DNA from: Pseudoxanthomonas sp. CF385
Lineage (GTDB): Bacteria; Pseudomonadota; Gammaproteobacteria; Xanthomonadales; Xanthomonadaceae
Reading direction: 5' to 3'
NCBI RefSeq assembly: GCF_900104255.1
Contig: NZ_FNKZ01000001.1
Coordinates: 434,001-498,000, forward strand
DNA length: 64,000 nt
Shown here: positions 1-64,000 of the stretch, one piece after another
Layout: each line of letters opens with the position of its first letter
Position numbering within the stretch: the stretch's first letter is position 1
Notes under the pieces: model-generated
What the model saw: the letters and a program-made list of their open reading frames with translations, nothing else
Told to the model about the DNA's origin: nothing
Database searches by the model: none
Program-made: the position numbers and the translations under genes

Positions 1-747
1 TCTTCCGCGCTCGCCGTGCTGGTCTTGCTGCTCGGTGCGTGCGCGCATTCCGGCCCGCGCAATCCGCTCGCGACGTGGGTACCGTCGAAGAACTTCGACG
101 AACGACGCCCCGTCGTCATCGTGCTGCACTACACCGAGCAGGATTCCGTCGAACAGTCGCTGGACACGCTGCGCAGCCGCAACAGCGCTAGGCGGGTCAG
201 TTCGCACTACCTCGTCGGCAAGGACGGGCACACCTACCAGCTGGTCAGCGACGCGAAGCGGGCGTGGCATGCGGGCGCCGGACGCTGGGGCGCGATCACC
301 GACGTCAACAACGCTTCGATCGGCATCGAGATCGACAACGACGGCAAGAGCCCGTATCCGGACGCGCAGATCGAGAGCCTGATCGTCCTGCTGCGCGATC
401 TGACGACGCGGCTCCGCATTCCACCGACGCAGATCATCGGTCACTCGGACGTGGCGCCGACACGCAAGATCGACCCCGGCCCCCTGTTTCCTTGGAAGCG
501 CCTGCACGAAGCGGGTTTCGGTCTGTGGCCCGCGGCGGATGCGGGCGAACCGCCCCCCGGTTTCGATCCGTGGCTGGCCCTGCAGGCGATCGGCTACGCC
601 GTCGACAACCGGGGCGACACCGTGCGCGCGTTCCATCACCGCTTCCGCGGCATCGACGGAAACGAACTGGATGCCGAAGACCTGCGCATCCTGCATGCGC
701 TCACGCGTTCGGCGCCGCCGGAAAGTCCTCCGCCGACAACGCCTTGA
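1..747 (+). CDS. AmiD-like N-acetylmuramoyl-L-alanine amidase lipoprotein, 5' end outside window
   Basis: Zinc amidase of the Amidase_2 (AmpD/AmiD) family, which cleaves the amide bond between N-acetylmuramic acid and the L-Ala of the stem peptide. The frame is open from base 1 and reads through a hydrophobic stretch into a lipobox (LLGAC, Cys codon at 40-42), so this is probably an outer-membrane lipoprotein like E. coli AmiD and the true start lies upstream of the window. Family motifs are present: VIVLHYT early (first zinc His), RAWHAG in the middle, and GHSDVAPTRKIDPG with the second His and the Asp near residue 150. Stop TGA at 745-747. It lies upstream of the TonB receptor and D-Ala peptidase genes on the same strand, a sensible source of their substrates, though 362 bp separate them. 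Function is confident; cellular role is inferred. Confidence 0.9.
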   Translation, partial: SSALAVLVLLLGACAHSGPRNPLATWVPSKNFDERRPVVIVLHYTEQDSVEQSLDTLRSRNSARRVSSHYLVGKDGHTYQLVSDAKRAWHAGAGRWGAITDVNNASIGIEIDNDGKSPYPDAQIESLIVLLRDLTTRLRIPPTQIIGHSDVAPTRKIDPGPLFPWKRLHEAGFGLWPAADAGEPPPGFDPWLALQAIGYAVDNRGDTVRAFHHRFRGIDGNELDAEDLRILHALTRSAPPESPPPTTP

Positions 748-1109
748 ATGCGAATATTCAAGTCGGTTTCTTCTGATGAAAGGAATAATTTATTGACTCG
801 CCGCACATGGCGTGCTACATCGAAGTACAGGGGTTTTTCCCCGCCGGACGCGATGTTCGTTCCGGCGGCGCAGTAAACCGGCGGGGTGCCGGCGCAACAA
901 CCAGATCGTCAACGATGTTCCGCGTTGCGTGCCCGGGATGGGGCGCGTCGGTTGGTACGTATGGGGAATCCTGAGGCTCCTGTGGCGCGCATGTCGATGC
1001 GGCGCGTCCGGGCTTGAAGCCCGCAGTGGGGATCCCGTCGAGCGACCCGCGCCGCGCAGCACATCGTCCTGGCTGCATCCGCAGCGTTCTTTCATCCAGG
1101 AGATTCCGC
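748..1109. other. Intergenic leader of the TonB receptor gene, with hairpins
   Basis: No gene is supported here. The first part is AT-richer than the rest of the window and holds a promoter-like pair at 793-821. If that is used, the receptor mRNA carries a leader of about 280 nt. Within the leader I see a hairpin with 8-bp arms (841-848 with 861-868, loop 12 nt) and a short GGGG/CCCC inverted repeat around 831-843. I could not match the leader to a known riboswitch class. Open frames on both strands in this stretch look like GC-driven shadows. Confidence 0.5.
793..821 (+). promoter_or_regulatory. Candidate sigma-70 promoter for the TonB receptor operon
   Basis: A -35 box TTGACT (793-798) and a -10 box TACATC (816-821) are separated by 17 nt. 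The pair sits in the only AT-rich patch between the amidase gene and the receptor gene. It is a sequence match only. Confidence 0.4.
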
Positions 1110-4022
1110 ATGCCCGCTCGATCCCTCCCGCTCAAGCCAAGCCATCTCGCCGCCGCCATCGTGCTGGGTCTGGCCGTCCCGGGCGTCAGCCTCGCGCAGG
1201 AGTCGGCGCCCGCCAGCGGGAACAGTGCGCGCACGCTCGACACCGTGACCGTCACCGGTTCGCGCATCAAGCGCACCGAAGTGGAGGCGCAGTTGCCGGT
1301 GACGGTGCTGCAGAAGGAGCGCATCGACGAACTCGGCATCTCGTCGGCCGAGCAACTGCTCATGTTCCTCAACATCGCGGGCAACGGCTCCGACAATCTC
1401 GCGAGCAACGGCGGCATCGTCAGCGAGGAGCAGCGCGGCAACAACGGCGTCTCCGGCGCCAACCTGCGTGGCCAGGGCGCCGATGCGACGCTGGTGCTGC
1501 TGAACGGGCGCCGCGTCGCCACCCATGGCCTCAAGGGCCGGGCCGTGGACCTGAACTCGATTCCCTTCGCCGCGCTCGACCGCGTCGAAGTGCTGCGCGA
1601 TGGCGCGTCCGCGGTGTACGGCACCGATGCCATCGGCGGCGTGATCAACTTCATCACCAAGAGCGACTACACCGGGCTTGAAGCGTCGACCTTCGTGGAT
1701 GTCACCGAGGAAGGCGGCGGCAACATCTTCCGCGCCAATCTGCTGGGTGGCTGGGGAGACCTGGACAACGATCGCTGGAACGTCTTCGGCACGGTCACCG
1801 TCAAGAAGAACGAGATCCTGCGCGGCACGGATCGCGACTACTCCAATACGTTCCAGGCCGACCGCGGCCTGTCGCCGGACACGCGCGGCACGCCGTTCGC
1901 GACGGTGTTCAGCCTGGGCAGCACCGGGGTGGGCGCGACCAGCCTCCTCCGCAACGGCCAGATCGATCCCGCCGATCCGCCGGGGCCGAATCCGTTGCGC
2001 CAGACGGCGATCAACATCCTCGACCTGCCGGGCGCGTCGGGATGCGCGAGTGGCGGCGACATGATGGGGCCGTACGACCATCGCCTGTGGAGCAGCACGG
2101 CCTCCCGTTTCGCATGCGCCTGGGACTATCCGGCCGCCGCGATCATCCAGCAGCCGCAGAAGAGCGTGGACTTCATCGGTCGCGCCACCTTCAAGATCAG
2201 CGACAACCACCGGGCCTACGTGGAGCTGGTGGGCTCGCAGGTGGATGTGGAGAAGACGTTCGAGCCGAACCAGATCTCGTCGAGCACATCGACGGCCACC
2301 ACCGCCCTGGGCCCGAGCACGTGGTATCCGCTCAATGCGACGACCCAGGCCACGTACGACATGATCTACAACGCACTGGCGACCTACTTCGGCGCGGGCA
2401 ACCTCAACTACGGCGCCCCGATCGCGTACCGCTGGCGCTGCATCGCGTGCGGCCCGCGCCAGATCGAGACGACGACCAAGTCCTACCGCTTCCTCACGTC
2501 GGTCGAAGGTTCGCTGGGCAGCAAGTGGGACTACAACGTGGGCCTCTCGCGCGCCTCCAGCAAGTCCGAATCCACGCTGGGCAGCGGTTTCCACTACACC
2601 GACGCGTTGAGGACCGTCCTCGGCAGCGGCCTGCTGAACCCCTTCCTCATGCCGGGCCAGGAGCAGAGCGCCGCGGCGATGTCCGCGCTCGATGCGGCGT
2701 CCGCCGCCGGCGTCATGCTGTACGGCGGCGAATCGATCCTCACCACCCTGGACGCGACGTTCTCGGGCAGCCTCGGCTTTTCGCTGCCGGGCGGCGAAGT
2801 GCTGGCGGCCACGGGCATCGACCTGCGTCGCGAGGAGTTCAAGTTCGACGGCGACTCGCGCGTCGACAGGCGCCCGGTGTTCAACGCCCCATTCGACGAC
2901 TCGAACATCCTCGACAACGTCAGCCGCGACATCAAGGCGGTCTATGCGGAAGTCTACCTGCCGCTGCTCGACAACCTCGACATCACGGTGGCGGGCCGGT
3001 ACGACGAATACGACGGCTTCGGCAGCACCACCAACCCGAAGGTGTCGTTCAAGTTCGAACCCTTCGAAGGCGCCGCGCTGCGCGGCGCGTACAGCACCGG
3101 CTTCAAGGTGCCGTCGTTCAACCAGTTGTTCAATGGCGTGACCGAGACGCTGTACGTCGGACAGGACCTGGCCGATCCCGCCACCTGCCCCAGCGGCATC
3201 GCCAATCCGGCGGTCGCCGGCTGCGAATCGATCCGCCCGGTCGAGCTGTTCGGCGGCAAGGAAGACCTGCAGCCCGAGGAGTCCACGCAGAAGAGCTTCG
3301 GCGTCGTGCTGGCGCCGGTCGACTGGCTCAACGTGAGCGTGGACTGGTGGGAAATCGAGCGCGAGAACACGATCCGTTCGGCGCCGCGCGACATCCTGAT
3401 CCAGTACTACGACGTCTTCGCGGCCAACTGGATCCGCGACGCCAGCGGCGAGGTCGTGGCCATCGATCGGCGTTACGTCAATTCGGGCGGCAGCCTGATG
3501 CGCGGCATCGAGATCGACGGCAACGTCATGGGCGATCTCGCAGGCGGGACCTTCCGTCTGAACCTCAACGGCAGCTACATCAACACGTTCAAGACGAAGG
3601 CGCTGGAGACTCTGCCCTATACCGACAACCTGGTCGGCGACTATGTCCGTTACTACAACCTGCCGATCAAGTGGAAGCACACGCTGACCTTCACGTGGCA
3701 GAAGGGCGACTGGTCGCACAACCTGAGCCAGATCTACCGCGACGGCTATAACGACGAGCTGCCCGTGAGCGTGCGCAATAACACGTACATCCCGGAGAAC
3801 TGGAACCCGCGCGTGTCCAACTACACCACCTACAACTACAGCCTGGTGTACTCCGGCATCGAGCGGATGAAGCTGACCTTCGGCGTCAAGAACGTGTTCG
3901 ACGAGGATCCGCCGTTCACCGCCCACCAGAACGATTTCGCCGCCGGCGCCGCGTGGGAGCCCCGCATCGCCGATCCGCGCGGTCGCGCGTACACCCTGCT
4001 GATGGAATACAAGTTCCGCTGA
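1110..4022 (+). CDS. TonB-dependent outer-membrane receptor
   Basis: A 970-residue outer-membrane active transporter powered by TonB-ExbBD. The start is the ATG at 1110, preceded by a CAGGAGA ribosome site at 1097-1103; it gives a clean signal peptide ending near VSLAQ. The mature N-terminus has the xanthomonad-style TVTVTGSRIKR segment that leads into the plug domain (ISSAEQLLMFLN, LRGQGADATLVLLNGRR, DAIGGVINF). The rest is the large beta-barrel, including GAYSTGFKVPSFNQLF and a C-terminal NVFDEDPPF region. The last residues are EYKFR, with one residue after the usual terminal Phe. The substrate cannot be read from sequence. The two genes downstream degrade D-Ala peptides, so a peptide or muropeptide ligand is the natural guess; siderophore uptake is less likely because no siderophore genes are nearby. 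Confidence 0.93.
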   Translation: MPARSLPLKPSHLAAAIVLGLAVPGVSLAQESAPASGNSARTLDTVTVTGSRIKRTEVEAQLPVTVLQKERIDELGISSAEQLLMFLNIAGNGSDNLASNGGIVSEEQRGNNGVSGANLRGQGADATLVLLNGRRVATHGLKGRAVDLNSIPFAALDRVEVLRDGASAVYGTDAIGGVINFITKSDYTGLEASTFVDVTEEGGGNIFRANLLGGWGDLDNDRWNVFGTVTVKKNEILRGTDRDYSNTFQADRGLSPDTRGTPFATVFSLGSTGVGATSLLRNGQIDPADPPGPNPLRQTAINILDLPGASGCASGGDMMGPYDHRLWSSTASRFACAWDYPAAAIIQQPQKSVDFIGRATFKISDNHRAYVELVGSQVDVEKTFEPNQISSSTSTATTALGPSTWYPLNATTQATYDMIYNALATYFGAGNLNYGAPIAYRWRCIACGPRQIETTTKSYRFLTSVEGSLGSKWDYNVGLSRASSKSESTLGSGFHYTDALRTVLGSGLLNPFLMPGQEQSAAAMSALDAASAAGVMLYGGESILTTLDATFSGSLGFSLPGGEVLAATGIDLRREEFKFDGDSRVDRRPVFNAPFDDSNILDNVSRDIKAVYAEVYLPLLDNLDITVAGRYDEYDGFGSTTNPKVSFKFEPFEGAALRGAYSTGFKVPSFNQLFNGVTETLYVGQDLADPATCPSGIANPAVAGCESIRPVELFGGKEDLQPEESTQKSFGVVLAPVDWLNVSVDWWEIERENTIRSAPRDILIQYYDVFAANWIRDASGEVVAIDRRYVNSGGSLMRGIEIDGNVMGDLAGGTFRLNLNGSYINTFKTKALETLPYTDNLVGDYVRYYNLPIKWKHTLTFTWQKGDWSHNLSQIYRDGYNDELPVSVRNNTYIPENWNPRVSNYTTYNYSLVYSGIERMKLTFGVKNVFDEDPPFTAHQNDFAAGAAWEPRIADPRGRAYTLLMEYKFR

Positions 4023-4118
4023 GCGGGGAAGGGCGTCATGGCACGGGCGGCGGCACGCCGCCCGTGCGCATCGAAGGGTCGCCGGTGCCCCGGTGGCCAG
4101 AAGCAGGAAGGAACACGC

Positions 4119-6365
4119 GTGCAGTCGTCCGAATCGAACCTCCTGGCGCACGCCCGCACGCGCCTGCGCGTCGTGCTGGCGTGCGCGCTGGGTGCCATCG
4201 CGGTAACCGCCGCCGCCGAGCCGCCGGCGTTGCGCAACCAGCGGGACGCCGCGTTCGAAGCCACCTTCGAACGCTACCGCTTGCCTGGCTTGGCCGTGGG
4301 CATCGTCCGCGACGGGCAGGTGGTCTACCAGCGTACCGCCGGTGAACGCGTGGCCGGCGGCGGCGAACAGATCGATGCGGACACGCTGTTCAAGATCGCC
4401 TCCAACAGCAAGGCGATGACGGCGGGGGTGCTGGCGCGGCTCGTGGATGCCGGCAAGCTCAAGTGGGACGATCCCGTCACCCGGCATCTGCCGCAGTTCC
4501 GCATGCACGACCCCTGGGTCACGCAGCAGATGCAGGTGCGCGACCTGCTGATCCACAACAGCGGCCTCGGACTCGGCGCCGGCGACCTCATGCTGTGGCC
4601 GGAGCCCAACCGCTTCACCCGTGCCGACATCATCGCCGGCCTGCAGTACCTGAAGCCGACGCACAGCTTCCGTGCCAACTACGCCTACGACAACCTGCTG
4701 TACGTGGTGGCCGGCGAAGTCGCCGCAGCGGCCGGAGGCGCGCCGTACGACACGTTGGTGAAGCGCGAACTGTTCCAGCCCTTGGGCATGCGACGCTGCC
4801 AGGTCGGTGAATGGAACCGCGCGCGGGTCGGCAACGTGGCGCAACCGCACATGCGCACGGACGAGGGAAACCGTGCCATCCGCGAAGATGGCGACGTGGT
4901 GCCCGACATCACGTCGATGGCGGCCGGCGGCATCCGCTGCAGCCTCAACGACATGCTGACCTGGGTCGGCATGTGGCTGTCGCCGGACGCGACGCCGGCC
5001 TGGCTGTCGCCGGCCCAGCGCAAGGCGGTCTGGACTGCGCACATGCCGATGCCGGTCAGCGCGCGGATGCGCGCGTGGGACAACAGCCACGTCTCTGCCT
5101 ACGGCTACGGCTGGCGGCTGTCGGACGTGGACGGTGCCTGGAAGGTCGCGCACACGGGGACCCTGGCCGGCATGTACTCCTCGGTGATCCTCCTGCCCGA
5201 CCAGCGCACCGGCATCGTCATCCTCATCAACGGCGAAGGTGAAGCGGCCCGCACCGTGCTGGGCGAAGTGCTGACCAAGCAGATCACCGTGCCGGGCCAG
5301 GCGCACTCCGTCGCGCATTACGCCGCGCTGCTGGACGAGGAGCGCGCCGGTGAGCGCGCGGCCAATCCCGAGTCCGATACACGCCATCGCACGCCGGCGC
5401 CCGCGAACGCGCTGGCATCGTGGACGGGGCGCTACCGCGATGCCTGGTTCGGCGAGGTGACCGTGTGCGCGCAGGGCGATCGCGTGCGTTTCGCGTCCGC
5501 GCGTTCGCCGATGCTGACCGGCACCGTGATGCAGGTGGATACGCGCTGGCTGGTCGACTGGGACGATGACAGTGTCGATGCCGAGCCCTGGCTGCACTTC
5601 GCGACGGATGGGGGTTCGAAGACGCTCAAGCTTTCGCATGTCGATCCCGACGCGGATTTCAGCTACGACTACCAGGATCTCGCCTTCGTCCGCGAAGCCG
5701 CATGCGACGTGGTGTCCGCGCCGAAAGTCGAAGTGTCGCCTGCGAAGGAGGCGGCCGCCGTCGGCCTGGTGGATGTCGCCGCGCTGGCGCCGAACCTGCA
5801 GCGCGAGATGCGTTATGCCGGCACCGCCAATTTCACCGGTGCACGCGTGCCGGGCTACGGGGCGAACACCTGCCTGTTGCTGGCGCCGGTCGCGCAGGCG
5901 CTGGCGAACGTGCAGGCGGACGTGCAGCGCGAGGGCCTGTCCCTGAAGCTGTTCGACTGCTATCGCCCGGTGCGTTCGGTGAAGCATTTCGTGGCCTGGG
6001 CGCGCGACACCCGCGACCAGCGGACCAAGGCGGCGTATTACCCCAACCTCGACAAGGCGACGCTGCTCGATGGCTACATCGCCGAGACGTCCGGCCACAG
6101 CCGCGGCGCGACCCTGGACCTGACCCTCACGCGCTGCGAGGGCGGGGCGTGCGTCGACCTGGACATGGGCACACCGTTCGACTTCTTCGATCCGCGCGCA
6201 AACACCGCGCATGCCGATCTGTCGCCTGAGCAGAAGGCCAACCGCGCACGCCTGCTGGACGCGATGGCGCGCCACGGGTTCCATAATTACCCGATGGAAT
6301 GGTGGCACTTCACCTTCCGCCCCGAACCTTCTCCCCACACCGCGTACGACGTCCCGATCCGATGA
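4119..6365 (+). CDS. Secreted fusion: serine beta-lactamase-fold hydrolase plus VanX-type D-Ala-D-Ala dipeptidase
   Basis: A 748-residue exported two-enzyme protein. The preferred start is GTG 4119, with AGGAAGGAA at 4105-4113; an open frame back to 4038 exists but has no ribosome site. After a signal peptide (to about residue 33) comes a class C beta-lactamase/D-aminopeptidase fold with SNSK (nucleophile Ser95, Lys98), Y-D-N (190-192) and HTG (345-347). A spacer at about 430-530 resembles DUF3471. The C-terminal 180 residues are a peptidase M15D (VanX/DdpX) domain with CYRP (Arg616), SGHSRGATLD (zinc ligands His660 and Asp667) and EWWH (Glu727, zinc His730). The serine domain could trim D-Ala or D-amino peptides, and the zinc domain would split D-Ala-D-Ala. 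The stop overlaps the start of the D-amino-acid dehydrogenase gene by 4 nt, which argues for a shared D-alanine pathway. Both active sites look intact. Confidence 0.9.
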   Translation: MQSSESNLLAHARTRLRVVLACALGAIAVTAAAEPPALRNQRDAAFEATFERYRLPGLAVGIVRDGQVVYQRTAGERVAGGGEQIDADTLFKIASNSKAMTAGVLARLVDAGKLKWDDPVTRHLPQFRMHDPWVTQQMQVRDLLIHNSGLGLGAGDLMLWPEPNRFTRADIIAGLQYLKPTHSFRANYAYDNLLYVVAGEVAAAAGGAPYDTLVKRELFQPLGMRRCQVGEWNRARVGNVAQPHMRTDEGNRAIREDGDVVPDITSMAAGGIRCSLNDMLTWVGMWLSPDATPAWLSPAQRKAVWTAHMPMPVSARMRAWDNSHVSAYGYGWRLSDVDGAWKVAHTGTLAGMYSSVILLPDQRTGIVILINGEGEAARTVLGEVLTKQITVPGQAHSVAHYAALLDEERAGERAANPESDTRHRTPAPANALASWTGRYRDAWFGEVTVCAQGDRVRFASARSPMLTGTVMQVDTRWLVDWDDDSVDAEPWLHFATDGGSKTLKLSHVDPDADFSYDYQDLAFVREAACDVVSAPKVEVSPAKEAAAVGLVDVAALAPNLQREMRYAGTANFTGARVPGYGANTCLLLAPVAQALANVQADVQREGLSLKLFDCYRPVRSVKHFVAWARDTRDQRTKAAYYPNLDKATLLDGYIAETSGHSRGATLDLTLTRCEGGACVDLDMGTPFDFFDPRANTAHADLSPEQKANRARLLDAMARHGFHNYPMEWWHFTFRPEPSPHTAYDVPIR

Positions 6366-7627
6366 CTTCCTCCCCCTCCTTCCGGCCGCCGCGGACCACC
6401 GACGTCGCGGTGATCGGCAGCGGCATCGTCGGCCTGTCGACAGCCCATCACCTGCTCGACCGCGGGCTGTCCTGCATGCTGATCGATCCGAAGGGACCGG
6501 CCGGCGAGACCTCGTTCGGCAATGCGGGCTCGATCTCGGTCGGCAACGTGATGCCGCAGTCGACGCCGGGCATCGTCGTCAAGGCGCTGCGCATGCTGGC
6601 CAATCCGCTGGCGCCGCTGAAGCTCGACTGGGGCGTCAGCCCGTCCTACGCGCGCTGGTTGCTGCAGTTCCTCGTCCAGGGCCGGTTGCAGCACGTGTTG
6701 CCGATCATCGATGCGCTGAGCGCGATCAACCGCGCTTCGCGCGACGCCTGGCTCGACCTCGGCGAGCGCATCCAGGCGCAGGACCTGATCGCGCACACCG
6801 GTTACCTGCACGTGTACTCCGCGCTGGAGAGCTTCGCGAAAGGCGAATGGGAGCGCGGCCTGATGCGCGACCGCGGCGTCGCGTTCGACGTGCTCGATGC
6901 CGCGCAGCTGCGCGAGCTGGAGCCGGGGATCGGCGAGGGTTTCCAGCGCGCGGTGTTCCAGCGCGAGTCGCTGGCGATGCGCGATCCCGGCGATTTCTGC
7001 CGGCGGCTGTTCAACCATCTCAGTGCGCGCGGCGCGGTGCCGCTGACGGCCAGCGTGTCGGCGATCGCGCGTCGCGACGGCGGCTACCGGGTCGACACCG
7101 ACCACGGTCCGGTGCATGCCGGCCGCGTGGTGGTGGCGGCCGGCGCATGGAGCAATGCGCTGCTGCAGCCGTTCGGCCTGAAGATTCCGGTGATCCCGGC
7201 GCGCGGCTATCACCTGATGTATCCGCAGGCCGACGCGGTCGTTCGCCGCCCCACGCTGTGGGCCGAGCGCTACATGGTGGTGTCGCCGATGCAGGCGGGC
7301 ATCCGCATGACCAGCATCAAGGAGCTGACCGCGCTCGGCCGCGATCCGCACTACCACCTGATCCGCCGGCTCGATCCCGAAGCACGCAAGCTGTTCCCCG
7401 GCATCACCGGCCAGGCGGTGTCGGAATGGGCCGGCAACCGGCCCTGCACGCCGGATTCGCTGCCGATCATCGACCGCGTGCCGGGCGAAGAGATCTTCGT
7501 CGCGACCGGCCACGGCCACCTGGGGTTGACCCAGGGACCAGTGACCGGCCGCCTGCTCGACCAGCTGATGGCAGGGGCGGCGACGGACATCCCGCTGGCG
7601 CCGTACGCGCTGGCGCGCTTCGGCTGA
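6362..7627 (+). CDS. DadA-like FAD-dependent D-amino-acid dehydrogenase
   Basis: A 421-residue flavoprotein of the DAO/DadA family, which oxidises D-amino acids to 2-oxo acids and ammonia and passes electrons to the respiratory chain at the inner membrane. The start ATG at 6362 overlaps the previous stop (ATGA), so the two genes are translationally coupled. The N-terminus has the FAD-binding VIGSGIVGLSTAHHLLDRG, followed by the DadA-typical FGNAGSISVGNVMPQSTPG. The C-terminal half has GYHLMYPQAD and a final GHGHLGLTQGPVTGRLL flavin-contact segment. Position directly after a D-Ala-D-Ala dipeptidase supports D-alanine as substrate. A D-hydroxyproline dehydrogenase of the same family is the main alternative. 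Confidence 0.88.
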   Translation: MTSSPSFRPPRTTDVAVIGSGIVGLSTAHHLLDRGLSCMLIDPKGPAGETSFGNAGSISVGNVMPQSTPGIVVKALRMLANPLAPLKLDWGVSPSYARWLLQFLVQGRLQHVLPIIDALSAINRASRDAWLDLGERIQAQDLIAHTGYLHVYSALESFAKGEWERGLMRDRGVAFDVLDAAQLRELEPGIGEGFQRAVFQRESLAMRDPGDFCRRLFNHLSARGAVPLTASVSAIARRDGGYRVDTDHGPVHAGRVVVAAGAWSNALLQPFGLKIPVIPARGYHLMYPQADAVVRRPTLWAERYMVVSPMQAGIRMTSIKELTALGRDPHYHLIRRLDPEARKLFPGITGQAVSEWAGNRPCTPDSLPIIDRVPGEEIFVATGHGHLGLTQGPVTGRLLDQLMAGAATDIPLAPYALARFG

Positions 7628-7642
7628 GGCGCTTGCCGCGGC

Positions 7643-7783
7643 TCAGGCCGCGGCGTCGTTCGCTTCCCGCAGTTTCTCCGCGCATTCCTCGCAGCAGACT
7701 TCGACGGTGCGACCGCCGAGGGTCACCTTGATCGCGTTGCCGTCCAGCGGATAGTCGCAGGCGGCGCAGGTTTGTTCGGCCAT
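7643..7783 (-). CDS. Cysteine-rich mini-protein, probable metal-binding
   Basis: A 46-residue protein starting MAEQTCAACDYPLDG and ending in VEVCCEECAEKLREANDAAA. The CxxC near the N-terminus and the CCEEC cluster near the C-terminus make a treble-clef or TRASH-like zinc or copper site plausible. The ATG at 7783 is chosen because the sequence is compact from there. The frame extends to an ATG at 7831 and would add four more Cys (SCGCPNPGC), so the longer form cannot be excluded. It converges with the D-amino-acid dehydrogenase gene, 15 bp away. The function is unknown. Confidence 0.6.
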   Translation of the reverse strand: MAEQTCAACDYPLDGNAIKVTLGGRTVEVCCEECAEKLREANDAAA

Positions 7784-7879
7784 GACACGTTCCAGTAGGC
7801 AGCCCGGGTTTGGGCAGCCACAGGAAACCATGGGCGCCGGCGCGACGCTGTCGGAATCTTTAGCGGTTTTCGAGCGCGC

Positions 7880-8725
7880 TCAGGACGTGCGGAATGCGCT
7901 CGGCGAACGGCCGTAGGCTTGCCGGAACGCGGAGGTGAAATGGCTGTGGCTGGAGAAGCCGAGGTCGTGCGCCAGCGTGGAGACATCCGTCGCGGTCGCG
8001 AGCAGGTCCAGCGCGCGGGCCAGCCGCAGTTGCAGCTGGTAGCGGTACAGCGGCATCCCTTCGACCTGGCGGAAGACCTGAGTGAGATAGACCGGCGAGC
8101 CGCCGACCTCGTGCGCGATCTCGGCCAACGTCCAGCGCCGTCCGGGATCGCTGGCGAGCAGCAGCTTGACCCGGTCCACCAGCCGTTGCCGCGCGCGCGT
8201 CGCACCCGGTACATGCGCGGTGCGCGCGCCGAGGCTGCGCGAGGCCAGTGTCAGCGCGAGGCCTTCGGCTTCGAGCGGTTCGCACGTCCCGCGCCGCAAG
8301 GCATGGCCGAGCAGCGCGACCAGCGCCTGGGTGCGGGCATCGATGCGCAGGGCCTGGTGGCGGAAGGCGACCGTCGTGCTCTTGCGCCGCAATGGCGTCG
8401 GCGCGAGTTCGTCGAGCAGGACGTCGGCGAGTTGCAGGACCAGGCTGGCATCGCCGCCGTCGACCGGATGGCTGACCTGATAGCCCTCGCCGGCATTGAA
8501 CAGCAGCACATGGTTGGCATCGGCCACGGCCTGGGTCTGGCCGACATGGCGCAGGTAGGTGCCCCGATACGGGAACACCAGATGCGTCGCGCCGACGCAT
8601 TCCTCTTCGCTGCGGTGCCGGCATTCGCCGCGGCAGCGTACGTCGCGCACCGACACGGTGGCCGTGTCGAGCAAGCGCGCGACATCGAACTGCGAAGCGG
8701 ACGGCGGGCGCGCCGGGGAGGCCAT
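7880..8725 (-). CDS. AraC-family transcriptional regulator
   Basis: 281 residues. The N-terminal two-thirds is an effector-binding cupin-like domain (HLVFPYRGTYLRHVG, VLLFNAGEGYQVSHP). The last 100 residues form the double helix-turn-helix DNA-binding domain: LAEIAHEVGGSPVYLTQVFRQVEG for the first motif, and LAHDLGFSSHSHFTSAFRQAYGRSPSAFR for the second, close to the AraC signature. The start is the ATG at 8725. The target genes are unknown; trmL, immediately upstream on the same strand, is a housekeeping gene and not an obvious target. Confidence 0.9.
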   Translation of the reverse strand: MASPARPPSASQFDVARLLDTATVSVRDVRCRGECRHRSEEECVGATHLVFPYRGTYLRHVGQTQAVADANHVLLFNAGEGYQVSHPVDGGDASLVLQLADVLLDELAPTPLRRKSTTVAFRHQALRIDARTQALVALLGHALRRGTCEPLEAEGLALTLASRSLGARTAHVPGATRARQRLVDRVKLLLASDPGRRWTLAEIAHEVGGSPVYLTQVFRQVEGMPLYRYQLQLRLARALDLLATATDVSTLAHDLGFSSHSHFTSAFRQAYGRSPSAFRTS

Positions 8726-8744
8726 GGCGCCAGCCTACGCGCAA

Positions 8745-9224
8745 TCACGCGCCGCCGGTGAACCCGGCCTGCCGCCAGACTTCGAACACCACCACGGCCA
8801 CGGTGTTGGAGAGATTGAGGCTGCGGTTGTCCGGCCGCATCGGCAGGCGCAGGCGCTGCTCCGGCGGCAGGCCGTCGAGCACGTCCTGCGGCAGGCCGCG
8901 CGTTTCCGGACCGAACAGGAAGGCATCGCCACGACGGTAATCGGGCTGGTCGTAGCGCACGGTACCGCGCGTGCTGAGCGCGAACAGGCGCGCAGGACGG
9001 ATGCGCTGCAGGGCCGCATCGAGCGATGCATGGACCTGCAGCGTGGCGTATTCGTGGTAATCCAGACCGGCGCGCTTGAGCTGCTTGTCTTCCAACGAGA
9101 ACCCGAGGGGTTCGATCAGGTGCAGTCGCGCGCCGGTATTCGCACAGAGGCGGATGGCGTTGCCGGTATTCGGGGGAATTTCCGGCTGGTACAGCAGGAC
9201 GTCGAGGTCCAGGGCGTCGGTCAT
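8745..9224 (-). CDS. trmL: tRNA (cytidine/uridine-34-2'-O)-methyltransferase
   Basis: A 159-residue SPOUT-class methyltransferase that 2'-O-methylates the wobble base of tRNA-Leu isoacceptors. The trefoil-knot motifs are clear: YQPEIPPNTGNAIRLCANTG at the N-terminus, LFGPETRGLPQDVL in the middle and PMRPDNRSLNLSNTVAVV at the C-terminus. The start at ATG 9224 (MTDALDLDVLLYQP) gives the usual family length; an ATG nine bases upstream (9233) is possible. The gene ends 19 bp before the AraC regulator start, so the two may be co-transcribed. Confidence 0.93.
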   Translation of the reverse strand: MTDALDLDVLLYQPEIPPNTGNAIRLCANTGARLHLIEPLGFSLEDKQLKRAGLDYHEYATLQVHASLDAALQRIRPARLFALSTRGTVRYDQPDYRRGDAFLFGPETRGLPQDVLDGLPPEQRLRLPMRPDNRSLNLSNTVAVVVFEVWRQAGFTGGA

Positions 9225-9330
9225 GGCGCGCATTCTACGCGGCGCTGCATGGCCTCGCGGGCGGTGATGCGGTGGAACTCCGGCCGCAGCCGGCTTGCGT
9301 GTTACGCGGTTGGAACGTGTTGCCTGCGTA

Positions 9331-9708
9331 TCAACGCGAAGCCAGCTGGCCGGCCAGCACACCCGCCTGCGCAGCGACCTGCTGCATGTCTTCCGCCGAC
9401 GGACGCACGGTGACCACCGGCATGTCGACCACGCGCACCGCCTGGCTGGCGACGAAGTAGGCGATGTCGCTGGCGTTCGGCGTCACGGTGACCGTGGCCA
9501 GGTCGACGATCTTGGCGTCCTTGTAGGTGTTGTAGTGGGCCAGGTCGGCGGCGTCCGGCGTCACGGTGACGGTCGGCAGGTCGACGATGGTGGTCGCCTG
9601 GGCGACGTTGTGGTTGTTGTCGGCGTGGGTGGCGGAGATGACCATCGAACCGGCGCACAGCGCGAAGACGACGGCGGCGGTCAGCGGGAGGAGGTTCTTG
9701 GCGTTCAT
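9331..9708 (-). CDS. Secreted protein with three copies of a VDLPTVTVTP repeat
   Basis: 125 residues, no family recognised. The start is the ATG at 9708, because AGAGG (9716-9720 on the complement) is 7 nt upstream; the ATG at 9714 would leave only 1 nt. A signal peptide ends near ATHAD (about residue 30). The mature part has three near-identical units beginning at residues 41 (IVDLPTVTVTPDAADLAHY), 67 (IVDLATVTVTPNASDIAYF) and 93 (VVDMPVVTVRPSAEDMQQV), 26 residues apart. Each unit is a short beta-type VTVTP core followed by an amphipathic acidic helix. It is probably periplasmic or surface-exposed. It stands alone between trmL and a gene-free stretch. No catalytic residues are seen. Confidence 0.7.
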   Translation of the reverse strand: MNAKNLLPLTAAVVFALCAGSMVISATHADNNHNVAQATTIVDLPTVTVTPDAADLAHYNTYKDAKIVDLATVTVTPNASDIAYFVASQAVRVVDMPVVTVRPSAEDMQQVAAQAGVLAGQLASR

Positions 9709-9714
9709 TGTCAT

Positions 9715-10108
9715 GCCTCTGTAGTGATGTTGTTGGGTGGTGTGGTAGTAAGGTAGTACACCTAGACAGAACGGTCAAGCGAAACTTTTCGCCTTGGTGT
9801 GCTGATTCAGGGTTCAGTCAGGTTCGGTGCGGAACGGCGGGAATCTTGTTATAGGTAATGCAGGAACCGTGCCAACTGCAAGTTATTGATCCAATTGAAC
9901 TTAAGTATGTTTCTTCGCTGTCCGGTGTCCGAGTTGCGTGTCCGTCCGGGTGTCCGTCCTGCATGAGCAAGACGCCAGGAGGTGTGTGTTGTGACTGCGA
10001 ACACGCCGCTTCGGTCGGGGGCCGGTCAGGTGGGGGTGTGCTGGTTGTGATGCCGTTTAGGTAGGAACCGTTGCAGTTCCTCGGCGTCGCCGCGGGCGGC
10101 GTTCAGTT
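9715..10108. other. Gene-free intergenic stretch with short repeats
   Basis: 394 bp without a supported gene. The middle is AT-richer than the surroundings (around 9840-9915). It has four TGTCCG copies at 9919, 9926, 9939 and 9951, and a small inverted repeat AGGAAC/GTTCCT at 10063-10068 and 10076-10081 that may end the SDR transcript arriving from the right. A 68-codon plus-strand frame at 9858-10064 has no ribosome site and odd composition, so I do not call it. Confidence 0.5.
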
Positions 10109-10813
10109 TCACCAGGGGAGTGGCTCGCCTTGCCAGTCGAGGAACCGCCCACTGTCCTCCGGCGTGAGCCGGTCGATCACATGCAGCAGTCCCGATGCGG
10201 ACTCCTGCACGTGAAGCGCCGCGTTCTGCCCGCCCATGTCGGTGCGGACCCAGCCGGGGTGCAGCGCCACCACCGTGACGCCTTGGGCCGCGAGCGCCTG
10301 CGACAGCAGTGAAGTGGCCATGTTCTGCGCCGCCTTGCCGATCGCATAGCTGGGTGTGCGGAATTCCTGCCGCAGGCCGATCGAGCCGACTTCCGAAGAC
10401 ATGTTGGCGACCACGCCGCCCTCGGCCAGCCGGGGCGCCAGCGCCTGGGTCAGCAGGAACGGGCCGGCGGCATTGGTGTGGAAGCTAGCATCGAGATCGG
10501 CGGGCGCCACCTGGCCGAAGCGTTCGCCGCCGCGCAGGATGCCGGCGTTGTTGACCAGCAGGTGCAGCGGTTCCTCGTCGGTGACCAAGGGCAGTTCGCG
10601 GACGAGCTCGGCGCGGCTGCGCGGATCGGCGACGTCCAGCGGCAGCACGTGCAGGCGTCCGGGGTGGTCGCCTGCAAGGGTGTTCAATGCGGTCGCCTTG
10701 CCGGGCTGCCGGCAGGTGGCGATGACGTGGCATTGCCGGCCCAGCAGCTGGCGGACGAGCTCCAGGCCCAACCCGCGGTTGGCGCCGGTGACGAGGCAGT
10801 GCTTGCGGTCCAT
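10109..10813 (-). CDS. Short-chain dehydrogenase/reductase
   Basis: A 234-residue classical SDR. The start is ATG 10813, with GGAGG 5 nt upstream on the minus strand; a longer frame to 10858 lacks support. Motifs: TGANRGLG at residues 9-16 for NAD(P) binding, NNAGIL for the fold, MSSEVG with the catalytic Ser, and SYAIGK with the catalytic Tyr and Lys. The LHPGWVRTDMGG segment places it near the C-factor/sniffer-like SDRs. The substrate is unknown. It is divergent from the M16 peptidase gene, with 143 bp between starts. Confidence 0.85.
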   Translation of the reverse strand: MDRKHCLVTGANRGLGLELVRQLLGRQCHVIATCRQPGKATALNTLAGDHPGRLHVLPLDVADPRSRAELVRELPLVTDEEPLHLLVNNAGILRGGERFGQVAPADLDASFHTNAAGPFLLTQALAPRLAEGGVVANMSSEVGSIGLRQEFRTPSYAIGKAAQNMATSLLSQALAAQGVTVVALHPGWVRTDMGGQNAALHVQESASGLLHVIDRLTPEDSGRFLDWQGEPLPW

Positions 10814-10956
10814 GGCACCTCCAGGGGCGGACGGGGGGTCCGGCGGCATGCGCCGCATAGGCCATCCGTCATGGCTTGTGGCCTAGTGTAATGAGCCGGG
10901 GCGACGGTTAGCATCGCGGATTCTGCTGCCCGTTCAGTATTACTAAGGAGTCTTCG

Positions 10957-13821
10957 ATGCGCGTTTCCCGCCGGCCCCGCGCCGCCCTGCTTGCCGTCGC
11001 CCTGTCCGCCGCCCTCGGAGGGCTGGCCTACGCGCCGGCACCCACGTACGCGAAGCCGGCCGCCGGTGCGGACATCGTGATTCCCTATGAGGAGTTCACC
11101 CTGCCCAACGGCCTGCGGGTGATCGTGCATACCGACCGCAAGGCGCCGATCGTCGCGGTGAACATCTGGTACCACGTCGGCAGCAAGAACGAGACCCCCG
11201 GCCGCACCGGCTTTGCGCACCTGTTCGAGCACCTGATGTTCCAGGGCAGCGAAAACCATGCGGGCGAATTCTTCACCCCGTTCGAACTGGTCGGCGCCAC
11301 CGACCAGAACGGCACCACCAACCAGGACCGCACCAACTACTTCCAGAACGTGCCGACCACCGCGCTCGACATGGCGCTGTGGATGGAGTCCGACCGCATG
11401 GGCCACCTGCTCGGCGCGATCGACCAGAAGGGCCTGGACGAGCAGCGCGGCGTGGTCCAGAACGAGAAGCGCCAGGGCGAGAACCAGCCTTACGGCCGCC
11501 GCATCATGGCCCGGATGTTCGAGGCGCTGTATCCGGCCGGACATCCCTACAGCTGGCAGACCATCGGCTCGATGGCCGACCTGGACGCCGCCACCCTGGA
11601 TGACGTGAAGACCTGGTTCCGCAGCTGGTACGGCCCCAACAACGCCGTGCTGGTGCTGGCGGGCGACATCGACGTCGCCACGGCCAAGCAGAAGGTCACC
11701 CGCTACTTCGGCGACATCCCCGCCAGCGCGACCTTGGCCGACATGAAGGCCGACATCCCCACCCACGCCAAGGACACCCGCGAGACCATCCCGGACCGCG
11801 TGCCGCAGGTGCGCCTGTACCGCGGCTGGGCGGTGGCCGAGATGGGTTCGAAGGATGCGGCGCTGCTGGACCTGTTCGCCCAGGTGCTGGGCGGCAGCGC
11901 GGCCTCGCGCTTTGATACCCGCCTCGTGCACGGCGAGAAGATCGCCGACCAGGCCAGCGCCTACCAGTGGAGCAGCGAGATCAGCGGCACCTTCTTCCTC
12001 GTCTCGACGGTGAAGGAGGGCGTGGACCCGGCGAAGGTGGAAAAGGCGCTGGATGAAGAACTCAAGCGCCTGATCACCGAAGGGCCCACCGCTGACGAAC
12101 TCGAGCGCGCCAAGGTGGCCGGCCGCGCCAGCTTCGTGCGCGGCATCGAGCGCATCGGCGGCTTCGGCGGCAAGTCCGACGTGCTGGCCTCGTGCGCCGT
12201 CTACGAAGGCACGCCGGACTGCTATCAGGAAGAGCTCGCCATCCTCGCCGACGCGACCGCGTCGGAGGTGCAGGCGGCCGCGAAGAAGTGGCTGGCAGGT
12301 GCGTCGCACACGATCCTCGTGCAGCCCAGCGAAACGCCGGCGTCTTCGCTGCCGGAGACCGTGTTCGCCGCGCCCGCGACCACGCCGGCCGCCACGCCCA
12401 AGGTCGATCCGAAGTTCAAGACGGTGAAGACCGACGTCGACCGCAGCGCCGGCGTGCCGAAGACCACCACCTTCCCGGACCTGAAGTTCCCCGCCGTGCA
12501 GCGCGCCACGCTGTCCAACGGCATGCAGGTGGTCCTCGCCGAGCGCCACGAGACGCCGGTGGTGCAGGTCAATGTCGAATTCCCGGGTGGCTACGCCGCC
12601 GACGTGGGCAAGAAGCTGGGTACCGCGAGCTTCGCGCTGCAGATGATGGACGAGGGCGCCGGCGACTACAGCGCCTTGGCCTTCGCCGCGCGCAAGGAAG
12701 CCCTGGGCGCCGAACTGAGCACCGGCGGCGGGCTGGATTCGGCCTCGGTCGGCCTGTCCGCGTTGACCGAAAAGCTGGAACCCTCGCTCGACCTGCTGGC
12801 CGACGTGCTGCGTCGTCCGACCTTCGACGCCGGCGAGATCGAGCGCGTGCGCGCCACCTGGATCGCCGGCATCAAGCAGGAGAAGGCGCGCCCGCAGACC
12901 GCCGCCCTGCGCACGCTGCCGCCGCTGCTGTACGGCGCCGGCCATCCGTACGCGATCCCGTTCACCGGCTCGGGCACCGAAGCCTCCATCGCCTCGCTGA
13001 CGCGCGACGACCTGGTCGCCTTCCATCGTGACTGGCTGCAGCCCGACCAGGCCCGCGTCACCATCGTCGGCGACACCACGCTGGCGCAGATCGTGCCGCT
13101 GCTGGAAGCCCGCCTGGGCAACTGGAAGGCGGCGCCGAATGCCCCGAAGCTGGCCGCCGTGCCCAAGGTCGCCAACCCGGCCAAGCCGCGCGTGTTCCTG
13201 ATCGACCAGCCCGGCGCGATCCAGTCCAACGTCTACGCCGCGCAGCTGGTGCCGCCGACCGGCGACGCAGGCACGATCGATTTCGACTTCGCCAACGGCG
13301 TGCTCGGCGGTCAGTTCAGCTCGCGCCTCAACATGAACCTGCGCGAGGACAAGCACTGGGCGTACGGCTCGTACAGCGGCGCGCGCAACACCCTGGGCCA
13401 GCGCCCGTGGTGGGCCAGCGCGGCGGTGCAGAGCGACCGCACGGCCGACTCGATGAAGGAACTGCAGAAGGAGATCAGCCAGTTCGCCACCGGCCAGGCC
13501 CCGGCCAAGCCGGACGAGATCGCCAAGATCCGCGCCGCGAATACGCTGGAACTGCCGGGCGCCTACGAGACCGCCTCCGCCGTGCTCAGCCAGATCGCCT
13601 CCAACCAGCGCTACGGCCGTCCTGACGACTACATCGTCCAGTACAAGGCCCGCAACGAGGCCATCGGCGGCGCCGACGTGGCCAAGGCCGCGGCGACGCT
13701 GTCGCCCGCCGCGCTGACCTGGGTGGTCGTGGGCGACCTGTCCAAGGTCGGCGACTCGGTGCGCGCGCTGCAGCTGGGCGAAGCGGTCGAGCTGGACGCC
13801 GACGGCAAGACGAAGAAGTAA
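10957..13821 (+). CDS. Secreted M16 zinc metallopeptidase, two-domain
   Basis: 954 residues with a signal peptide (cleavage near TYAKP). Two M16 halves follow, as in pitrilysin-type proteases. The first half carries the inverted zinc motif HLFEH (His88, Glu91, His92) and the downstream acidic ligand region EQRGVVQNEKRQGE. The second half (from about residue 510, PAVQRATLSNGMQVVLAERHE) lacks the motif and is the usual non-catalytic partner domain. The ATG at 10957 has AAGGAG at 10944-10949. It probably degrades peptides in the periplasm. It differs in sequence from the second M16 protein of this window. A GC-rich hairpin follows its stop. Confidence 0.93.
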   Translation: MRVSRRPRAALLAVALSAALGGLAYAPAPTYAKPAAGADIVIPYEEFTLPNGLRVIVHTDRKAPIVAVNIWYHVGSKNETPGRTGFAHLFEHLMFQGSENHAGEFFTPFELVGATDQNGTTNQDRTNYFQNVPTTALDMALWMESDRMGHLLGAIDQKGLDEQRGVVQNEKRQGENQPYGRRIMARMFEALYPAGHPYSWQTIGSMADLDAATLDDVKTWFRSWYGPNNAVLVLAGDIDVATAKQKVTRYFGDIPASATLADMKADIPTHAKDTRETIPDRVPQVRLYRGWAVAEMGSKDAALLDLFAQVLGGSAASRFDTRLVHGEKIADQASAYQWSSEISGTFFLVSTVKEGVDPAKVEKALDEELKRLITEGPTADELERAKVAGRASFVRGIERIGGFGGKSDVLASCAVYEGTPDCYQEELAILADATASEVQAAAKKWLAGASHTILVQPSETPASSLPETVFAAPATTPAATPKVDPKFKTVKTDVDRSAGVPKTTTFPDLKFPAVQRATLSNGMQVVLAERHETPVVQVNVEFPGGYAADVGKKLGTASFALQMMDEGAGDYSALAFAARKEALGAELSTGGGLDSASVGLSALTEKLEPSLDLLADVLRRPTFDAGEIERVRATWIAGIKQEKARPQTAALRTLPPLLYGAGHPYAIPFTGSGTEASIASLTRDDLVAFHRDWLQPDQARVTIVGDTTLAQIVPLLEARLGNWKAAPNAPKLAAVPKVANPAKPRVFLIDQPGAIQSNVYAAQLVPPTGDAGTIDFDFANGVLGGQFSSRLNMNLREDKHWAYGSYSGARNTLGQRPWWASAAVQSDRTADSMKELQKEISQFATGQAPAKPDEIAKIRAANTLELPGAYETASAVLSQIASNQRYGRPDDYIVQYKARNEAIGGADVAKAAATLSPAALTWVVVGDLSKVGDSVRALQLGEAVELDADGKTKK

Positions 13822-13832
13822 GGCAGTCCCTG

Positions 13833-13860
13833 CCGCCGCTCCTCGCACGAGGGGCGGCGG
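13833..13860 (+). terminator. GC-rich hairpin after the M16 gene
   Basis: 13-bp arms at 13833-13845 and 13848-13860 with one G-U pair and a minimal loop. No U-run follows, so termination here would be weak or factor-assisted. Confidence 0.45.
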
Positions 13861-13926
13861 TCGGCCCGGATCGATTCATCCGGCGTCGGCCAGAATGGCC
13901 ACGACTCACACTCCAAGGTGACCCCG

Positions 13927-14244
13927 ATGCGTCTCGCCCTGCTTGCCGTGGCTTCCACCGTGCTGTTGTCCGCCTGCACCTGGGTGCACCTGGCCCCGAC
14001 CGCGAAGAACGTCCGCGTCATCCCGGGCGGCGCGGCCCCCGCCGGCTGCGAGAAGCGCGGCGAAGTGTCGGTGTCGGTGAAGGACAGCGTCGCCTTCTAC
14101 GAGCGCAACAACCTGCGCGTGCGCGACGAGCTGGAAACCCTCGCCCGCAACGAAGGGCCCGGCCTTCAGGCCGACACCCTGCAGCCGCTGGGCGACCCCG
14201 CCAACGGCGAGCAGCGCTTCGCCGCCTACCGGTGCGGCCGATAA
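13927..14244 (+). CDS. DUF4156-family lipoprotein
   Basis: A 105-residue small lipoprotein with signal peptide and lipobox LLSAC. The mature part follows the DUF4156 (YjeI-like) plan: VRVIPGGAAPAGCEKRGEVSVSV, with a Cys in the PAGC turn and a final AAYRCG Cys that could form a disulfide. The start is ATG 13927, with AAGGTG 7 nt upstream; the GTG at 13918 overlaps that ribosome site. Family function is unknown. It is downstream of the M16 gene and may be expressed on its own. Confidence 0.75.
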   Translation: MRLALLAVASTVLLSACTWVHLAPTAKNVRVIPGGAAPAGCEKRGEVSVSVKDSVAFYERNNLRVRDELETLARNEGPGLQADTLQPLGDPANGEQRFAAYRCGR

Positions 14245-14378
14245 AGTGTGAACTGAGTCACATTTATGCGCCGGCCCATGAACACGGCTGGCGACGGCGG
14301 GTGGCGTAAAGGTGCGGTGAAGACGGGAAGTCGTTACCCTTGTCGCCCCCTTCCGCCTGAGCCTTGGCGCTAACCTCG

Positions 14379-15395
14379 ATGCTCTTCAAGAATGTCTCCA
14401 TCGCGGGACTGGCGCATATCGATGCGCCCCACACGCTGACGTCGGACGAGATCAACGCCCGCCTGCAGCCCACGCTTGACCGCCTGGGCATCAAGACGGA
14501 CGTCCTCAACGACATCGCCGGCGTGCATTCCCGTCGTCTGTGGGACGCCGACACCCAGGCTTCCGACGCCGCCACGATGGCCGCGCGCAAGGCCCTGGCC
14601 GATGCCGGCATCACCGCCGACAAGGTCGGCCTGGTGGTGAACACCTCCGTCAGCCGCGACTACCTGGAGCCGTCCACCGCCAGCATCGTCTGCGGCAACC
14701 TGGGCGTGGCCGAGCATTGCCAGACCTTCGACGTCGCCAATGCCTGCCTGGCCTTCATCAACGGCATGGACATCGCCGCCCGCATGCTCGAGCGCGACGA
14801 GATCGACTACGCGCTGGTCGTCGACGGCGAGACCGCCAACCTGGTCTACGAAAAGACCATCGAGCGCCTCAACGGGCCCGACATCACCGAACAGCAGTTC
14901 CGCGACGAACTGGCCGCGCTCACCCTGGGCTGCGGCGCGGTCGCCATGGTCATGGCGCGCAGCGCGCTGGTCCCGGACGCCCCGCGCTACAAGGGCGGCG
15001 TGACCCGCTCGGCCACCGAGTGGAACAAGCTCTGCCGCGGCAACCTCGACCGCATGGTCACCGACACCCGCATGCTGCTGATCGAGGGCATGAAGCTGGC
15101 CAACAAGACCTTCGCCGCCGCCAAGGTCGCGCTGGGCTGGGCGGTGGACGAGCTGGACCAGTTCGTCATCCATCAGGTCAGCCGCCCGCATACGCAGGCC
15201 TTCATCAAGTCCTTCGGCATCGACCCGCAGAAGGTCATGACGATCTTCACCGAGCACGGCAACATTGGCCCGGCGTCGGTGCCGATCGTGCTGAGCAAGC
15301 TGAAGGAACTGGGCAAGCTGAAGAAGGGCGACCGCATCGCCCTGCTCGGCATCGGCTCGGGCCTGAACTGCACGATGGCCGAAGTGGTCTGGTGA
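14379..15395 (+). CDS. oleA: OleA, acyl-CoA head-to-head condensing thiolase
   Basis: A 338-residue thiolase-superfamily enzyme that performs a non-decarboxylative Claisen condensation of two fatty acyl-CoAs to a 2-alkyl-3-ketoalkanoic acid, the first step of long-chain olefin synthesis. It agrees over nearly its full length with X. campestris OleA as I remember that sequence. Active-site Cys is at 123 (VANACLAF), the base Glu at 97 (DYLEPSTA), and the His and Asn lie in VIHQVSRPH and EHGNIGPAS. The start MLFKNVSIAGLAHI at 14379 matches the characterised protein; a TTG at 14364 is in frame but unlikely. An intrinsic terminator follows, so it is a partly separate transcription unit from oleB. 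Confidence 0.96.
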   Translation: MLFKNVSIAGLAHIDAPHTLTSDEINARLQPTLDRLGIKTDVLNDIAGVHSRRLWDADTQASDAATMAARKALADAGITADKVGLVVNTSVSRDYLEPSTASIVCGNLGVAEHCQTFDVANACLAFINGMDIAARMLERDEIDYALVVDGETANLVYEKTIERLNGPDITEQQFRDELAALTLGCGAVAMVMARSALVPDAPRYKGGVTRSATEWNKLCRGNLDRMVTDTRMLLIEGMKLANKTFAAAKVALGWAVDELDQFVIHQVSRPHTQAFIKSFGIDPQKVMTIFTEHGNIGPASVPIVLSKLKELGKLKKGDRIALLGIGSGLNCTMAEVVW

Positions 15396-15419
15396 TTCCG
15401 GCCGCACTTCGTATCCAGG

Positions 15420-15445
15420 GGGCCGGTTCGCCGGCCCTTTTCTTT
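15420..15445 (+). terminator. Intrinsic terminator between oleA and oleB
   Basis: Stem GGGCCGG (15420-15426), loop TTCG, stem CCGGCCC (15431-15437), then TTTTCTTT. A classic rho-independent terminator on the plus strand, 17 bp before the oleB start. Confidence 0.85.
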
Positions 15446-15462
15446 GACGGCGGCGACGCACG

Positions 15463-16368
15463 ATGAACCTTCCCGGCTATCCCTCCCATCCGCAGCGCTT
15501 CGAGGTCCGCCCGGGCCTGTCGATGAACTACCTCGACGAAGGCCCGCGCGACGGCGAGGTGGTGGTGATGCTGCACGGCAATCCGTCGTGGAGCTATTAC
15601 TGGCGCACGCTGGTGGCGGGGCTGTCCGACCCCGCTGCTGACAAGCGTTACCGGTGCATCGTGCCGGACCACATCGGCATGGGCCTCTCCGACAAGCCCG
15701 ACGACAGCCGCTACGAGTACACGCTGCAGTCGCGCGTGGACGACGTCGCCGCGCTGCTGCGCCACCTCGGCATCACCGGCCCGGTGACGCTGGCCGTGCA
15801 CGACTGGGGCGGCATGATCGGCTTCGGCTGGGCGCTCTCGCACGCCGCGCAGGTCAAGCGCCTGGTGGTCACCAACACCGCCGCCTTCCCGATGCCCGCC
15901 GCGAAGACGATGCCGTGGCAGATCGCCCTGGGCCGTGACTGGACGGTGGGCGAATGGATCATCCGTGGGTTCAATGCGTTCTCGGCCGGTGCCTCGTGGA
16001 TCGGCGTGGAGCGGCGCATGCCCGCCGACGTGCGCCGCGCCTACGTGTCGCCGTACGACACCTGGGCGAACCGGATCTCCACCATCCGCTTCATGCAGGA
16101 CATCCCGCTGGGACCGCAGGACAAGGCGTGGCCGCTGCTCGAAGCCTCCGGCAAGGCGCTGCCGTCGTTCGCCGACCGCCCCGCGTTCCTGGGCTGGGGA
16201 TTGAAGGACTTCGTGTTCGACAGGCACTTCCTCGACGGCTTCCGCGCTGCGCTGCCGAACGCCGAGGTGCACGCCTATGAAGACGCCGGCCACTATGTGC
16301 TGGAAGACAAGCACGAGATCCTGGTCCCGCTGATCCGCGACTTCCTGGATCGCCATCCGCTCGCATAG
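15463..16368 (+). CDS. oleB: OleB, beta-lactone decarboxylase of the alpha/beta-hydrolase fold
   Basis: 301 residues of the haloalkane-dehalogenase-like alpha/beta-hydrolase family. In the olefin pathway OleB decarboxylates the cis-beta-lactone made by OleC to a cis-alkene. Nucleophile Asp114 sits in AVHDWGGMIG, the oxyanion-side motif is LHGNPSWSYYW (from residue 37), and the catalytic His is 277 in DAGHYVLED. The start is ATG 15463, 17 bp after the oleA terminator. A large palindromic repeat begins 1 bp after the stop. Confidence 0.94.
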   Translation: MNLPGYPSHPQRFEVRPGLSMNYLDEGPRDGEVVVMLHGNPSWSYYWRTLVAGLSDPAADKRYRCIVPDHIGMGLSDKPDDSRYEYTLQSRVDDVAALLRHLGITGPVTLAVHDWGGMIGFGWALSHAAQVKRLVVTNTAAFPMPAAKTMPWQIALGRDWTVGEWIIRGFNAFSAGASWIGVERRMPADVRRAYVSPYDTWANRISTIRFMQDIPLGPQDKAWPLLEASGKALPSFADRPAFLGWGLKDFVFDRHFLDGFRAALPNAEVHAYEDAGHYVLEDKHEILVPLIRDFLDRHPLA

Positions 16369-16369
16369 C

Positions 16370-16458
16370 GCGTAGCCCGGGTAAGGCCAACGGCCGCACC
16401 CGGGAATCGTGCGCCACCGCGTGGCGTCCCGGGTGCGCTTCGCTTACCCGGGCTACGC
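16370..16458. repeat. Nested palindromic extragenic repeat
   Basis: An 89-bp element built of three nested inverted repeats: outer arms 16370-16385 and 16443-16458 (16 bp, GTAGCCCGGGTAAG core), middle arms 16395-16405 and 16427-16437 (11 bp, CGCACCCGGGA), and an inner GCCAC/GTGGC hairpin at about 16411-16427. It fills the space between the convergent ends of oleB and the YkgJ-like gene and could fold as one long hairpin, acting as a bidirectional terminator. It resembles the REP-like families scattered in xanthomonad genomes. Confidence 0.85.
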
Positions 16459-16482
16459 AGGCCTACTCGCCTGAGCGGCGGC

Positions 16483-16863
16483 TCAGATCTCCGGCAGCGG
16501 ATTCTTCTCCGCGTCCACCACGCCCGCCCAGTCCGCTTCCACCAGCAGGGGCAGACCATGCGCCAGCCGCGCCTTGTCGCACTGCGCGCTGCGTTCGCCG
16601 AACTCCAGCGACGCCGGCACCAGTGCGCATACCGACGGACGCCGGTCGTGGATCGTGCAACGGCTGTAGCGGCCGATGTCGGCATCGAGGGCCACGCAGC
16701 GCGGGTCCTTCTGCGAGGTGCCGCGCATCACCCGCTCGTGCACGCGCAGCGGCTCGGTCAATGCGATCGGCACCACGCCGCCCTGGTCGGGATCCGCCTC
16801 GCTCCAGTGGAAGCTCACGCGGAAGTGGGCGCAGCAGGCGCCGCAGGTTAGGCAGGGATGCAT
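16483..16863 (-). CDS. YkgJ-family cysteine-cluster protein
   Basis: 126 residues. The N-terminus MHPCLTCGACC carries four Cys (4, 7, 10, 11). Further Cys are in DPRCVAL, YSRCTIHDRRPSVC and SAQCDKA, the pattern of the YkgJ/CxxCxxCC family that probably binds zinc or an Fe-S cluster. The start is ATG 16863, since the frame upstream has non-coding composition. It lies antisense to the cluster between oleB and oleC. Nothing in the sequence ties it to olefin synthesis. Confidence 0.8.
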   Translation of the reverse strand: MHPCLTCGACCAHFRVSFHWSEADPDQGGVVPIALTEPLRVHERVMRGTSQKDPRCVALDADIGRYSRCTIHDRRPSVCALVPASLEFGERSAQCDKARLAHGLPLLVEADWAGVVDAEKNPLPEI

Positions 16864-16956
16864 CGGAGGTCGGCTGGCGGTGGTGCGCGGGCGGGACGCG
16901 CATTCTGCCAACGCCGCGGGCTGACGCAAGTACCGCCCAGCGGCGACAATGCCCGC

Positions 16957-18600
16957 ATGACCGATCCGTGCAACATCGCCGCCAGCCTGCCCCGGCTGGC
17001 CCGCGAGCAGCCCGACCGCGTGGCCATGCGCTGCCCCGATGGCGCCGGCTGCTACACCCGCGAGCTCACCTACGCGCAACTCGACGCCCGCAGCGACGCC
17101 ATCGCCGCCGGCCTCGGCGCCTACGGCATCGGTCGCGGCAGCCGCACCGTGGTGATGGTGCGGCCCACGCCGGAGTTCTTCCTGCTGATGTTCGCGCTGT
17201 TCAAGGCCGGCGCGGTGCCGGTGCTGGTGGACCCGGGCATCGACCGGCGCGCGCTGAAGCAGTGCCTGGACGAAGCCGAGCCCGAGGCCTTCATCGGCAT
17301 TCCGCTGGCGCAGGTCGCGCGCCGGGTGCTGGGCTGGGCGCGGTCGGCGAAGAAGATCGTTACCGTCGGCACGCGCTGGGCCTGGGGCGGCACCACGCTG
17401 GCGAAGATCGAAGCGCGGGGCAGCGGCGCGGGTCCGCAACTCGCGGACACCTCGCCCGACGATGTCGCCGGCATCCTGTTCACCAGTGGCTCCACCGGCG
17501 TGCCGAAGGGCGTGGTGTACCGCCATCGTCATTTCGTCGCCCAGATCGAGCTGCTGCGCAACGCGTTCGGCATGCAGCCCGGCGGCGTCGACCTGCCGAC
17601 GTTCCCGCCCTTCGCGCTGTTCGATCCCGCGCTCGGTCTGACGTCGGTGATCCCCGACATGGATCCCACCCGGCCCGCCAGCGCCGATCCGGACAAGCTG
17701 CATGCAGCCATCGCGCGCTTCGGCGTCACCCAGCTGTTTGGCTCGCCGGCGCTGATGAAGGTGCTCGCCGACCATGGCGCGCCGCTGCCCACCGTGCAGC
17801 GCGTGACCTCGGCCGGGGCGCCGGTGCCGCCGGACACGGTCGCGAAGATCCGCACGCTGCTGCCGGACGGCGCGCAGTTCTGGACGCCTTACGGCGCCAC
17901 CGAATGCCTGCCCGTCGCCGTCATCGAAGGCCGCGAACTGGAAGCGACGCGTGCGGCGACCGAGGCCGGCGCCGGCACCTGCGTCGGCCGCGCGGTGCCG
18001 CCGAACGAGGTGCGCATCATCCGCATCGTCGATGCCCCGATCGCCGACTGGAGCGGCGTGGAGGAGGTGCCCGACGGCGAGGTCGGCGAGATCACGGTTG
18101 CCGGACCGACCGCGACCGATACCTACTTCCGCCGCGACGCCGCCACCCGCATCGCCAAGATCCGCGAAGTGCAGGCCGACGGCGGCGAGCGCATCGTGCA
18201 CCGCATGGGCGACGTGGGCTGGTTCGACGGCGAGGGCCGGCTGTGGTTCTGCGGCCGCAAGACGCAACGCGTGGAGACGGCCGACGGCCCGCTTTACACC
18301 GAGCAGGTCGAACCGGTGTTCAACACGCATCCGCAGGTGCGCCGCACCGCGCTGGTCGGTGTCGGTGAGGCCGGTCGCCAACAACCGGTGCTGTGCTACG
18401 AGCTGATGCCGGGCGTGTCCGCCGACCGGGCGCGCCTCGAAGCCGACCTGCGCGCGATCGGCGCGCGCCATCCGCATACCGCGCGCATCGGCACGTTCCT
18501 GCCGCATCCGGGCTTTCCCGTCGACATTCGCCACAACGCCAAGATCGGCCGCGAGACGCTGGCCGTATGGGCCGCCACGCAAAAGGAGCAACACGCATGA
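16957..18600 (+). CDS. oleC: OleC, beta-lactone synthetase
   Basis: A 547-residue ANL-superfamily AMP-dependent enzyme that converts the 2-alkyl-3-hydroxy acid from OleD to a beta-lactone. Adenylation motifs: [12 protein letters not shown] (174-185), [29 protein letters not shown], and a C-terminal lysine in [10 protein letters not shown]. The start is [11 protein letters not shown] at 16957; the frame upstream reads through the start of the opposing YkgJ gene and is a shadow. The stop overlaps the oleD start by 4 nt (ATGA), with AAAAGGAG just upstream, so oleC and oleD are coupled. Confidence 0.94.
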
Positions 18601-19598
18601 AGATCCTCGTCACCGGCGGCGGTGGTTTCCTCGGCCAGGCGCTGTGCCGCGGCCTGGTCGAACGCGGGCACGAGGTGATCAGCCTCAACCGCGGCTACTA
18701 CCCGGTGCTGCGCGAACTCGGCGTGGGCCAGGTGCAGGGCGATCTCGCCGATGCGCATGCGGTGCGGCACGCGGCCGACGGCGTGGACGCGGTCTTCCAC
18801 AACGCGGCCAAGGCCGGCGCCTGGGGCAGTTACCGCAGCTACCACGACGCCAACGTGGTCGGCACGCAGAACGTGCTGGATGCGTGCCGCGCGCAGGGCA
18901 TCGGCCGGCTGGTCTACACCTCCACGCCCAGCGTGACCCATCGCGCCACCCACCCCGTGGAAGGCGGCACGGCCGACAGCGTGCCGTACGGCGAAGGCTT
19001 CAAGGCGCCGTATGCGACGACCAAGACGATCGCGGAAAAAGCCGTGCTCGCCGCCAACGACGCCAGCCTGGCCACGGTGGCACTGCGCCCGCGGCTGATC
19101 TGGGGCCCCGGCGACCACCAGATCCTCCCGCGCCTGGTGTCGCGCGCACGCACCGGCCGCCTGCGCATCGTCGGCAGCGGCGAGAACCACGTCGACACGA
19201 CCTACATCGACAATGCCGCGCAGGCGCACTTCGATGCCTTCGATCACCTCGCGCCCGGCGCCGCCTGCGCGGGCAAGGCGTACTTCATTTCCAACGGCGA
19301 GCCGTGGCCGATGCGCAAGCTGCTCAATGCGCTGCTGGAAACGGCCGGCGCGCCGCGCGTGGACAAGCATCTGTCGTTCAAGGCCGCCTACCGCGTCGGC
19401 GCCGTATGCGAAACGTTGTGGACGGTGCTGCCGCTGAAGGGCGAGCCGCCGATGACGCGCTTCCTCGCCGAACAGCTGGCGACCGCGCACTGGTACGACA
19501 TGGCGCCGGCGCGCCGCGATTTCGGCTACGTGCCTCGCGTGTCGATGGACGAAGGCTTCGCGCGCCTGCAGGCCTGGTTGCGCGACCATCCCGTCTGA
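18597..19598 (+). CDS. oleD: OleD, NAD(P)H-dependent 2-alkyl-3-ketoacid reductase
   Basis: A 333-residue extended SDR that reduces the OleA product to the 2-alkyl-3-hydroxy acid. Rossmann motif [14 protein letters not shown] at the N-terminus, catalytic Tyr and Lys in YATTK, Ser/Thr region YTSTPSVTH, and the extended-SDR segment [17 protein letters not shown]. Translation is coupled to oleC by the ATGA overlap. A GC hairpin (GGCGCCG 19602-19608 with CGGCGCC 19615-19621) lies after the stop and may be a weak terminator. OleB, OleC and OleD are known to assemble into a complex in Xanthomonas. Confidence 0.94.
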
Positions 19599-19752
19599 GG
19601 CGGCGCCGTCGGCGCGGCGCCCTTCACGCATGGATCACGACGCTTAAGCGTTTCCGTCTGCGTGCGCGTCATGCTCACGCGGCGATGACTCCCGGCATTC
19701 CAGCATGGCCCCACCACCGGCCTTCCCGGCCGCATGCCAACAGGAGTTTCCC

Positions 19753-19911
19753 ATGCTGCACTACGCCGTCATCTTCTTCATCGTCGCGATCATCGCGGCC
19801 GTGCTGGGTTTCAGCGGCATCGCCGGCGCCGCCACCAACATCGCGTGGGTGCTGTTCGTCGTGTTCCTGATCCTGGCCGTCGTTTCGATGCTGCGCGGTC
19901 GACGCGTCTGA
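19753..19911 (+). CDS. DUF1328 (UPF0391) small membrane protein
   Basis: 52 residues with two hydrophobic segments ([17 protein letters not shown] and [19 protein letters not shown]) and the family-typical FSGIAGAA turn between them. The start is ATG 19753, with CAGGAG about 10 nt upstream. E. coli YtjA is the same family; function is unknown, though members are often stress-induced. It is a single-gene unit. Confidence 0.88.
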
Positions 19912-20025
19912 CCCCACCGTCTCTCTCCGCCGGGGCGGCAGGATGCCGCCGCGCCCGTCCAGTCCGGCAGGAGGCCGGTGCATGGTCGGGCAGGGGCGCA
20001 CGGGCTTTGCCGCTAGAATGACGGC

Positions 20026-20667
20026 ATGGACCTGTCCCCGTTCGATGCCCTGAAGCCGCTCGCCGGCCGCGCGCTGGAAAACGCGCTCAACCACGCCCTC
20101 ACGCTGGATCCGGATACCCGGGCGGCACTGTTGCCGTTGGAAGGCCGTCGCATCCAGTTGCGCATCGATGCACCCGCGCTGGCGATTGACATCATCGTCG
20201 GCGGCGGCCAGCTGCAGGTGGGCCCGGCCAGCGAAGTGCTCGAGGCCGATCTCGCCGTGCGCAGCACGCTGGGCGGCCTGTTGTCGCAGTTGCCGTTCTT
20301 CCGCCGCGATGACGCGGCGCCCGTGGGCAAGCTGCGTGTCTCGGGCGACGCCGATCTGGCGCGCCGGCTGCAGACGCTCGCCACCCGCTTCGATCCCGAT
20401 TGGTCGCTGCCGTTTACCCGCGTCTTCGGCGACGTAATCGGCGTGCAGGTCGCCAACACCGTACGTGCCGGCCTGCAGCAGGCGAGGATCGTCGCCGGCA
20501 ATGTCGCCGAAAGCGCCGCCGAGTACGTCACCGAGGAATCGCGTGACGTGGTCGGCCGCGCCGAACTCAACGCCTTCCACGACGATGTCGATGCCGTGCG
20601 CGACGATGTCGAGCGCCTGGCCGTGCGCGTCGGCCGTCTCGCCGCCCGCGTGGAGCACCGCGCATGA
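20026..20667 (+). CDS. ubiJ: UbiJ, SCP2-domain ubiquinone biosynthesis accessory factor
   Basis: 213 residues. An N-terminal SCP2-like lipid-binding domain ([40 protein letters not shown]) is followed by a C-terminal helical, probably coiled-coil tail ([24 protein letters not shown]). UbiJ binds the hydrophobic ubiquinone intermediates and scaffolds the soluble Ubi complex. The last codon overlaps the ubiB start (ATGA). A TAGAAT box at 20014-20019 lies only 6 nt before the ATG and there is no ribosome site, which suggests a leaderless mRNA. Confidence 0.92.
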
Positions 20668-22316
20668 AGTCGGTGTTGCGGGCCAGCCGCATCGGTCGCG
20701 TCCTGCTGCGGTACCGCTTGGATGATTTGCTGGAAGGCACGCCGGTCGAGCGCTGGCTGCGGCTCGCGCGCCCGTTCGTGCCGCGCGCTTCGGCGCAGAT
20801 CGCCGCCCAGCCGCGCGGCGCGCGCCTGCGCTTGGCGCTTCAGGAACTCGGCCCGATCTTCGTCAAGTTCGGCCAGATCCTGTCCACCCGCCGGGACCTG
20901 ATTCCGCCCGACATCGCCGAAGAACTGACCCTCCTGCAGGACCGGGTCGCGCCGTTCGATGGCGAGCGCGCACGCGCGCTGGTCGAAGAGGAACTCGGCC
21001 GTCCCATCCACGAGGCGTTCGAGCACTTCGACACCACGCCGCTCGCCTCCGCGTCGATCGCGCAGGTGCACGCGGCCACGTTGCCGGGCGGCCGCGAGGT
21101 GGTGGTGAAGGTGCTGCGCCCCGACATCCGCAAGCAGATCGCCGGCGACATCGCCTTGCTGGAGAGCGTCGCGGCGATCGTCGATCGTGCGCATCCGGCG
21201 GCCGACAAGATCCGTCCGCGCGAGATCGTCGCCGAGATCGAGAACACGCTGGCCGCCGAACTCGACCTGCAGCGCGAAGCCGGCAACGCCAGCCTGCTGC
21301 GCCGCAACTGGGCCGACTCGCCCGACCTGTACGTGCCCGAGGTGATCTGGTCGCACACCGCGGAACGCGCGATGACGATGGAGCGCGTGCGGGGCATTCC
21401 GTCGGACGACATCGCCGCGCTCGACGCTGCGGGCATCGACCGCAGGGCGCTCGCCGCCAAGGGCGTGCGCGTATTCTACCAGCAGGTGTTCCGCGACAAT
21501 TTCTTCCACGCCGACGCGCACGCCGGCAACATCTGGGTCGATCCGGACCGCAAGACCGATCCGCGCTTCATCGCGCTGGATTTCGGCATCATGGGCCAGC
21601 TCTCACGCGACGATCAGTACTGGCTCGCCGAGAACTTCATGGCGATCTTCAACCGCGACTACCGCCGCATCGCCGAACTGCACGTGCAGGCCGGCTGGAT
21701 GCCGTCGCATATCCGCATCGACGAACTGGAAGCCGCCGCGCGTGCCGTCTGCGAGCCGTACTTCACCCGTCCGCTGAGCGAGATCTCGCTGGCGGAGGTG
21801 CTGGCCAAGCTGTTCCGCACCGCGCAGCGCTACGAACTGACCCTGCAGCCGCAGCTGATCCTGCTGCAGAAGACCTTGCTCAACATCGAGGGCGTGGGCC
21901 GCCAGCTGGATCCGCAGATCGACATCTGGGCCGTCGCCAAGCCGGTGCTGGAGCGCATCCTGCTGGAGCGCTACAGCCCGCAACGCGCCGCGCAGGAATT
22001 CCGCAAGCGCCTGCCGGAGATCATGACCCACGCGCCGGACATGCCGCGCCTGGTGCACGCGTGGTTGAGCCAGCAGGTGGACGGCCGGCACGAGCTGTCG
22101 TTGCGCTCGAAGGACCTCACCGATCTTGCGCTGACGATGAAGGGCATGCAGCGCCGCGTCGTCGCCGCCATCCTCGGGGTGGGTCTGCTGATCGTGGCGG
22201 CCGTGCTGTACGGCTTGGAAGCGGGCGGTCCGAGCATTTTCTCGGTACCGGCCGCCGCCTGGATCGCCGGCATCGGCGGGTTGTGGGCGTTGCTGGCGGC
22301 GTGGCCGCGGCGCTGA
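20664..22316 (+). CDS. ubiB: UbiB, atypical ADCK/UbiB-family kinase-like ATPase for ubiquinone synthesis
   Basis: 550 residues. The N-terminal KxGQ motif is in FVKFGQIL, the alanine-rich nucleotide loop in ASASIAQVH, the invariant Lys in VVVKVLRPD, the catalytic-loop region in [14 protein letters not shown], and the metal-binding ALDFGIMG follows. Two transmembrane helices end the protein ([20 protein letters not shown] and [15 protein letters not shown]), as expected for this membrane-anchored protein. Coupled to ubiJ by a 4-nt overlap. ubiE, often the third member of this operon, is not adjacent. Confidence 0.95.
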
Positions 22317-22323
22317 CGCGCGA

Positions 22324-22707
22324 TCAGGCGCGTCGCCGTCCCCACGCCAGCCACCAGCCCAGCCACACCTGCAGCGGCAACGTCAGCAGGCAGGCGAGGG
22401 TGAACCAGCGCGGGAAGTCGTCCCACGCCATCACCGTCACGTACAGATCCAGCGCCAGATAAAGGGCGAACAACGCCCAGGCGTGCGTGGTCTTCGCCAC
22501 TGCCGCCACCCCGACCATCAGCGCACTGCCCGCGACGCCGGCCAGGAACACCCACAGCAGGTCGTAAGCGAGCCGTGCATCGCCGCCGGGCGGCAGACGC
22601 AGCAGCGCCGCGAGTTCGCCGCCGGCCAGGTTCACCAGCGGCACGGCGACCACGGCCAGCGCGAGCGCCAGCAGGCTCCGCAGCACAATGCGCGGGCGAA
22701 TCCCCAT
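22324..22707 (-). CDS. Hypothetical four-helix membrane protein
   Basis: 127 residues from ATG 22707 (MGIRPRIVLRS), with GGAAG 8-9 nt upstream; an ATG at 22740 is in frame without a ribosome site. Hydropathy suggests four membrane segments: LLALALAVVAVPLVNLAG, LLWVFLAGVAGSALMVGVAAV, WALFALYLALDLYVTVM and FTLACLLTLPLQVWLGWWLAW. The end is basic (GRRRA). I do not recognise a family. It converges with ubiB, 7 bp apart. Confidence 0.65.
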   Translation of the reverse strand: MGIRPRIVLRSLLALALAVVAVPLVNLAGGELAALLRLPPGGDARLAYDLLWVFLAGVAGSALMVGVAAVAKTTHAWALFALYLALDLYVTVMAWDDFPRWFTLACLLTLPLQVWLGWWLAWGRRRA

Positions 22708-22847
22708 CGTCAGGCTTCCGATGATGAACAGGTACGCCATTGAAGCATGGCGTGCGAGCGCGTTGACACGCTCGCAACGATTCTTTCGCGCGTCGTGCGC
22801 ATGGCGGGGACTAGGGTGGGATCTCTTCTTCCCCCCAGGAGTACACC

Positions 22848-23414
22848 ATGAGCCATCTGACCGGAAAACGCGTCGCCATCCTCGCCACGAACGGCTTCGA
22901 GCAATCCGAACTGACCGAACCGCTGCGCGCACTGCGTGAGCACGAGGCGGACGTCGACATCGTCTCGCTGGAAAGCGGCCGCATCCAGGGCTTCAAGCAC
23001 TTCGACAAGGGCGAGCAGATCGAAGTGGACCACGTGCTGTCCGAGGTCTCCGCCAAGGATTACGACGCGCTGGTCATCCCGGGCGGCCTGTTCAATCCCG
23101 ACGCGCTGCGCGTCGACGAGCAGGCGTTGGCCTTCACCCGCGGTTTCTTCGAAGCCGGCAAGCCCGTCGGCGCGATCTGCCACGGCCCGTGGGTGCTCGC
23201 CAACGCCGATGTGCTGAAAGGCCGCACCGTCACCTCGGTGCCGAACATCCGCAAGGACCTGGAGAACGCCGGCGCGACCTGGAAGGACGACGAAGTCATC
23301 GTCGACAAGGGCCTGGTCACCAGCCGCACACCCGACGATCTGCCCGCGTTCTGCGCCAAGCTGGTGGAAGAGATCGCGGAAGGGAAGCATGGCGGACAGC
23401 GGCGGTCCGCGTAA
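22848..23414 (+). CDS. PfpI/DJ-1-family class I glutamine amidotransferase-like protein
   Basis: 188 residues of the YhbO/PfpI subgroup. Nucleophile elbow AICHGPW with Cys111 and His112, acidic partner Glu18 in NGFEQSEL, and the strand VIPGGLFNPDALR. Members act as glyoxalase III/deglycase-type or stress-protection proteins. The start is ATG 22848, with CCCCAGGAG about 8 nt upstream. A TTGACA box is present at 22763-22768, but I see no matching -10 at the right spacing. Confidence 0.9.
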   Translation: MSHLTGKRVAILATNGFEQSELTEPLRALREHEADVDIVSLESGRIQGFKHFDKGEQIEVDHVLSEVSAKDYDALVIPGGLFNPDALRVDEQALAFTRGFFEAGKPVGAICHGPWVLANADVLKGRTVTSVPNIRKDLENAGATWKDDEVIVDKGLVTSRTPDDLPAFCAKLVEEIAEGKHGGQRRSA

Positions 23415-23803
23415 CGCGAGATCATCCGGCGTCGCGCGACTAGGCGCGACGTCGCGTTTCCGCGGTGCCGGCGGCAGCGGCGAAGGTCCATGGAGCTTGT
23501 TGGCGACGGCGACGCCTTCCTGTTCGATGACGTTGGCGGATCTCACCGCTCATCGATGTATGTGAAGTATGCGACCCCGCCGCTGCCGGACAAACGCGTG
23601 TGCCGTGCATGCAGGAGCGCGTCCAACGGCGGCTCCCGTCGCGGCCAGGCTTGCTTGACGCAGTAGTAACCGACGCAGGGCTCTAGATACGCGCCGACAT
23701 ACCCCGCTGAGATCGGCAGCGCTGAGTGCGGCAATCCGGCTGTTGAAGCGAAGACTTCTGAAGCACCGACGGGCGCCGGCAGCGTCAGGAGAAAAGGCTT
23801 GAG
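23415..23803. other. Intergenic stretch with one doubtful minus-strand frame
   Basis: 389 bp. No gene is firmly supported. On the minus strand a frame stays open from directly after the stop of the next gene (23804) down to 23543, about 86 codons, with protein-like composition (AYLEPCVGYYCVKQAWPRREPP near its middle). It has no ATG or GTG and no ribosome site; the only start is a TTG at 23734. The rest, 23415-23542, shows nothing. Confidence 0.4.
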
Positions 23804-24121
23804 TCAATCCAAGCGTGGGTCGACGATGTCGATGCTGGCGTAACGTAGCTGCGCGCCGCGTGCGATACGGCATCGCACCTCGATGTCCTGGCCTTCCGCG
23901 CGCAATCTGCCCTCGACGTGCAGCGTGTTCCCGCGCTCCACGTGCGAGGCTGTCCACTGGTACGTCGACATGCCCCGCGCTGCGTAACGGGCCTCGGCCT
24001 CGCTCCGACACCAACCCACCAGGTCGCCGGCAGCATGTACGGTGCGGTCGAGATACGCCGACTCCTGTGCGGTCGCGGACCCCGACGAGAGCGCAAACAA
24101 AGCGGTCAGCAACAGCGACAT
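23804..24121 (-). CDS. Small secreted hypothetical protein
   Basis: 105 residues. The start is ATG 24121, with AGGAG 7 nt upstream on the minus strand. The signal peptide LLLTALFALSSGSATAQ is cleaved near residue 18-20. The mature part of about 87 residues has two Cys (VGWCRSEAEARY and EVRCRIARGA) that could pair, and a beta-rich second half (LHVEGRLRAEGQDIEVRCRI). No family recognised. It is divergent from the nuclease-like gene at 24196, with 74 bp between starts. Confidence 0.7.
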   Translation of the reverse strand: MSLLLTALFALSSGSATAQESAYLDRTVHAAGDLVGWCRSEAEARYAARGMSTYQWTASHVERGNTLHVEGRLRAEGQDIEVRCRIARGAQLRYASIDIVDPRLD

Positions 24122-24195
24122 GGCGATACTCCTATCGGCGAGATGAGTGCATCCGGGCGGGCCTATACTTCGGTACCGCACCGTTGAGGTCAGCG

Positions 24196-25047
24196 ATGAA
24201 GAGAATGACACGGCACCTCTTGCACCTGCTCATGGCAGCCGCCCTCGGCTTCAGTACATGTTTAGCATGGGCCGCCGAGAACCCCCTGCGCGTCATGAGC
24301 TTCAACATCCGCCTGCCGGCCGAGAGCGACGGTGTGGATTACTGGGAGACACGCAAGCCGCTGGCGGTGCGCATGCTGCGCGAGCAGCAGCCCGATGTGA
24401 TCGGCCTGCAGGAACTGGTGCAGGCGCAGGCGGAGTACCTGGCGCGCGAACTGCCCGAGTACGCGTGGTTCGGCCGCGGCCGCAATGCCGACGGCGGCGG
24501 CGAGCACATGGGCGTGTTCTACCGGAAGGACCGCCTGAAGGTGGTCGAGTCCGGCGACTTCTGGCTGTCCGACACGCCCGACGTGCCCGGCAGCATCACC
24601 TGGAACCATCTCTATCCACGCATGGTGACCTGGGCGCTGTTCGAGCAACGCAGCGACGGCAAGCGCTTCTACCTGTTCAACACCCACCTGCCGTACCGCG
24701 ATCAGGACGAAGCCGCGCGCGTGAAGGGCGCACAGGCCATCGCGCGCCGCCTCGCGACGCTGCCCGCCGGCGTGCCGGTGGTGCTGACCGGCGACTTCAA
24801 CACCTCACCGGACAGCCAGGTGCACGCCGTGCTCGCGCAGACGCTGCAGGATGCGTGGACCACTGCGCCGCGGGTGGAAGGCAGCGAAGCGACGTTCCAT
24901 GGATTCACGGGCAACGCCGACAAGCGCATCGACTGGATCTTCGTCCGCGGCGTGCAGCTGGAATCGATCACCTCGATCACCACGCGCTGGGGCGGACGCT
25001 ATCCGTCCGATCACTTCCCGCTGCTGGCGACGCTGCGGCTGCCGTAA
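24196..25047 (+). CDS. Secreted endonuclease/exonuclease/phosphatase-family hydrolase
   Basis: 283 residues with a signal peptide (LLMAAALGFSTCLAWAAE). The EEP fold is complete: MSFNIRLP (metal-site Asn), GLQELV (Glu), THLPYR (His), LTGDFNTSP (Asp and Asn) and SDHFPLLATL (terminal Asp-His). The architecture matches secreted phosphodiesterases that act on sugar phosphates, phospholipids or DNA, and the substrate is not readable. The start is ATG 24196, with GAGG 6-8 nt upstream; ATG 24205 is an alternative. Confidence 0.9.
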   Translation: MKRMTRHLLHLLMAAALGFSTCLAWAAENPLRVMSFNIRLPAESDGVDYWETRKPLAVRMLREQQPDVIGLQELVQAQAEYLARELPEYAWFGRGRNADGGGEHMGVFYRKDRLKVVESGDFWLSDTPDVPGSITWNHLYPRMVTWALFEQRSDGKRFYLFNTHLPYRDQDEAARVKGAQAIARRLATLPAGVPVVLTGDFNTSPDSQVHAVLAQTLQDAWTTAPRVEGSEATFHGFTGNADKRIDWIFVRGVQLESITSITTRWGGRYPSDHFPLLATLRLP

Positions 25048-25082
25048 GCCTGCGTGGCCCGTCGAGGGCGCGCAGGCGGGGC

Positions 25083-25195
25083 TCGATGTGAGAACCGAGC
25101 GCCGAAGCCCATCGATGGCGCTCAATGTGAGAGAGATCGAGCTCCTGAGCGCCATCGCCGGGCTCCGAGGCCGGTGTACAAGGTTTGATGTGAGG
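25083..25195. repeat. Three spaced TGATGTGAG-like boxes with an inverted repeat
   Basis: Boxes TCGATGTGAGA (25083-25093), TCAATGTGAGA (25122-25132) and TTGATGTGAGG (25185-25195) are 39 and 63 nt apart. A perfect 10-bp inverted repeat, GATGGCGCTC (25114-25123) and GAGCGCCATC (25147-25156), sits among them. No gene covers this stretch. It could be decayed repeat material or a binding region. Confidence 0.45.
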
Positions 25196-25247
25196 CGGAG
25201 GGGCTCGCCAGGCGTTCGCGACGTTCAGGCGCGCGATGGCGGCTTTT

Positions 25248-25429
25248 CCCTTCGCCCCGCTTGCGGGGAGAAGGTGCCCGGAGGGCGGATGAGGGGCGGT
25301 CACGATGGTCGGTCACGCGGGATGCGTCGTCGCGCCGCCTCTGGCAACAGGACGGGCGCGTTGTACGTCGCCTCTCCGTTCGCCCCTCACCCGCCTTCGG
25401 CACCCTCTCCCCGGATGCGGGGAGAGGGG
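25248..25429. repeat. Composite palindromic repeat, copy 1 (two inverted units)
   Basis: Unit A (25248-25297) is a hairpin CCCCGC/GCGGGG followed by GAAGGTGCCCGGAGGG and GATGAGGGGC. Unit B (25382-25429) is the same kind of unit in inverted orientation: GCCCCTCACCCGCC, then CACCCTCTCCCC with its own CCCCGGATGCGGGG hairpin. 84 bp of unrelated sequence separates them. The same arrangement recurs at 30006-30188; 35 nt of unit A and 32 nt of unit B are identical between copies, while the spacers differ. The rest of 25196-25494 holds nothing else except the tandem duplication. Confidence 0.85.
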
Positions 25430-25460
25430 AACATCTGCAGGGGAGAGGGCAACATCTGCG
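25419..25460. repeat. Tandem 21-bp duplication
   Basis: Positions 25419-25439 and 25440-25460 match with two differences. Each copy begins GGGGAGAGGG and ends AACATCTGC plus one base. The first copy includes the end of the palindromic unit B, so the duplication arose after that unit was in place. Confidence 0.8.
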
Positions 25461-25494
25461 CGGGAAAGGATCTTCTGCGAGCGCAAACACGAAA

Positions 25495-25514
25495 ACGGCC
25501 CCTTGCGGGGCCGT
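25495..25514 (-). terminator. Intrinsic terminator for the minus-strand 25545 gene
   Basis: Stem ACGGCCCC (25495-25502), loop TTGC, stem GGGGCCGT (25507-25514). On the minus strand the hairpin is followed by TTTT-C. It lies 30 bp after the stop of the small membrane protein gene and would end the M16 operon. Confidence 0.85.
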
Positions 25515-25544
25515 CGTTCGGTGGCACTCTACCGCCTGGGCACG

Positions 25545-25820
25545 TCAGCGCGGCGTTCGCGCGAACTTGCGTTCGCCGACAAACCACATCACCGTGCCCC
25601 ACACCACGCCGCCCCCGGGAAATCCGACCAGGGCGACCGTCATCAGCTGCACCCAGTCCTTCTCCGTGAACAGCGCCATCAGCGCGCACCACAGCACGGC
25701 CGTGGTGACGCCCCAGCCGAGCACGCCGCGCAGCAGGATGAAGCGCAGCGGACCTCGCTCGCGAATCTGCTCCCAGCGCGCGAACGTGGCTTCACGCTTT
25801 GCATCGGTGTCGGTGCTCAT
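25545..25820 (-). CDS. Small two-helix membrane protein
   Basis: 91 residues. A charged N-terminus (MSTDTDAKREATFARWEQIRERG) is followed by two membrane segments, LRGVLGWGVTTAVLWCALMALF and LMTVALVGFPGGGVVWGTVMWF, and a basic end (GERKFARTPR). No family recognised. The start ATG at 25820 is 3 nt after the stop of the M16 peptidase gene, so the two are surely co-transcribed and a shared envelope role is possible. Confidence 0.75.
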   Translation of the reverse strand: MSTDTDAKREATFARWEQIRERGPLRFILLRGVLGWGVTTAVLWCALMALFTEKDWVQLMTVALVGFPGGGVVWGTVMWFVGERKFARTPR

Positions 25821-25823
25821 CGC

Positions 25824-28610
<2,787 letters not shown>

Positions 28611-28692
28611 CCTCAATCCTCCATCGGGGCCACGTGCGTCCATCGCGTGCGGCGAACCCCGAGTTTCGCAGATTTGGAAGGCACGCAGATTC

Positions 28693-29421
28693 ATGGATTA
28701 CGGTGAGACAAAGGCCGACGACGGTGCGGTACCCGTGCTGTACGCGGATGCGCAGATCGCGGTGGTCAACAAGCCCGCGGGCGTGATGGCGCACGACAGC
28801 AAGCTCGCCGGCGGCGAGACGGACTTCGTCGCCGACCGCCTGCGCGCGCAGTTCGGCAAGCCGATCTTCCTGATCCACCGGCTCGATCGCGCCACGAGCG
28901 GCTGCCTGCTGGTGGCGTTCGACCGCGAGAGCGCGTCGACGCTGGGCAAGGTGCTGATGTCGCGCGAGGTGGAGAAGGATTACCTGGCCGTCTGCCGCGG
29001 CTGGCCGGAACCGGACTTCATCGTCGATCACGCCATCGACGGCGGCCCGGGCAAACCGGAGAAGAAACCCGCGCTGACGCGCTTCGTGCGGCTGGCGACA
29101 GGCGAGCTGCCGCTGCCGTCGGGCGAGTTCGAGACCTCACGCTACGCATTGCTGCGCTGCCAGCCGGAGACCGGCCGCTTCCGCCAGATCCGGCGCCACC
29201 TGAAGCACGCCTTCCATCACCTGATCGGCGACACCAGCCACGGCGATGGCCGGCACAACCGCAACTTCCGCATGCAGGGCGTGCACCGCATGCTGCTGCA
29301 CGCGGTGCGGTTGTCGTTCCCGCATCCGGTGACGGGCGAGCGCATCGAGGCGGTGGCGCCGCTCGATGCGGAGTTCCGCAAGGCGTTCGCGTTGTTCGGT
29401 TGGGAAGAGGATCTGCGCTAG
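28693..29421 (+). CDS. truC: TruC-like tRNA pseudouridine-65 synthase
   Basis: A 242-residue RluA-class pseudouridine synthase. Catalytic Asp65 is in the signature HRLDRATSGCLL, and the Lys-Pro motif NKPAGVMAH precedes it. The segment GDTSHGDGRHNRNFR is typical of TruC, which modifies U65 of tRNAs, rather than of RluA/C/D. The start is ATG 28693; the upstream open frame is antisense to the M16 signal region. A perfect inverted repeat follows its stop. Confidence 0.85.
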   Translation: MDYGETKADDGAVPVLYADAQIAVVNKPAGVMAHDSKLAGGETDFVADRLRAQFGKPIFLIHRLDRATSGCLLVAFDRESASTLGKVLMSREVEKDYLAVCRGWPEPDFIVDHAIDGGPGKPEKKPALTRFVRLATGELPLPSGEFETSRYALLRCQPETGRFRQIRRHLKHAFHHLIGDTSHGDGRHNRNFRMQGVHRMLLHAVRLSFPHPVTGERIEAVAPLDAEFRKAFALFGWEEDLR

Positions 29422-29442
29422 GCGTCGGTGGATGTGGGTAGT

Positions 29443-29515
29443 GGGTGTGGGAGCGACGTAAGTCGCGATCGGTCATCGGTAAAGCTTCATCGCGACTTAC
29501 GTCGCTCCCACACCC
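29443..29515. repeat. Perfect 27-bp inverted repeat (REP-like)
   Basis: Arms at 29443-29469 and 29489-29515 are exact reverse complements over 27 bp, with a 19-nt loop. The core is GGGAGCGACGTAAGTCGCGA, itself partly palindromic. It lies between the convergent ends of truC and the MAPEG gene and would act as a bidirectional terminator. The core resembles extragenic palindromes I associate with xanthomonads and pseudomonads. Confidence 0.9.
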
Positions 29516-29545
29516 AAGCCCACACCGACACCAGGAAAACCGGAC

Positions 29546-29938
29546 TCAGGCCACCCGCAGCGCCGCCAGCACGATCAGCGCCACTGCGCACAGCATGCCC
29601 AGCAGCCAGACGAAGCTGCGCAGGGAGTGCTTGTCGGCCAGGTAGAACACGCCGTGCAGGATGCGCGCGGCGACGAAGCCCAGTGCCAGCGGGGTGATGG
29701 TGTCCGTCGGTACGCCGGCCAGCTGCGCCATCAGCACGCCGGCGACGAACGCGGGAAACGCCTCGAAGCCGTTGAGGTGCGCGGCGTTGGCGCGCTGCAC
29801 CTTGTAGTTGCCTTCCTGCTTGGCGACCCAACCGCGCGGGTTGCGGTTGTTGTAGCGCTCGCCGGACCGCTTGGCGATGAAGACCCACAGGTACGGCAGC
29901 AGTGCGGTGACGAGGATGCACCAGTAAGCGATCGACAT
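29546..29938 (-). CDS. MAPEG-family membrane protein
   Basis: 130 residues, four membrane helices. MAPEG features: RNPRGWVAK near the N-terminus and the QRANAAHLNGFEAFPAFVAGVLMAQLAG segment that holds the family's conserved Asn-x-x-Glu. The start is ATG 29938, with GGAGGG about 7-8 nt upstream. Bacterial MAPEG proteins of this type are of unknown function; glutathione-linked activity is known for some relatives only. Confidence 0.85.
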   Translation of the reverse strand: MSIAYWCILVTALLPYLWVFIAKRSGERYNNRNPRGWVAKQEGNYKVQRANAAHLNGFEAFPAFVAGVLMAQLAGVPTDTITPLALGFVAARILHGVFYLADKHSLRSFVWLLGMLCAVALIVLAALRVA

Positions 29939-30005
29939 GACATTTCCCTCCGAGGATGGCGCAGGGTATTGCGTGAAGTAGGTGGGCGTCCATCGCGCGT
30001 GTTTT

Positions 30006-30188
30006 CCTTCTCCCCGCACGCGGGGAGAAGGTGCCCGGAGGGCGGATGAGGGGCTACGCGATCCCGTGCGTGCGCCAATCCGCAGTCGTTTGTCCGCGCG
30101 TTGCCGGCCGGCCGAATGTGAAACGCCACGTCTTCGCTCGCCCCTCACCCGCCTTCGGCACCCTCTCCCCGTTGTGCGGGGAGAGGGG
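30006..30188. repeat. Composite palindromic repeat, copy 2 (two inverted units)
   Basis: Unit A 30006-30054 and inverted unit B 30140-30188, with 85 bp of unique sequence between. They share 35 and 32 identical nt with the units at 25248-25429. Both copies sit 3' of minus-strand genes' terminators and upstream of nothing obvious. This accounts for most of the gene-free stretch 29939-30247. Confidence 0.85.
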
Positions 30189-30200
30189 ATGCATCCAAAG

Positions 30201-30226
30201 AAGACGGCGCCTTGCGGCGCCGTCTT
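30201..30226 (-). terminator. Hairpin terminator of the M28 peptidase gene
   Basis: 11-bp arms AAGACGGCGCC (30201-30211) and GGCGCCGTCTT (30216-30226) with loop TTGC. On the minus strand CTTTGG follows, a short U-rich tail. It lies 21 bp after the stop. Confidence 0.75.
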
Positions 30227-30247
30227 CCTGTCGCATCGAAACGCGGC

Positions 30248-31960
30248 TTACTTCGCCGCCGGCGCCGCCGGCGCCGCCGGACGCATCTTGTCGCGCGCGG
30301 CCTTGAAGGGATTGCCTTCGTACCAGTTCGGCCACGTGTCCGCGACGGCCAGGTCCTTGCCGACGCCGTACAGCGCCTGCAGGTCCTGCACCACGCCATC
30401 CAGCTTCCAGCCTTCATGCATTTCGTCGCTGGCCTGGTGGTAGCGCTTGGCGTACTCCTCGCTCGCCGCCTTGCCGGCCTCGACGCCGCCTTCCAGCAGG
30501 TCGTTGCCGCCCTTGGCGTACAGCGCCGGCACGCCGGCCTTGGCGAAGTTGAAGTGGTCGCTGCGGAAGTAGTAACCGCCAGCGGGGTTGCCTTCCTGGG
30601 TGAGCACGCGGCCCTGCTGGTCGGCGTAGACCTTCAGCATGTCCTCCAGCTCGGAGTTGCCCTTGCCGGTGACGACGAAGTCGCGCGACTTGCCGCCCAC
30701 GCTCATCGCGTCGAGATTGATCACGCCGGCGATCTTGTCCAGCGGGAAGGTCGGGTGGGCGACGTAGTACTTGGAACCCAGCAGGCCGGACTCTTCCAGC
30801 GTCACCGCCACGAACACCACCGAACGCGCGGGCTTGGGATCCTGGTGGGCGAACGCCTCGGCGATCTCCAGGATGCCGGCCACGCCGGTCGCGTTGTCGA
30901 CCGCGCCGTTGTAGATGTTGTCGCCTTCCTCACCCTCGTGCTTGCCCAGGTGGTCCCAGTGCGCCATGTACAGCACGGCTTCGTCGGGCTTGCTGCTGCC
31001 CGGCAGCACGCCGATGACGTTGCGCGAGGTCTTCTCGGTGATGCTGCTGGTCAGCGCGGCGGAGGCCTTGGCCTTCAGCGATACCGGCTTGAAGCCGCGC
31101 TTGCCGGCGCTGGCGTAGGCCGCGTCGAGGTCGAGCCCGGCGTCGGCGAACAGCTGTCGGGCGGCGTCCGCGCTCAGCCAGCCCTGCAGCGGGATGCGCT
31201 TTTCCGGATCATCCTTCGCCGGCAGGTCGTACTGCGGACCGGCCCAGGAGTTCTTCACCACGTCCCAGCCGTAGCTGGCGCCGGCGGTGTCGTGCACGAT
31301 CAGCGCGGCGGCGGCGCCCTTGCGCGCGGCTTCCTCGAACTTGTACGTCCAGCGACCGTAGTAGGTCATGCGGTTGCCGCCGAACAACGTCTCGTCCTTG
31401 CTGTGGAAACCGGGGTCGTTGACGAACATCACCACGGTCTTGCCGGTCCAGTCCTGGCCGGCGTAGTCGTTCCATTGCTGCTCCGGCGCGTCCACGCCAT
31501 AGCCGACGAAGACCAGGTCGCTGGCGTCCAGCTTCACCTCGGTCTGGCCGGTGCGGGTGCCGACGACGAAGTCGGTGCCGAACTTCAGCGCGTGCGCGCC
31601 CTTGGCGGTGGTCAGGGTCAGCGTGGTGGCCGCCTCGTTGGCGGTGGTCTCCACCATCGGCACGTCCTGGAAGTAGCTGCCGTTGTTGCCCGGCTGCAGG
31701 CCGATGCGCTTCATCTGCGCTTCGAGGTAGGCGACGGTCTTCTCTTCGCCCACGGAACCCGGGCCGCGGCCTTCGAATTCGTCCGAGGACAGCGTCTTCA
31801 CCAGGTCGCCGAAGTCGCCTTCGGTGATGTCGGCGGTGAAGGTGTGCGCCGCGGCGGGCGGAGTGGCGGCGTCGGGCGCGGGCGCCGGGGCCTCGGATTC
31901 GCGCTTGCACGCGGCCAGTGCGGCCGTGGCGGCAAGCACCAGCATCAACTTGCGGGACAT
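30248..31960 (-). CDS. M28-family zinc aminopeptidase lipoprotein
   Basis: 570 residues. Lipobox LAAC with Cys18 and an Ala/Pro-rich linker behind it. An inserted protease-associated domain spans about residues 130-260. The co-catalytic zinc site of M28 is complete: His334 and Asp336 (AHWDHLGKH), bridging Asp355 (GAVDNATG), general base Glu389 and ligand Glu390 (TLEESG), Asp417 (INLDAMS) and His469 (RSDHFNF). It would release N-terminal amino acids from peptides at the outer membrane or periplasm. The C-terminus ends in an Ala/Pro repeat (RPAAPAAPAAK). Confidence 0.93.
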   Translation of the reverse strand: MSRKLMLVLAATAALAACKRESEAPAPAPDAATPPAAAHTFTADITEGDFGDLVKTLSSDEFEGRGPGSVGEEKTVAYLEAQMKRIGLQPGNNGSYFQDVPMVETTANEAATTLTLTTAKGAHALKFGTDFVVGTRTGQTEVKLDASDLVFVGYGVDAPEQQWNDYAGQDWTGKTVVMFVNDPGFHSKDETLFGGNRMTYYGRWTYKFEEAARKGAAAALIVHDTAGASYGWDVVKNSWAGPQYDLPAKDDPEKRIPLQGWLSADAARQLFADAGLDLDAAYASAGKRGFKPVSLKAKASAALTSSITEKTSRNVIGVLPGSSKPDEAVLYMAHWDHLGKHEGEEGDNIYNGAVDNATGVAGILEIAEAFAHQDPKPARSVVFVAVTLEESGLLGSKYYVAHPTFPLDKIAGVINLDAMSVGGKSRDFVVTGKGNSELEDMLKVYADQQGRVLTQEGNPAGGYYFRSDHFNFAKAGVPALYAKGGNDLLEGGVEAGKAASEEYAKRYHQASDEMHEGWKLDGVVQDLQALYGVGKDLAVADTWPNWYEGNPFKAARDKMRPAAPAAPAAK

Positions 31961-32039
31961 CGGGATTCCTCAACGGAAGGAATCCCGATTCTAGCCTCAT
32001 GGCCGCGGGCCGGCCTGTGCCGTGTCCCGCGGTTCGCGC

Positions 32040-32699
32040 TTACTCGGCCGGCGCGGTGTCGGTGTTGAACGACTTGGCCGTGGCGCCGGTCACCGGGCCG
32101 ATCTTGGCGCTGGTGTGCACGTACAGCGTGACCGGGCGTTCGAACACCAGCGGGCCTTCGACGATGGCGTTGGGGCCGATGATGATGCGCGGATCGCGCT
32201 TGACGTTCAGGCGGAAGCCCTGCGGCTTCGTGACCTTGATGCCGCCCTTCACGTGCGAGCGGACGCCGACGGTGATGTCGCCGTTGACGGTCTCGATGCC
32301 GCCGGCCAGCTGCGTTTCCACCAGGCCGATCGCGCCGTTGACGGTGTCGATCTTGCCGCCCACCACGGTGCCGCGATCGGTGAAGATGCTGCCGTTGACG
32401 GTCTCGACGTCCTTGCGGACCTGCACGTCCTTGCCGACGCGGATGGAGCCGTTGACGGTTTCCAGGGAATCCACGCGTGCCTTGTCGCCCACGTTGATGC
32501 TGCCGTTGACGGTGCTGGCGTCGTCGGCGGTGGCGCCGTCGGCCACGCGGATCGAGCCGTTGACGGTGTCGAGGTCGCCATAGGTCTGGCCGGCTTCGGC
32601 GGTGATGCTGCCGTTGACCTTGGAGATTTCCTGCTGGGCCAGCGCGGGCGTGGCGGCCAAGGCCAGGGTCAGCAGCAGGGCGGTACGGGGACGAATCAT
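32040..32699 (-). CDS. Secreted protein with seven 18-residue TVNGSI repeats (beta-helix-like)
   Basis: 219 residues from ATG 32699, with GAGAGG about 8 nt upstream. Signal peptide ends at LAQQ. Seven VNG(S/A/D)I units start at residues 28, 46, 64, 82, 101, 120 and 138, that is every 18-19 residues. Then comes a non-repeating tail (GFRLNVKRDPRIIIGPNAIVEGPLVFERP) that continues the beta pattern. An 18-residue period equals one coil of a hexapeptide-type beta-helix, so a rigid solenoid is likely; bactofilin-like proteins are the nearest idea. No enzyme motif. It sits between the M28 peptidase and gpmI. The function is unknown. Confidence 0.75.
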   Translation of the reverse strand: MIRPRTALLLTLALAATPALAQQEISKVNGSITAEAGQTYGDLDTVNGSIRVADGATADDASTVNGSINVGDKARVDSLETVNGSIRVGKDVQVRKDVETVNGSIFTDRGTVVGGKIDTVNGAIGLVETQLAGGIETVNGDITVGVRSHVKGGIKVTKPQGFRLNVKRDPRIIIGPNAIVEGPLVFERPVTLYVHTSAKIGPVTGATAKSFNTDTAPAE

Positions 32700-32828
32700 G
32701 GGGTTGCCTCTCGGGTGGTCTCGTATCGGTCTGATGCACCGGCGTGGCGGAGGGTTTAAACGCCGCCGTGCCGGAGTGGATGGCACCATGCTTCGCTACA
32801 ATCGTCACCTGCCTGAAGTCACTGGAAC

Positions 32829-34382
32829 GTGCCCGTGTCCGCATCTCCCCCGCCCGTGAAGCGTCCCAAGCCCGTCGTGCTGCTGATCCTGGATGGCTGG
32901 GGGCACCGTGAAGACCCCACCGACAACGCGCTGGCGCAGGCCGAACTGCCGAACTGGCGCCGCCTGCTGGCCACCGCGCCGCACACCCTGATCCACACCG
33001 AGGGCCGCCATGTCGGCCTGCCGGACGGGCAGATGGGCAATTCGGAAGTGGGCCACATGAACCTGGGCGCGGGTCGCATCGTCTACCAGGACCTGACCCG
33101 CATCGACGCGGCCATCGAAGACGGCAGCTTCTTCGCCAACGCCGAACTGGTCGCCGCCTGCGACGCCGCCAAGGCCGACGGCAAGACCCTGCATGTGTTC
33201 GGCCTGCTGTCGCCCGGCGGCGTGCACAGCCATGAGCTGCACATCTTCGCGATGCTCGACCTGGCCAAGCGCCAAGGCGTGCCGCGGGTTGCGGTGCATG
33301 CCTTCCTCGACGGCCGCGACACCCCGCCGAAGTCCGCCGAACCCAGCCTGCGTGCGTTGCAGGACCTCTGCGCCAAGCTCGGCAACGCGCACATCGCGTC
33401 GGTCAGCGGCCGCTACTACGCGATGGACCGCGACAAGCGCTGGGACCGCGTGCGGCTGGCGTGGGACGCCCTCGTCGAAGCGAAGAGCGACCACCATGCC
33501 GCCAGCGGCGTGGCCGCGCTGGAGGCGGCGTACGCGCGCGGCGAGAACGACGAGTTCGTGCTGCCCACCGTGATCGACGGCGCCCAGCCCATCGCCGACG
33601 GCGATGCGGTGGTGTTCATGAACTTCCGTGCCGACCGCGCGCGCCAGCTGACGGCGGCGTTCGTGTCGCCGGCGTTCGACGGCTTCGAGCGGCGCGTGCC
33701 GGCGCTGGCGCGCTTCGTCTGCCTGACCGAATACGACGCCAAGCTGCCCGCGCCGGTGGCCTTCGCACCGGACGACCTGCGCGAGACCTTCGGCGAACTG
33801 CTGGCCGAGCACGGCCTCACCCAGCTGCGCATCGCCGAGACCGAGAAGTATGCGCACGTGACGTTCTTCTTCAGCGGCGGCCGCGAGGACGTGTTCGACG
33901 GCGAGGAGCGCATCCTGGTGCCGAGCCCGAAGGTCGCCACCTACGACCTGCAGCCGGAAATGAGCTGCCCCGAACTCACCGAGAAGCTGGTCGCGGCGAT
34001 CGGCTCTGGCCGGTTCGACGCGATCATCTGCAACATCGCCAACCCCGACATGGTCGGCCACAGCGGCGACCTGCAGGCGGCGATCCTGGCGGCGCAGGCG
34101 GTAGACAAGGCGATCGGCGAGGTCGATGCCGCGGTGCGGGCCGCCGGCGGCGCGATGATCATCACCGCCGACCACGGCAACCTGGAAATGATGCGCGACC
34201 CGGCGACCGGACAGCCGCACACCGCGCACACCGTGGGTCCCGTGCCCTTGGTCTACGTGGGCGAGCGCGCGGCGACGTTGCGCAGCGGCGGTGCCTTGCG
34301 CGATGTCGCCCCGACGCTGCTCGACCTGCTGGGCCTGCCGCAACCGGCCGACATGAGCGGCCGCAGCCTGATCGCCGGCTGA
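32829..34382 (+). CDS. gpmI: 2,3-bisphosphoglycerate-independent phosphoglycerate mutase
   Basis: A 517-residue cytosolic glycolytic enzyme that interconverts 3- and 2-phosphoglycerate with two Mn ions. N-terminal metal motif [12 protein letters not shown], phosphorylated Ser in [37 protein letters not shown], and the second metal site in NPDMVGHSG and [14 protein letters not shown] starts at 32829 or 32835 are both possible. A TACAAT box at 32797-32802 may be its -10. The stop overlaps the envC start (TGATG), so gpmI and envC are coupled. Confidence 0.96.
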
Positions 34383-35635
34383 TGGCGCACGCCTGGCGCG
34401 CCGCGTTGGCCACCGCCCTGCTGGCGGTGGTCGCGGCCGCCTCCGCGCCGGCGCAGACCTCGCGCGAGACCGAACGCAAGCTCGAGCGTGTGCGCAGCGA
34501 GCTGAAATCGATCGCGCAGGAACGCCGCAAGCTGGAAGGCGAACGCGGCACCGCCTCGCGCCAGCTGCGCGATGCCGACGAGAAGGTCGGCCGCACGTCG
34601 CGGTCGCTGGCCGAAACCGAAGCGGCGATGCGCAAGGAAGCCGCCGCGCTGGCCGAACTGCAGCAACGTCGCGACACGCTGACCGCGCAGCGCGCGCAAC
34701 AGCGCGGGCAACTGACCGCCCTGGTTCGCGCGGCGTACCAGCAGGGCGAGGACGCGCCGCTGAAGGTGCTGCTGTCCCAGGACCGCGTCGCCGATGCCAA
34801 TCGCCTGCTGGCCTACCACCGCTACGTGCAGCGCGACCAGGCGCGCAGGATCGACACGCTGACCACCGATCTGGCGGCGCTGGACGAGGTCGAACGCGAG
34901 ATCGCCACGCGCCGCACGGAGCTCGAGGCCGCCCGCGCGCGCCAGCGCGGCGAGGTGGTGCAGCTGGAGAAGGATCGCAAGACGCGTGCGAGCCTGGTGG
35001 CCGATCTCGACGAGCGTTACCAGGACCGTGCCGCGAAGGAAAAGGCGCTCGGCCAGGACGCCCGTTCGCTGGAAACGCTGCTGAAGAATCTTCGCGCCGC
35101 CGCTGCCCGTGCCGAAGCCGAACGGCGGGCGGCCGCGCGCCGCGCCGCTGCCGAAGCCGCGGCCGCGAAGAAGCGCGAAGGCACCAGTGGCGGGAGCCGA
35201 GCCCCGCGCGATACCGCTCCGCGTCCCGTCGTGGCCTCGGCGCCTGCGCTGAAGGTCGGTGGACTGGGTTGGCCGGTGTCGGGCAGCCTGCTGGCGCGCT
35301 ACGGCGGCCGCCTGCCGGATGGCCGCGCCAGCACCGGCGTGCTGATCGGGGCGCCCGCCGGCACGACGGTCACCGCGGTGGCCGACGGCACCGTGGTGTT
35401 CTCCGAATGGATGACCGGCTACGGCCTGATCCTCATCCTCGACCACGGCAACGGCTACATGAGCCTGTACGCGCACAACGACAGCCTGCTGAAGGACAGC
35501 GGCGACCGGGTGAAGCGCGGCGATGCGGTGGCCCGCGTGGGCACCTCGGGCGGGCAGGGACAGGCGGCGCTGTACTTCGAACTGCGCCGCAACGGCCAGC
35601 CGGTCGATCCGTCGTCGTGGCTGCAGCGGCGATGA
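34382..35635 (+). CDS. envC: EnvC-like murein hydrolase activator
   Basis: 417 residues with a signal peptide (ALLAVVAAASAPAQ). A long coiled coil at about 30-270 is rich in Arg/Glu heptads, followed by a low-complexity Arg/Ala/Lys linker. The C-terminal LytM (M23) domain begins near LGWPVSGSLLARYGG. The zinc ligands are missing: STGVLIGAP replaces the HxGxDI/L His site and QAALYFELR replaces HLHFE. It is therefore a non-catalytic LytM protein, which is how EnvC activates AmiA/AmiB at the septum. The start overlaps the gpmI stop by one base. Confidence 0.9.
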   Translation: MAHAWRAALATALLAVVAAASAPAQTSRETERKLERVRSELKSIAQERRKLEGERGTASRQLRDADEKVGRTSRSLAETEAAMRKEAAALAELQQRRDTLTAQRAQQRGQLTALVRAAYQQGEDAPLKVLLSQDRVADANRLLAYHRYVQRDQARRIDTLTTDLAALDEVEREIATRRTELEAARARQRGEVVQLEKDRKTRASLVADLDERYQDRAAKEKALGQDARSLETLLKNLRAAAARAEAERRAAARRAAAEAAAAKKREGTSGGSRAPRDTAPRPVVASAPALKVGGLGWPVSGSLLARYGGRLPDGRASTGVLIGAPAGTTVTAVADGTVVFSEWMTGYGLILILDHGNGYMSLYAHNDSLLKDSGDRVKRGDAVARVGTSGGQGQAALYFELRRNGQPVDPSSWLQRR

Positions 35636-35752
35636 ACGACGCAGGCGGCCGTAACCGGGCTTGAACATCCGCCTTGCGTGGCTTCACGCATAATCCGGGT
35701 GAACTTCGCGACCGTTCGCGGAGTCCATCCAAGCCCCACCCGGAGCCTTTGC

Positions 35753-37099
35753 ATGCTGCAGCGTCTTCCCCTGGCCCTCCTGACCGTCGCCCTGCTCGCG
35801 GCCCTGCCCGCGTCGGCGCAACAGCAGGCGCCGACGCCGGACGGCCCGCCGGTGGTCGCGCCCAGCGACGACCCGGATGCTGCCGAGAACGCGCCGTCGA
35901 AGGTGCCGCTGGAGGAGATCCGCCGCTACGTCGCCGTGTTCAATGCGGTGAAGGAAGCGTACGTGGAGCCGGTGGAGGACAAGAAGCTGATGCAGTCCGC
36001 GATCCGCGGCCTGCTGCTGGACCTGGATCCGCACAGCACCTACTTCGACAAGCAGGACACCGACGCGTTCGACGAGCAGGCCAGCGGCGCCTATGAAGGC
36101 ATCGGCGTGGAACTGCAGCAGCAGGCCGACCGCACCCTGCTGGTGGTGTCGCCGATCGACGACACGCCGGCGGCGAAGGCGGGCATCAAGTCCGGCGACA
36201 TCATCACCGCCATCGACGGCAAGCCGATCAGCGCCGACGACGGCATGGAACCGCTGCGCGGCGCACCGGGCAGCAAGATCACCCTGACCATTGTGCGCGA
36301 CGGCGCGCCGAAGCCGTTCGACGTCACCCTGGTGCGCGACACCATCCGCGTCACCAGCGTGCGCAGCCGCGTGCTGGAGCCGGGCTACGGCTACGTGCGC
36401 ATCAGCGCGTTCCAGACCGACACCGCCGCCGATTTCCAGAAACAACTCGACACGCTGCAGGCCAAGGGTCCGCTGCGCGGCCTGGTGCTCGATCTGCGCA
36501 GCAATCCGGGCGGCCTGCTGCTCGCGGCCGTGCAGGTGGCGGATGAGCTGCTGGAAAAGGGCAACATCGTCAGCACGCGCGGGCGGTTGTCGATCAGCGA
36601 TTCCAAGTTCGACGCCACGCCGGGCGACCGCCTGGGCGGCGCGCCGGTCGTGGTGCTGGTGGACGCCGGTTCGGCGAGCGCCTCGGAAGTGCTCGCCGGC
36701 GCGCTGCGCGACAACGACCGCGCGCGCGTGGTCGGCAGCCGGACGTTCGGCAAGGGTTCGGTGCAGACGGTGCTGCCGCTGGACAACGGCGACTCGGTCA
36801 AGCTGACCACCGCGCGGTACTACACCCCCAGCGGCAAGTCGATCCAGGCCAGCGGCATCGTGCCCGACGTGGTGGTCAAGCCCGAAGGCGCCACGCCCGA
36901 CGCGATCGTCGGCCAGGATGGCCAGCTCTACATCACCGAGGCCACGCTGCCGGGCCATCTGCGCGGCGACGATGAAGGCCAGGCCGGCTACACGCCCGGC
37001 GATGTGCTCGACGGCGAGGCGCCGATCAAGGCGGCGCTGGGGGAACTCAAGAAGCTTGCCGTCACCGCACGCGCGAAGCCGGCCGCGACCCCGCGCTGA
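35753..37099 (+). CDS. Carboxy-terminal processing protease, S41 family with PDZ domain
   Basis: 448 residues, exported (signal peptide to LPASAQQ). Helical N-terminal region (LEEIRRYVAVFNAVKEAYVE), PDZ domain about 110-190 (GIGVELQQ, AGIKSGDIITAIDGKP), then the S41 core with LDLRSNPGGLL, the catalytic Ser in DAGSASASEVLAGAL and the Lys in TFGKGSVQTVLPL. It is the CtpA/CtpB type that trims periplasmic proteins. In several proteobacteria Ctp controls murein hydrolases, and the envC neighbour fits that. ATG 35753 has CGGAG at 35741-35745. A CATAAT box at 35689-35694 is a possible -10. Confidence 0.93.
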   Translation: MLQRLPLALLTVALLAALPASAQQQAPTPDGPPVVAPSDDPDAAENAPSKVPLEEIRRYVAVFNAVKEAYVEPVEDKKLMQSAIRGLLLDLDPHSTYFDKQDTDAFDEQASGAYEGIGVELQQQADRTLLVVSPIDDTPAAKAGIKSGDIITAIDGKPISADDGMEPLRGAPGSKITLTIVRDGAPKPFDVTLVRDTIRVTSVRSRVLEPGYGYVRISAFQTDTAADFQKQLDTLQAKGPLRGLVLDLRSNPGGLLLAAVQVADELLEKGNIVSTRGRLSISDSKFDATPGDRLGGAPVVVLVDAGSASASEVLAGALRDNDRARVVGSRTFGKGSVQTVLPLDNGDSVKLTTARYYTPSGKSIQASGIVPDVVVKPEGATPDAIVGQDGQLYITEATLPGHLRGDDEGQAGYTPGDVLDGEAPIKAALGELKKLAVTARAKPAATPR

Positions 37100-37111
37100 G
37101 CGCGCGCGACA

Positions 37112-38377
37112 TCATGCGGGCGGCGTACCCGTCGCAGGCAGGGTGGGCGCGCCGCGGTCGCGCATGATGCGGTTGAACAGCGGCGTGGCCATCAGCGTGG
37201 TCAGGATCGCCATGATCACCAGGATGGTGAACAGACCGGGTTCGATGACGCCCGCCTGCAGGCCGATGTTGATGATGATGAGTTCCATCAGGCCGCGCGC
37301 GTTCATCAGCGCGCCGATCGCCTTCGCATCGCGCGGGGATTCGCCCGATAGCCGCGCCGCGGCCCAGCACGCGATCGCCTTGCCGCCGAACGAGGCCAGC
37401 AGGATGGCGATCGCCGGCAGCAGGATCGTCGGATCGAGGAATACCGAGAGCTGCGTCTTCAGGCCCGAATAGGTGAAGAACAGCGGCAGCAGCACGACCA
37501 CCACCAGCGACTGCAGCCGTTCGCGCAGGCGTTCGGTGAGCGCGCCACGCGGCAGGCAGATGCCGAGGATGAAGCCCCCGAACACGGCGTGGATGCCGAT
37601 CGCGTCCATCGCCCATGCGCACAGGAAGAAGGCCGCCATCACCCAGGCGAACACCGGGGTGGGCAGCGGGCCTTCCGCCGGCACCTGCGCGGCGAGCGGC
37701 GCGAGCAGCCGGCGTCCGGCCAGCAGCATGAAGGCCACGTAGGCGACGCCGCCGCCGATCGCGAGCCAGGCCTGGCCCCAACTGCCGCCGAAGCTCGCCA
37801 GCACGATCGCCAGGATGCACCAGGCGGCCGCGTCGTCCATCGCGCCGGCGGTGAGTGCGAGCGTGCCCAGCGGCGTGCCGGCCAGGCCGCGTTCGTGGAT
37901 GATGCGCGCGAGCATCGGGAAGGCGGTGATCGCGATAGCGGCGCCGAGGAACAGGGCGACTTCGAGGAAGCGCGCCTTCTCCGCGAACAGGCCCGGCACG
38001 TCCTGCAGCCACGGCGCCAGTGCGAACGCCAGCAAGAACGGCGCCGCGATGCCGGCCCACGACACCGCCAGCGCACTGCGATAGCGCGCGCGGATGTGCG
38101 CCGCCTGGAACTCCATGCCGACCAGGAACATGTACATGCCCACGCCCACCTGGCCGCCGACATACAGCATGTCCAGGGTGTCCTTCGGGAACAGGGTGGC
38201 CTGCGCGCCGGGCAATACGGCGCCGAACAGCGACGGGCCGAGCATCACGCCGGCGATCATCTCGCCCACCACCTGCGGTTGGCCGACGCGCTGCGCCAGC
38301 TGTCCGACCAGCCGGCACACCAGGATGATCAGGCCCGCCTGGAGGAAGAAGTAGACCGACAGTTGTGAGGTGGACAT
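37112..38377 (-). CDS. CPA2-type cation:proton antiporter (Kef-like membrane domain)
   Basis: 421 residues, about 12 membrane helices. Family marks: VVGEMIAGVMLGPSLFG in helix 1-2, MYMFLVGMEF, the paired-Asp helix ALTAGAMDDAAAWC, and the C-terminal MNARGLMELIIINIGLQ. No TrkA-N domain follows, so it is a stand-alone exchanger of Na+ or K+ for H+. The start is ATG 38377. It converges with the S41 protease gene, 12 bp apart. Confidence 0.9.
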   Translation of the reverse strand: MSTSQLSVYFFLQAGLIILVCRLVGQLAQRVGQPQVVGEMIAGVMLGPSLFGAVLPGAQATLFPKDTLDMLYVGGQVGVGMYMFLVGMEFQAAHIRARYRSALAVSWAGIAAPFLLAFALAPWLQDVPGLFAEKARFLEVALFLGAAIAITAFPMLARIIHERGLAGTPLGTLALTAGAMDDAAAWCILAIVLASFGGSWGQAWLAIGGGVAYVAFMLLAGRRLLAPLAAQVPAEGPLPTPVFAWVMAAFFLCAWAMDAIGIHAVFGGFILGICLPRGALTERLRERLQSLVVVVLLPLFFTYSGLKTQLSVFLDPTILLPAIAILLASFGGKAIACWAAARLSGESPRDAKAIGALMNARGLMELIIINIGLQAGVIEPGLFTILVIMAILTTLMATPLFNRIMRDRGAPTLPATGTPPA

Positions 38378-38471
38378 CCCGATGGCTCTGTACGCGACGC
38401 GCCATCATAGGGGCGATTCCGGCTGCGCATGCAGGGCCAAACCGGTCGGCGGCGCGGCGCCGGCAGCACGC

Positions 38472-38792
38472 TCAGCGCGGCTTGGCCGGCAGCGGGAACG
38501 GCGTCACCACCTTCTCGCCGGTGGCGGCGTCGCGGATCGCGGACTGGCCCTTCCGTTCGACTTCCTCCACCCGGATGATGCTCTGCATCGGCAGGTGCAG
38601 CACGCGCGTGCCGCCGAACTCGTCGCGCAGGCGTTCCTCGGTCGGGTCGACGACCAGCCCTTCGTGCACGTCGAACACCAGGTCGGACACCTCGGTGAAA
38701 CCCCACAGCCCGCTGGCCGCCACCTTGCGCGCGTACAGCTCGTAGACCTTGGTGTGGTTGTGGAAGGTGATCTTGTAGAGCGTGGTCTTCAT
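38472..38792 (-). CDS. DUF1820-family protein
   Basis: A 106-residue cytosolic protein, MKTTLYKITFHNHTKVYELYARKVAASGLWGF at its start, typical of DUF1820, with FLFDVHEGLVVDPTEERLRDEF-like continuation (here VFDVHEGLVVDPTEERL). Function unknown; the family is widespread in gammaproteobacteria. A perfect TATAAT lies 7 nt before the ATG on the minus strand, too close for a normal leader. Confidence 0.85.
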   Translation of the reverse strand: MKTTLYKITFHNHTKVYELYARKVAASGLWGFTEVSDLVFDVHEGLVVDPTEERLRDEFGGTRVLHLPMQSIIRVEEVERKGQSAIRDAATGEKVVTPFPLPAKPR

Positions 38793-38817
38793 GCCGCCGA
38801 TTATAGGTCGCGCCCGC

Positions 38818-39510
38818 TCAGTAACCCTGCCGCTTGCGCATGCGCCGGGCGATGGCGGCGCGCACGAACAGGGCGAACACGACGCCGAACAGGAAGCCCG
38901 CGATGTGCGCCGGCCATGCCACCGTACCGAATGCGGGGCCGGTGTAGGCGAACACCACCTGCAGCAGGGCCCATACGCCGATCAGCACCGAGGCCGGCGC
39001 CTTCACCACTTCCCAGAACAGGCCCAGCGGCACGACCACGCCAAGCTGCGCCGTCGGGAACAGCGCCAGGTACGCGCCGATCACCGCCGAGACCGCGCCG
39101 CTCGCGCCGATCACCACGCGGTCGGGCGCATCGATGCTGAGCACGGCAGCCACGTTCGCCGCCGCGCCGCCCACCAGGAACAGCAGCAGGAAGCGCCACG
39201 GGCCCATCGCCCGCTCCGCGGGCAGGCCGAAGATCAGCAGGAACACCAGGTTGCCCAGCAGGTGCGTCCAGTCGGCATGCAGGAACAGCGCGGTGAACAG
39301 GCGCAGCACGGTGCCACGCTGCAGGGACGCCAACCAGACCTCGGGCGCGACCATGCCGCCGGTCAACGCGCCCCACTCGGTGAGCAGGTGGCCCTGTGCC
39401 GCGTCGCCCAGGGTCAGGGCCCAGCAGAAGGCGGCGGACAACACGACCACCAGCGCCGGCGTGGCCCAGCGCAGCGAGGGCTTCTGGCGGGAAGGAATCG
39501 ACACGAACAT
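38818..39510 (-). CDS. Rhomboid-family intramembrane serine protease
   Basis: 230 residues, about six membrane helices. Catalytic Ser137 in VIGASGAVSA and His202 in WPAHIAGF form the dyad; the N-terminal HADWTHLLGN supplies the conserved His and Asn that stabilise the oxyanion. The start ATG 39510 (MFVSIPSRQ) is chosen over the longer frame because the upstream segment reads the opposite promoter region. It would cleave membrane-anchored proteins. The substrate is unknown. Confidence 0.92.
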   Translation of the reverse strand: MFVSIPSRQKPSLRWATPALVVVLSAAFCWALTLGDAAQGHLLTEWGALTGGMVAPEVWLASLQRGTVLRLFTALFLHADWTHLLGNLVFLLIFGLPAERAMGPWRFLLLFLVGGAAANVAAVLSIDAPDRVVIGASGAVSAVIGAYLALFPTAQLGVVVPLGLFWEVVKAPASVLIGVWALLQVVFAYTGPAFGTVAWPAHIAGFLFGVVFALFVRAAIARRMRKRQGY

Positions 39511-39593
39511 GCGCGGGCACTCTACCGGGTGACCCGCCCGCTGCCCATGGTGCATCGCAACGAAACTGAATAGGGGCAAGGACTTACGGTGGA

Positions 39594-39621
39594 TTGTTAG
39601 TGTTTGGTTAGCGGGTATACT
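39594..39621 (+). promoter_or_regulatory. Candidate sigma-70 promoter for fadL
   Basis: -35 TTGTTA (39594-39599), 16-nt spacer, -10 TATACT (39616-39621), in a locally AT-rich stretch. The leader would be about 107 nt to the fadL ATG. Confidence 0.55.
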
Positions 39622-39734
39622 GCATACGGCGTCGTATGTCGGGAGGGGCTTCCGGCAGGCCGAAAAGGTGGACCACACACCCCGGCCTTTGGCGACGCAG
39701 ACGACTTTTACCCACGTCTCCGGAGAGAACACTG

Positions 39735-41117
39735 ATGGAATTTGCTAAGAACCTCACCCGCGTGTCCGCGCTGGCCCTCGGCATCACCGCCGCGCTGGCC
39801 TATGGCGACGTGCATGCCGCCGCCTTCCAGCTGAAGGAAAACAGCGTCAAGGCCCAGGGCCGCGCGATGGCCGGTGCGGCCTCCGCCAAGGGCGACGCCT
39901 CGGTCGTGGTCAACAACCCGGCCGTCATGTCCACCTTCACCGAGCGCACCCTGCAGGCCGACGTCACCGCGATCGACCTGTCCTACGAATTCACGGGCAG
40001 CGGCACCGCCGCGACCGGCACCCCGTTCCAGCAGCCGCTGACCGGCGGCAACGGCGGCGACGCCGGTGACGTGGCCGCGGTCCCGGCGGCCTCGTTCATC
40101 CTGCCGCTCAGCGGCGACTTCGAATACCTGACGCTGGGCGCCATGATCAGCGCGCCGTTCGGCCTGAAGACCGAATACGACAACGGCTGGAAGGGTCGTT
40201 ATCACGCGCTGGAATCGGACGTGAAGATCATCGACCTGACCCTGGCGGCCTCGCTCGAGCTCAGCGATTACTTCTCGATCGGCGCCGGCCTGGTGTACGA
40301 GCATGCGGACGTCACCCTGTCGCAGGCCGTCGACTTCGGCACCGTCATCTGCAGCCAGAACCCGGCCAGCTGCCTCAGCCCCGCTTCGCCCTTCGGCCCG
40401 CAGCGCAACGACGGCCTGGCCCACGTCAACGGCACCGACAACGGCTGGGGCTGGATCGTCGGCATGAACTGGCGCCCGAGCGACAAGTGGTCGGTCGGCT
40501 ATTCGCACCGCTCCGAGATCGACCACGAGCTGGAAGGCGAGGGCGACTTCACCGTGCCGGCCAATGTGCGTACCGCATTCGACGCCAATCCGCTGACCCG
40601 TCCGCTGTTCCTGGACGGCGATGCGCTGGCCAAGCTGACCACCCCGGCCGTGGACACCTTCAGCGTCACCTACTACGCCAACGACCGCTTCACCGTGATG
40701 GCCGAAGCCAGCCGCACCGACTGGACCTCGCTGCAGGAAATCCGCATCGAGTTCGACAACCCGGGCCAGCCGGATTCCGCCGAGGAGTACAACTGGGGCG
40801 ACAACTGGTTCTACTCGGTCGGTGGCGAATACAAGTTCAGCGACGCATTCACCTTCCGCGCCGGCGTGGCGCGCGACGACTCCCCGGTGAGCCGTCCGTA
40901 CCGCACCCCGCGCCTGCCCGACCAGGACCGCATGTGGTACTCGCTGGGCCTGACCTGGGCGCTGTCCGAGCACTTCGAGCTCAACGCCAGCTACGTCAAG
41001 ATCGACATCGTCGATACGCCGGAAGTGGACCTGACCACCAGCACGCGCGCGCGCCTGGTCGGCGAGTTCGACGGCGGCGCCGACCTGTACGGCGTGTCGA
41101 TGCAGTACAAGTTCTGA
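39735..41117 (+). CDS. fadL: FadL/OmpP1-family outer-membrane hydrophobic transporter
   Basis: A 460-residue 14-strand barrel for long-chain fatty acids or other hydrophobic compounds. Signal peptide to DVHAA. The mature start AAFQLKENSVKAQGRAMAG and SVVVNNPAVMS match the FadL plug/hatch, and the protein ends in the classic outer-membrane terminal Phe (SMQYKF). Middle barrel strands include WSVGYSHRSEIDHELEG. ATG 39735 has GGAGAGA 8-9 nt upstream. A strong bidirectional terminator follows. It could feed exogenous fatty acids to the oleA pathway, but that is only a guess. Confidence 0.93.
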   Translation: MEFAKNLTRVSALALGITAALAYGDVHAAAFQLKENSVKAQGRAMAGAASAKGDASVVVNNPAVMSTFTERTLQADVTAIDLSYEFTGSGTAATGTPFQQPLTGGNGGDAGDVAAVPAASFILPLSGDFEYLTLGAMISAPFGLKTEYDNGWKGRYHALESDVKIIDLTLAASLELSDYFSIGAGLVYEHADVTLSQAVDFGTVICSQNPASCLSPASPFGPQRNDGLAHVNGTDNGWGWIVGMNWRPSDKWSVGYSHRSEIDHELEGEGDFTVPANVRTAFDANPLTRPLFLDGDALAKLTTPAVDTFSVTYYANDRFTVMAEASRTDWTSLQEIRIEFDNPGQPDSAEEYNWGDNWFYSVGGEYKFSDAFTFRAGVARDDSPVSRPYRTPRLPDQDRMWYSLGLTWALSEHFELNASYVKIDIVDTPEVDLTTSTRARLVGEFDGGADLYGVSMQYKF

Positions 41118-41140
41118 TCGCTTCGCGCATCAGTCCTATG

Positions 41141-41166
41141 AAAAACCCCGCTTCGGCGGGGTTTTT
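41141..41166. terminator. Bidirectional intrinsic terminator, fadL / SMP-30 gene
   Basis: Stem AAAAACCCCGC (41141-41151), loop TTCG, stem GCGGGGTTTTT (41156-41166). U-runs on both strands, between convergent genes. Confidence 0.92.
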
Positions 41167-41177
41167 CTTTTCAGGCG

Positions 41178-42128
41178 TCAGTACGGAAGCCCGGCCACGT
41201 CCAGATCGATCGACCACAGGCTGGCCGCACCGGTGAGGAACAGCGTGCGCCGGTCCGCACCGCCGAACGCGGCATTGGTGATGTTGGCGTCCACCCGGAT
41301 CGTGGCCAGCACCTGGCCTGCCGGCGAAAGCACGCGCACGCGGTGCTCGCCGTGCTCCGTCACGTACACATTGCCGAGGCAGTCCACCGCCAGGCCATCG
41401 CCGCCCGAGATGCGGGCCAGATCGCGGCCGGCGCCGGGTGCGCCATCGACCATCGGGTAGGCGCGCAGCACGTCGCCGTCGCCGGTGCCTCCGGCCAAGT
41501 AGAGCGTGCCGCCGTCGGGCGACAGGGCGATGCCGTTGGGGTTGCGCAGCGTGTCGTCCACCACCGTGGTGACGCCTTCGCGATGGCGGTACACCCGGGT
41601 CAGCGGCTGGCCGCCCGGGGCGGCCTTGCGCTGGTAGTCCGGATCGGTGAAGTAGAGCGAGCCGTCGGCCGCCATCACCAGGTCGTTCGGCGAGTTGAAC
41701 GGCGCACCGTCGAACGTGGAAACCAGCGGCGTGCGCGTACCGTCGTCCAGGTTCACGCGCGCGACCTGCTTGCGGTCGTGCGTCGCGGCGATGAGCCGGC
41801 CCTCGACGTCGAGCGCCAGGCCGTTGCTGCCGCTGTCGTCGACCACGGTCTCCCACCGGTCGGGCGGAGTGAAGCGCCGGATGCGGGACGGGAAGGTGCC
41901 GTTGTGCACGAAGTCCGACAGGTACAGCGCGCCGTCGCGCCACACCGGGCCTTCGTACAGACGATCGAGCGTGTCGCCGGGCGTGGCGGCCGCCACGCGC
42001 ACGGCCTTCAGTTCGCCGCCGGGCGCGGTGCCCGGATCTGCGGGACACGCTGCGTGCTGTCCTGAGGCCTGTGCGGCGCCGGCGGCGCAGAGCGCGAGCA
42101 GGGCAAGGGTGAGGCGGTGCAGCGGCAT
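41178..42128 (-). CDS. Secreted SMP-30/gluconolactonase-family hydrolase
   Basis: 316 residues with signal peptide (LLALCAAGAAQA). A six-bladed propeller with metal-site marks: EGPVWRDGALYLSD (Glu), FNSPNDLVMAADG (Asn), NPNGIALSPDGGTLYLA (Asn) and DGLAVDCLGNVYVTEHG (Asp). It probably opens sugar lactones in the periplasm. It lies 13 bp downstream of the GGDEF gene on the same strand, so they are likely co-transcribed. Confidence 0.9.
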   Translation of the reverse strand: MPLHRLTLALLALCAAGAAQASGQHAACPADPGTAPGGELKAVRVAAATPGDTLDRLYEGPVWRDGALYLSDFVHNGTFPSRIRRFTPPDRWETVVDDSGSNGLALDVEGRLIAATHDRKQVARVNLDDGTRTPLVSTFDGAPFNSPNDLVMAADGSLYFTDPDYQRKAAPGGQPLTRVYRHREGVTTVVDDTLRNPNGIALSPDGGTLYLAGGTGDGDVLRAYPMVDGAPGAGRDLARISGGDGLAVDCLGNVYVTEHGEHRVRVLSPAGQVLATIRVDANITNAAFGGADRRTLFLTGAASLWSIDLDVAGLPY

Positions 42129-42141
42129 GGCGATCGTCCGG

Positions 42142-43302
42142 TCAGGCGGGATGCCAGCGTACCTCGATCCGGTTGCGTCCCTTGTGCTTGGCCGCGTACA
42201 GCGCTTCGTCGGCCAGCCGCATCAGGGTGTCGTACTGCGCGTGGCGGTCGGCGGTGAAGGAGATGCCCAGGCTGACGGTGATCCGGAAATCCGCGCCGAT
42301 CGGCGAGAATTCCAGCGCCATCACCTGCTGGCGGATGCGTTCGGCCAAGGCATGTGCGGTTTCCGCATGGGTGTCGCGCAGCACCAGCATGAATTCCTCG
42401 CCGCCCAGGCGCGCGAACAGGTCCTCGTTGCGGATGCAGCCGCGCACCACGTCGGAGAAGCGCTGCAGGACCAGATCGCCCGCTTCATGCCCGTGGTCGT
42501 CGTTGACGGCCTTGAAGTGGTCCAGGTCCAGGGCGATCACCGCCAGGCCGTGCTCGGCGGAGCGCCAGGCGCCGCGCGCTTCGAGTTCGTTGTCCAGGCC
42601 GCGCCGGTTGAGCGCGCCCGTCAGCGGATCGAACAGCGCGCCGCGACGCAGCGGCTCCGCGGCGCGGAAGCTGGCCAGCATCAGCATGCAGAAGTTGAGC
42701 AGGTACCAGATGGACAGGTCGAGGTTCACCCACATCGGGTTGGGACCGTAGCGGCCGGTCAGCGCGGCGAGCAGGTCGCTGCCGTACAGCCACAACAGCA
42801 TCAGGCAGCCGGCGATCATCAGGCGCGCCGGGACATGGTCCGGCGCGCGGCGCAGCACCAGCAGGTGGCCGATCATCAGCGCGAGCACGATCACCTCGGT
42901 GGCGCTCATCGCCGCGCCCTGCGCATCCACGGTGCCGCGCAGCACCCAGCCGGCCAGCGAGAACCCGATGCAGACGGGCAGCAGGGCGCGCTCCCATACG
43001 AGCAAAGAGCGCTGCTGCACGAACTGGATGATCGACCAGGCCAGCCCCACCAGGCCCGCGCAGGCCAGCAGCCCGCCGAGACCGGCCATCCAGTGCGCAA
43101 GCCCGTCGTCGCCGACACGCACCAACTCCTGCGCGGTGCCGTCCAGCATCGCCGCGCCGAGCGAATAGAGGAAATGCGCGACGCCCCAGGTGGCGATGCC
43201 ACGCACGCCACGCGAAACGCGGCCGACGTAGAAGAACAGCGCGAGCAGCAGGGCGGCCAGCGCGCAGTCGGTCAACAGCAGGTTGTAGAAATCGGTCGTC
43301 AT
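42142..43302 (-). CDS. Membrane-anchored diguanylate cyclase (GGDEF)
   Basis: 386 residues. Seven or so N-terminal membrane helices form the sensor region (LLLTDCALAALLLALFFYVGRV through WYLLNFCMLMLASF). The C-terminal GGDEF domain has LFDPLTGALNRRGLD, DLDHFKAVNDDHGHEAGD and the active-site GGEEF. An RxxD inhibitory site lies five residues before it (RNED), so product feedback by c-di-GMP is expected. No EAL domain. The start is ATG 43302; further upstream the frame reads the spacer to putA. Confidence 0.92.
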   Translation of the reverse strand: MTTDFYNLLLTDCALAALLLALFFYVGRVSRGVRGIATWGVAHFLYSLGAAMLDGTAQELVRVGDDGLAHWMAGLGGLLACAGLVGLAWSIIQFVQQRSLLVWERALLPVCIGFSLAGWVLRGTVDAQGAAMSATEVIVLALMIGHLLVLRRAPDHVPARLMIAGCLMLLWLYGSDLLAALTGRYGPNPMWVNLDLSIWYLLNFCMLMLASFRAAEPLRRGALFDPLTGALNRRGLDNELEARGAWRSAEHGLAVIALDLDHFKAVNDDHGHEAGDLVLQRFSDVVRGCIRNEDLFARLGGEEFMLVLRDTHAETAHALAERIRQQVMALEFSPIGADFRITVSLGISFTADRHAQYDTLMRLADEALYAAKHKGRNRIEVRWHPA

Positions 43303-43478
43303 GCGGATGGGCCATGCTGGCCGTGGATCTCCCTGTTTTCGCTCCAACGCGGAAAGTGCCGCGATCCGGCAGCGGCGCGGCCGATGCCGCCGGGTGAACG
43401 CCCGGCGACGGCACCGTCGAAGCTTCGCCCTCCCGGCGTGTTGCAATCAGTGCGGTTGGTCATGACACGGGAAAAAAA

Positions 43479-43502
43479 GAAGCCCCGCCGGGGCGGGGCT
43501 TC
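43479..43502 (-). terminator. Intrinsic terminator of putA
   Basis: 11-bp arms GAAGCCCCGCC (43479-43489) and GGCGGGGCTTC (43492-43502). On the minus strand a run of seven T follows. 32 bp after the putA stop. Confidence 0.92.
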
Positions 43503-43534
43503 AGGATCGTGCGCGGGCGCTGCCGCCCGACCGA

Positions 43535-46500
43535 TCAGTCGCCGAGCGTCAGCAGCGAAGCATTGCCGCCGGCGGCGGTCGTGTTGACGGTAACCGTCTT
43601 CTCGGTGGCGAAGCGCGGCAGGTAGTGCGGGCCGCCCGCCTTGGGGCCTGTACCGGACAGGCCCTGGCCGCCGAACGGCTGCACGCCGACCACCGCCCCG
43701 ATCTGGTTGCGGTTGACGTAGACGTTGCCGACCTTCACCCGTGCCGCGATGCGGTCGATGGTCTCGTCGATGCGCGAATGCACGCCCAAGGTGAGGCCGT
43801 AGCCCGTGGCGTTGATCTGGTCGATCACCGCGTCGAGCTGGTCGGCCTTCCAGCGCACCACGTGCAGGGCCGGGCCGAAGATTTCCTTGTGCAGCTGGTC
43901 CAGCGATTTCAGTTCCCACGCGCGCGGCGCGAAGAAGGTGCCGTGCGCCGTCTCTTCGCCTGCATGGGCCTGCTTGATCAGGCGCGCTTCGGCCGCCATG
44001 CGCACGGCGTGGTCGTCGAGGATCTTCAGCGCGTCGGCGTCGATCACCGGACCCACGTCGGTCGACAGCAGGCCGGGGTCGCCGATCTTCAGTTCGTCCA
44101 TCGCACCGGCGAGCATCGTCATCACCTTGTCGGCGATGTCGTCCTGCACGAACAGCACGCGCGCGGCCGAGCAGCGCTGGCCCGCGGAGGTGAAGGCCGA
44201 GCCCATCGCGTCCTTGACCAGCTGTTCCGGCAGCGCGGAGGAGTCGGCGATGAAGGCGTTCTGGCCGCCGGTTTCGGCGATCAGGGTGGCGATCGGGCCG
44301 GCGTCGCGGCCGGCGAGCGCGCGGTTGATGGCGCGCGCGGTGTCGGTGGAGCCGGTGAACGCGACGCCCGCGACACGCGGATCCTTCGTCAACGCGGCGC
44401 CGACGGTCGCACCGTCGCCGGGCAGGAACTGCAGCACCGCCTCGGGGATGCCGGCTTCGTGCAGCAGCTTCACCGCCGCATGGCCGATCAGGTTGGTCTG
44501 CTCGGCCGGCTTGGCGATCACGCTGTTGCCGGCAGCGAGCGCGGCGCTGACCTGGCCCAGGAAGATCGCGAGCGGGAAGTTCCACGGGCTGATGCAGACG
44601 AACACGCCGCGGCCCTGCAGCTGCAGCTGGTTGGATTCGCCGGTCGGGCCGGGCAGGTGTTCCGGCGCGCCGAACTGCACGCGCGCCTGGGCGGCGTAGT
44701 AGCGCAGGAAGTCGACCGCCTCGCGCACTTCGGCGACGCTGTCGGGGATGGTCTTGCCGGCTTCCTTCACGCACAGCGCGATGTAGTCGGGCAGGCGCTG
44801 CTCCAGCAGGTTCGCGGCGTGCTCGAGGATGGCGGCGCGGCTGGCCGCCGGCGTGCGGTCCCAGGCCGGCTGCGCGGCGACCGCGTTCGCCAGCGCCTTC
44901 TCGACGGTGCCGCCGTCGGCCGGCTGCCATTCGCCGACGGTCTGGCGGCGGTCGGCGGGATTGGCCACCGGCAACGCAGCGCTCGACACGACCGCGCCCG
45001 GCACCAGCGGTGCGGCGCGCCACGGCTTGACCGCGGCGTTGATGCGCTCGGCCAGCGCGCGCAGGTCGTTGTCGTTGGCGAGGTTGGCGCCCATGGAGTT
45101 GTTCCTTTCAGAAGAAGCGATGGGAGCCGGCTGGCTCCGGAAAAGATCGACCGGCAGCGGGATGCGCGGGTGCGGGATGGACTCGAATTCGGACACCGTC
45201 TGCACCGGGTCGCGCACGAGGTCCTCGATGGCCACGTTCTCGTCGGTGATGCGGTTGACGAAGCTGCTGTTGGCGCCGTTCTCGAGCAGGCGACGGACCA
45301 GGTACGGCAGCAGGTCCTCGTGCGAGCCGACCGGCGCGTACACGCGGCACGGGGTGTCGAGGCGATGCTTGGGTACCACTTCGGCGTACAGGTCGTCGCC
45401 CATGCCGTGCAGCTTCTGGTGCTCGTACGGCCGGCCCTGGGCGATCGAGCGGATCGCGGCGATCGTCTGCGCGTTGTGGGTGGCGAACATCGGGTAAAGC
45501 GCGTCGCCGTGGTCGAGCATGCGGCGCGCGTTGGCCAGGTAAGACACGTCGGTGTTGGGTTTGCGGGTGAACACCGGGTAGCCCGGATGGCCATCGATCT
45601 GCGCCCGCTTGATCTCGGCGTCCCAGTAGGCGCCCTTCACCAGGCGCACCGGCATGCGGCGGCCGACGCGGCGGGCCAGGTCGGCCAGGAAGTCGATCAC
45701 GTACGGCGTGCGCTTCTGGTAGGCCTGCACGGCCAGACCGTAGCCCTCCCAGCCGGCCAGCGAAGCGTCGGAGAACGTGGCTTCGATCAGATCGAGCGAC
45801 AGCTCCAGACGGTCGGCTTCCTCGGCGTCGATGGTGAAGCCGATGCCGTAGGACTTGGCCAGCTGGGCCAGCTCCAGGATGGCCGGAGCAAGCTCACGCA
45901 TCACCCGGGCGCGCTTGGCGTGCTCGTAGCGCGGGTGCAGCGCGGACAGTTTGATCGAGATGCTGGGAGCGGCGAGCACGTCCGCGAAGGGGCCCGTGCG
46001 GCCGATCGCGTGGATCGCCTGGCGGTAGGCCTCCAGGTAGCGGGCGGCGTCCTGGGTGGTCAGCGCGCCCTCGCCCAGCATGTCGAACGAATAGCGGTAC
46101 TCGGCGTTGTCGCCCTTGCGGCTGCGGGACAGCGCCTCGTCGATGGTCCGGCCCATGACGAACTGGTGGCCCATGATCCGCATGGCCTGGCGTACGGCCA
46201 GGCGGATGACCGGCTCGCCGACGCGGCCGACCAGGCGCTTGAAGGCGCCCGGCACGTCGGCGCGGGTCAGGTCGTTCAGGTTGACCAGTTTGCCGGTCAG
46301 CATCAGGCCCCAGGTGGAGGCGTTCACCAGCACCGAGTCGCTCTGGCCCAGGTGTTTTTCCCAGTCCGCATCGCCCAGCTTGTCGCGGATCAGCTTGTCG
46401 GCGGTCTCCTGGTCCGGGATGCGCAGCAGCGCCTCGGCCACGCACATCAGCAGCACGCCTTCCTCGCTGCCCAGGTCGTACTGGCGCATGAAGGCCTCGA

Positions 46501-46750
46501 TCGCGCCCTGGTCCTGGGCGCGGGCGCGGACCCGCTTCACCAGGTCCGCGGCCAGTTTCTGGGCCTGGGCCTGTTCGGCGGCGGGCAGGCGGGCCTGCTC
46601 GAGCAGTTCACGGACGTGTTCGGTCTCGTCGCGCAGCCAGGCGGCCGTGATGGCGGCCCGCAGGGCGGGCGGCGGCGCGGGGAGTTCGGGAGCGACGATG
46701 CCGCCGGCCGGGGGGGCGGCAGGCGACGGGAGCGATGACGGGGTCGACAT
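43535..46750 (-). CDS. putA: Bifunctional proline dehydrogenase / glutamate-gamma-semialdehyde dehydrogenase
   Basis: 1071 residues. It oxidises proline to glutamate in two steps with FAD then NAD. Helical region 40-140, PRODH barrel about 150-490 (SIKLSALHPRYEH, DAEEADRLELSLDLIE, RLVKGAYWDAEIKRAQ, FATHNAQT), then the P5C dehydrogenase domain from about 560 with NFPLAIFLGQVSAALAAGN, IAETGGQNA (Glu) and SAGQRCSAARVL (Cys). There is no N-terminal ribbon-helix-helix domain, so unlike E. coli PutA it should not repress its own gene. The start is taken at ATG 46750 (MSTPSSLPSP). An in-frame ATG with a good ribosome site lies at the domain junction. Confidence 0.95.
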   Translation of the reverse strand: MSTPSSLPSPAAPPAGGIVAPELPAPPPALRAAITAAWLRDETEHVRELLEQARLPAAEQAQAQKLAADLVKRVRARAQDQGAIEAFMRQYDLGSEEGVLLMCVAEALLRIPDQETADKLIRDKLGDADWEKHLGQSDSVLVNASTWGLMLTGKLVNLNDLTRADVPGAFKRLVGRVGEPVIRLAVRQAMRIMGHQFVMGRTIDEALSRSRKGDNAEYRYSFDMLGEGALTTQDAARYLEAYRQAIHAIGRTGPFADVLAAPSISIKLSALHPRYEHAKRARVMRELAPAILELAQLAKSYGIGFTIDAEEADRLELSLDLIEATFSDASLAGWEGYGLAVQAYQKRTPYVIDFLADLARRVGRRMPVRLVKGAYWDAEIKRAQIDGHPGYPVFTRKPNTDVSYLANARRMLDHGDALYPMFATHNAQTIAAIRSIAQGRPYEHQKLHGMGDDLYAEVVPKHRLDTPCRVYAPVGSHEDLLPYLVRRLLENGANSSFVNRITDENVAIEDLVRDPVQTVSEFESIPHPRIPLPVDLFRSQPAPIASSERNNSMGANLANDNDLRALAERINAAVKPWRAAPLVPGAVVSSAALPVANPADRRQTVGEWQPADGGTVEKALANAVAAQPAWDRTPAASRAAILEHAANLLEQRLPDYIALCVKEAGKTIPDSVAEVREAVDFLRYYAAQARVQFGAPEHLPGPTGESNQLQLQGRGVFVCISPWNFPLAIFLGQVSAALAAGNSVIAKPAEQTNLIGHAAVKLLHEAGIPEAVLQFLPGDGATVGAALTKDPRVAGVAFTGSTDTARAINRALAGRDAGPIATLIAETGGQNAFIADSSALPEQLVKDAMGSAFTSAGQRCSAARVLFVQDDIADKVMTMLAGAMDELKIGDPGLLSTDVGPVIDADALKILDDHAVRMAAEARLIKQAHAGEETAHGTFFAPRAWELKSLDQLHKEIFGPALHVVRWKADQLDAVIDQINATGYGLTLGVHSRIDETIDRIAARVKVGNVYVNRNQIGAVVGVQPFGGQGLSGTGPKAGGPHYLPRFATEKTVTVNTTAAGGNASLLTLGD

Positions 46751-47002
46751 GACGGCAGGGCAGTCCAAAGGCAGTCCATTAGTTTAGAGCCGCGCGCGCG
46801 GCCCGGATATGCCCGGACGTGCCCGGTCGCAGCGGCCTTGCGCCTTGCAGTGACGCGGGTCGCGGAACGCGGCGGCGGATGCGCGGCGAAGCATGCGCGA
46901 CGGGGCCGCGGGCCTTGTCCTCGATCAATGAAACTTGCCGCAAAGTGTGCCGGGAGCTACCATTTAACGGTTTTCCGCAGCCTCAACCGTGTGGCGGACG
47001 AC

Positions 47003-47479
47003 ATGATCGAAGTGGTGCCGTCAGTGTGGGACGGACACGGCGCGTGGCTCCGGCTACGGCCGCCGAGGGCGCTCTCGCGCCGCCAATTCGTGCTGTTGTT
47101 CGCGACGCTGTCGGGTGCGATGTGGATCGTCGCCATGCTGGGCTGGTGGGGAGGCAATGCCTTCGCGCCGGCCTTTGCATTGCTCCATTCGGCCATCGTG
47201 GCCATGGCGCTGCGCGCGCTGTGGCGCAGTGGCGAACGGAGCGAGGACATCCATATCGGGCCGGACGCCGTGGAGGTGAGCACCTCCCGGTCCGGGGCGG
47301 TGTTCCGGGCGCATCCGTACTGGGTACGCCTGCGCATCGAGCGGGAAGGCGAAAGGATTTCGCTGGCATCCAGCGGCAGGCAGGTCCAGGTGGGCGACTT
47401 CCTGGGACCGGCCGAACGCCGGGAGCTGGCGGACACGTTGCAGGATTTACTGGCGGCCGCGAGTGGCCGCAACCGATGA
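47003..47479 (+). CDS. DUF2244 membrane protein heading the oxidase operon
   Basis: 158 residues. Two membrane helices (FVLLFATLSGAMWIVAML, FAPAFALLHSAIVAMALRAL) followed by a cytosolic beta-rich domain (IHIGPDAVEVSTSRSG, YWVRLRIEREGERISL), the DUF2244 plan. ATG 47003 is chosen; the upstream frame to 46838 is GC-driven. It ends 18 bp before coxB and is commonly found in front of cox genes in related bacteria, so an accessory role in the oxidase is inferred. Confidence 0.8.
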   Translation: MIEVVPSVWDGHGAWLRLRPPRALSRRQFVLLFATLSGAMWIVAMLGWWGGNAFAPAFALLHSAIVAMALRALWRSGERSEDIHIGPDAVEVSTSRSGAVFRAHPYWVRLRIEREGERISLASSGRQVQVGDFLGPAERRELADTLQDLLAAASGRNR

Positions 47480-47497
47480 CGCATTGGGGTCTAGGCA

Positions 47498-48433
47498 ATG
47501 ACGCAAGTGAATGGGATGTGGAAGCGGTTGGTGACGGCGTGCACGCTGCTGGCGATGCCGGCGCTGGCCTGGGCGCAGTCGGCGGACCCGAAGCCGTGGC
47601 AGCTGAACATGGGCAAGGGCGTCACCGCCTCGTCCCAGCACGCCTACGACGCGCACATGGTGGCGCTGTGGGTCTGCATCGTCATCGGCGTCATCGTGTT
47701 CGGCGCGATGGGCTATGCGATGTTCAAGTTCCGCAAGTCCAAGGGTGCGGTGGCCGCGCAGTTCAGCCACAACACCACGGCCGAGATCATCTGGACCGTC
47801 ATCCCGGTGCTGATCCTGGTGGTCATGGCCTGGCCGGCGACCGCCAAGCTGATCGCCATGTACGACACCCGCAACGCCGAGATGACCGTCAAGGTCACCG
47901 GCTACCAGTGGATGTGGAAGTACGAGTACCTGGGCGAGGACGTCGCGTTCACCAGCCGCCTGGACCGTGAATCCGACCGCATCCGCCAGAGCGGCGAGCA
48001 GCCCGACCTGGCCAAGAACCCGCACTACCTGCTGGACGTCGACAACCAGCTGGTGCTGCCGACCGACACCAAGATCCGCTTCGTGATCACCGCCGACGAC
48101 GTCATCCACGCCTGGTGGGTGCCGGCGCTGGGCTGGAAGCAGGACGCGATCCCCGGCATCGTCAACGAGGCTTGGACCGACATCAAGGAACCCGGCATCT
48201 ACCGGGGCCAGTGCGCCGAGCTGTGCGGCAAGGACCATGGCTTCATGCCGATCGTGGTGAAGGCCGTGCCGAAGGCCGAGTTCGAGCAGTGGCTGGCGTC
48301 GAAGAAGCCCGCCCCGGCTGCCGCGCCCGCGCCCGTCGCCGCACCTGCGGAACCCGCGCCGGCCGATGCCGCTGCGCCGGCTGCCGAACCCGCCCCCATC
48401 GCCGAGACCCCCGCGCCGTCGGCGCAGGGTTGA
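47498..48433 (+). CDS. coxB: Cytochrome c oxidase subunit II
   Basis: 311 residues. Signal peptide (LLAMPALAWAQ), two membrane helices, then the periplasmic CuA domain. CuA ligands: DDVIHAWWVPALG (His) and GQCAELCGKDHGFMP (Cys, Glu, Cys, His, Met). The entry Trp region YQWMWKYEY is present for cytochrome c electron transfer. The C-terminus is a long Ala/Pro tail (about 40 residues) with no haem-c motif, so it is a caa3-less type. Confidence 0.96.
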   Translation: MTQVNGMWKRLVTACTLLAMPALAWAQSADPKPWQLNMGKGVTASSQHAYDAHMVALWVCIVIGVIVFGAMGYAMFKFRKSKGAVAAQFSHNTTAEIIWTVIPVLILVVMAWPATAKLIAMYDTRNAEMTVKVTGYQWMWKYEYLGEDVAFTSRLDRESDRIRQSGEQPDLAKNPHYLLDVDNQLVLPTDTKIRFVITADDVIHAWWVPALGWKQDAIPGIVNEAWTDIKEPGIYRGQCAELCGKDHGFMPIVVKAVPKAEFEQWLASKKPAPAAAPAPVAAPAEPAPADAAAPAAEPAPIAETPAPSAQG

Positions 48434-48468
48434 TCGATCGTCCGAATTAGCTTCAAGAGAGTAAGCAT

Positions 48469-50082
48469 ATGGCCAACTCCGCCGTCGACCATCACGACGA
48501 TCATCACGGTCACCAGCAGAGCTTCATCGAGCGGTGGTTCTTCTCCACGAACCACAAGGACATCGGTACCCTCTACCTGATCTTCAGCTTCATCATGTTC
48601 ATCATCGGCGCAGGCATGTCGGTGGTGATCCGTGCCGAGCTGATGGTGCCGGGTTTGCAGCTGGTCACGCCTGAGTTCTTCAACCAGATGACCACGGTGC
48701 ACGCGCTGGTCATGATCTTCGGCGGCGTGATGCCGGCCTTCGTCGGCCTGGCCAACTGGATGATCCCGCTGCAGGTCGGCGCGCCGGACATGGCCCTGCC
48801 GCGCATGAACAACTGGTCCTTCTGGATCATGCCGTTCGCCTTCACCCTGCTGCTGGGCACGCTGTTCCTGCCGGGCGGCGCCCCCGCCGGCGGCTGGACG
48901 CTGTATCCGCCGCTGTCGCTGCAGGGCGGTGCGAACGTGGCGTTCACGATCTTCGCCATCCACATGATGGGCGTCAGCTCGATCATGGGCGCGATCAACA
49001 TCATCGCCACCGTGCTGAACATGCGCGCCCCGGGCCTGGACCTGCTGAAGATGCCGATCTTCTGCTGGACCTGGCTGATCACCGCGTTCCTGCTGATCGC
49101 CGTGATGCCGGTCCTGGCCGGCGCCGTGACCATGCTGCTGACCGACAAGTTCTTCGGCACCAGCTTCTTCAACGCGGCCGGCGGCGGCGACCCGGTGATG
49201 TACCAGCACATCTTCTGGTTCTTCGGTCACCCCGAGGTCTACATCATGATCCTGCCGGCGTTCGGCGTGGTGTCGGAAATCATCCCGACCTTCAGCCGCA
49301 AGCCGCTGTTCGGCTACCAGGCCATGGTGTACGCGACCGCTTCGATCGCGTTCCTGTCGTTCATCGTGTGGGCGCACCACATGTTCACGGTGGGCATGCC
49401 GCTGGGTGGCGAAATCTACTTCATGTTCGCCACGATGCTGATCGCGATCCCGACCGGCGTGAAGGTGTTCAACTGGGTCAGCACGATGTGGAAGGGCTCG
49501 CTGTCCTTCGAAACGCCGATGCTGTGGGCCGTGGGCTTCGTCATCCTGTTCAGCATCGGCGGCTTCTCCGGCCTGATGCTGGCGATCGTGCCGGCCGACT
49601 TCCAGTACCACGACACCTACTTCGTGGTGGCGCACTTCCACTACGTGCTGGTGACCGGCGCGCTGTTCTCCATCATCGCCGCGACCTACTACTGGTGGCC
49701 GAAGTGGACCGGCCGCATGTACAACGAGTTCTGGGGCAAGTTCCATTTCTGGTGGACGATCGTGTTCGTCAACCTGCTGTTCTTCCCGCAGCACTTCCTG
49801 GGCCTGGCCGGCATGCCGCGCCGCATCCCGGACTACAACCCGGTGTTCGCGGACTGGAACCTGATCAGCTCGATCGGCGCGTTCGGCATGTTCGCCACGC
49901 CGTTCATGATGGCCGCGATCCTGTGGGCCTCGCTGCGCAACGGCAAGAAGGCCGAAGCGCGCGCGTGGGAAAACGCCAAGGGCCTGGAGTGGACCGTGCC
50001 GTCGCCGGCGCCGCACCACACCTTCACCGTTCCGCCGGTCATCAAGGATGGCGACTTGGCGCACGGCGACGTGACCCACTGA
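48469..50082 (+). CDS. ctaD: Cytochrome c oxidase subunit I
   Basis: A 537-residue, 12-helix haem-copper oxidase core of the A family. Haem a and CuB/haem a3 ligands: MTTVHALVMIFGG (His), FGHPEVYIMILPAFG (CuB His with the cross-linked Tyr), WAHHMFTVGM (two CuB His), and DTYFVVAHFHYVL (haem a3 and a His). N-terminal His-rich cytosolic tail (DHHDDHHGHQQ). AAGAGAG ribosome site 10-15 nt before ATG 48469. Confidence 0.97.
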   Translation: MANSAVDHHDDHHGHQQSFIERWFFSTNHKDIGTLYLIFSFIMFIIGAGMSVVIRAELMVPGLQLVTPEFFNQMTTVHALVMIFGGVMPAFVGLANWMIPLQVGAPDMALPRMNNWSFWIMPFAFTLLLGTLFLPGGAPAGGWTLYPPLSLQGGANVAFTIFAIHMMGVSSIMGAINIIATVLNMRAPGLDLLKMPIFCWTWLITAFLLIAVMPVLAGAVTMLLTDKFFGTSFFNAAGGGDPVMYQHIFWFFGHPEVYIMILPAFGVVSEIIPTFSRKPLFGYQAMVYATASIAFLSFIVWAHHMFTVGMPLGGEIYFMFATMLIAIPTGVKVFNWVSTMWKGSLSFETPMLWAVGFVILFSIGGFSGLMLAIVPADFQYHDTYFVVAHFHYVLVTGALFSIIAATYYWWPKWTGRMYNEFWGKFHFWWTIVFVNLLFFPQHFLGLAGMPRRIPDYNPVFADWNLISSIGAFGMFATPFMMAAILWASLRNGKKAEARAWENAKGLEWTVPSPAPHHTFTVPPVIKDGDLAHGDVTH

Positions 50083-50101
50083 GACCGTTGAGCCGTACCG
50101 C

Positions 50102-50236
50102 ATGAACGCCCCCGCGCTGACTCCTGAGGAACTCGCGCGCCGCCGCAAGGCGGTGCTGCGGACCGCATGGGTGATCGGCGGCATCGCGTTCGCGATCTTC
50201 GTGGGGTTCATCGCCCGCGCGGTGCTCAGCGCATGA
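50102..50236 (+). CDS. 44-residue membrane protein of the oxidase operon
   Basis: Short gene between subunit I and CtaG: MNAPALTPEELARRRKAVLR followed by one membrane helix (TAWVIGGIAFAIFVGFIARAVL) and a short tail. It starts 19 bp after the ctaD stop and overlaps ctaG by the ATGA quartet, so it is translated as part of the operon. The layout (N-in, positively charged, single helix) fits the small assembly or stabilising proteins known beside CtaG in other proteobacteria, but I cannot name a family. Confidence 0.8.
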   Translation: MNAPALTPEELARRRKAVLRTAWVIGGIAFAIFVGFIARAVLSA

Positions 50237-50811
50237 CCGCCGCGAAGTCCAACTCGGCCGGGCTGTTCAAGCTGGTGGGCGTGGCGGTGGCGGTGTTCGT
50301 GCTGACGTTCTCGCTGGTGCCGCTGTACCGCATCGCGTGCGAGAAGGTGTTCGGCATCCGCCTGGAGCAGGGTCCCGGCCAGGCCGCGGCGGTCGCCGCC
50401 GCCAAGGCCAAGCGCACGGTCACCGTGCAGTTCGACGGCGGCGTGAACTCCAAGCTGCCGTGGGCCTTCCATCCCGAGCAACTGACCATGCAGGTCGTGC
50501 CCGGCGAGCTGTACGAGGCCAAGTATTTCGCCCGCAACGACAGCGAGCGCCCGATCGTGGGCAGCGCGGTGCCGTCCGTGGCGCCGGCGCGCGCGTCGGG
50601 CTATTTCACCAAGACCGAGTGCTTCTGCTTCACCGCCCAGACCCTGCAGGCCGGCGAAAGCCGCGACATGCCGGTCCGCTTCATCGTGGACCAGGACCTG
50701 CCGCCGGAAGTGAAGACGATCACCCTGTCGTATACCTTCTTCAAGAACGATGCACTGACCGCGCAGATCGGCACGGGCAACGCATCGCCCTCGCCGCTCG
50801 CGGCACCCTGA
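50233..50811 (+). CDS. ctaG: CtaG/Cox11 copper chaperone
   Basis: 192 residues. One N-terminal membrane helix, then a periplasmic immunoglobulin-like domain. The copper-binding FCFTAQTL motif is present (TKTECFCF), with a third Cys in YRIACEKVFGI near the membrane. It delivers CuB copper to subunit I. Overlaps the small upstream gene by 4 nt. Confidence 0.95.
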   Translation: MTAAKSNSAGLFKLVGVAVAVFVLTFSLVPLYRIACEKVFGIRLEQGPGQAAAVAAAKAKRTVTVQFDGGVNSKLPWAFHPEQLTMQVVPGELYEAKYFARNDSERPIVGSAVPSVAPARASGYFTKTECFCFTAQTLQAGESRDMPVRFIVDQDLPPEVKTITLSYTFFKNDALTAQIGTGNASPSPLAAP

Positions 50812-50838
50812 TCACGCTTAGCAACCGGAAGCCACGCC

Positions 50839-51717
50839 ATGGGACAAACCCATTCGCCAGACGCCAACATCTACTTCGTGCCGCACAGCTCCAAGTGGCC
50901 GTTCGTGGGTTCCATCGCCATGTTCGTCACCATGGTGGGCGTGGCCAACTGGCTCAATGACTCCGCCTGGGGCATGTGGGCGTTCTACGCCGGCGTCGTG
51001 ATGCTGTGCGCCACGCTGTTCATGTGGTTCGGCGACGTGATCCGCGAGTCGGTCAGCGGCCACTACAACCGCCAGGTGGACGTGTCGTTCCGCATGGGCA
51101 TGGTGTGGTTCATCTTCTCCGAAGTGATGTTCTTCGCGGCCTTCTTCGGCGCGCTGTTCTACGCCCGTACGCTGGCGTTGCCGTGGCTCGGCGGCGAAGG
51201 CGACGGCGTGATGACCAACAGCCTGCTGTGGGAAGGCTTCTCGGCCGCGTGGCCGAGCGCCGGTCCGGGCCAGGTCGGTGGCCAGTTCCAGACCATCCCG
51301 GCCTGGGGCCTGCCGCTGATCAACACGCTGATCCTGCTGACCTCGGGCATCACCATCACCATCGCGCACCACGCGCTGAAGGCCGGCAACCGCAAGCAGC
51401 TGCTGATCTGGCTGGGCGCCACCGTGCTGCTGGGCTGCACGTTCCTGTATTACCAGGCCGAGGAATACGTCCACGCCTACAAGGAACTGAACCTGACGCT
51501 GGGCTCGGGCATCTACGGTTCGACGTTCTTCATGCTGACCGGCTTCCACGGCCTGCACGTGACGCTGGGCACCATCATGCTGGCGATCATCTGGTTCCGC
51601 TGCGCGAAGGGCCACTTCACCAAGGACAACCACTTCGGCTTCGAGGCCGTGGCGTGGTACTGGCACTTCGTGGACGTGGTGTGGCTGGGCCTGTTCCTGT
51701 TCGTCTACGTGCTGTAA
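50839..51717 (+). CDS. ctaE: Cytochrome c oxidase subunit III
   Basis: 292 residues, seven membrane helices. Family motifs: FFAAFFGALFYARTLA with the conserved Glu just before it (IFSEVMFF), TSGITITIAHHALKAGNRK, and GFHGLHVTLGTIMLAIIWFR, ending AVAWYWHFVDVVWLGLFLFVYVL. The start is ATG 50839 (MGQTHSPDANIYFVPHS). Followed by a good terminator, so it closes the first oxidase operon. Confidence 0.96.
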   Translation: MGQTHSPDANIYFVPHSSKWPFVGSIAMFVTMVGVANWLNDSAWGMWAFYAGVVMLCATLFMWFGDVIRESVSGHYNRQVDVSFRMGMVWFIFSEVMFFAAFFGALFYARTLALPWLGGEGDGVMTNSLLWEGFSAAWPSAGPGQVGGQFQTIPAWGLPLINTLILLTSGITITIAHHALKAGNRKQLLIWLGATVLLGCTFLYYQAEEYVHAYKELNLTLGSGIYGSTFFMLTGFHGLHVTLGTIMLAIIWFRCAKGHFTKDNHFGFEAVAWYWHFVDVVWLGLFLFVYVL

Positions 51718-51740
51718 GCGCGGGCGATCCGCACGAAGTA

Positions 51741-51765
51741 AGGGCCGGCAATGCCGGCCCTTTTC
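51741..51765 (+). terminator. Intrinsic terminator of the coxB-ctaE operon
   Basis: AGGGCCGGC (51741-51749), loop AAT, GCCGGCCCT (51753-51761), then TTTTC. Confidence 0.9.
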
Positions 51766-51809
51766 TTTTGCAGGTTGGCGCGGCCGGTGGCGCGCGGGAC
51801 AATGCGTGC

Positions 51810-52031
51810 TCAGCCGGGATTGACGCCGTGCGGCTGGATCCAGCCCATCTTGATGGCCAGGATCACCAGCAGGATCAGCCCGACGGACAGGGCGATGCGG
51901 CGGGTGAGCGCATTGACGGTGCGCTTGCTCTCGCTCTTGTCCACCAGCATGTAGTACAGGCCCGCGCCGAGGTTCCAGACGATGACGATGAGGAAGGCGA
52001 TGATCAGCAGGGTTTTCAGCGAATCGTTCAT
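51810..52031 (-). CDS. DUF2909 twin-helix membrane protein
   Basis: 73 residues, two helices (LLIIAFLIVIVWNLGAGLYYMLV and IALSVGLILLVILAIKMGW) around a charged loop (DKSESKRTVNALTRR), the DUF2909 layout. Encoded on the opposite strand inside the oxidase locus, a placement also seen in other proteobacteria. Probably a small oxidase-associated protein. Start ATG 52031. Confidence 0.82.
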   Translation of the reverse strand: MNDSLKTLLIIAFLIVIVWNLGAGLYYMLVDKSESKRTVNALTRRIALSVGLILLVILAIKMGWIQPHGVNPG

Positions 52032-52121
52032 GGCGTCCTCGAGGGGTACCGCATCGGCAAGGCGCGCATTATCGCTCCGCCGGGGTGAGCCCGTAGTGGG
52101 TGCGACATTCGGACGCAGCCC

Positions 52122-52856
52122 GTGAGCCGGCGCATGCCGCTGCCGGTCGGCTGGACTCTGGCCGTGCTGGCCATGTCGCTGTTCGGCAGTCTGGGAGCCT
52201 GGCAGCTGGGGCGGGCGGACCAGAAGGAGGCCATGCTGGCCGAGACCGCGCGCGTGCTGGCCGACCGCCAGCCGCAGCCGCTGGCCATCGCCGCGGACGA
52301 GGCGCGTGCGGACCGCTACGACTGGACCGTCGGCGAAGGCCGCTTCGCGCCGGTGCCGGCGATCCTGCTCGACAACCAGACCCGCGACCGCCAGGCGGGC
52401 GTGCGGGCGTTCCGCGTCTTCCTACCGGCCGGGGGTGGCACGCCGGTGCTGGTGGAACTGGGCTGGCTGCCGGTTCCAGGCGACCGCCGCATGCCGGTGG
52501 TGCCGTTGCCGGAACGCGATCTGCGCGTGGCGGGCCTGCTGGTGCCGCCGCCGTCGGAGGGCATCGCCCACGCCGCACCGAGCGCCCAGCCCGATGGGAG
52601 CCTGCTGGTGATCGCCCTGCAGCGGGACGCCTTGAAGGAGGCTCTTGCGTTGCCGGCGCTGGCGCCACGCGTGCTGAAGCTGGATCCGGACCGCCCGCTG
52701 GGCTACGCCCGCGACCTCGACATCCTGCCCAACACGTTGCCGCCGGAGCGCCATATCGGCTACGCCGTGCAGTGGTTCGGGCTGGCCGCCGCAGTGTTCG
52801 TCACCGCGCTGGTGCTGACCTGGCGGTCCCGGCGTGCGGCCCGACAGGGGCATTGA
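52122..52856 (+). CDS. SURF1-family oxidase assembly protein
   Basis: 244 residues with two flanking membrane helices and the family signatures LFGSLGAWQLGRADQK near the start and HIGYAVQWFGLAAAVFV near the end. SURF1 helps insert haem a3 into subunit I. The start is GTG 52122; ATG 52134 is an alternative. It begins the second, haem-related part of the locus. Confidence 0.92.
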   Translation: MSRRMPLPVGWTLAVLAMSLFGSLGAWQLGRADQKEAMLAETARVLADRQPQPLAIAADEARADRYDWTVGEGRFAPVPAILLDNQTRDRQAGVRAFRVFLPAGGGTPVLVELGWLPVPGDRRMPVVPLPERDLRVAGLLVPPPSEGIAHAAPSAQPDGSLLVIALQRDALKEALALPALAPRVLKLDPDRPLGYARDLDILPNTLPPERHIGYAVQWFGLAAAVFVTALVLTWRSRRAARQGH

Positions 52857-52882
52857 GCGGCCTGGCGTGAGAAAATAGCGGC

Positions 52883-53455
52883 ATGGACCCCAATTCGTTC
52901 GATCCCGCCCAGCGGCGCCGCGGGCGCTGGATGCTGGTCGCCCTGTTTGCCCTGTTCTTCGGCACCGTGTTCGGCGCCGGCGTGCTGCGTTTCGCCGGCT
53001 GGCAGCCGGCCGCCCACAAGAATCATGGCCAGATGCTGCAGCCCCCCGCCGACGCGCGCGCCATCGTGCCCGTGTTGGCCGATGGCAGTCGCTACGACTG
53101 GAATCCGGCCGAGCGCGGCTGGCGCATCGTGGTCGCGCCGCCGGCCAGCTGCGCACAGGCGTGCCTCGCGCTGGCGACGGACCTGGACAAGGTCTGGCAG
53201 CTGTTCGGCCACAACGCCGGCGAGGTCGACATCCTGTGGATCGGCGCGTATCCGGAAGGCGCGCCGCGCCACTCGGCGCTGCGCCTGGTCCGCGCCGACG
53301 ATCCACTGCGCGCCGCACTGCCGGAGGTCGACGATCCGGCCGGCGTGCCGGTGTACGTGATCGATCCGCACGGCTTCGTGATCCTGCGCTACGCGCCCGG
53401 CTTCGATCCCGGCCACCTGCGCACCGACGTTTCCAAGTTGCTCAAGCTGATCTGA
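52883..53455 (+). CDS. SCO-like thioredoxin-fold membrane protein
   Basis: 190 residues. N-terminal membrane helix (MLVALFALFFGTVFGAGVL), then a periplasmic domain with CAQAC (Cys90, Cys94), the CxxxC spacing of SCO copper chaperones, and a C-terminal GVPVYVIDPHGFVILRYAPG strand-turn like the thioredoxin fold. The His ligand of true SCO proteins is not obvious in its normal place. Between surf1 and ctaA, so assembly of the CuA centre or reduction of its cysteines is the likely job. Confidence 0.8.
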   Translation: MDPNSFDPAQRRRGRWMLVALFALFFGTVFGAGVLRFAGWQPAAHKNHGQMLQPPADARAIVPVLADGSRYDWNPAERGWRIVVAPPASCAQACLALATDLDKVWQLFGHNAGEVDILWIGAYPEGAPRHSALRLVRADDPLRAALPEVDDPAGVPVYVIDPHGFVILRYAPGFDPGHLRTDVSKLLKLI

Positions 53456-53477
53456 GCCGCACGCACGACCCTTGCCC

Positions 53478-54656
53478 ATGACGACTTCCTCCGACCGTAC
53501 CGAGATCGCGCGTCCCGTGATCTATCGACCCGCTGTCTACAAGCATTTCCATCGCATCGCCTGGCTGGCGGTGGCACTGACGCTGTGTGTCGTCGTGTTC
53601 GGCGCCTTCGTGCGCCTGTCCGACGCCGGCCTGAGCTGTCCGGACTGGCCGACCTGCTATGGCCGCGCCGCATGGCCGAAAGCGGTCGATGAGGCGGCCT
53701 CGCACGTCGCCAGCGAGATCCGACCGTTCGAAACCCACAAGGCGTGGCGCGAGCAGGTGCACCGCCATCTCGCCGCATCGCTCGGTGTGCTTGTGCTGGT
53801 CCTCGCGCTGCTGGCCGCACGTCGCCGACGCTGGGGCATCGCGCAGATCCTCGTCGCCGCGGGCCTGGTCGCCGCCGCGATCCCGCTGTACATGCATGGG
53901 GAGCACGGCGCGGCATCCGCGCTGGCGATCCTGGGCGAGGCGGTCCTGCTGTTCGCCGCGCTGCGCTGGTCGAACATCGACCTGGCGCGCGCCGGTGCGC
54001 TGACGCTGGCGGTGATCATCTTCCAGGCCCTGCTCGGCATGTGGACGGTGACGTGGCTGTTGAAGCCCCTCGTCGTGATGGGCCATCTGCTCGGCGGCCT
54101 GACCACGTTCTCGCTGCTGGTGTGGATGGCGTGGCGCGCCACCGATCGCCCGATCACGCTCGCCGATTCGGTCGTGCTGCGGCGCTGGCTGATCGGCGGG
54201 CTGGTGCTGCTCGGCGTGCAGATCGCGCTGGGCGGCTGGGTGAGCGCGAACTACGCCGCACTCGCCTGCGGTCTCGACTTCCCGAAATGCGTGGGCCAGT
54301 GGGCGCCGCCGGCGGACTTCCGCGAGGGTTTCGTGCTGTGGCGCGGGATCGGCGTGGACTACGAGGGCGGCGTGCTCGATGGCGCCTCGCGCATCGCCAT
54401 CCAGCTGACCCACCGCGTCATGGCAGTGGTCGTCGCGCTCTACGTGCTGGCGATGGCGCTGCGCCTGTTCCGCACGCCGGGCATGCGCAGCTGGTCGCTG
54501 ACGCTGGCCGTGCTGGTATGCGCGCAGGTCACCCTGGGCATCCTCAACGTGAAGCTCAACCTGCCGCTGCCGGTCGCCGTGGCGCACAACGCGGGCGCAG
54601 TGCTGCTGCTGTTCACCATGGTCTCGCTGACCGCACGTTTGCGCAGGCCCGACTGA
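53478..54656 (+). CDS. ctaA: Haem A synthase
   Basis: 392 residues, eight membrane helices. Oxidises the haem O methyl to a formyl. Motifs: [20 protein letters not shown] in the first loop, [16 protein letters not shown] with a haem His, [10 protein letters not shown], and [14 protein letters not shown] with [11 protein letters not shown] in the C-terminal half. The start is ATG 53478. The stop overlaps the ctaB start by one base. Confidence 0.94.
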
Positions 54657-55564
54657 TGGCTTCGACGTTCCGCCAGTACTGGGACCTGACCAAGCCGCGC
54701 GTGGTCGCGCTGATCGTGTTCACCGCGCTCGTCGGCATGTTCCTCGCGATCGACGGTCTGCCCGACAGCGAGCAGGTGCTGCGCGGCGCGCTCGGCTTCC
54801 TTGGCATCTGGCTCGCGGCCTCGAGCGCGGCGGCGATCAACCAACTGCTGGACACGCGCATCGACGCGAAGATGGCGCGCACCTCGTGGCGCCCGCTGGT
54901 GCAAGGCCAGGTGAAGCCGTGGCAGGCGCTGGCGTTCGCGCTGGTGCTGGCGGCGCTGTCGATGGCGATCCTGGTGTTGTGGGTCAACACGATCACGGCG
55001 ATCCTGACCTTCGCGTCGCTGATCGGCTACGCCGTGGTCTACACGGTGTTCCTGAAGCGCGCCACGCCGCAGAACATCGTCATCGGCGGTATCGCCGGTG
55101 CGGCGCCGCCGCTGCTGGGCTGGGCCACGATGACCGGCATGCAGGGCGAGTGGGACTGGCCGCATGCGCTGCTGCTGGTGATCATCATCTTCGTCTGGAC
55201 GCCGCCGCACTTCTGGGCGCTGGCGATCTTCCGTCGCGAGGACTACGCGCGCGCACTGGTGCCGATGCTGCCGGTGACGCACGGCGTGACGTACACCCGT
55301 TGGCAGATCCTGTTCTACACGGTGCTGCTGGTGGAAGTGACCGTGCTGCCGGTGGTGTTCGGCATGAGCGGCTTCTTCTACCTGGGCGGCGCGCTCGTGC
55401 TGGGCTCGGTGTTCCTCTGGTACGCCTGGCGACTGCTGAACCCGCCGGACGAGTTCTTCGCGATGCGCGTATTCAACTACTCCATCGTCTACCTGATGGC
55501 GCTGTTCGCGTTCCTGCTCGCCGACCACTGGGTGATGCCGCTGCTGCGGCCGGCGATGGCGTAA
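54656..55564 (+). CDS. ctaB: Protohaem IX farnesyltransferase (haem O synthase)
   Basis: 302 residues, about nine helices, UbiA superfamily. The first Asp-rich motif is [20 protein letters not shown]; the second region is [16 protein letters not shown] with the [12 protein letters not shown] loop. It adds a farnesyl group to haem b, making haem O for CtaA. TGATG overlap with ctaA. Confidence 0.95.
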
Positions 55565-55568
55565 CGGC

Positions 55569-56072
55569 TTACTGCGTTTCGACCGGCGAGGGGGTGGCGA
55601 GCTGCTCTACCACCACCGGTTCCAGCGACTTCAACCCGGCGGCGCGACCCAGCGCCAGTGCCTCGTCCGCGGGCAAACCGTCGATCTGCGCCGCGCCCAG
55701 TGCGAGCAGGGCACCGACGCGGTTACCGGAGGCGCAATGCAGCAGCACGCCGCCTTCGCGATCCTGCAGCAATGTGTGCAGAGCCTTGGCCTTCTCCGCG
55801 CTGATGTCGTCCTTGCCGCTGATCGGCAGCGCGATGTAGGCCATGCCCAACGCTTCGGCCTCGCGGGCCTCATCGAAGCCACGCGCTTCCTGCGGCCCCC
55901 GCAGGTCGATGACGGTGCGCACGCCTTCGTGCTTCAAGCGCTGCAGGTCTTCGGCGGTCGGCTGCCCGCCCGTGTGCAGGCCGGCCTTCGGTTGGGCGAA
56001 GTCGCCGGCGTATCCCGGTGTGCCGGCCAGGATGAGGACAGCGAGGGCGAACAAGCGCGCAAACGGTGTCAT
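55569..56072 (-). CDS. Secreted cysteine phosphatase-like protein
   Basis: 167 residues from ATG 56072, with signal peptide (ALAVLILAGTPGYAG). The active-site loop HCASGNR (Cys113, Arg118) is the HCx5R of tyrosine/dual-specificity phosphatases, preceded by VRTVIDLRGPQEARGFDE, as in the DUF442 beta-lactamase-hydrolase-like family. A phosphatase in the periplasm is unusual; sulfur or phosphate ester substrates are both possible. It converges with ctaB, 4 bp apart, and is 13 bp downstream of the S9 peptidase gene, so co-transcription is likely. Confidence 0.8.
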   Translation of the reverse strand: MTPFARLFALAVLILAGTPGYAGDFAQPKAGLHTGGQPTAEDLQRLKHEGVRTVIDLRGPQEARGFDEAREAEALGMAYIALPISGKDDISAEKAKALHTLLQDREGGVLLHCASGNRVGALLALGAAQIDGLPADEALALGRAAGLKSLEPVVVEQLATPSPVETQ

Positions 56073-56085
56073 GACGGGTCTCCGT

Positions 56086-58059
56086 TCAATCCAGCAGATG
56101 CTGCTGCCAGAACAGGATGCTCGCCGCACCGAAGTAGTCCGCGTTGCTCTTCTTGCGGAAGCCGTGGCCCTCATCGTCGAACATCAGGAACCACACCGGC
56201 TCGCCGCTCGCGCGCACGGCCTTGGCGATCTGTTCGGCTTCGGTGTACGGCACGCGCGGATCGTTGCGGCCCTGGGCGACGAACAGCGGCGCCTTGATCC
56301 GCGCCGCGTTGCGCAGCGGCGAGATGCGGTCGAACACCGCCTTCATCGCCGGATCGCGCTCGTCGCCGTACTCGGCACGGCGCAGGTCGCGCCGGTAGCT
56401 TTCGGTGTGGGTCAGGAAGGTGGTGAAGTCGGAGATGCCGACGACGTCGATGCCGGCGCGGATGCGGTCGCTGTAATGCGTCAGCGAGGCGAGCACCATG
56501 TAGCCGCCGTAGCTGCCGCCCACCACGCCCACGCGCGAAGCGTCCAGTTCCGGCTGTTGCGCGATCCAGTCCAGCAGCGCGCCGATGTCCTTGACCGAAT
56601 CCTCGCGCTTGTCGGCGTTGTCCAGCGACAGGAACGTCTTGCCGTAGCCGGTGGAGCCGCGCACGTTCGGCACGATCACCGCCACGCCCAGTTCGTTCAC
56701 CAGGAACTGCGTGCCCGCATTGAACGAAGGCACGGATTGCCCTTCGGGCCCACCGTGGATGCTGATGATGACGGGCAGCCGGCGGCCGGCCGGCACTTTG
56801 GCCGGCACGTAGTAGAACGCCGGGATGGTGCGCGGCTTGCCGCCCACCTGATCGAACGTGGGATAGCGCACCAGCGAAGGCGACACGAACTTCATCGTAT
56901 CGAGGCCACCCACTTCACTCTGCGTCCAGCGCACCAGTGAGCGGTCGGCCAGACCGATCACGTAGACGTCGCTGGGCGAGGTGGAGGTGTTCAGCGTGAT
57001 CGCCAGGCGCGTGCCGTCCGGCGAGAACTCGCCGCCGTCGACGACGCCCACCGGCAACTCCGGCAAGGCGACGGGGCGATGGCTGGGCAACGCCAGCAGG
57101 TGCGCCTTGCCGATGCCGTCCTCGTTGGTGAAGTACACCAGGTGCCTGCCATCGTGCGACAGCGCGAAATCCTCGACGTCCCACGGCACGTCGGCGGTCA
57201 GTACCTCGAGTTTGCCGGTGGCCGGATCGTGGAAGCGCAGGCGACTGAACTCGCTGGGCTGGCCCGCGACGGGCTCGTCGGAAATGAAATAGACGCCCGT
57301 GCCGGAGAGCGCATAGGCGAAGCGGCCGAACGCCGCCTTGCCGCCATCCACCGGGAACGTCTCCAGCTTGCCCGTGGCCAGGTCCACTGCGCCCGGATAG
57401 GACTCGGTGGCGGATACGTAGCGCGATACCAGCAGCTCCTTGCCATCGGGCGAGAAATCCAGCGGGCTCCACGAACCGCCGGCGGACAGCAGCAGGCGAC
57501 TCGTGCCCGCACGGGTGTCGCGCAGCCAGATGTCGCGATCGGTGCCGTTGCGTGCGGTGCTGGCGTAGGCGAGCAGCGTGCCGTCGCGGTTGATCACGGT
57601 GCCGCTGTTCTGGCTGCGCTTGCCGTCGGTCAACAACGTGGTCGAGCGGGTCTGCGCATCGAACCAGTAGAGCTGCGAGAACTCGTCGCCGCCCTTGTCC
57701 TTGGCGAACACGAAGCCGTCGCGCCAGGCCTGCGGCGGCGCAGGCGTGAGGCCGGCGACCGGCTCGGGATAGAACGTCAGCTGCTCCCGCATGCCGAGCG
57801 GCTGGCAGACGCGGTGCGCCTGGTTGGTTTCGGCGAAGCGGGTGCCGATCAGCAGGCAGCCGTCCTTGGTCCATCCGGCCAACGCTGCGCCACGCGTGTT
57901 CTGGTAGCGATTGAGGCGTTCCAGCAGATCGCCCGGGATCTCCGGCACGTTCTCGCTGACGCGGTTGCCCACGTGCTTGCGTTCGACGGGCGCGGCTGGG
58001 GCCGCCATCGCGTTACCCGTGAGGGCGAAGAGGACGGCGGTCAAGACGATCAGGCGCAT
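56086..58059 (-). CDS. Secreted S9 prolyl-oligopeptidase-family peptidase
   Basis: 657 residues with signal peptide (TAVLFALTGNAMA). An N-terminal beta-propeller (residues 60-400, WD-like blades such as SPLDFSPDGKELLVSRY) gates an alpha/beta-hydrolase domain. Catalytic Ser in GVVGGSYGGYM (about 517), Asp in GRNDPRVPY, His in DDEGHGF. It is the S9C-like acylaminoacyl peptidase type. The start is ATG 58059; the upstream frame runs into dnaG antisense. It cuts short peptides in the periplasm, in keeping with other peptidases in the window. Confidence 0.92.
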   Translation of the reverse strand: MRLIVLTAVLFALTGNAMAAPAAPVERKHVGNRVSENVPEIPGDLLERLNRYQNTRGAALAGWTKDGCLLIGTRFAETNQAHRVCQPLGMREQLTFYPEPVAGLTPAPPQAWRDGFVFAKDKGGDEFSQLYWFDAQTRSTTLLTDGKRSQNSGTVINRDGTLLAYASTARNGTDRDIWLRDTRAGTSRLLLSAGGSWSPLDFSPDGKELLVSRYVSATESYPGAVDLATGKLETFPVDGGKAAFGRFAYALSGTGVYFISDEPVAGQPSEFSRLRFHDPATGKLEVLTADVPWDVEDFALSHDGRHLVYFTNEDGIGKAHLLALPSHRPVALPELPVGVVDGGEFSPDGTRLAITLNTSTSPSDVYVIGLADRSLVRWTQSEVGGLDTMKFVSPSLVRYPTFDQVGGKPRTIPAFYYVPAKVPAGRRLPVIISIHGGPEGQSVPSFNAGTQFLVNELGVAVIVPNVRGSTGYGKTFLSLDNADKREDSVKDIGALLDWIAQQPELDASRVGVVGGSYGGYMVLASLTHYSDRIRAGIDVVGISDFTTFLTHTESYRRDLRRAEYGDERDPAMKAVFDRISPLRNAARIKAPLFVAQGRNDPRVPYTEAEQIAKAVRASGEPVWFLMFDDEGHGFRKKSNADYFGAASILFWQQHLLD

Positions 58060-58126
58060 GGGAACTCCGTGGCGAGTCGATGCCCGGAGTCTAGGCCGCG
58101 GCGCCCGCCACGGAAACCGGGCGCGC

Positions 58127-59860
58127 TCAGTGACGGCCGATGCGGGCCTGCAGCAGGGTACGCAGTTCGTACTTGTCGGCTTCGTCGAGCCCGACGTTGC
58201 GTTGCTTGGCCTGCAGTTCCTCAAGCCGTTGCTGGAGCATCTGCTTCTCGAGCTGCACGGCGGCGTCGAGCAGCTCCATCCGCCAGCTTTCTTCATCGCC
58301 GGGGAGCTCCTGCATCGCCAGCTTCTGCAGCGCGGCGGCTTCGTCGCGTTCGACGAAATGCTCGAGCAGCACCCCGGTGGTGATATCGGGGCGCGCGTGG
58401 ACCAGTGCGATCAGTTCCAACAACAGCTCCATGCCGGGCAGACGCAGGCCCGAAAAGCCGTGCGTCGACTCGATCGCCAGCGCGAGCGCGGGCTTGTGCA
58501 ACAGGCGCACGATGATGTGGCGGACGAGGCTCGGCTTCTGGCCCGGGTTCGACGCGGGCGGACGGCGGGTCGGCGCGGGTGCGGCCGATGGCGTCGCACC
58601 GCTGCCGGCGCCCACGCCCGTCACCACGGTGAGTTGCTGGCGCATCAGGTCGCCGAACGCACCATCGGGAATCTGTGCCAGCAACGGGCGAGCGCGCTCG
58701 GCCAGGCGTGCCCTGCCGTCGAGCGTGGACAGCTTGATGTCCTTGCCCAGTTCCTGGAAGAAGAACTCCGACAGCGGCATCGCCTGTTGCAGGCGCGCGT
58801 CGAACCCTGCGGCGCCTTCCTGCCGCACGATGGTGTCGGGATCCTCGCCATCGGGCAGGAACAGGAAGAACGCCTGCCGACCGTCCTTCATGCGCGGCAG
58901 CACCGATTCCAGTGCGCGCCATGCGGCGCGCTGGCCGGCGGCGTCGCCATCGAAGCAGAAGTACACGTCGGGCGCATTGCGGAACAGCAGCTCCGCATGC
59001 TCCGGCGTAGTCGCCGTGCCCAGCGTGGCGACGGCTTCCTTCACGCCGAATTGGAACAGGGAGACCACGTCCATGTAGCCCTCGACCACCACCAGCCGCG
59101 CGATCTTCTGGTTGGCCTGCTTCACCTGCCACAGGCCGTACAGCTCGCGGCCCTTGTGGAACAGCGCGGTCTCGGGCGAATTGAGGTACTTCGGGCCGTC
59201 GTCCTTCTGCAGCACGCGGCCGCCGAAGGCGATCACGCGGCCGCGCCGGTCGTGGATGGGGAACATCACCCGGTCGCGGAACTTGTCGTAGACGTGGCCG
59301 CGGTCGTTCTTCGAGAACAGGCCGGCGCGGTCGAGCAGCTTCATCCGGCGCTCGTCGGTACCCAGCGCATCCTTCAGCGCCGAATACCCGTCCGGCGCGT
59401 AGCCGATCATGAACTGCGTGCGGATCGCCGCATCCACGCCGCGGCCATCGAGGTAAGCCTTCGCCTTTTCGCTGCCCTCCAGGTTGCGCTGGAAGAAGCG
59501 CGCCGCCGCTTCCAATGCATTGAACAGGTCGCGGGTGTCGTTGTTCTCGTTGCGCTGCTGGGTCTCGCGCGGCACTTCCATGCCGTTGCGGCGCGCCAGC
59601 TCTTCCACCGCATCGAGGAACTCGAGGCGGTCGTAGTTCATCAGGAACGACAGCGCGGTACCGTGCGCGCCGCAGCCGAAGCAGTGGTAGAACTGCTTGG
59701 TCGGCGACACCGTGAACGACGGCGAGCGTTCGTCGTGGAACGGGCAGCAGGCCGAATATTCCTTGCCTTGCCGCTTCAGCGGCACGCGCCCGCCCACCAC
59801 CTCGACGATATCCGTCCGGGCGAGCAGTTCGTCGATGAAGGCGTCGGGGATGCGGGCCAT
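58127..59860 (-). CDS. dnaG: DNA primase
   Basis: 577 residues. CHC2 zinc finger (CCPFHDERSPSFTVSP, HCFGCGAHG) at 38-66, TOPRIM core with YMDVVSLFQFG, FCFDGDAAGQRAAW and the acidic DGEDPDT, and a C-terminal helicase-interaction domain. It synthesises RNA primers at the fork with DnaB. The start is ATG 59860 (MARIPDAFIDEL); ATG 59869 is also possible. In many bacteria dnaG follows rpsU and yqeY directly; here dld, a YihY gene and a GNAT gene separate them. Confidence 0.96.
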   Translation of the reverse strand: MARIPDAFIDELLARTDIVEVVGGRVPLKRQGKEYSACCPFHDERSPSFTVSPTKQFYHCFGCGAHGTALSFLMNYDRLEFLDAVEELARRNGMEVPRETQQRNENNDTRDLFNALEAAARFFQRNLEGSEKAKAYLDGRGVDAAIRTQFMIGYAPDGYSALKDALGTDERRMKLLDRAGLFSKNDRGHVYDKFRDRVMFPIHDRRGRVIAFGGRVLQKDDGPKYLNSPETALFHKGRELYGLWQVKQANQKIARLVVVEGYMDVVSLFQFGVKEAVATLGTATTPEHAELLFRNAPDVYFCFDGDAAGQRAAWRALESVLPRMKDGRQAFFLFLPDGEDPDTIVRQEGAAGFDARLQQAMPLSEFFFQELGKDIKLSTLDGRARLAERARPLLAQIPDGAFGDLMRQQLTVVTGVGAGSGATPSAAPAPTRRPPASNPGQKPSLVRHIIVRLLHKPALALAIESTHGFSGLRLPGMELLLELIALVHARPDITTGVLLEHFVERDEAAALQKLAMQELPGDEESWRMELLDAAVQLEKQMLQQRLEELQAKQRNVGLDEADKYELRTLLQARIGRH

Positions 59861-59913
59861 GGATCGCATAGGATGCCACGCAGGCGCCGCTGGCCGCGCG
59901 TTACCATGCGGCC

Positions 59914-61614
59914 ATGCCCCGGAACGCTTTGTCCGACAACGCCCTGCTGGCCCGGTTGCGCCAGACGGTGGGCGCCACGCAGGTGCTGACGGGTGCGCGC
60001 GCGACCCGCCGCTACCGCAAGGGGTACCGTTTCGGCGACGGCCCGGTGCTGGCGGTGGTGCGACCCGGCACGCTGCTAGAGCTGTGGCGCGTACTCGAAG
60101 CCACGGTGCAGGCGGACGGGATCGTGCTGATGCAGGCGGCGAACACCGGCCTGACCGGCGGCTCCACCCCCGATGGCGACGGCTACGACCGCCGCATCGT
60201 GCTGGTCAGCACGCAACGCCTGGCGGGCGTGCAGGTGATCGACGAAGGCCGGCAGGTGGTCTGCCTGCCGGGCGCCACCCTGGATGTGCTGGAGAAGACG
60301 CTGGCCCCACTCGGGCGTGAGCCGCACTCGGTGATCGGGTCCTCGTGCATCGGCGCATCGGTGATGGGCGGCGTCTGCAACAACTCCGGCGGTGCGCTGG
60401 TGCGGCGCGGGCCGGCCTACACCGAGCTGGCGTTGTATGCGCAGTTGGGTGCGGATGGCGCGCTACGGCTGGTCAACCATCTCGGCATCGCCCTGGGCGA
60501 CACGCCGGAGACGATCCTCACGCGCCTGCAGGCCGGCGACTACGCGGACGGCGACATCGCCCGCGATGACGCGCGCGCCGCGTCGGACACGCACTATGCA
60601 TCGCACGTGCGCGACGTGGACGCCGCCACGCCCGCCCGCTACAACGCCGATCCCGCGCGCCTGCACGAAGCGTCCGGCTGCGCCGGGCGGCTGGCGGTGT
60701 TCGCGGTGCGGCTGGACACGTTCGAGAAAGATGAAGCGTCCGTCTTCTACATCGGCAGCAACGTGCCGGACGATCTCACCGACGTGCGCCGTCACCTGTT
60801 GACCGCGTTCGAGCGGCTGCCGATCTCGGGGGAATACATCCACCGCGATGCCTTCGATGTCGGCGACCGCTACGGCAAGGACACGTTCCTGCTGATCGAC
60901 CGCTTCGGCACCGACAAGGTGCCGGCCGCGTTCGCGTTGAAGAGTCGCATCGATGGCTGGTGCGAACGCTGGGGCCTGCGAGGCCTGACCGACCGCATGC
61001 TGCAGCGGATCGCCGGATGGCTGCCGGACCACCTGCCGCCGCGGTTGCGCGATTACCGCGCGCGCTACGAACACCACCTGCTGCTGAAGGTCTCCGCGCG
61101 CGATGCCGGAGCCACCCGCGCCTTCCTCGACACGTTCTTCGCCGAGCGCGAGGGCGCATTCTTCGCCTGCGACGCCGACGAAGGACGCAAAGCCTTCCTG
61201 CACCGGTTCGCCGTCGCCGGTGCCGCGGTGCGCTATCGCGAAGTGCATCGCGACGCCGTGGAGGACATCGTCGCGCTCGACGTGGCCCTGCGTCGCGACG
61301 ATCGCGCATGGGTGGAAAGCCTGCCGGCGGCGCTGGCCGACACGATGGTCGCACGGCTCTACTACGGGCACTTCTTCTGCCACGTCTTCCACCAGGACTA
61401 CATCGTGCGGCGGGGCACCGATCCGCTCGCCGTCGAGCACAGGCTGTGGGCGTTGCTGGATGCGCGCGGCGCGGAGTATCCGGCCGAGCACAACGTCGGC
61501 CACCTCTATCCCGCAAAGCCGGCGCTGGCCGCGTTCTACCGCACGCTGGACCCCACCAACACGTTCAACCCCGGCATCGGCCAGACCAGCAGGCAGCGCG
61601 ACTGGGCGGGGTGA
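59914..61614 (+). CDS. dld: Quinone-dependent D-lactate dehydrogenase
   Basis: A 566-residue peripheral membrane FAD enzyme that oxidises D-lactate to pyruvate and feeds the quinone pool. The FAD-binding PCMH segment is VLMQAANTGLTGGSTPDGDG and GSSCIGASVMGGVCNNSGGALVRRGPA; the membrane-binding and cap region follows, with LHEASGCAGRLAVFAVRLDTF and the final YPAEHNVGHLYPA. Length equals E. coli Dld (571). Divergent from dnaG with 53 bp between. It converges with the YihY gene, 3 bp apart. Confidence 0.92.
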   Translation: MPRNALSDNALLARLRQTVGATQVLTGARATRRYRKGYRFGDGPVLAVVRPGTLLELWRVLEATVQADGIVLMQAANTGLTGGSTPDGDGYDRRIVLVSTQRLAGVQVIDEGRQVVCLPGATLDVLEKTLAPLGREPHSVIGSSCIGASVMGGVCNNSGGALVRRGPAYTELALYAQLGADGALRLVNHLGIALGDTPETILTRLQAGDYADGDIARDDARAASDTHYASHVRDVDAATPARYNADPARLHEASGCAGRLAVFAVRLDTFEKDEASVFYIGSNVPDDLTDVRRHLLTAFERLPISGEYIHRDAFDVGDRYGKDTFLLIDRFGTDKVPAAFALKSRIDGWCERWGLRGLTDRMLQRIAGWLPDHLPPRLRDYRARYEHHLLLKVSARDAGATRAFLDTFFAEREGAFFACDADEGRKAFLHRFAVAGAAVRYREVHRDAVEDIVALDVALRRDDRAWVESLPAALADTMVARLYYGHFFCHVFHQDYIVRRGTDPLAVEHRLWALLDARGAEYPAEHNVGHLYPAKPALAAFYRTLDPTNTFNPGIGQTSRQRDWAG

Positions 61615-61617
61615 TCC

Positions 61618-62511
61618 TCAGGCCGATGCCTGTGCGTGCGCCAGCCGGCGGGCGCGCTGGCGTTCGTCGATCACCGCGGTGATCAGCGCGCCGGCGAAGA
61701 ACACGACGCTCGCGTAGTAGATCCAGACCAGCAGCAGGACCAGCGCGCCCATCGAGCCGTAGGCACTGCCCGGCGCGGCTTCGGCCAGGTACAGGCCGAT
61801 CAGGTAGCGCCCGCCCGCGAACAGCAGCGCGGTGATCGCGCCGCCGAGGAACGCGCGCGACCAGGCCACCCGGCGGTCCGGCAGGTAGTGGTAGAAGAAG
61901 GCGAAGGCGAGCGCATACAGCAGCAGCGTGCTGGTGTAACCCAGCGCCGGCAGCAGCGAAGGCAGGCGCGCGAAGGCCACCTGCAGCGCGGTGGTGGCGA
62001 TCATCGACACGAGCAGGAGGAAGCCGATCGCCAGCACCACGCCGAGCGAGAACACCCGCTTCTTCAACCACGCCATCAGTCCGTTCAGGCGCTGCGCATC
62101 GGTGCGGAAGATCAGGTTCAACGCGCCCTGCAGCTGGGCGAACACCACGGTGGCGCCCACCAGCAGCAGGCCGGTGCTCCACAGCCCCGCCAGCGAGCCG
62201 ATGTCGGGCCGCGCGTCGGCATTGCGGATGATGGTCCCGGCGACGGCCGCCGCCTCGGGCCCGGCCAGCTGGCCGATCTGGTCCAGCAGCGACTGCTGCG
62301 CGGGCGGATACAGCGAGGCCGTCAGCCACAGCAGCAGGATCAGCAGCGGCGCGAGCGACAGCAGGGCATAGAAGGACAGCGAGGCGGCCTGGGTCATCAG
62401 ATCCGTCTCGATGAAGCGTTTCAGCAGTGCCACGGGCAGGCTGCGGTGGGCGCGTTCGCCGAAGTGCTGCAGGCGCGCACGGATCGCGGGGAGGCGGGCG
62501 GGCGTAGGCAT
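61618..62511 (-). CDS. YihY/BrkB-family membrane protein
   Basis: 297 residues with six membrane helices: the family begins with a helical segment (AHRSLPVALLKRFIETDLMTQAASLSFYALLSLAPLLILL) and continues with LAGLWSTGLLLVGATVV, GFLLLVSMIATTALQ and GALVLLLVWIYYASVVFFAGALITAVI. It lacks the RNase BN activity once assigned to the family. Transport or envelope role unknown. The start is ATG 62511. Confidence 0.88.
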   Translation of the reverse strand: MPTPARLPAIRARLQHFGERAHRSLPVALLKRFIETDLMTQAASLSFYALLSLAPLLILLLWLTASLYPPAQQSLLDQIGQLAGPEAAAVAGTIIRNADARPDIGSLAGLWSTGLLLVGATVVFAQLQGALNLIFRTDAQRLNGLMAWLKKRVFSLGVVLAIGFLLLVSMIATTALQVAFARLPSLLPALGYTSTLLLYALAFAFFYHYLPDRRVAWSRAFLGGAITALLFAGGRYLIGLYLAEAAPGSAYGSMGALVLLLVWIYYASVVFFAGALITAVIDERQRARRLAHAQASA

Positions 62512-62569
62512 GGGCCGAGGGTCGCCCGGCGCGCGTCAGCGTCGCGTTATGGCCGTGTCGCGAGGATGT

Positions 62570-63064
62570 TCAGGCGTCCTGCGCGGCCAGGGCCTGCAGG
62601 GCGGCGCCGCTGACCCGCTGCACGGTCCACGCGTCCAGGCCGGTGGCGCCGAGGCGGCGGTAGAAGTCGATCGCCGGGGTATTCCAGTCCAGCACCGACC
62701 ACTCGAAGCGGCCGCATCCGCGTTCCACCGCCAGGTGCGCCAGGTGCACCATCAGCCGCTTGCCCAGCCCCAGGCCGCGATGGGACGGCAGAACGAACAG
62801 GTCTTCCAGGTACAGGCCGGGCTGCCCGAGGAAGGTCGAGAAGCTGTGGAAGAAGAGGGCGAAACCGGCGGGCACGCCATCGGCTTCGGCGATGACGACT
62901 TCGGCGGCGGGCCGGTCGCCGAACAGGTGGCGTTCCAGCAGGGCCGGCGTGGCGACGGCTTCGTGGGCGAGCTTTTCGTACTCGGCCAGGCCGTGGATGA
63001 AAGCGAGGATCTGCGGGATGTCGGCGCGGGTGGCCGTGCGCAGGGTGATCGAGGGCGTCTCCAT
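62570..63064 (-). CDS. GNAT-family N-acetyltransferase
   Basis: 164 residues. The acetyl-CoA loop is VLPSHRGLGLGKRLMVHLAHLA; LYLEDLFV precedes it and RFEWSVLDWNTPAIDFYRRLGA follows. The pattern is close to the diamine (spermidine) acetyltransferase-like group. It is upstream of the YihY gene (58 bp) and downstream of the YqeY gene (36 bp) on the same strand, so probably one operon. Acceptor substrate unknown. Confidence 0.9.
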   Translation of the reverse strand: METPSITLRTATRADIPQILAFIHGLAEYEKLAHEAVATPALLERHLFGDRPAAEVVIAEADGVPAGFALFFHSFSTFLGQPGLYLEDLFVLPSHRGLGLGKRLMVHLAHLAVERGCGRFEWSVLDWNTPAIDFYRRLGATGLDAWTVQRVSGAALQALAAQDA

Positions 63065-63100
63065 GGCCTCAGGATGCCATGGAGGACGCCCGGGTCGGGC

Positions 63101-63547
63101 TCAGCCCGCCAGCTTCTTCTTGATCAGTGCGGACACCAGGCCCATGTCGGCCTGGCCGGCCAGGCGCGGCTTCAGCACGCCCATCAGCTTGCCCATGTCG
63201 GCCGGGCCCGAGGCGCCGGTCTCGGCGACGGCGGCGTCGATGGCGGCCAGGATCTCGGCTTCGCCGAGCTTGGCGGGCAGATAGGCGTCGATCACGACGA
63301 TCTCCGCGCGCTCGACGGCGGCCAGATCCTCGCGGTTGGCGGCTTCGTACTGGCTGACCGAGTCCTTGCGCTGCTTGACCATCTTCTCCAGCACGGCCAG
63401 CACGGCGGCGTCGTCCAGCTCCACGCGCTCGTCGACTTCCTTCTGCTTGATCGCGGCGTTGATCAGCCGGATCACGCCCAGGCGGTCCTTCTCGCCGGCC
63501 TTCATGGCGGCCTTCATGTCATCGGTGAGCTGCTGTTTCAGGGACAT
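63101..63547 (-). CDS. GatB/YqeY domain protein
   Basis: A 148-residue stand-alone YqeY protein, related to the tail of GatB. All-helical: MSLKQQLTDDMKAAMKAGEK, LGVIRLINAAIKQKEVDERVE, ADMGKLMGVLKPRLAGQADM. ATG 63547 has AGGAG 6 nt upstream; the frame continues upstream without reason. Conserved after rpsU in many genomes. May affect tRNA amidation or be a fold relative only. Confidence 0.92.
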   Translation of the reverse strand: MSLKQQLTDDMKAAMKAGEKDRLGVIRLINAAIKQKEVDERVELDDAAVLAVLEKMVKQRKDSVSQYEAANREDLAAVERAEIVVIDAYLPAKLGEAEILAAIDAAVAETGASGPADMGKLMGVLKPRLAGQADMGLVSALIKKKLAG

Positions 63548-63598
63548 GGGTGACTCCTGCGGAGGGGGATGGGCGCCCACGGGCGCCAAAAACACAAA

Positions 63599-63627
63599 AA
63601 GCCGGCGACGCTTGCGCGTGCCGGCTT
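63599..63627 (-). terminator. Hairpin terminator after rpsU
   Basis: Stem AAGCCGGC (63599-63606) with GCCGGCTT (63620-63627), extended by ACGC/GCGT around a TTGC loop, with one bulged base at 63607. On the minus strand the run TTTTTGTG follows. It would separate rpsU from yqeY or attenuate read-through. Confidence 0.85.
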
Positions 63628-63645
63628 CTCGCGAAGCGACGCGGC

Positions 63646-63861
63646 TCAGTACAGGCGCTGGCGCTTGGTGACGTCGCGCGAGCTGCGGCGCAGCTGGCGC
63701 TTCACCGCGGCGGCGGCCTTGCGCTTGCGCTCCTGGGTCGGCTTCTCGTAGAACTCGCGCTTGCGGGTTTCGGCCAGGACGCCGGCCTTTTCGCAGGTGC
63801 GCTTGAAGCGACGCAGCGCAAACTCAAACGGCTCGTTTTCGCGGACTTTGACGCTGGGCAT
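63646..63861 (-). CDS. rpsU: 30S ribosomal protein S21
   Basis: 71 residues, [21 protein letters not shown] at the start, basic C-terminal half. S21 helps the 30S subunit pick start sites. The start is ATG 63861. A strong promoter at 63911-63938 (minus strand) is 50 bp upstream. Confidence 0.97.
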
Positions 63862-63910
63862 ACGTAATCTCGGTGGTCTAAACGGCCCGGTCACGCCGGG
63901 TGAGCCGCGT

Positions 63911-63938
63911 ATTATAGCGACCACGGCCGCCGCTGCAA
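63911..63938 (-). promoter_or_regulatory. Near-consensus sigma-70 promoter of rpsU
   Basis: Minus strand: -35 TTGCAG (63938-63933), 16-nt spacer, -10 TATAAT (63916-63911). The leader would be about 43 nt before the rpsU ATG. Confidence 0.75.
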
Positions 63939-64000
63939 CCCACCCCGCGCACCTGGCCGGCTTGCCCCTCCCGACCCCGGACCCCACATCGTCCCCATGA

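Follow-up and report, generated by a model that had tools for sequence, protein, structure and literature searches.

The window analyzed here was a stretch of 64,000 nucleotides from Pseudoxanthomonas sp. CF385, and the initial annotation had placed a candidate D-alanine peptide salvage locus at its positions 1..7627. It was observed that this interval represented only the right end of the locus, which continued for about 10.4 kb beyond the window's left edge. The whole locus comprised 11 genes and spanned about 18 kb of contig C1 (about 423559-441627) in a genome of 3.88 Mb (Table 1). The row of four genes on the + strand that had been described previously, consisting of an amidase lipoprotein, a TonB receptor, an exported fusion protein and a DadA-like gene, was borne out by the ORF positions and profile matches, as was the 4-nt overlap of the last two genes (ATGA at 6362-6365). 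To the left of the window, the same strand carried an exported transglutaminase-like protein and another TonB receptor (TBDR1), followed by the amidase. A divergent group on the - strand encoded an SH3_6 + NlpC/P60 peptidase, an epimerase, an RpiR/MurR-type regulator with an SIS domain, a YkuD protein and an SDF symporter. At the level of sequence, the gene set, its linkage, the operator-like sites and the catalytic residues are established. To the right of the DadA-like gene lay an AraC-type regulator and TrmL (profile matches) and an M16-like protease (by eye), for which a link to the pathway was not apparent. Past the symporter, a short transposase-like ORF was followed by nitrate- and molybdenum-cofactor-like genes (both by eye).

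Table 1. Genes and sequence features of the locus, with positions in the window and on contig C1.
Feature	Window	C1	Strand	Remarks
SDF symporter		423559-424833	-	
YkuD protein		424830-425612	-	
RpiR/MurR-type regulator, SIS domain		425612-426466	-	
YkfB-like L-Ala-D/L-Glu epimerase		426522-427619	-	enolase superfamily
SH3_6 + NlpC/P60 peptidase		427616-429085	-	
Exported transglutaminase-like protein		about 429349-430770	+	
TonB receptor 1 (TBDR1)		430823-433831	+	outside window
Amidase_2 (AmiD/AmpDh2-like) lipoprotein	ORF 1-747	433971-434747	+	
Operator-like palindrome GAATAATTTATTGAC	783-797		+	overlaps -35 box
Promoter-like TTGACT, 17-nt spacer, TACATC	793..821		+	read from sequence
TonB receptor 2 (TBDR2)	1110-4022	435110-438022	+	plug 6.1e-16, barrel 1.4e-35
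Exported fusion: PBP/class C beta-lactamase-fold serine hydrolase + DUF3471 + M15	4119-6365	438119-440365	+	
M15 (VanX/DdpX-like) domain of fusion	5760..6347		+	
DadA-like FAD-dependent oxidoreductase (DAO)	6362-7627	440362-441627	+	E 7.5e-62

To describe conservation, we used a family set of 247 genomes and a scan of named genomes, which covered the best 80 of 314 relatives with at most 10 kb of flank per side; in the latter, the counts of outer genes were lowered by contig ends and the 10-kb limit. The amidase matched Amidase_2 with an E-value of 8.4e-37 (126.9 bits against a Pfam cut-off of 26), and a lipobox, LLLGAC, was recognized by eye. Its likely ATG lay 29 nt outside the left edge of the window, and the gene closed the transglutaminase/receptor-1/amidase unit. 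H38, H85 and H143, which we take to be the zinc ligands, were kept in 22/22 aligned sequences. The protein scored below the AmpD equivalog cut-off NF008758 (108.6 vs 143 bits), and among solved structures it scored better against AmpDh2 than against AmpD. The gap between the amidase and TBDR2 was 362 nt and contained an operator/promoter-like site; thus the two genes are probably carried on different transcripts. Comparison with solved structures gave no match for TBDR1, TBDR2 matched siderophore and B12 receptors only at the level of the plug, and no ligand-matching relative was found there for either receptor. TBDR1 was the commoner of the two, being detected by tblastn in 67 loci of the best 80 of 314 named relatives vs 14 for TBDR2. 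In the family set, a TBDR2 relative (E <= 1e-100) was present in 40/247 genomes; 13 of these had it next to the hydrolase and 27 did not.

We read the start of the fusion gene as GTG at 4119, with AGGAAGGA in front and a hydrophobic N-terminus, and the alternative start was ATG at 4038. The product matched PF00144 (8.1e-62), DUF3471 (1.6e-9) and M15 (7.6e-38). The SxxK, YDN and HTG motifs of the hydrolase were found in 81/81 aligned sequences; HTG is the motif of R61-type DD-peptidases, and KTG is that of class C beta-lactamases. In the structure comparison, the hydrolase fold was clear, and AmpC enzymes scored almost as high as D-peptidases. We favor a D,D-peptidase acting on cross-links or pentapeptides, a prediction with about an even chance of being right. 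The PF00144 fold and the AmpD-family amidase would also suit a beta-lactam response or resistance locus. This explanation appears highly improbable, because HTG replaced KTG in every aligned sequence, the hydrolase was far under the class C beta-lactamase cut-off NF033085 (86.2 vs 415 bits), and the epimerase, permease and receptors would be out of place.

The nearest structure to the M15 domain was VanX (1r44, 6.5e-40). Its zinc/catalytic R, S, H and D residues were found in 65/65 sequences and the E and H residues in 64/65, with one gap. The domain was below the VanX/DdpX D-Ala-D-Ala dipeptidase cut-offs NF033115 (166.1 vs 320) and PRK10178 (104.9 vs 176). Among the loci of the best 80 of 314 relatives, the hydrolase and M15 formed a single protein in 8, were separate on the same strand in 55 and lay on opposite strands in 2, and no M15 was found within the examined flank (<=10 kb each side) in 15. 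In two near relatives with separate genes (L034 and L035), the M15 protein carried a separate lipoprotein-like signal, and the stretch after it resembled the fusion linker, suggesting that the fusion arose by recent loss of a stop and a signal. Two relatives also encoded proteins with the order hydrolase-M15-hydrolase (1040 and 1072 aa), and the domains were checked for one of them.

The best solved match of the epimerase was the L-Ala-D/L-Glu epimerase of B. subtilis (1jpm, 3.7e-101). Residues R24, K160, K162, K267, D321 and D323, which include both catalytic lysines, were conserved in 63/63 aligned sequences, and for R24, D321 and D323 we assume the roles known from YkfB-type enzymes. A review ascribes to YkfB a narrow specificity, with L-Ala-D/L-Glu as the likely natural substrate (PMC5808125). 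The epimerase gene adjoined that of the NlpC/P60 peptidase in 64/65 loci (best 80 of 314). According to the study on BcYkfC, gamma-D-Glu is contacted by Tyr226, Trp228, Asp237 and Ser239 (PMC2954226). In the NlpC/P60 peptidase, Y316, W318, D326, C327 and S328 were present in 66/66 aligned sequences; thus the gamma-D-Glu contacts of YkfC were all kept. The same study states that Asp256 of YkfC reads the free N-terminus of L-Ala (PMC2954226), and the equivalent position held Asn instead of Asp in 66/66 aligned sequences. X. oryzae is reported to have no orthologues of glutamate racemase and D-Glu aminotransferase (PMC5808125), so the family may need the epimerase as an outlet for D-Glu.

The DadA-like enzyme scored below the D-amino acid dehydrogenase cut-off PRK00711 (207.4 vs 383 bits), and a second DadA-like match in the genome reached 246 bits. 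A DadA-like gene (E <= 1e-60) occurred in 11/247 family genomes; in each of them it lay no more than 3 kb from the hydrolase, and in 9 it was on the same strand. Together with the linkage of M15 to the hydrolase (91/106), this exceeds what chance would give. By tblastn, it was present in 16 loci of the best 80 of 314 and was not found in 64 (<=10 kb each side). On the best reading, the enzyme would oxidize D-Ala as an occasional add-on to the locus. The overlap of this gene with the M15-bearing fusion gene in the window would fit a locus for D-Ala salvage only, which we regard as very unlikely: the epimerase (65/80) and NlpC/P60 (72/80) were far more frequent than the DadA-like gene (16/80) in the best 80 of 314, and by family these two enzymes act on the L-Ala-D-Glu half of the peptide.

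A close hydrolase relative was listed in 136/247 family genomes and an M15 relative in 134/247, and in 91 of the 106 genomes with both, no more than 3 kb separated M15 from the hydrolase, and in 89 of these the two shared a strand. By tblastn, the loci of the best 80 of 314 relatives contained NlpC/P60 in 72, TBDR1 in 67, and the epimerase, M15 and the transglutaminase-like protein in 65 each, followed by RpiR (56), YkuD (47), the amidase (21) and the symporter (19). Of the best 80 of 314 relatives, 65 had loci combining the epimerase, NlpC/P60 and hydrolase; a TonB receptor was present in 62 of these loci and M15 in 55. The closest named loci in this set of the best 80 of 314 were those of Pseudoxanthomonas sp. 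Root630 and P. mexicana. The permease slot varied among loci, with SDF in the present one and APC or DUF819 in some relatives. These linkage counts in the best 80 of 314 indicated that the core is a stem-peptide kit with a receptor, of which the four-gene row in the window is one version. The linkage that had been expected in relatives was thus confirmed for the hydrolase and M15 (91/106) and for the larger locus, but was weaker for the DadA-like gene (11/247) and TBDR2 (13/40), and the four-part row itself was complete in only 9 loci of the best 80 of 314.

A palindrome, GAATAAWTTATTGAC, overlapping a -35 box, was found before both receptor-bearing units. In the divergent region, an AATAA-N-TTATT palindrome ran into a TTGAC -35 box, and this core occurred in 48/49 divergent regions examined, L121 being the sole miss. 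The window copy, GAATAATTTATTGAC, preceded TBDR2 and was the one match at <=2 mismatches, compared with a mean of 0.01 in shuffles (1/100 with one). At the same threshold, the whole genome held two exact copies, both at the locus, and one 2-mismatch copy elsewhere; the number of exact copies expected from base composition was 0.00017. The reversed pattern was found neither in this genome (<=2 mismatches) nor in the 247 family genomes. In the family, 119 exact copies occurred in 114/247 genomes, and 111 of them lay within 20 kb of a hydrolase gene, 110 of these upstream on the hydrolase strand. The 8 remaining copies were on a contig other than that of the hydrolase (6), in a genome with no hydrolase relative listed (1) or distant on the same contig (1). 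The exact operator was absent in 23/136 hydrolase-bearing family genomes. TACA started 23 or 24 nt past the start of TTGAC in 69/74 exact sites, and the -35/-10 pair of the window was not called by a generic promoter scan. An exact operator was present in 65 loci of the best 80 of 314, a copy with a single mismatch in 5, and none that good in 10. The operator alone serves as a near-specific genome marker of the locus.

The RpiR/MurR-type regulator is the putative binding partner of this candidate operator. Its gene adjoined the epimerase in 40/41 loci with enough flank (best 80 of 314), and many loci with an operator and no RpiR ended short of the expected RpiR position. The tie between regulator and site comes from one case, L117, which had the epimerase and enough flank, no RpiR, and no site with fewer than 4 mismatches; L121 and L077 count against it, with RpiR present and best sites of 3 and 2 mismatches, respectively. 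The operator also bears on the receptors. Given the plug-level siderophore and B12 receptor matches of TBDR2 and the lack of any for TBDR1 among solved structures, the receptors might import an unrelated substrate, such as a siderophore or another peptide, and share merely an operator and a neighborhood with the enzymes. We consider this quite unlikely, since the identical, near-private operator preceded both receptor units and a receptor was present in 62/65 core loci (best 80 of 314). The earlier proposal of the window receptor as the outer-membrane gate was supported insofar as the shared operator and linkage fit salvage with dedicated receptors, but the commoner receptor is TBDR1, outside the window.

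Collectively, we consider it quite likely that the locus imports and degrades peptidoglycan stem peptides and is regulated as one unit; the receptor ligands, the hydrolase substrate and the binding of the regulator are what we infer from sequence. Fragments released from walls, probably muropeptides or cross-linked peptides, would enter through TBDR1 and TBDR2. In the periplasm, as suggested by families and catalytic residues, the amidase would cleave the bond between muramic acid and the stem peptide, the serine hydrolase would open or trim D,D-bonds, and the M15 domain would split D-Ala-D-Ala. On the same grounds, the NlpC/P60 peptidase would cut gamma-D-Glu-diaminopimelate to give L-Ala-D-Glu, and the YkuD and transglutaminase-like proteins probably assist periplasmic breakdown. 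The permease, here the SDF symporter, would carry the products inward, and in the cytoplasm the YkfB-like epimerase would yield L-Ala-L-Glu and the DadA-like enzyme would convert D-Ala to pyruvate. The regulator is predicted to act at the palindromes before the transglutaminase/receptor-1/amidase unit and the receptor-2/hydrolase-dipeptidase/DadA unit.

Whole stem peptides appear to be the target, because the epimerase and NlpC/P60 peptidase would handle L-Ala-D-Glu and some relatives carry a diaminopimelate decarboxylase or an M19 dipeptidase. The decarboxylase was inserted in the locus of 6/21 relatives (clustering), both of those tested scored above the curated threshold (475.9 and 459.6 vs 297.9 bits), and M19 lay inside the locus of 2/21. 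Among the 11 genes of the present locus, none acting on diaminopimelate itself was found. The initial annotation, in which D-Ala-rich wall peptides were imported and burned, therefore pointed in the right direction with respect to domains, catalytic residues, linkage and the shared operator, but was too narrow, since enzymes for L-Ala-D-Glu were also there.

Identical enzymes would serve if the locus recycled the cell's own shed wall fragments, with receptors that recapture leakage and no feeding on foreign walls. An RpiR/MurR-type regulator with an SIS domain would suit the sensing of amino-sugar phosphates, and the ligand of MurR is such a phosphate. However, genes matching AmpG, Mpl and S66 LD-carboxypeptidase above the respective cut-offs were all located elsewhere in the genome, so the locus is additional to canonical recycling, and it is often partly missing in the family (hydrolase relative listed in 136/247). 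Recycling of the cell's own wall is thus an unlikely role. The receptors and exported enzymes favor feeding on released wall material, and the locus probably lets these environmental bacteria feed on bacterial cell-wall peptides. Lysobacterales include wall-lysing predators. The fuller proposal of a TonB-dependent peptidoglycan utilization locus, as the equivalent for peptides of polysaccharide utilization loci, with two dedicated receptors, a periplasmic stem-peptide kit and a private RpiR-type operator, by which Lysobacterales feed on foreign walls, is tentative, and we place it slightly below an even chance. If true, dedicated TonB receptors would be known for wall peptides as well as for iron chelates, vitamin B12 and sugars, a nutritional route would be available for wall turnover and bacterial predation across a large environmental family, and roles would be suggested for many genes annotated merely as beta-lactamase, dipeptidase or TonB receptor. 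It would then have a clear test set in the two receptors, the single operator, the named genes and the many relatives that can be cultured.

Canonical AmpG/Mpl recycling acts on muropeptides and stem peptides. The present locus would share these substrates, but the AmpG and Mpl genes lie elsewhere in the genome, and the locus would degrade the peptide rather than re-use it whole. TonB-linked polysaccharide utilization loci place a receptor, exported hydrolases, a permease and a regulator under joint control; the same parts are combined here in a single regulated locus, with peptidases and D-amino acid enzymes in place of glycosidases. The ddp operon of E. coli, in which DdpX is found with an ABC transporter, had been named as the nearest parallel. 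It likewise has a D-Ala-D-Ala dipeptidase beside transport genes, whereas the present locus has TonB receptors and enzymes for the remaining stem peptide, and no peptide ABC transporter was found among its 11 genes. The ykfBC genes of Bacillus proved to be the closer parallel. According to one report, ykfBC linkage occurs in Bacillus, Listeria, Bacteroides and others, and in B. cereus peptide breakdown outside the cell followed by import of L-Ala-gamma-D-Glu was proposed (PMC2954226). Both systems have neighboring genes for a YkfB-type epimerase and an NlpC/P60 enzyme, with an exported peptidase and a cytoplasmic epimerase, as that report proposes for B. cereus. In contrast to ykfBC, the present locus adds two TonB receptors, the amidase, the hydrolase-dipeptidase fusion, the DadA-like enzyme and the RpiR/operator pair, and the dipeptide ABC transporter of B. 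subtilis is replaced by an SDF symporter. It also lacks an S66 LD-carboxypeptidase, and its peptidase has an SH3_6-type domain and Asn at the Asp256 position. Searches of the open-licence literature found no description of a TonB-linked ykfBC version. In summary, this predicted TonB-linked locus is a variant on murein-peptide catabolism of the ykfBC type.

The AraC-type regulator gene that follows the DadA-like gene was matched in 2 of the 80 named loci (tblastn; best 80 of 314 relatives), and we therefore regard it as a local neighbour. At the outer end of the locus (L133), a short ORF that resembled a transposase fragment by eye adjoined the symporter gene.

A whole-genome search allowing up to 2 mismatches yielded a sole operator-like site outside the locus in the CF385 genome (G000). 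In genome G035, for which no close hydrolase relative was listed, an M15 gene was preceded by the exact operator at a distance of about 5 kb, both on one strand; this region is perhaps a variant locus. Xanthomonas bonasiae (L117) retained the epimerase, NlpC/P60 and hydrolase genes, and neither RpiR nor an operator copy at up to 3 mismatches was found in the locus searched. A Lysobacteraceae-type locus with the operator was also observed in a record titled Bacillus subtilis SK7B5 (L125), which most likely reflects contamination or mislabelling.

The TBDR2 receptor gene of a close relative (G117, locus L033) was broken into two frames, indicating either a pseudogene or a sequencing error. In two relatives (L043 and L044), lysA-like and M19 dipeptidase genes lay next to the gene for a hydrolase-M15-hydrolase protein. 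A DUF819 membrane protein was encoded near the NlpC/P60 gene in L045, with the same cluster in L039 and L041-L043, and is a candidate dipeptide permease.

Coordinates of the features discussed
Feature	Position	Remark
Hydrolase-M15-hydrolase protein	L043:7786-10908	1040 aa
Hydrolase-M15-hydrolase protein	L044:8868-12086	1072 aa
AraC-type regulator	window 7880-8725	
Short ORF	L133:11140-11532	
Operator-like site	G000:C1:662906-662920	2 mismatches
Operator and M15 gene	G035:C1:1615351-1621056	
Two-frame TBDR2 gene	G117:C1:3938863-3941735	
DUF819 membrane protein	L045:3-1040
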